NCBI GenBank assembly: GCA_015494035.1
Contig: WGBZ01000231.1
Coordinates: 1 to 10,397 of the forward strand
Source: Lysobacterales bacterium
GTDB taxonomy: Bacteria; Pseudomonadota; Gammaproteobacteria; Xanthomonadales; Marinicellaceae
Reading direction: 5' to 3'
DNA length: 10,397 nt
The notes under the pieces were generated by a model. The model made no database searches. It was not told where the DNA came from and saw only the letters and a program-made list of their open reading frames with translations. How positions within the stretch are numbered: position 1 is the stretch's first letter; each line of letters begins with the position of its first letter. Below are positions 1 to 10,397 of this stretch, in pieces. Made by a program: the position numbers and the translations under genes.

Positions 1-733
1 ACACCTGATGCAATTTGCCGTCGATGCGAAAGCGCACCAGCGATTCGTGGCGCTTGGGTTCCAGGTGAATGTCACTGGCGCGTTGTTCAAAGGCGTATTG
101 CAACAGCCAGTCGACTATGTTGATCACGTGCTGGTCATCGGCCGACAAGTCGCCGCGCGCGCCCAGTTGCACCATCTGTTCCAGATTCAGAATCGGGTCC
201 AGCAAGCGCCCTTTGTGTTGCGCCTTGGCGTGCTGGATGGAGCGGTTGACGCCGTAGAATTCAAACAGGTAACGCTGGATATCCAGCGGGTTGGCGTGCA
301 CGCGTTTGATGTCGGCGCGCAGCAGCCGTTGCAGCTCCTCGATCCAGGCGTCGTTTTCCGGGTCCGCCACGGCAAAAGTAATTTGCTCGCCATTGACCGC
401 CACCGGCAGGATCTTGTGCTTGCTGGCATAAGCCTGAGAAACCAGCTCGGAGACATTGCCCACGTCGATTTTGGTGGGGTCAATTTTCAGGTAATCCAGG
501 CCATGCCGGGCCGCCACCCATTCGGTGATGGATTCCACCGTCAGCGGCTTGCCGGTTTTCTGGTTGATGATGCCATAGTCGGCCAGTGAAACGTAGGGAT
601 GTACCGAAGAGTTCACCGGCTTGGCCGCGTTGCGCAGCAGTCTTTTGGCGTCTTCGCGCGTCAGCAGGCCATCGCGGTACATTTCCCGCGCCACCCAGTC
701 CAGCCATTGATTGAGGGGTTTCAGTTTTTCCAT
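1..733 (-). CDS. GspE/PilB-family secretion/pilus ATPase, N-terminal part (3' end outside window)
   Basis: Reading from ATG at 733 the frame stays open for 244 codons to the window edge, so the C-terminal half is missing. Residues ~45-165 resemble the GspE N-terminal domain, with a segment ending PLTVESITEWVAARHGLDYL near residue 80. The start of the hexameric ATPase core follows: ASDIHLEP at 219-226 and RFRIDGK at 234-240, the hallmark entry into type II secretion/type IV pilus motors. The Walker A/B boxes would lie beyond the window. Such proteins are cytoplasmic ATPases that drive assembly of a pilus or pseudopilus together with a PilC/GspF-type membrane protein. No partner gene is visible here, so it may be a stand-alone paralogue. 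The start overlaps the ABC ATPase stop by 13 nt and has only a weak GGA ribosome site, suggesting translational coupling. Family confident; system served unknown. Confidence 0.88.
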   Translation of the reverse strand, partial: MEKLKPLNQWLDWVAREMYRDGLLTREDAKRLLRNAAKPVNSSVHPYVSLADYGIINQKTGKPLTVESITEWVAARHGLDYLKIDPTKIDVGNVSELVSQAYASKHKILPVAVNGEQITFAVADPENDAWIEELQRLLRADIKRVHANPLDIQRYLFEFYGVNRSIQHAKAQHKGRLLDPILNLEQMVQLGARGDLSADDQHVINIVDWLLQYAFEQRASDIHLEPKRHESLVRFRIDGKLHQV

Positions 734-1446
734 AGTCGATCCAGTGCGTCCGTCTGCGGCCAGTCGAGCAAGGCCGCCAGCTGATCGCGTTTCATCATAT
801 CAGCAATTTTGCCCTGCCGGGCATGGCCATCGGGAAAAATCAGCAAGGCATGGCTGGCGTATTGCGGCGTAAGAATCAGATCGTGGCTGGCCATGACCAC
901 GGCCTTGTGACGTTGGCGCTGCAAAAAATCCAGCACCCGCAGGCGAAAGGCCAGGTCAAACTGGTTCAGGGGCTCGTCCAGCAGCAACAAGGGCGCGTCC
1001 TGCATCAGGCTGGTGGCCAGTTCCACCGCCCGCCGCTGACCGCCGGACAAATGCCCCAGCGACCGCTCCAGCAGCGGGGCCAGACCCAGGGCCTGAACCA
1101 CTGTCTGAAAGCGGTTTTCATCCACCTGACCCCAGGCGTAGGCGCCCATGTGCAGGGCTTCCCGCACGCGGCAGTCCGGCGTGGCTTCCTCATGCTGCGG
1201 CAGATAGCTGACCTGGCGGGCACGGGCGCGGCTGGCCCAGCTGTGCAGACGCTGGCCGGCCAGATGCAGTTCCCCCCGATACTCCGGATGTAACCCGGCC
1301 AGGGTTTCCAGCAACGTGCTTTTACCACAGCCATTGGCGCCGGCCAGTAGCCAGAACTGGCCGTGATCCACGCGCCAGTCCAGCGGCTCAAAAAGAGGCT
1401 GCTGTTGTCGCATCGGCTGCAACTGATGCGCTGCCATGGCCGTCAT
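721..1446 (-). CDS. ABC importer ATP-binding protein, BtuD/FecE-like
   Basis: This 241-residue protein is a complete ABC nucleotide-binding domain: Walker A GANGCGKST (36-44), Q-loop Gln84 in YLPQHE, signature LSGGQ (133-137), Walker B LLLLDEP (153-159) and H-loop His188 in MASHDL. The length and the FecCD/BtuC-type permease immediately upstream place it in the family that powers uptake of vitamin B12, siderophores or haem. It would act as a dimer at the inner face of the cytoplasmic membrane. Its ATG overlaps the permease stop as ATGA (4 nt), so the two are probably translated together. No substrate-binding protein or TonB-dependent receptor lies in the window, so the ligand cannot be assigned; cobalamin is a guess from resemblance only. 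Confidence 0.92.
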   Translation of the reverse strand: MTAMAAHQLQPMRQQQPLFEPLDWRVDHGQFWLLAGANGCGKSTLLETLAGLHPEYRGELHLAGQRLHSWASRARARQVSYLPQHEEATPDCRVREALHMGAYAWGQVDENRFQTVVQALGLAPLLERSLGHLSGGQRRAVELATSLMQDAPLLLLDEPLNQFDLAFRLRVLDFLQRQRHKAVVMASHDLILTPQYASHALLIFPDGHARQGKIADMMKRDQLAALLDWPQTDALDRLWKN

Positions 1447-2450
1447 CGCCAGCCTCCGTGGCGTTGCAAGACCAGAAAGAAAGCCACCCCCAGCAAGGCG
1501 GTAATGGCCCCGGCAGGCAGTTGCACCGGGGCTGTCACGCTGCGGGCCAGGGTGTCGGCCAGCACCAGTAAAATGGCGCCATTTATGGCGGCGGCAGGCA
1601 GCAGATAGCGGTGTGAAAAGCCCACCAGGCGGCGGGAAATATGCGGCACCATCAGGCCCACAAAACCAATGGGCCCGGCCAGGCTGACAGCCGCGGCCAC
1701 CAGCAGCGCGGCGCTGACCAGTAACATCAGGTTGAGCCGCCTCACCGCCACGCCGGTTTTTTCGGCAAACCGGTTGCCCCGTGCCAACACATCCAGCTCG
1801 CGCCAGTGCCAGCTAAGACCGGCCAGCGCCAGCAGCACCAGCAGTACGGGCCAGTACCGCAACTGGCTGTGGGCCAAGTCGCCCATCAGCCAGAACAGCA
1901 GCGACTGGGTCAGGGTCTGTCGTGACAGCACCAGAATCACGCTGATCAGGGCCGACAGGCCAAAGGAAAGCATGACGCCGTTGAGCAGCACCCGCTCTAT
2001 CTGACGCAGATGAGGCCAGGACAGCAGCAACAGCACCAACAAGGTCGCAACGGCACCGCCGAGACTGGCCAGCAGCACCGGCACCGCCAGGCCAAAGGTG
2101 GCTGCCAGCAGGTAGCTCAAGGCAGCGCCGGAAGACACGCCCAGCACATACGGATCAGCCAGGGGATTTTTAAACAGGTTTTGCACCACCACGCCAGCCA
2201 GAGCGAGCAAGGCGCCGACACTGACGGCCGCCAGCAGGCGCGGCCAGCGCAGTTGCCAGAGGATGGCCGAAAGGGACGCATCGGCCTGACTGTCCCAGAG
2301 TGGGCGCAGGGACCCGTAAAAGCCGCCTTCGCCCCACAACAGGGCCAGCGGTAATAGCAGCAACAGCACGGCCAGCATCAGCCCCAGACGCAGTGGGGCA
2401 TTGATGGCAACCGGCGGGCGGTTGGCAGACCGAAGCGGTGAGGCGCTCAC
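1443..2450 (-). CDS. FecCD/BtuC-family ABC transporter permease
   Basis: This 335-residue, strongly hydrophobic protein has the usual FecCD length and about ten predicted membrane segments after a short polar N-terminus (1-20). Recognisable family blocks are WQLRWPRLLAAVSVGALLAL (65-84), QNLFKNPLADPYVLGVSSGA (90-109), the cytoplasmic coupling region AGPIGFVGLMVPHISRR (258-274), and DTLARSV...LPAGAITALLG (299-321). It forms the inner-membrane channel of an importer for cobalamin, iron-siderophore or haem, paired with the ATPase that follows. The start is GTG at 2450, overlapping the previous stop as GTGA; a GAGG sequence lies about 13 nt upstream, rather far, so coupling probably helps. The next in-frame Met lies inside the first membrane helix, which supports the GTG start. 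Specificity is not determinable here. Confidence 0.92.
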   Translation of the reverse strand: MSASPLRSANRPPVAINAPLRLGLMLAVLLLLLPLALLWGEGGFYGSLRPLWDSQADASLSAILWQLRWPRLLAAVSVGALLALAGVVVQNLFKNPLADPYVLGVSSGAALSYLLAATFGLAVPVLLASLGGAVATLLVLLLLSWPHLRQIERVLLNGVMLSFGLSALISVILVLSRQTLTQSLLFWLMGDLAHSQLRYWPVLLVLLALAGLSWHWRELDVLARGNRFAEKTGVAVRRLNLMLLVSAALLVAAAVSLAGPIGFVGLMVPHISRRLVGFSHRYLLPAAAINGAILLVLADTLARSVTAPVQLPAGAITALLGVAFFLVLQRHGGWR

Positions 2451-3823
2451 CGGGTGTTTAACACCTCGACACTGCGAATTTCCTGGCGCGGCACATTGAA
2501 TTCCGCCGTTCCGGTCAGGTAACTGACCCGTATCACGGCAGTGCTGTCGGTGACTTTTTTTACCACGCCCTTGAGTACGCGCCCTTTGCTGGTGCGTAGG
2601 CGAACGGTTCGACCGGTCGCCTGGCTGATGTCATCCACCGCGCGGTAACGGGCCACCTTGCCGCCAATCACCCGCTTGGCCGTACCGCGGCTGGCTTTTT
2701 TGCTGGCTTTAACGGCGTCTTGCCGGGCCTGTTTCTGCTGACGGATTTCCTTGCGATAGGCTTTTACCAGCGTGTCGGCATCCACCTGCTCGTAGGAAAT
2801 GGGTTGTAACCGCACCGGCTCTGGCTCACTTTCCCCCAGGCCCACCGCCATTTCTGCCTGACCCAGAAACGTGTTTTGCGGCATGGAAAACAGTTCGTCC
2901 AGATAAATGGTGCGGGGCAAATGAAATTCCGCAAAAAATTCCGCCTCCGGCAACAAGGTGCGCTGATACCAGTTAAGCATTTTGTTGCTCAGTTCCTTGC
3001 CCACCAGGGCACGCACCAGATTCTGCACGGTTTGGGCGCTGTTCTTGCGGTAGGCGGCAAACGAACCCTGATATTTCTCCGCACAGACGCGATTGCGACG
3101 CTCGTTAAAGCCATTGTCCTGGTGATAATAAAACAGGTCTTTGAGCAGCAGGTCCTCAAAGGCGAATTCATCCCGCCCCACGGCAGATTTCATCAGCCCT
3201 GACCAGGACGTCATCCACAGGTTTTCCGCTTCGGTATCGGCCTGAAAATCAATTTCTCCCTGGCCGTTGTGTTCATAATAAAAGTTCAGGTGGTAATCCA
3301 CCGGTTCTCCGCTCAGCATGGCCTCCCACTGCGCCATGCTGAAGGCCCAGGGGCTTTCATCGCCACAACCGGGGGCACCCAGATACCCCACCACGGCCGG
3401 CCAATAACTGCGATCCAGCAGGGCCTGTTGAAAATCCTCGGCGCCGTTATCTTGCAAGCGCACGCCATTCAGCTCGATGTTCATGTGGTCGGGCAGGTAG
3501 TTACGTAATTCCTGCACACTGGCCTTGAGCAGAAACAGCGGGTCAAGCGTGAGCACGATTTCATCGATATCGACCCCTTGCCGGAAGCCGGTGGGTTGAA
3601 AACGTACGTTGCGAATGCTGACCTTGCCGTCGGTGTCGCTGCTGATGCCAGACCAACTCCACTTGCCCGCCGCTGAAGCGGTTTCAGCCAGGTTGTCGAC
3701 CAGAATCGAGGCGCGCTTGTTGGACTGCCAGAGAGACAGCGCAAAAAGCACGGCGGTCAGGGCCAGCAGGCCCATCAGTATTTTCTTTATCATGGTTTCG
3801 GCAATGGCTCGTGTGGTGTTCAT
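2447..3823 (-). CDS. Unrecognised membrane-anchored protein with basic linker and C-terminal beta-rich domain
   Basis: I do not recognise this 458-residue protein. It begins with one hydrophobic segment (about 12-32) preceded by two lysines, a signal-anchor that would place the rest in the periplasm. Residues ~55-125 read as short alternating beta strands (KVSIRNVRF, VDIDEIVLTLDPLFLLKA), faintly reminiscent of AsmA-like lipid-handling proteins, but I cannot claim membership. Two cysteines (153, 247) could form a disulphide. Residues ~354-389 are rich in Lys, Arg, Gln and Ala, followed by a compact beta-type domain at ~403-456 (GRTVRLRTSKGRVLKGVVKK) resembling a small SH3- or Sm-like barrel. 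Translation may begin at ATG 3823 or at ATG 3793 (residue 11); neither has a strong ribosome site. It sits 34 nt after the phospholipase D gene and overlaps the permease by 4 nt. Confidence 0.75.
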   Translation of the reverse strand: MNTTRAIAETMIKKILMGLLALTAVLFALSLWQSNKRASILVDNLAETASAAGKWSWSGISSDTDGKVSIRNVRFQPTGFRQGVDIDEIVLTLDPLFLLKASVQELRNYLPDHMNIELNGVRLQDNGAEDFQQALLDRSYWPAVVGYLGAPGCGDESPWAFSMAQWEAMLSGEPVDYHLNFYYEHNGQGEIDFQADTEAENLWMTSWSGLMKSAVGRDEFAFEDLLLKDLFYYHQDNGFNERRNRVCAEKYQGSFAAYRKNSAQTVQNLVRALVGKELSNKMLNWYQRTLLPEAEFFAEFHLPRTIYLDELFSMPQNTFLGQAEMAVGLGESEPEPVRLQPISYEQVDADTLVKAYRKEIRQQKQARQDAVKASKKASRGTAKRVIGGKVARYRAVDDISQATGRTVRLRTSKGRVLKGVVKKVTDSTAVIRVSYLTGTAEFNVPRQEIRSVEVLNTR

Positions 3824-3831
3824 TCCATCGG

Positions 3832-3850
3832 CTGGCCAAACGACGGCCAG
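3832..3850 (-). other. Intergenic hairpin in the phospholipase D / membrane-protein gap
   Basis: In the 34-nt gap between these two genes, CTGGCC and GGCCAG form perfect 6-bp arms around a 7-nt loop. No T-tract follows on the minus strand, so it is not an intrinsic terminator. It could influence mRNA stability or ribosome access at the next start, or be chance. Confidence 0.3.
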
Positions 3851-3857
3851 GCCCGGT

Positions 3858-5603
3858 TCACATCACCGGTTCGGCAAAACCGGCAAAAGCGCTGATAATT
3901 ATGGTCTGAATCTGCTTCGATGACAAATCAACCGCCGGAAAACTGCCCACGGCGCGATAATTTCGGTAAAAATCCGGGTGTCCCGGCTCCACCGCCGGGT
4001 AAGGTGACACTAATTCGTAGCTGCTGGAATAGCGGAAAGGCCACACATCGAACACCGGCAAAGCCCGTGACATGCTGGCAATCAGGCCGCTGACGGCACT
4101 CCACACCGGCACTTCCTCCTTGGCCGCCACCACCCAGCTGTTTTCCGGGTCAGTGTCGCGTTTGATCTGCGATTTCAATGCTTGGGCCACTTCTGGCGAC
4201 TTAATGATCAAACCAGCTTCGGTGTTGAGCGTGTCCGAACGGTGATCGAAGTTGTGCGAACCAATTAACGACCAACGTGAATCAACCACAAACGACTTGG
4301 CATGCAGACCGAAACGGGTGTTTTCATTCACCACCGGCGAGGCAAACATTTCCCGCCAGTAAGCGGGTTTGGGCTTGTATTCGTAGATCAGCAGACCCAG
4401 ACGCTTGAGGTAACGGCGCTTGTGCTTGAAGGAAATGGCGTACACATAAAAAGCATCGGTGGAAGCCAGGCTGTTGGTGGACACCAGCAGGCGGATATCC
4501 GGGTGTTGTCGGCGCAGTTTCTTCATCGCCCGATAGGCCTTGCGGCTCAAGACCAGATAGGGCGTCTGCATGATAACTTCCTGCCGTGCCGACAGGATCA
4601 GGTCGCGGATTTTGACACTCAGGGCCTTGTTGGCCTTCTTGCCGCTGCGGCTGTGCACCACCTTGTCGGGCGAATCGCTGAAGTATTCCACTGACTCGGC
4701 CACCAGCGCGCTGTCCACAAACTTTTGCCGGATGGTGTCGTAATCAAACGCCTGCATGGCCAGCTGTCGCGCATGCGGCGCCAGCGGCGTAAACCACTCG
4801 GACTGGTTGCGCTGATCGGCCAGAATGCGCTGACTGACATCGTCCAGGTGTTCCAGCGCGACGCTGTAGGGGTGCTGCCAGAATTCATCAAAGGACTGGC
4901 GCATTTGCCAGGCCGCCTCGCCCACCACCAGGGCATCCCGGTCACGGTAATCAAAGGCCGGATCCCAGTCAAAATAGCGGTCCTGATAATTGCGTCCACC
5001 GGTAATACCATACCGCCCATCCACCAGAAAAACCTTGTTGTGCATGCGGCGGTTGAGGCTCGACAGGCAACACGCCAGGGCGCTGAAAAAATCGAATTTT
5101 GAGGTATGCGCCTCACGAAAGATGGGGTTGAAGAGCTTGATGTGCAGGTTCTTGTGCAAGGTAGCCAGTTCCGACAGAAACCAGGTGTTGTCCATGGAAA
5201 ATAGCTGGTCAATGATGATGTTCACCTCCACCCCGCGCTTGGCCGCGGCCAGCAGCTCCTGCAACACCAGGTGGCCCGACTCGTCATCCACCCAGATAAA
5301 CGTCTGGATGTCGATGCGCTTTTGCGCCGCCTTAATCAGGTGTAAACGCACCAACAGGGCATCGCTGCCTTTTTCCAGCAGCACCACCCGGGGCTTGCTA
5401 TCGGCCTGGTACGCACGCCACAGATTTTCCAGTGGCGTGTCCAGCGCACAATGACGCGCGTCATTGCCTGCGCAAGTGCTTTCACTGCCCTTTTGCACCT
5501 GCAGGGTCTGATCCACGCGTTTGAGAAATTCTGGCGAGCGGTGGCAGGCGGTCACGTTCCGGGGCCGGACAAGTGGATTCATTTCTGCCCTGTTCGGTCT
5601 CAT
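3858..5603 (-). CDS. Phospholipase D-superfamily protein, ClsC-like cardiolipin synthase candidate
   Basis: This 581-residue protein has two HKD catalytic motifs. The first is HNKVFLVDGRYGITGGRN with His188, Lys190 and Asp195; the second is HAKSFVVDSRWSLIGSHN with His434, Lys436 and Asp441. Two HKD motifs in one chain make a complete active site. The segment around the first motif, with GGRN followed by DRYF and a YRDRDALVVG stretch, resembles bacterial ClsC-type cardiolipin synthases, which move phosphatidyl groups between phospholipids; a nuclease or other transferase cannot be excluded. No signal peptide or membrane helix is evident. I chose ATG 5603 because GGAAG lies 9 nt upstream, overlapping the PPTase stop codon; ATG 5582, seven codons later with AGGG 5 nt upstream, is a good alternative. 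The frame stays open up to 6086, but that part lies over the PPTase gene and looks non-coding. Typical ClsC is ~470 residues, so this one is longer. Confidence 0.88.
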   Translation of the reverse strand: MRPNRAEMNPLVRPRNVTACHRSPEFLKRVDQTLQVQKGSESTCAGNDARHCALDTPLENLWRAYQADSKPRVVLLEKGSDALLVRLHLIKAAQKRIDIQTFIWVDDESGHLVLQELLAAAKRGVEVNIIIDQLFSMDNTWFLSELATLHKNLHIKLFNPIFREAHTSKFDFFSALACCLSSLNRRMHNKVFLVDGRYGITGGRNYQDRYFDWDPAFDYRDRDALVVGEAAWQMRQSFDEFWQHPYSVALEHLDDVSQRILADQRNQSEWFTPLAPHARQLAMQAFDYDTIRQKFVDSALVAESVEYFSDSPDKVVHSRSGKKANKALSVKIRDLILSARQEVIMQTPYLVLSRKAYRAMKKLRRQHPDIRLLVSTNSLASTDAFYVYAISFKHKRRYLKRLGLLIYEYKPKPAYWREMFASPVVNENTRFGLHAKSFVVDSRWSLIGSHNFDHRSDTLNTEAGLIIKSPEVAQALKSQIKRDTDPENSWVVAAKEEVPVWSAVSGLIASMSRALPVFDVWPFRYSSSYELVSPYPAVEPGHPDFYRNYRAVGSFPAVDLSSKQIQTIIISAFAGFAEPVM

Positions 5604-5610
5604 GTGTTTG

Positions 5611-6621
5611 TCACTTCCATGTCCAGCGACGGTAGGCGTCCTGACCAGGCCTGACCGAGGCATGACCGTCATCGCCATTATCGCCATTATCGCCGATATC
5701 GCCGTTATCGCCGTTATCGCGAGCAGAGTCATCGTCAATGCTGACGGCATCGATGGGGCGATCAGCCCAGAGGCAAAACAATCTGTGGCAATCACTGTCA
5801 GGGTCTGCGCTGACAATCCACAACGGCCGGGCATCCGATGCGTGCCGCCCTGTCCGGGTTTCAGGGTCCAGCACTGCTTGGCGGATGCTGTGCCACAAGC
5901 GTCCGCCATCGCGTTTGACACGCGCTTCCCTGGCCGTCCACAAGGCATAAAAAGCCGCTTGCTTGTCCTGACCGTTTTTCTCCTGCAATGCCGCTTGCTC
6001 ATGGTGAGAAAAATAGCGCTTGGCCAGTTTTTCGTGATTTTTCCCGGCCCGGAAATGTTCCACATCCAGCCCGATGGCCCCCTCACCAGCCATGGCCGCC
6101 AGCGCCACCAAACCCTGGCTGTTGGCGTAGGAAAAGGCCCAATCCAGACCCTTCACAAACGGTTTTCCATTGGCCGAGTAGCCAATGTCTTCCACGGCCA
6201 CCGCCTGACCTGCCAGGTCAGATAGCCTGTCGGCCAGCCACTGGCGACCCGCGGCCCGCTGTTGCTGGCGCGAAAGTCCCTTAGGGAAGCTCTGATTGAA
6301 TCGTGACACGGCATCTGGCGGCGTAAAATCGTCCATTTCCGCGTTGCAAACCTTAGCAATAGCCTTGCTATTACGTGCGGCTTGCGCCTTGAGCTGAACA
6401 ATTTTACACTCCAATCCGCTCGCGCCAGATTGAATCAGAGCTTCCTTAGGCAAACGTGAAACAAACAAGTGTACTGTTTGTGGCCGAACCCGGTTACGGT
6501 GCGAGCAGCCCGCTTCTGACACTCCAGGGTTTTCCAACACCTGCAACTGGCTGGCTGGCCTCGCCAAGCCGTTTTTTCTGAAGCACAATCCACCGGCTTT
6601 TTTCTGCATCCAATCACCCAT
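5611..6621 (-). CDS. Sfp-type 4'-phosphopantetheinyl transferase interrupted in frame by a MITE
   Basis: The core matches the PPTase superfamily, which moves phosphopantetheine from CoA to acyl- or peptidyl-carrier proteins. It shows GKPFVKG, then IGLDVE (Mg-binding Asp186 and Glu188) and WTAREARVK (Glu232, Lys236), numbered from ATG 6621. Two conserved positions differ: the usual FxxSHS is FSYANS, and the first Lys of WxxKEA is Arg231. The frame runs through a 161-bp transposable element that adds 55 codons between VHLFVSRLPK and GLSRQQQ; without it these join into a plausible N-terminus. A C-terminal tail of about 50 residues carries six Asp-x-Gly triplets (302-319). ATG 6621 overlaps the pteridine reductase stop as TGATG. 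Other possible starts are ATG 6609, TTG 6468, or ATG 6336 inside the element, which would give a shortened protein. The ~45 residues before VHLFVS look little like known PPTases, so the start is uncertain. It may be active, impaired or a pseudogene in the making. Confidence 0.8.
   Translation of the reverse strand: MGDWMQKKAGGLCFRKNGLARPASQLQVLENPGVSEAGCSHRNRVRPQTVHLFVSRLPKEALIQSGASGLECKIVQLKAQAARNSKAIAKVCNAEMDDFTPPDAVSRFNQSFPKGLSRQQQRAAGRQWLADRLSDLAGQAVAVEDIGYSANGKPFVKGLDWAFSYANSQGLVALAAMAGEGAIGLDVEHFRAGKNHEKLAKRYFSHHEQAALQEKNGQDKQAAFYALWTAREARVKRDGGRLWHSIRQAVLDPETRTGRHASDARPLWIVSADPDSDCHRLFCLWADRPIDAVSIDDDSARDNGDNGDIGDNGDNGDDGHASVRPGQDAYRRWTWK
5662..5720. repeat. 9-bp tandem repeat (minisatellite) in the 3' end of the PPTase gene
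   Basis: Five full units of consensus ATCGCCRTT occupy 5671-5715 on the plus strand (ATCGCCATT twice, ATCGCCGAT once, ATCGCCGTT twice), with a diverged unit at 5662-5670 and a partial one at 5716-5720. On the minus strand it encodes six Asp-x-Gly triplets (5718 down to 5665) in the PPTase tail. Because the unit is nine bases, gain or loss of copies would keep the frame. Confidence 0.9.
6281..6284. repeat. Target-site duplication TTAG, left copy
   Basis: TTAG directly abuts the left inverted repeat and is repeated at 6446-6449 on the far side. This fits the YTAR target preference of some IS5-family elements. Confidence 0.8.
6285..6302 (+). repeat. Left terminal inverted repeat of the MITE
   Basis: GGAAGCTCTGATTGAATC, matching the complement of the right end at 17 of 18 positions. 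The single mismatch is the central base of an internal GATTnAATC palindrome. Confidence 0.88.
6358..6372. repeat. Central hairpin of the MITE
   Basis: AATAGC and GCTATT form perfect 6-bp arms around a 3-nt loop near the middle of the element. It may fold in DNA or RNA; no T-tract follows, so it is not a convincing terminator. Confidence 0.6.
6428..6445 (-). repeat. Right terminal inverted repeat of the MITE
   Basis: Read on the minus strand it is GGAAGCTCTGATTCAATC, one base different from the left end. Confidence 0.88.
6446..6449. repeat. Target-site duplication TTAG, right copy
   Basis: Second copy of the TTAG next to the element. Removing the element and one copy joins the flanking codons as CGT TTG CCT AAG GGA CTT on the minus strand, an uninterrupted frame. 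Confidence 0.8.
6461..6481. promoter_or_regulatory. 7-7-7 inverted repeat, possible operator
   Basis: ACAAACA at 6461-6467 and TGTTTGT at 6475-6481 are perfect complementary arms separated by 7 nt, a symmetry and size typical of a dimeric regulator site. It lies in the poorly conserved 5' part of the PPTase frame, 12 nt from the transposon target site. If the true PPTase start is downstream of 6481 this would be a 5' regulatory region; otherwise it is coding and possibly coincidental. Confidence 0.3.
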
Positions 6622-7391
6622 CACATATTCAGGCTGCGGCCGCCATCCACGGCCAGAATCTGGCCGGTAATATACGGGGCATTGGCGAGAAAACACACCG
6701 CTTCAGCGATGTCCTGCGAACTGCCGGTGCGCCCCAGGGCGATGCGATCCAGAATCTGCTCCCGGGTTTGACGGGTTTCTTCAGCATTGGCCGTGTCCCC
6801 TTCGGGCCATAAGATGCAGCCTGGGGACACGCCATTAACCCGCACCAGCGGGGCCAGCTCTTTGGCCAAGGCTTTCACCAGCATGGCATTGGCGGCTTTG
6901 GCCATGGAATACACCGGGTGGTTTTTCAACGGCTTGTCGGCATGAATGTCCACCAGATTGACAATGCTGCCACCAGTTTTTTTCAGCGGCCCAGCGGCGG
7001 CCTGAGACAAAAACAGCGGCCCGGCCACGTTGCTGTCAAACAAGCGGTGGTAATCGTCGCGATTTATCTGCCCCACCGGGGTGGGAAAAAACTCCGAGGC
7101 GTTGTTCACCAGCAGATCCAATCGGCCCGTGTTGCCAATGACTTCACTCATCAACGCATCACAGTCCAGCTCAGGCCCCAGGTGCGCCTGCACCAGTGTC
7201 GCACTGCCAGGCCGACTGGCGTTGAGGGCCTCGGCCAGGGCTTGCGTTTGCACTATTGATTCCCGATAATGCAGCACCACGTCATACCCCTGTTGGTGCA
7301 GGTGTTGCGCAATGGCCGCGCCCAAGCGCCGCGCCGCACCGGTCACCAACGCCACCTTCCCAGTGCCGGATTTTTCCTTATGAGCCAGCAT
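6621..7391 (-). CDS. folM: Pteridine reductase, PTR1/FolM-like short-chain dehydrogenase
   Basis: A 256-residue Rossmann-fold short-chain dehydrogenase. The nucleotide-binding motif is TGAARRLG (17-24) with Arg where ordinary members have Gly, followed by HYRES (41-45); both are typical of NADPH-dependent pteridine reductases. NNAS is at 96-99. The catalytic set is Asp148, Tyr161 and Lys165 (YSMAK): Asp replaces the usual Ser, with the same 13- and 4-residue spacing as the Asp-Tyr-Lys triad of PTR1. The family reduces dihydropterins to tetrahydropterins and can act as an alternative dihydrofolate reductase. ATG 7391 gives a normal N-terminus, with GGGG about 9 nt upstream. It is the first gene of the leftward operon and overlaps the divergent MidA gene by 12 nt. 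Its stop overlaps the PPTase ATG. FolM versus another pterin/dihydrofolate reductase is not settled. Confidence 0.9.
   Translation of the reverse strand: MLAHKEKSGTGKVALVTGAARRLGAAIAQHLHQQGYDVVLHYRESIVQTQALAEALNASRPGSATLVQAHLGPELDCDALMSEVIGNTGRLDLLVNNASEFFPTPVGQINRDDYHRLFDSNVAGPLFLSQAAAGPLKKTGGSIVNLVDIHADKPLKNHPVYSMAKAANAMLVKALAKELAPLVRVNGVSPGCILWPEGDTANAEETRQTREQILDRIALGRTGSSQDIAEAVCFLANAPYITGQILAVDGGRSLNM
7242..7270 (+). promoter_or_regulatory. Candidate sigma70 promoter for the MidA-type gene
   Basis: TTGCGT (7242-7247), a 17-nt spacer and GATAAT (7265-7270, 5 of 6 to consensus) lie inside the pteridine reductase coding region on the opposite strand. Transcription would start near 7277, giving a leader of about 100 nt before ATG 7380. 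Found by inspection only. Confidence 0.35.
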
Positions 7392-8555
7392 GAAATCGAC
7401 CCCGATGCCAAAGCGCTCAGTTTAGCATTGCGCGAGCAAATTCAACACCGCATCAAGCACGAAGGGCCGATGCCGTTTTCCGAATACATGCGCATGGCTC
7501 TGTACGAGCCGGGCCTGGGTTATTATTCGGCCGGCCTGCCCAAACTCGGGCCTGACGGCGACTTCATCACTGCGCCCATGCTGGGCTCGCTTTTTGCCAG
7601 CGGTTTTGCCAGGGCTTTTTCGGTCCTTCTGCCGCAATTAAAACAGCCGGTAATATTGGAACCAGGTGCTGGCACCGGCGCCTTCGCCCGCGACACCCTG
7701 CTGGCCCTGGCCGAAAGCGGGCATTTACCCACAGCATACTGGATACTGGAAACCAGCGCCCACCTGCGACAGGTGCAAAAGGAAATCCTGAGTAGTGTCT
7801 TGCCCAATGACCTGCGTCGACGCGTGCGGTGGCTGGAACACCCCCCAGCTGAACCCTTTGAAGGCATTATTTTTGCCAATGAAGTGATTGACGCTTTGCC
7901 GGTGGAGGTGTTCCGGCGCAACCGCCAAGCTCCCAGCGGTTTTGAGCGCCTGCACGTGGCCACCGGTAACCACGGTTTTGTGGATGACTGGGCCGAGATG
8001 CCGTCAAACCTGGCCCAACGCATTCCAGCCGAATGCCTGGCCCTTGCGGATGGCTACCGGTCTGAATTCCTGCCACAACTGACCCCGTGGCTTGATGGCA
8101 TCACCGCCGGTTTGCGCCGCGGTGCAGTCTTCCTGGTGGATTATGGCTACGGACGACGGGACTTCTATCACCCGGACCGGGCCACCGGCACGCTGGTTTG
8201 CCACCACCGGCACCAGGCCAATTTCGATCCCTATCGCTGGCCGGGCCTGCAGGACATCACCGCCTTTGTGGACTTTACCGCTGTGGCCGAAGCGCTGGAT
8301 GCGGCCGGGTGTGACATCGAAGGCTTCACCACCCAGGGCGCCTTTTTGCTGGAAAACGGCATTGAACGCCAACTGGGCCAAGCTGATGATGCCCATTACA
8401 GCACCTATTACCAACGCGCCAGCGAACTGAAACAACTGGTGCTGCCGGCGGAAATGGGAGAAAAATTCAAGGTCATGTGGGCTTCCAAGGGCTTGAATAC
8501 CTCCGAAACCGCCCGCATTCCCGGTTTTTCGTCAGATTTTCTTTACACGCTGTAA
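7380..8555 (+). CDS. MidA/NDUFAF7-family SAM-dependent methyltransferase
   Basis: This 391-residue protein matches the class I methyltransferase family that includes mitochondrial NDUFAF7 (MidA), an arginine methyltransferase needed for complex I assembly; the bacterial role is less clear. Family landmarks are EYMRMALYEPGLGYYSAG (35-52), the SAM-binding EPGAGTG (94-100), FANEVIDALPVEVF (165-178), VDYGYGRRDFYHP and the DPYRWPGLQDITAFVDFT block. Length is normal for the family. The frame is open from 7269, but ATG 7380 is preferred because the earlier segment lies over the divergent pteridine reductase and the homologous region begins shortly after 7380. No clear ribosome site precedes it. It overlaps the divergent gene by 12 nt and the following VanZ-like gene by 1 nt (TAATG). 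Confidence 0.9.
   Translation: MSQHEIDPDAKALSLALREQIQHRIKHEGPMPFSEYMRMALYEPGLGYYSAGLPKLGPDGDFITAPMLGSLFASGFARAFSVLLPQLKQPVILEPGAGTGAFARDTLLALAESGHLPTAYWILETSAHLRQVQKEILSSVLPNDLRRRVRWLEHPPAEPFEGIIFANEVIDALPVEVFRRNRQAPSGFERLHVATGNHGFVDDWAEMPSNLAQRIPAECLALADGYRSEFLPQLTPWLDGITAGLRRGAVFLVDYGYGRRDFYHPDRATGTLVCHHRHQANFDPYRWPGLQDITAFVDFTAVAEALDAAGCDIEGFTTQGAFLLENGIERQLGQADDAHYSTYYQRASELKQLVLPAEMGEKFKVMWASKGLNTSETARIPGFSSDFLYTL
7419..7445 (-). promoter_or_regulatory. Weak candidate promoter for the leftward operon
   Basis: On the minus strand TTGAAT (7445-7440), a 15-nt spacer, and TGC TAAACT, an extended -10 with the hexamer at 7424-7419. It lies within the MidA coding region and would give a leader of about 20 nt to ATG 7391. 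The short spacer makes it tentative. Confidence 0.22.
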
Positions 8556-8959
8556 TGACTCTAAAACGCCGTAAGGTTTTGTGGGCAATCGGCTGGCTCG
8601 GGCTGGCTGCCATTTTCTGGCTTTCCCTGGCGCCGTTGCCAGAAGGCACCCTGGCCGTGCCCGGCTCAGACAAACTGGCCCATTTTCTCGCCTGGGCTGG
8701 CGTGTCACTGTGGTTTCTGCTGCTGGTGCGCCAGCGCCAACAACACAAACTCTGGGTGCTGGCTTTTGTTCTTACCGACGGGCTGATCGAAGTGGTCCAA
8801 TCATTCACCGCCTACCGCAGTGGCGACTGGCTTGACTTTGCCGCCAACAGCAGCGGTATCCTGGCCGCCTGGTGGGGCCTGCCTGTGGCCATGACGCTGC
8901 CGCCGGTGGTGCGCCTGTTTCTGTTACCCGCAAAACCAAGCACCCGGCGCAATCGATAA
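8555..8959 (+). CDS. VanZ-like small integral membrane protein
   Basis: A 134-residue hydrophobic protein with about four predicted membrane segments (~8-27, ~45-58, ~66-84, ~98-125). It has the VanZ-family pattern: SDKLAHF (38-44, with Asp39 and His43), Glu79 and Gln82 in EVVQ, Arg88, Asp94 and Asn98. VanZ itself gives low-level teicoplanin resistance by an unclear mechanism; most chromosomal homologues have no known function, so resistance should not be inferred. ATG 8555 overlaps the MidA stop as TAATG and lacks its own ribosome site, implying coupled translation. The frame is open further upstream to 8477, but that part lies within the MidA gene. The C-terminus ends in a basic tail, RRNR. 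Confidence 0.82.
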   Translation: MTLKRRKVLWAIGWLGLAAIFWLSLAPLPEGTLAVPGSDKLAHFLAWAGVSLWFLLLVRQRQQHKLWVLAFVLTDGLIEVVQSFTAYRSGDWLDFAANSSGILAAWWGLPVAMTLPPVVRLFLLPAKPSTRRNR

Positions 8960-8989
8960 TCGCCGGTTTTCTTTCCGGTGCCTTCCTCC

Positions 8990-9018
8990 CTGACAGGCCA
9001 CCTCGCTCACGCTACAAT
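8990..9018 (+). promoter_or_regulatory. Sigma70-type promoter for the glycosyltransferase, predicting a leaderless mRNA
   Basis: CTGACA (8990-8995, 5 of 6) and TACAAT (9013-9018, 5 of 6) are separated by exactly 17 nt. A start 7 nt after the -10 falls on the A of ATG 9025, so the transcript would have no leader. No ribosome site lies in front of that ATG, which fits. Confidence 0.6.
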
Positions 9019-9024
9019 GCGCTC

Positions 9025-10041
9025 ATGAACAACACCCCGCCATCCGCCGCAGGCACTGCCGCCTCACCGACCCAACCCGCACAACGGCCCCGCGCCACTG
9101 CCCGGCTGCAGGTCATTGTGCCGGTTTATAACGAACAGGAAGTCATCAGCGAATTCATGCAGCGCCTGCATCAGGTGCTGGATCACGAACCGGTCAACTG
9201 GAGCGTGCTGTTTGTCAATGACGGTTCTGGCGATGACACCCTGGCGCAACTGCAAAGGCTGAACCGGCAGGACAAACGTGTGGGTTATATCAATCTGAGC
9301 CGCAATTTTGGCAAGGAACATGCCATGACCGCCGGGCTGGACCTGTGCGATGCCGACGCCGTGGTGATCATGGACGTGGACCTGCAAGACCCACCGGAGC
9401 TGATCCCCGAGATGCTGCGCGAATGGCAGAATGGCTATGACGTGGTGTATGCCACGCGCCGCGAACGCCAAGGCGAAACGGCACTGAAAAAAGCCACCGC
9501 ACACGGTTTCTACCGGCTTATGAACCGATTGGGAGAAATCCCCATCCCCAAGGACACCGGCGATTACCGCCTGCTGTCGCGCCGAGCCGTGGCGGCCTTG
9601 CGCCAACTGCGCGAACGCAACCGCTTCATGAAAGGCCTGTACGCCTGGATAGGCTACCGGCAAAAAGGCATCCTGTTTGACCGCGAACCGCGCGCCGCCG
9701 GCAACAGTAAGTGGAACCTGGCCAAACTGTGGCGTTTTGCCATTGACGGCATCACCGCTTTTTCCACCGTGCCGCTGCGGTTTGCCACCTGGATTGGTCT
9801 GGTCGTGGCCGCCTTCGCCTTCGTCTACGGCCTGGTCATCATCATCAAAACCCTGCTGCATGGCAACGACGTGCCCGGCTACCCGTCGTTAATGACCGTC
9901 ATTCTGTTCCTGGGCGGCATCCAGCTGATGGCCATTGGCGTGATCGGCGAATACCTGGGCCGCATGTTCAGTGAAACCAAGCAACGTCCGCTCTACCTGA
10001 TCGAATCCGTGCAACCGGCTGAAGCTGAAGAAAGGCGATGA
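9025..10041 (+). CDS. GT2 glycosyltransferase, DPM1/ArnC/GtrB-like (polyprenyl-phosphate type)
   Basis: A 338-residue GT-A glycosyltransferase. A Pro/Ala/Thr-rich N-terminus (1-27) precedes the fold: LQVIVPVYNE (28-37), FVNDGSGDDT (63-72), and the metal/nucleotide-sugar motif DVDLQD (117-122). DTGDYRLLSR (177-186) and the RNRFMKGLYAWIGY segment (~198-211) are typical of enzymes that transfer a sugar to undecaprenyl or dolichyl phosphate. Two C-terminal membrane helices (~253-276 and ~290-312) anchor it, as in ArnC and GtrB. Its product would be a lipid-linked sugar used to modify lipid A, O-antigen or another envelope glycan; sugar and acceptor cannot be read from sequence. ATG 9025 is chosen because a good promoter ends 6 nt before it; an open upstream extension from 8872 overlaps the VanZ-like gene and looks non-coding. 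No flippase or second transferase follows. Confidence 0.9.
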   Translation: MNNTPPSAAGTAASPTQPAQRPRATARLQVIVPVYNEQEVISEFMQRLHQVLDHEPVNWSVLFVNDGSGDDTLAQLQRLNRQDKRVGYINLSRNFGKEHAMTAGLDLCDADAVVIMDVDLQDPPELIPEMLREWQNGYDVVYATRRERQGETALKKATAHGFYRLMNRLGEIPIPKDTGDYRLLSRRAVAALRQLRERNRFMKGLYAWIGYRQKGILFDREPRAAGNSKWNLAKLWRFAIDGITAFSTVPLRFATWIGLVVAAFAFVYGLVIIIKTLLHGNDVPGYPSLMTVILFLGGIQLMAIGVIGEYLGRMFSETKQRPLYLIESVQPAEAEERR

Positions 10042-10056
10042 AACCAGTGTTTTTCG

Positions 10057-10068
10057 GACCAGCCGGTC
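10057..10068. promoter_or_regulatory. Candidate TetR autoregulatory operator
   Basis: GACC-nGCn-GGTC forms a 12-bp imperfect palindrome directly before the -10 box of the TetR gene. Position between the promoter elements suits repression by the gene's own product. Inferred from symmetry and position only. Confidence 0.3.
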
Positions 10069-10074
10069 TATAAT
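10069..10074 (+). promoter_or_regulatory. Perfect -10 box (TATAAT) of the TetR gene
   Basis: TATAAT ends 6 nt before ATG 10081, so transcription would begin at or next to the start codon, again leaderless. No good -35 is visible at 16-18 nt; GTGTTT at 10047-10052 (16-nt spacer) is the best and poor. Confidence 0.5.
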
Positions 10075-10080
10075 AACACC

Positions 10081-10397
10081 ATGACAGTCTCAAAAAATCC
10101 ACGCGGACGGCCACGCAGCTTCGATGAAAATGAGGCGTTAACGGCCGCCATGCAGCATTTCTGGGCCCATGGCTACACCCGCACCAGCGTGGACGACCTG
10201 TTAAGCGTCATGGGCATTAAAAAGAGCTCGTTTTATGCCACTTTTGGCAGCAAGGAAGCCCTTTTCACACGCTGTCTGAATCTTTACAGCGACCAGTATG
10301 CCAGTTTGTTACAGCAACTTCGGGATCAAGTGGGCCCAAAACAGGCCCTGCTGGCCTTGCTGACTTCTCTTCTGGCAGAATGGCAACAAACCGGCAC
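10081..10397 (+). CDS. TetR/AcrR-family transcriptional regulator, N-terminal part (3' end outside window)
   Basis: The visible 105 residues begin with GRPRSFDENEALTAAMQHFW (9-28) and contain the TetR helix-turn-helix: GYTRTSVDDLLSVMGI (31-46), then KKSSFYATFGSKEALF (47-62). This N-terminal pattern marks dimeric repressors that bind palindromic operators near their own and neighbouring promoters. The ligand-binding C-terminal half is outside the window, so effector and targets are unknown. It starts 39 nt after the glycosyltransferase stop with its own -10 box and a possible operator overlapping the promoter, and no ribosome site. The start at ATG 10081 is well supported because MTVSKNPRGRPR is a usual family N-terminus. 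Confidence 0.92.
   Translation, partial: MTVSKNPRGRPRSFDENEALTAAMQHFWAHGYTRTSVDDLLSVMGIKKSSFYATFGSKEALFTRCLNLYSDQYASLLQQLRDQVGPKQALLALLTSLLAEWQQTG

Follow-up and report, generated by a model that had tools for sequence, protein, structure and literature searches.

The PPTase gene of the window, by which we mean the whole stretch of 10,397 bases that was analysed, carries a MITE within its reading frame, and we hold it probable, at roughly three chances in four, that the gene makes a PPTase with a 55-residue transposon-derived loop, whose conserved residues are in place, which is read through from an ATG coupled to the preceding short-chain dehydrogenase (SDR) gene and in which the inserted residues serve as a tolerated linker. 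The window is contig 231 of a draft genome of 2.14 Mb in 386 contigs that is 88% complete (G000), and it was compared above all with two congeners, G001 (99% complete) and G002, with G010 from the same family and with G012 and G018 from another genus of that family. The features concerned are the following.

5611..6621, minus strand: PPTase gene with the insert, 336 amino acids from the ATG at 6621 (PF01648, E 8.9e-13; database protein P0001)
6281..6284, no strand: target-site duplication TTAG (CTAA on the gene strand), from the sequence
6285..6445, minus strand: MITE copy, 161 bp (GGAAGC...GCTTCC), from direct reading of the letters and a repeat search
6285..6302, plus strand: terminal inverted repeat, one end (repeat search; end pattern found 526 times in G000)
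6334..6336, minus strand: element-supplied ATG, a candidate alternative start (MDDF...), read in frame in the sequence
6428..6445, minus strand: terminal inverted repeat, other end, 17 of 18 bases matching (repeat search)
6446..6449, no strand: target-site duplication TTAG, second copy, from the sequence
6621..7391, minus strand: upstream SDR gene (open reading frame and profile match; the same neighbour in G002)

Direct reading of the letters bears out what the sequence-only reading had claimed, namely that a 161-bp element with ends matching at 17 of 18 positions lies between TTAG duplications and that element plus duplication (161 + 4) make 165 bp, or 55 codons, through which the minus-strand PPTase frame runs without a stop; that frame, over element and duplication, reads KEALIQSGASGLECKIVQLKAQAARNSKAIAKVCNAEMDDFTPPDAVSRFNQSFP. 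The repeat search of the window pairs the arms 6282-6302 and 6428-6448 at 90% complementarity, and the copy shares 92.5% identity with the consensus built from the 84 sampled copies of 161 bp. The element is a MITE: it has terminal inverted repeats and a target-site duplication, is short, occurs in many copies and contains no transposase.

Allowing up to two mismatches, the end pattern has 526 matches in G000 (260 and 266), 313 in G002 and none in G001, and the reversed pattern, used as a control, is absent from all three genomes, so that the insertion signature in the PPTase gene is far above chance (526 ends against 0). From two ends per copy we estimate about 260 copies in G000 and about 155 in G002; an internal 22-base pattern was found 173 times in G000, 94 times in G002 and never in G001 (control in G000: 0 against 173). 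Copies were drawn from match lists ordered by similarity to the window copy or to its peptide, or by pattern, and thus not at random. Among 150 distinct full-length copies, 84 of which are 161 bp long, the flanking 4-mers are led on both sides by CTAA, CTAG, TTAA and TTAG; in the 161-bp class, YTAR stands on the left in 59 and on the right in 63 of the 84, and an exact 4-bp duplication accompanies 49 of them, as it does 81 of the 150 copies of all lengths. The copy nearest to the window element is 6.2% different (189 others compared), and the median nearest-neighbour distance among the 190 copies is 4.3%; these distances do not suggest a very recent burst.

The RNA of the element is predicted to fold into one long hairpin (-83.7 kcal/mol, z -8.8, none of 200 shuffles equally stable), which could hinder translation or attract RNase III. 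The frame used in the PPTase gene is without a stop in 55 of 196 sampled copies; in the 161-bp copies 41 of 91 are open in this frame and 42 of 91 stop at one same codon, shares of open frames that are probably too high because the sampling was not random. Across the open frame, variability hardly differs between the three codon positions (0.057, 0.052 and 0.071), and the open frame may be a chance product. Head-to-tail MITEs are common, with 21 adjacent pairs (gap of at most 12 bases) among 184 matches in G000 and G002, overlapping loci being retained in this count. In the reverse orientation the element has a stop after EALIES, so that some frames end in an EPLIES or EALIES tail (L139, L084). 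Small inverted-repeat elements at L033, L034 and L035 (G018, G012 and G022) have other ends (GAGACCTCTGCATAA or similar) and the same central hairpin core as this MITE, as though elements had swapped their cores and ends. Related ends are present in other families of the order, with 50, 43 and 20 matches per genome in G041, G050 and G133; in G041 and G050 the listed pairs of facing ends enclose about 260-510 bp.

The YTAR targets and GGAAG-type ends liken the MITE to the IS5 group of the IS5 family, which has a 4-bp YTAR duplication and ends of the same type; the difference from IS5 is that no transposase with the MITE's ends was found in the genomes searched. The search for a parent covered the transposase models PF01609 and PF05598. 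Neither of the two PF01609 matches of G000 belongs to an IS with the MITE's ends: the transposase on contig C174, although it has an element end beside it, is part of another IS that has landed in the remnant of a MITE (L148, about 4045-4924), and around the one on C282 there are no MITE ends within 3,365 bases, up to four substitutions being allowed. PF05598 has one match in G000, on the same C282 contig and with the same frame length; PF01609 has four matches in G057 and none in G002, G041, G050, G133 and G106, all of them incomplete drafts. Of the earlier suggestion to look for further copies and for a full-length IS with the same ends, the first part has yielded hundreds of copies in the genome and the second, with these two models, no such IS.

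Copies of the MITE lie in frame in several unrelated conserved genes, which encode the PPTase, GspK, NadD, a HAD protein and a lipoprotein-like product. A database search for proteins of about 200-630 residues that contain the element peptide yielded three proteins out of nine candidates, namely the PPTase, GspK (P0002) and a HAD phosphatase (P0003), the last being the sole source for the HAD fusion. In GspK the 55 residues lie within the prepilin leader, ahead of a QKG/QNG motif that is presumably the prepilin cleavage site; this insertion is common to G000 and G002 (L026 and L151; G000:C54 and G002:C46), and P0006-P0009 are GspK proteins without it. The NadD gene of G000 (L139:946-1990, contig C383) holds two tandem copies in frame, amounting to 110 residues, and the parts on either side match the insert-free NadD of G001 at 56% and 55%. 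These two parts are the sole G000 matches of TIGR00482, a model that meets G002 only weakly (its NadD was not found) and reaches its cut-off in none of four genomes. A short G000 gene has the element ahead of what looks by eye like a lipoprotein signal. Both in the HAD protein and in NadD the insert interrupts the conserved domain, and hence the element would have to be translated if these enzymes work.

As regards the PPTase itself, its ATG shares one base with the stop of the SDR gene (TGATG), and the same 336-residue product is in the protein database as P0001. The protein has the features of group II PPTases (Sfp, AcpT, HetI), i.e. the ACPS domain PF01648 and, in alignment, all 13 of the 13 columns that are invariant among 26 insert-free relatives. 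It resembles that group also in that the profile of its family matches Sfp and the NCBIfam AcpT model matches it (E 6.1e-21); it differs in that its AcpT score of 74.9 bits stays below the equivalog cut-off of 174 bits, as does that of the insert-free P0004 (74.5), and in that it is apparently the only PPTase of the cell. By eye, the alignments place the insert between the first conserved segment resembling a strand, which it follows directly, and the first segment resembling a helix. The family profile meets Sfp (E 7.5e-23) from residue 45 onward only, which indicates that the region before is poorly conserved in any case, and between G000 and G002 the stretch before the insert is fast-evolving (dN/dS 0.85), whereas most of the part after it has a dN/dS of 0.225, a value that mixes time before and after the insertion; most of the latter part is thus under constraint between the two genomes. 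Near the C-terminus there is a 9-bp repeat (window about 5661-5720) encoding GDN repeats, and this GDN region is 12 residues longer than in P0004 and P0005. The motif FSYANS, where many relatives have FSxSHS, occurs in this PPTase lineage with and without the insert and is therefore not a consequence of the insertion.

Were translation to begin at the ATG supplied by the element, the PPTase would be shorter: it would be without the first strand and would have 18 residues from the element at its N-terminus. We regard this as unlikely. This ATG does lie in the PPTase frame, and use of the same ATG would shorten the leaders of the gspK and lipoprotein-like fusions and make them more like those usual for such genes; by eye, however, no good ribosome-binding site precedes it in the PPTase gene, the VHLFV segment ahead of the insert aligns with the start of insert-free relatives, and the conserved parts that precede the insert in NadD and HAD would need read-through there. 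Under read-through from the SDR-coupled ATG, the expected tryptic peptides include EALIQSGASGLECK and VCNAEMDDFTPPDAVSR, the second of which covers the internal ATG.

Among the six genomes searched, PF01648 has one match each in G000, G001, G002 and G010 and two each in G012 and G018, and the acpS model has no match in the first four, with the proviso that its sensitivity is incomplete (of 14 control genomes, 9 match at any score, E. coli included, and 5 over the cut-off). The window gene is probably the sole PPTase of its genome, against which it counts that G000 is only 88% complete, so that a second gene could be in the missing part, and that G012 and G018 do have two PF01648 matches. Fatty-acid synthesis requires PPTase activity, and as no other PPTase or acpS was found in the profile searches, the insert-carrying gene is most likely functional in the cell. 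The converse, a recent insertion that left a pseudogene or an inactive protein, would agree with the absence of the insert from the closest relative, P0004, and with the fact that the activity of the window gene is predicted only; we consider it improbable nonetheless, given that the frame is open for 336 codons with the invariant residues kept, that no replacement gene was found, and that the copy differs by at least 6.2% from the 189 other sampled copies and is hence not brand-new unless a close copy escaped sampling.

The history of the site can be read from alleles without the element. In the G002 ortholog the empty site is TTGCCTGAGGGAC where the window has TTGCCTAA, the element and CTAAGGGAC, and it differs from the duplicated site of the window by one base (CTGA versus CTAA). 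At the protein level P0004 (269 residues; 90% identical to P0001 across the aligned part) and P0005 (271 residues; the product of the G002 gene) lack exactly the 55 inserted residues and are the only other proteins among the matches listed at E <= 1e-8. The expected allele without exactly 165 bp has thereby been found, as protein in P0004 and P0005 and as DNA in G002. An assembly chimera, with the repeat misjoined into the PPTase gene, might be suspected in a genome as fragmented as G000 (386 contigs) that holds hundreds of copies of the repeat; it is very improbable, as the same 4-bp duplication stands at both junctions, the flanks run without loss into the empty allele, and the database has the same protein on a contig of 17,106 bases as against the 10,397 bases of the window contig, an assembly that is possibly not independent. 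The notion that PPTases have long had the 55 residues as a functional domain, and that their likeness to a repeat is secondary, is refuted by the element peptide in two unrelated database proteins and by the alleles without exactly these residues, and the insert is present at the PPTase site in none of the 26 aligned relatives (a few weaker or shorter matches were left out of the alignment), so that no ortholog was seen there with the same residues and no repeat signature.

The sampled MITE sites are depleted in genes: a coding open reading frame (score above 20) spans 5 of 123 MITE sites as against 238 of the 480 YTAR sites used as control (Fisher p 4e-24), and 8 of 150 MITE sites as against 64% of 600 random positions. 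The measure misses some real in-gene sites, since the window site itself scores only 4.7, and a two-sided coding score, by which no in-frame case is good on both sides, is not sensitive, as the window gene is among those that fail it. With respect to the inserted residues, the element part of gspK has a dN of 0.047 and a dS of 0.060 between G000 and G002, the rest of the gene 0.009 and 0.17. Constraint on the gspK element as a whole, which these values could suggest, was not borne out: when 128 copies of G000 were compared with 64 of G002, the five shared ones differ at 3, 7, 7, 4 and, in gspK, 8 of 161 bases, so that extra constraint leaves no sign here. Neither the gspK dN/dS nor the variability by codon position gives a sign of protein-level selection on the inserted residues, which look like a tolerated linker with no function of their own.

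Taken in sequence, the fusion would have arisen as follows. A high-copy, IS5-like MITE with YTAR duplications would have transposed into the PPTase gene at what the alignments, by eye, suggest to be the loop between the apparent first strand and first helix; because element and duplication make up 55 codons and this copy is stop-free in one frame, the reading frame survived. Ribosomes would start at the SDR-coupled ATG and read through the element, giving a PPTase with a 55-residue transposon-derived loop, in which the conserved residues stay in place and the fold would be retained. As no other PPTase was found, presumably only an insertion that preserved frame and function could survive, and the same sieve may have left the in-frame copies in gspK, nadD, the lipoprotein-like gene and the HAD gene. 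We infer that such copies are survivors, most in-gene insertions having been lethal or lost, while those read in the stop-free orientation and frame persisted where a loop or leader could tolerate them. A stronger proposal, which we put forward as doubtful, is that the MITE acts as a portable cassette for in-frame use: one sub-family, read in one orientation, would provide a stop-free linker of 55 codons that brings an ATG of its own, is built into essential proteins (the sole PPTase, NadD) and secretion leaders (GspK, the lipoprotein) and, in the leaders, may supply the start codon and leader of the working gene.

In-frame fusions of bacterial MITEs are established for RPE, Correia, ERIC and YPAL elements (PMC2229807, PMC10969869, PMC5896051). 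The Rickettsia palindromic elements (RPE) are described as about 105-150 bp long, situated between genes as well as in frame in unrelated conserved genes, and forming a long hairpin RNA (PMC2229807, PMC10969869); a guanylate kinase that bears an RPE is reported to be made as protein and to be active, its affinity for the substrate being altered (PMC2229807; also PMC10969869), and a table in PMC2229807 sets a question mark against their duplication. The window MITE is likewise short, palindromic, prone to a long hairpin and in frame in several unrelated conserved genes, but, compared by description only, it differs in its host and in having YTAR duplications, IS-like ends and empty alleles in close relatives. 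Correia/NEMIS, ERIC and YPAL/RU-2 are also bacterial MITEs with hairpin RNA and in-frame fusions, and the Yersinia case, where a predicted signal peptide is encoded in part by a MITE (PMC2229807), is comparable to gspK and the lipoprotein-like gene; their ends and hosts are other ones, a distinction drawn by description and not by sequence. Narrow literature searches returned no publication on Marinicella and MITE, or on MITEs in connection with the IS5 family and YTAR, which does not prove that the subject is unpublished, and a search for in-frame MITE insertions with IS5 gave nothing relevant as judged by title and start of abstract.

The window MITE represents a new family of in-frame bacterial MITEs, well supported as an insertion, the phenomenon itself being known. 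What it adds is bacterial transposon sequence inside essential enzymes for which an empty allele, a target duplication and an apparent lack of a backup gene come together. With several such genes in one lineage (PPTase, NadD, GspK) and natural insert-free alleles of them, the question raised for Rickettsia, whether inserts of this kind are neutral, harmful or useful, becomes testable elsewhere.
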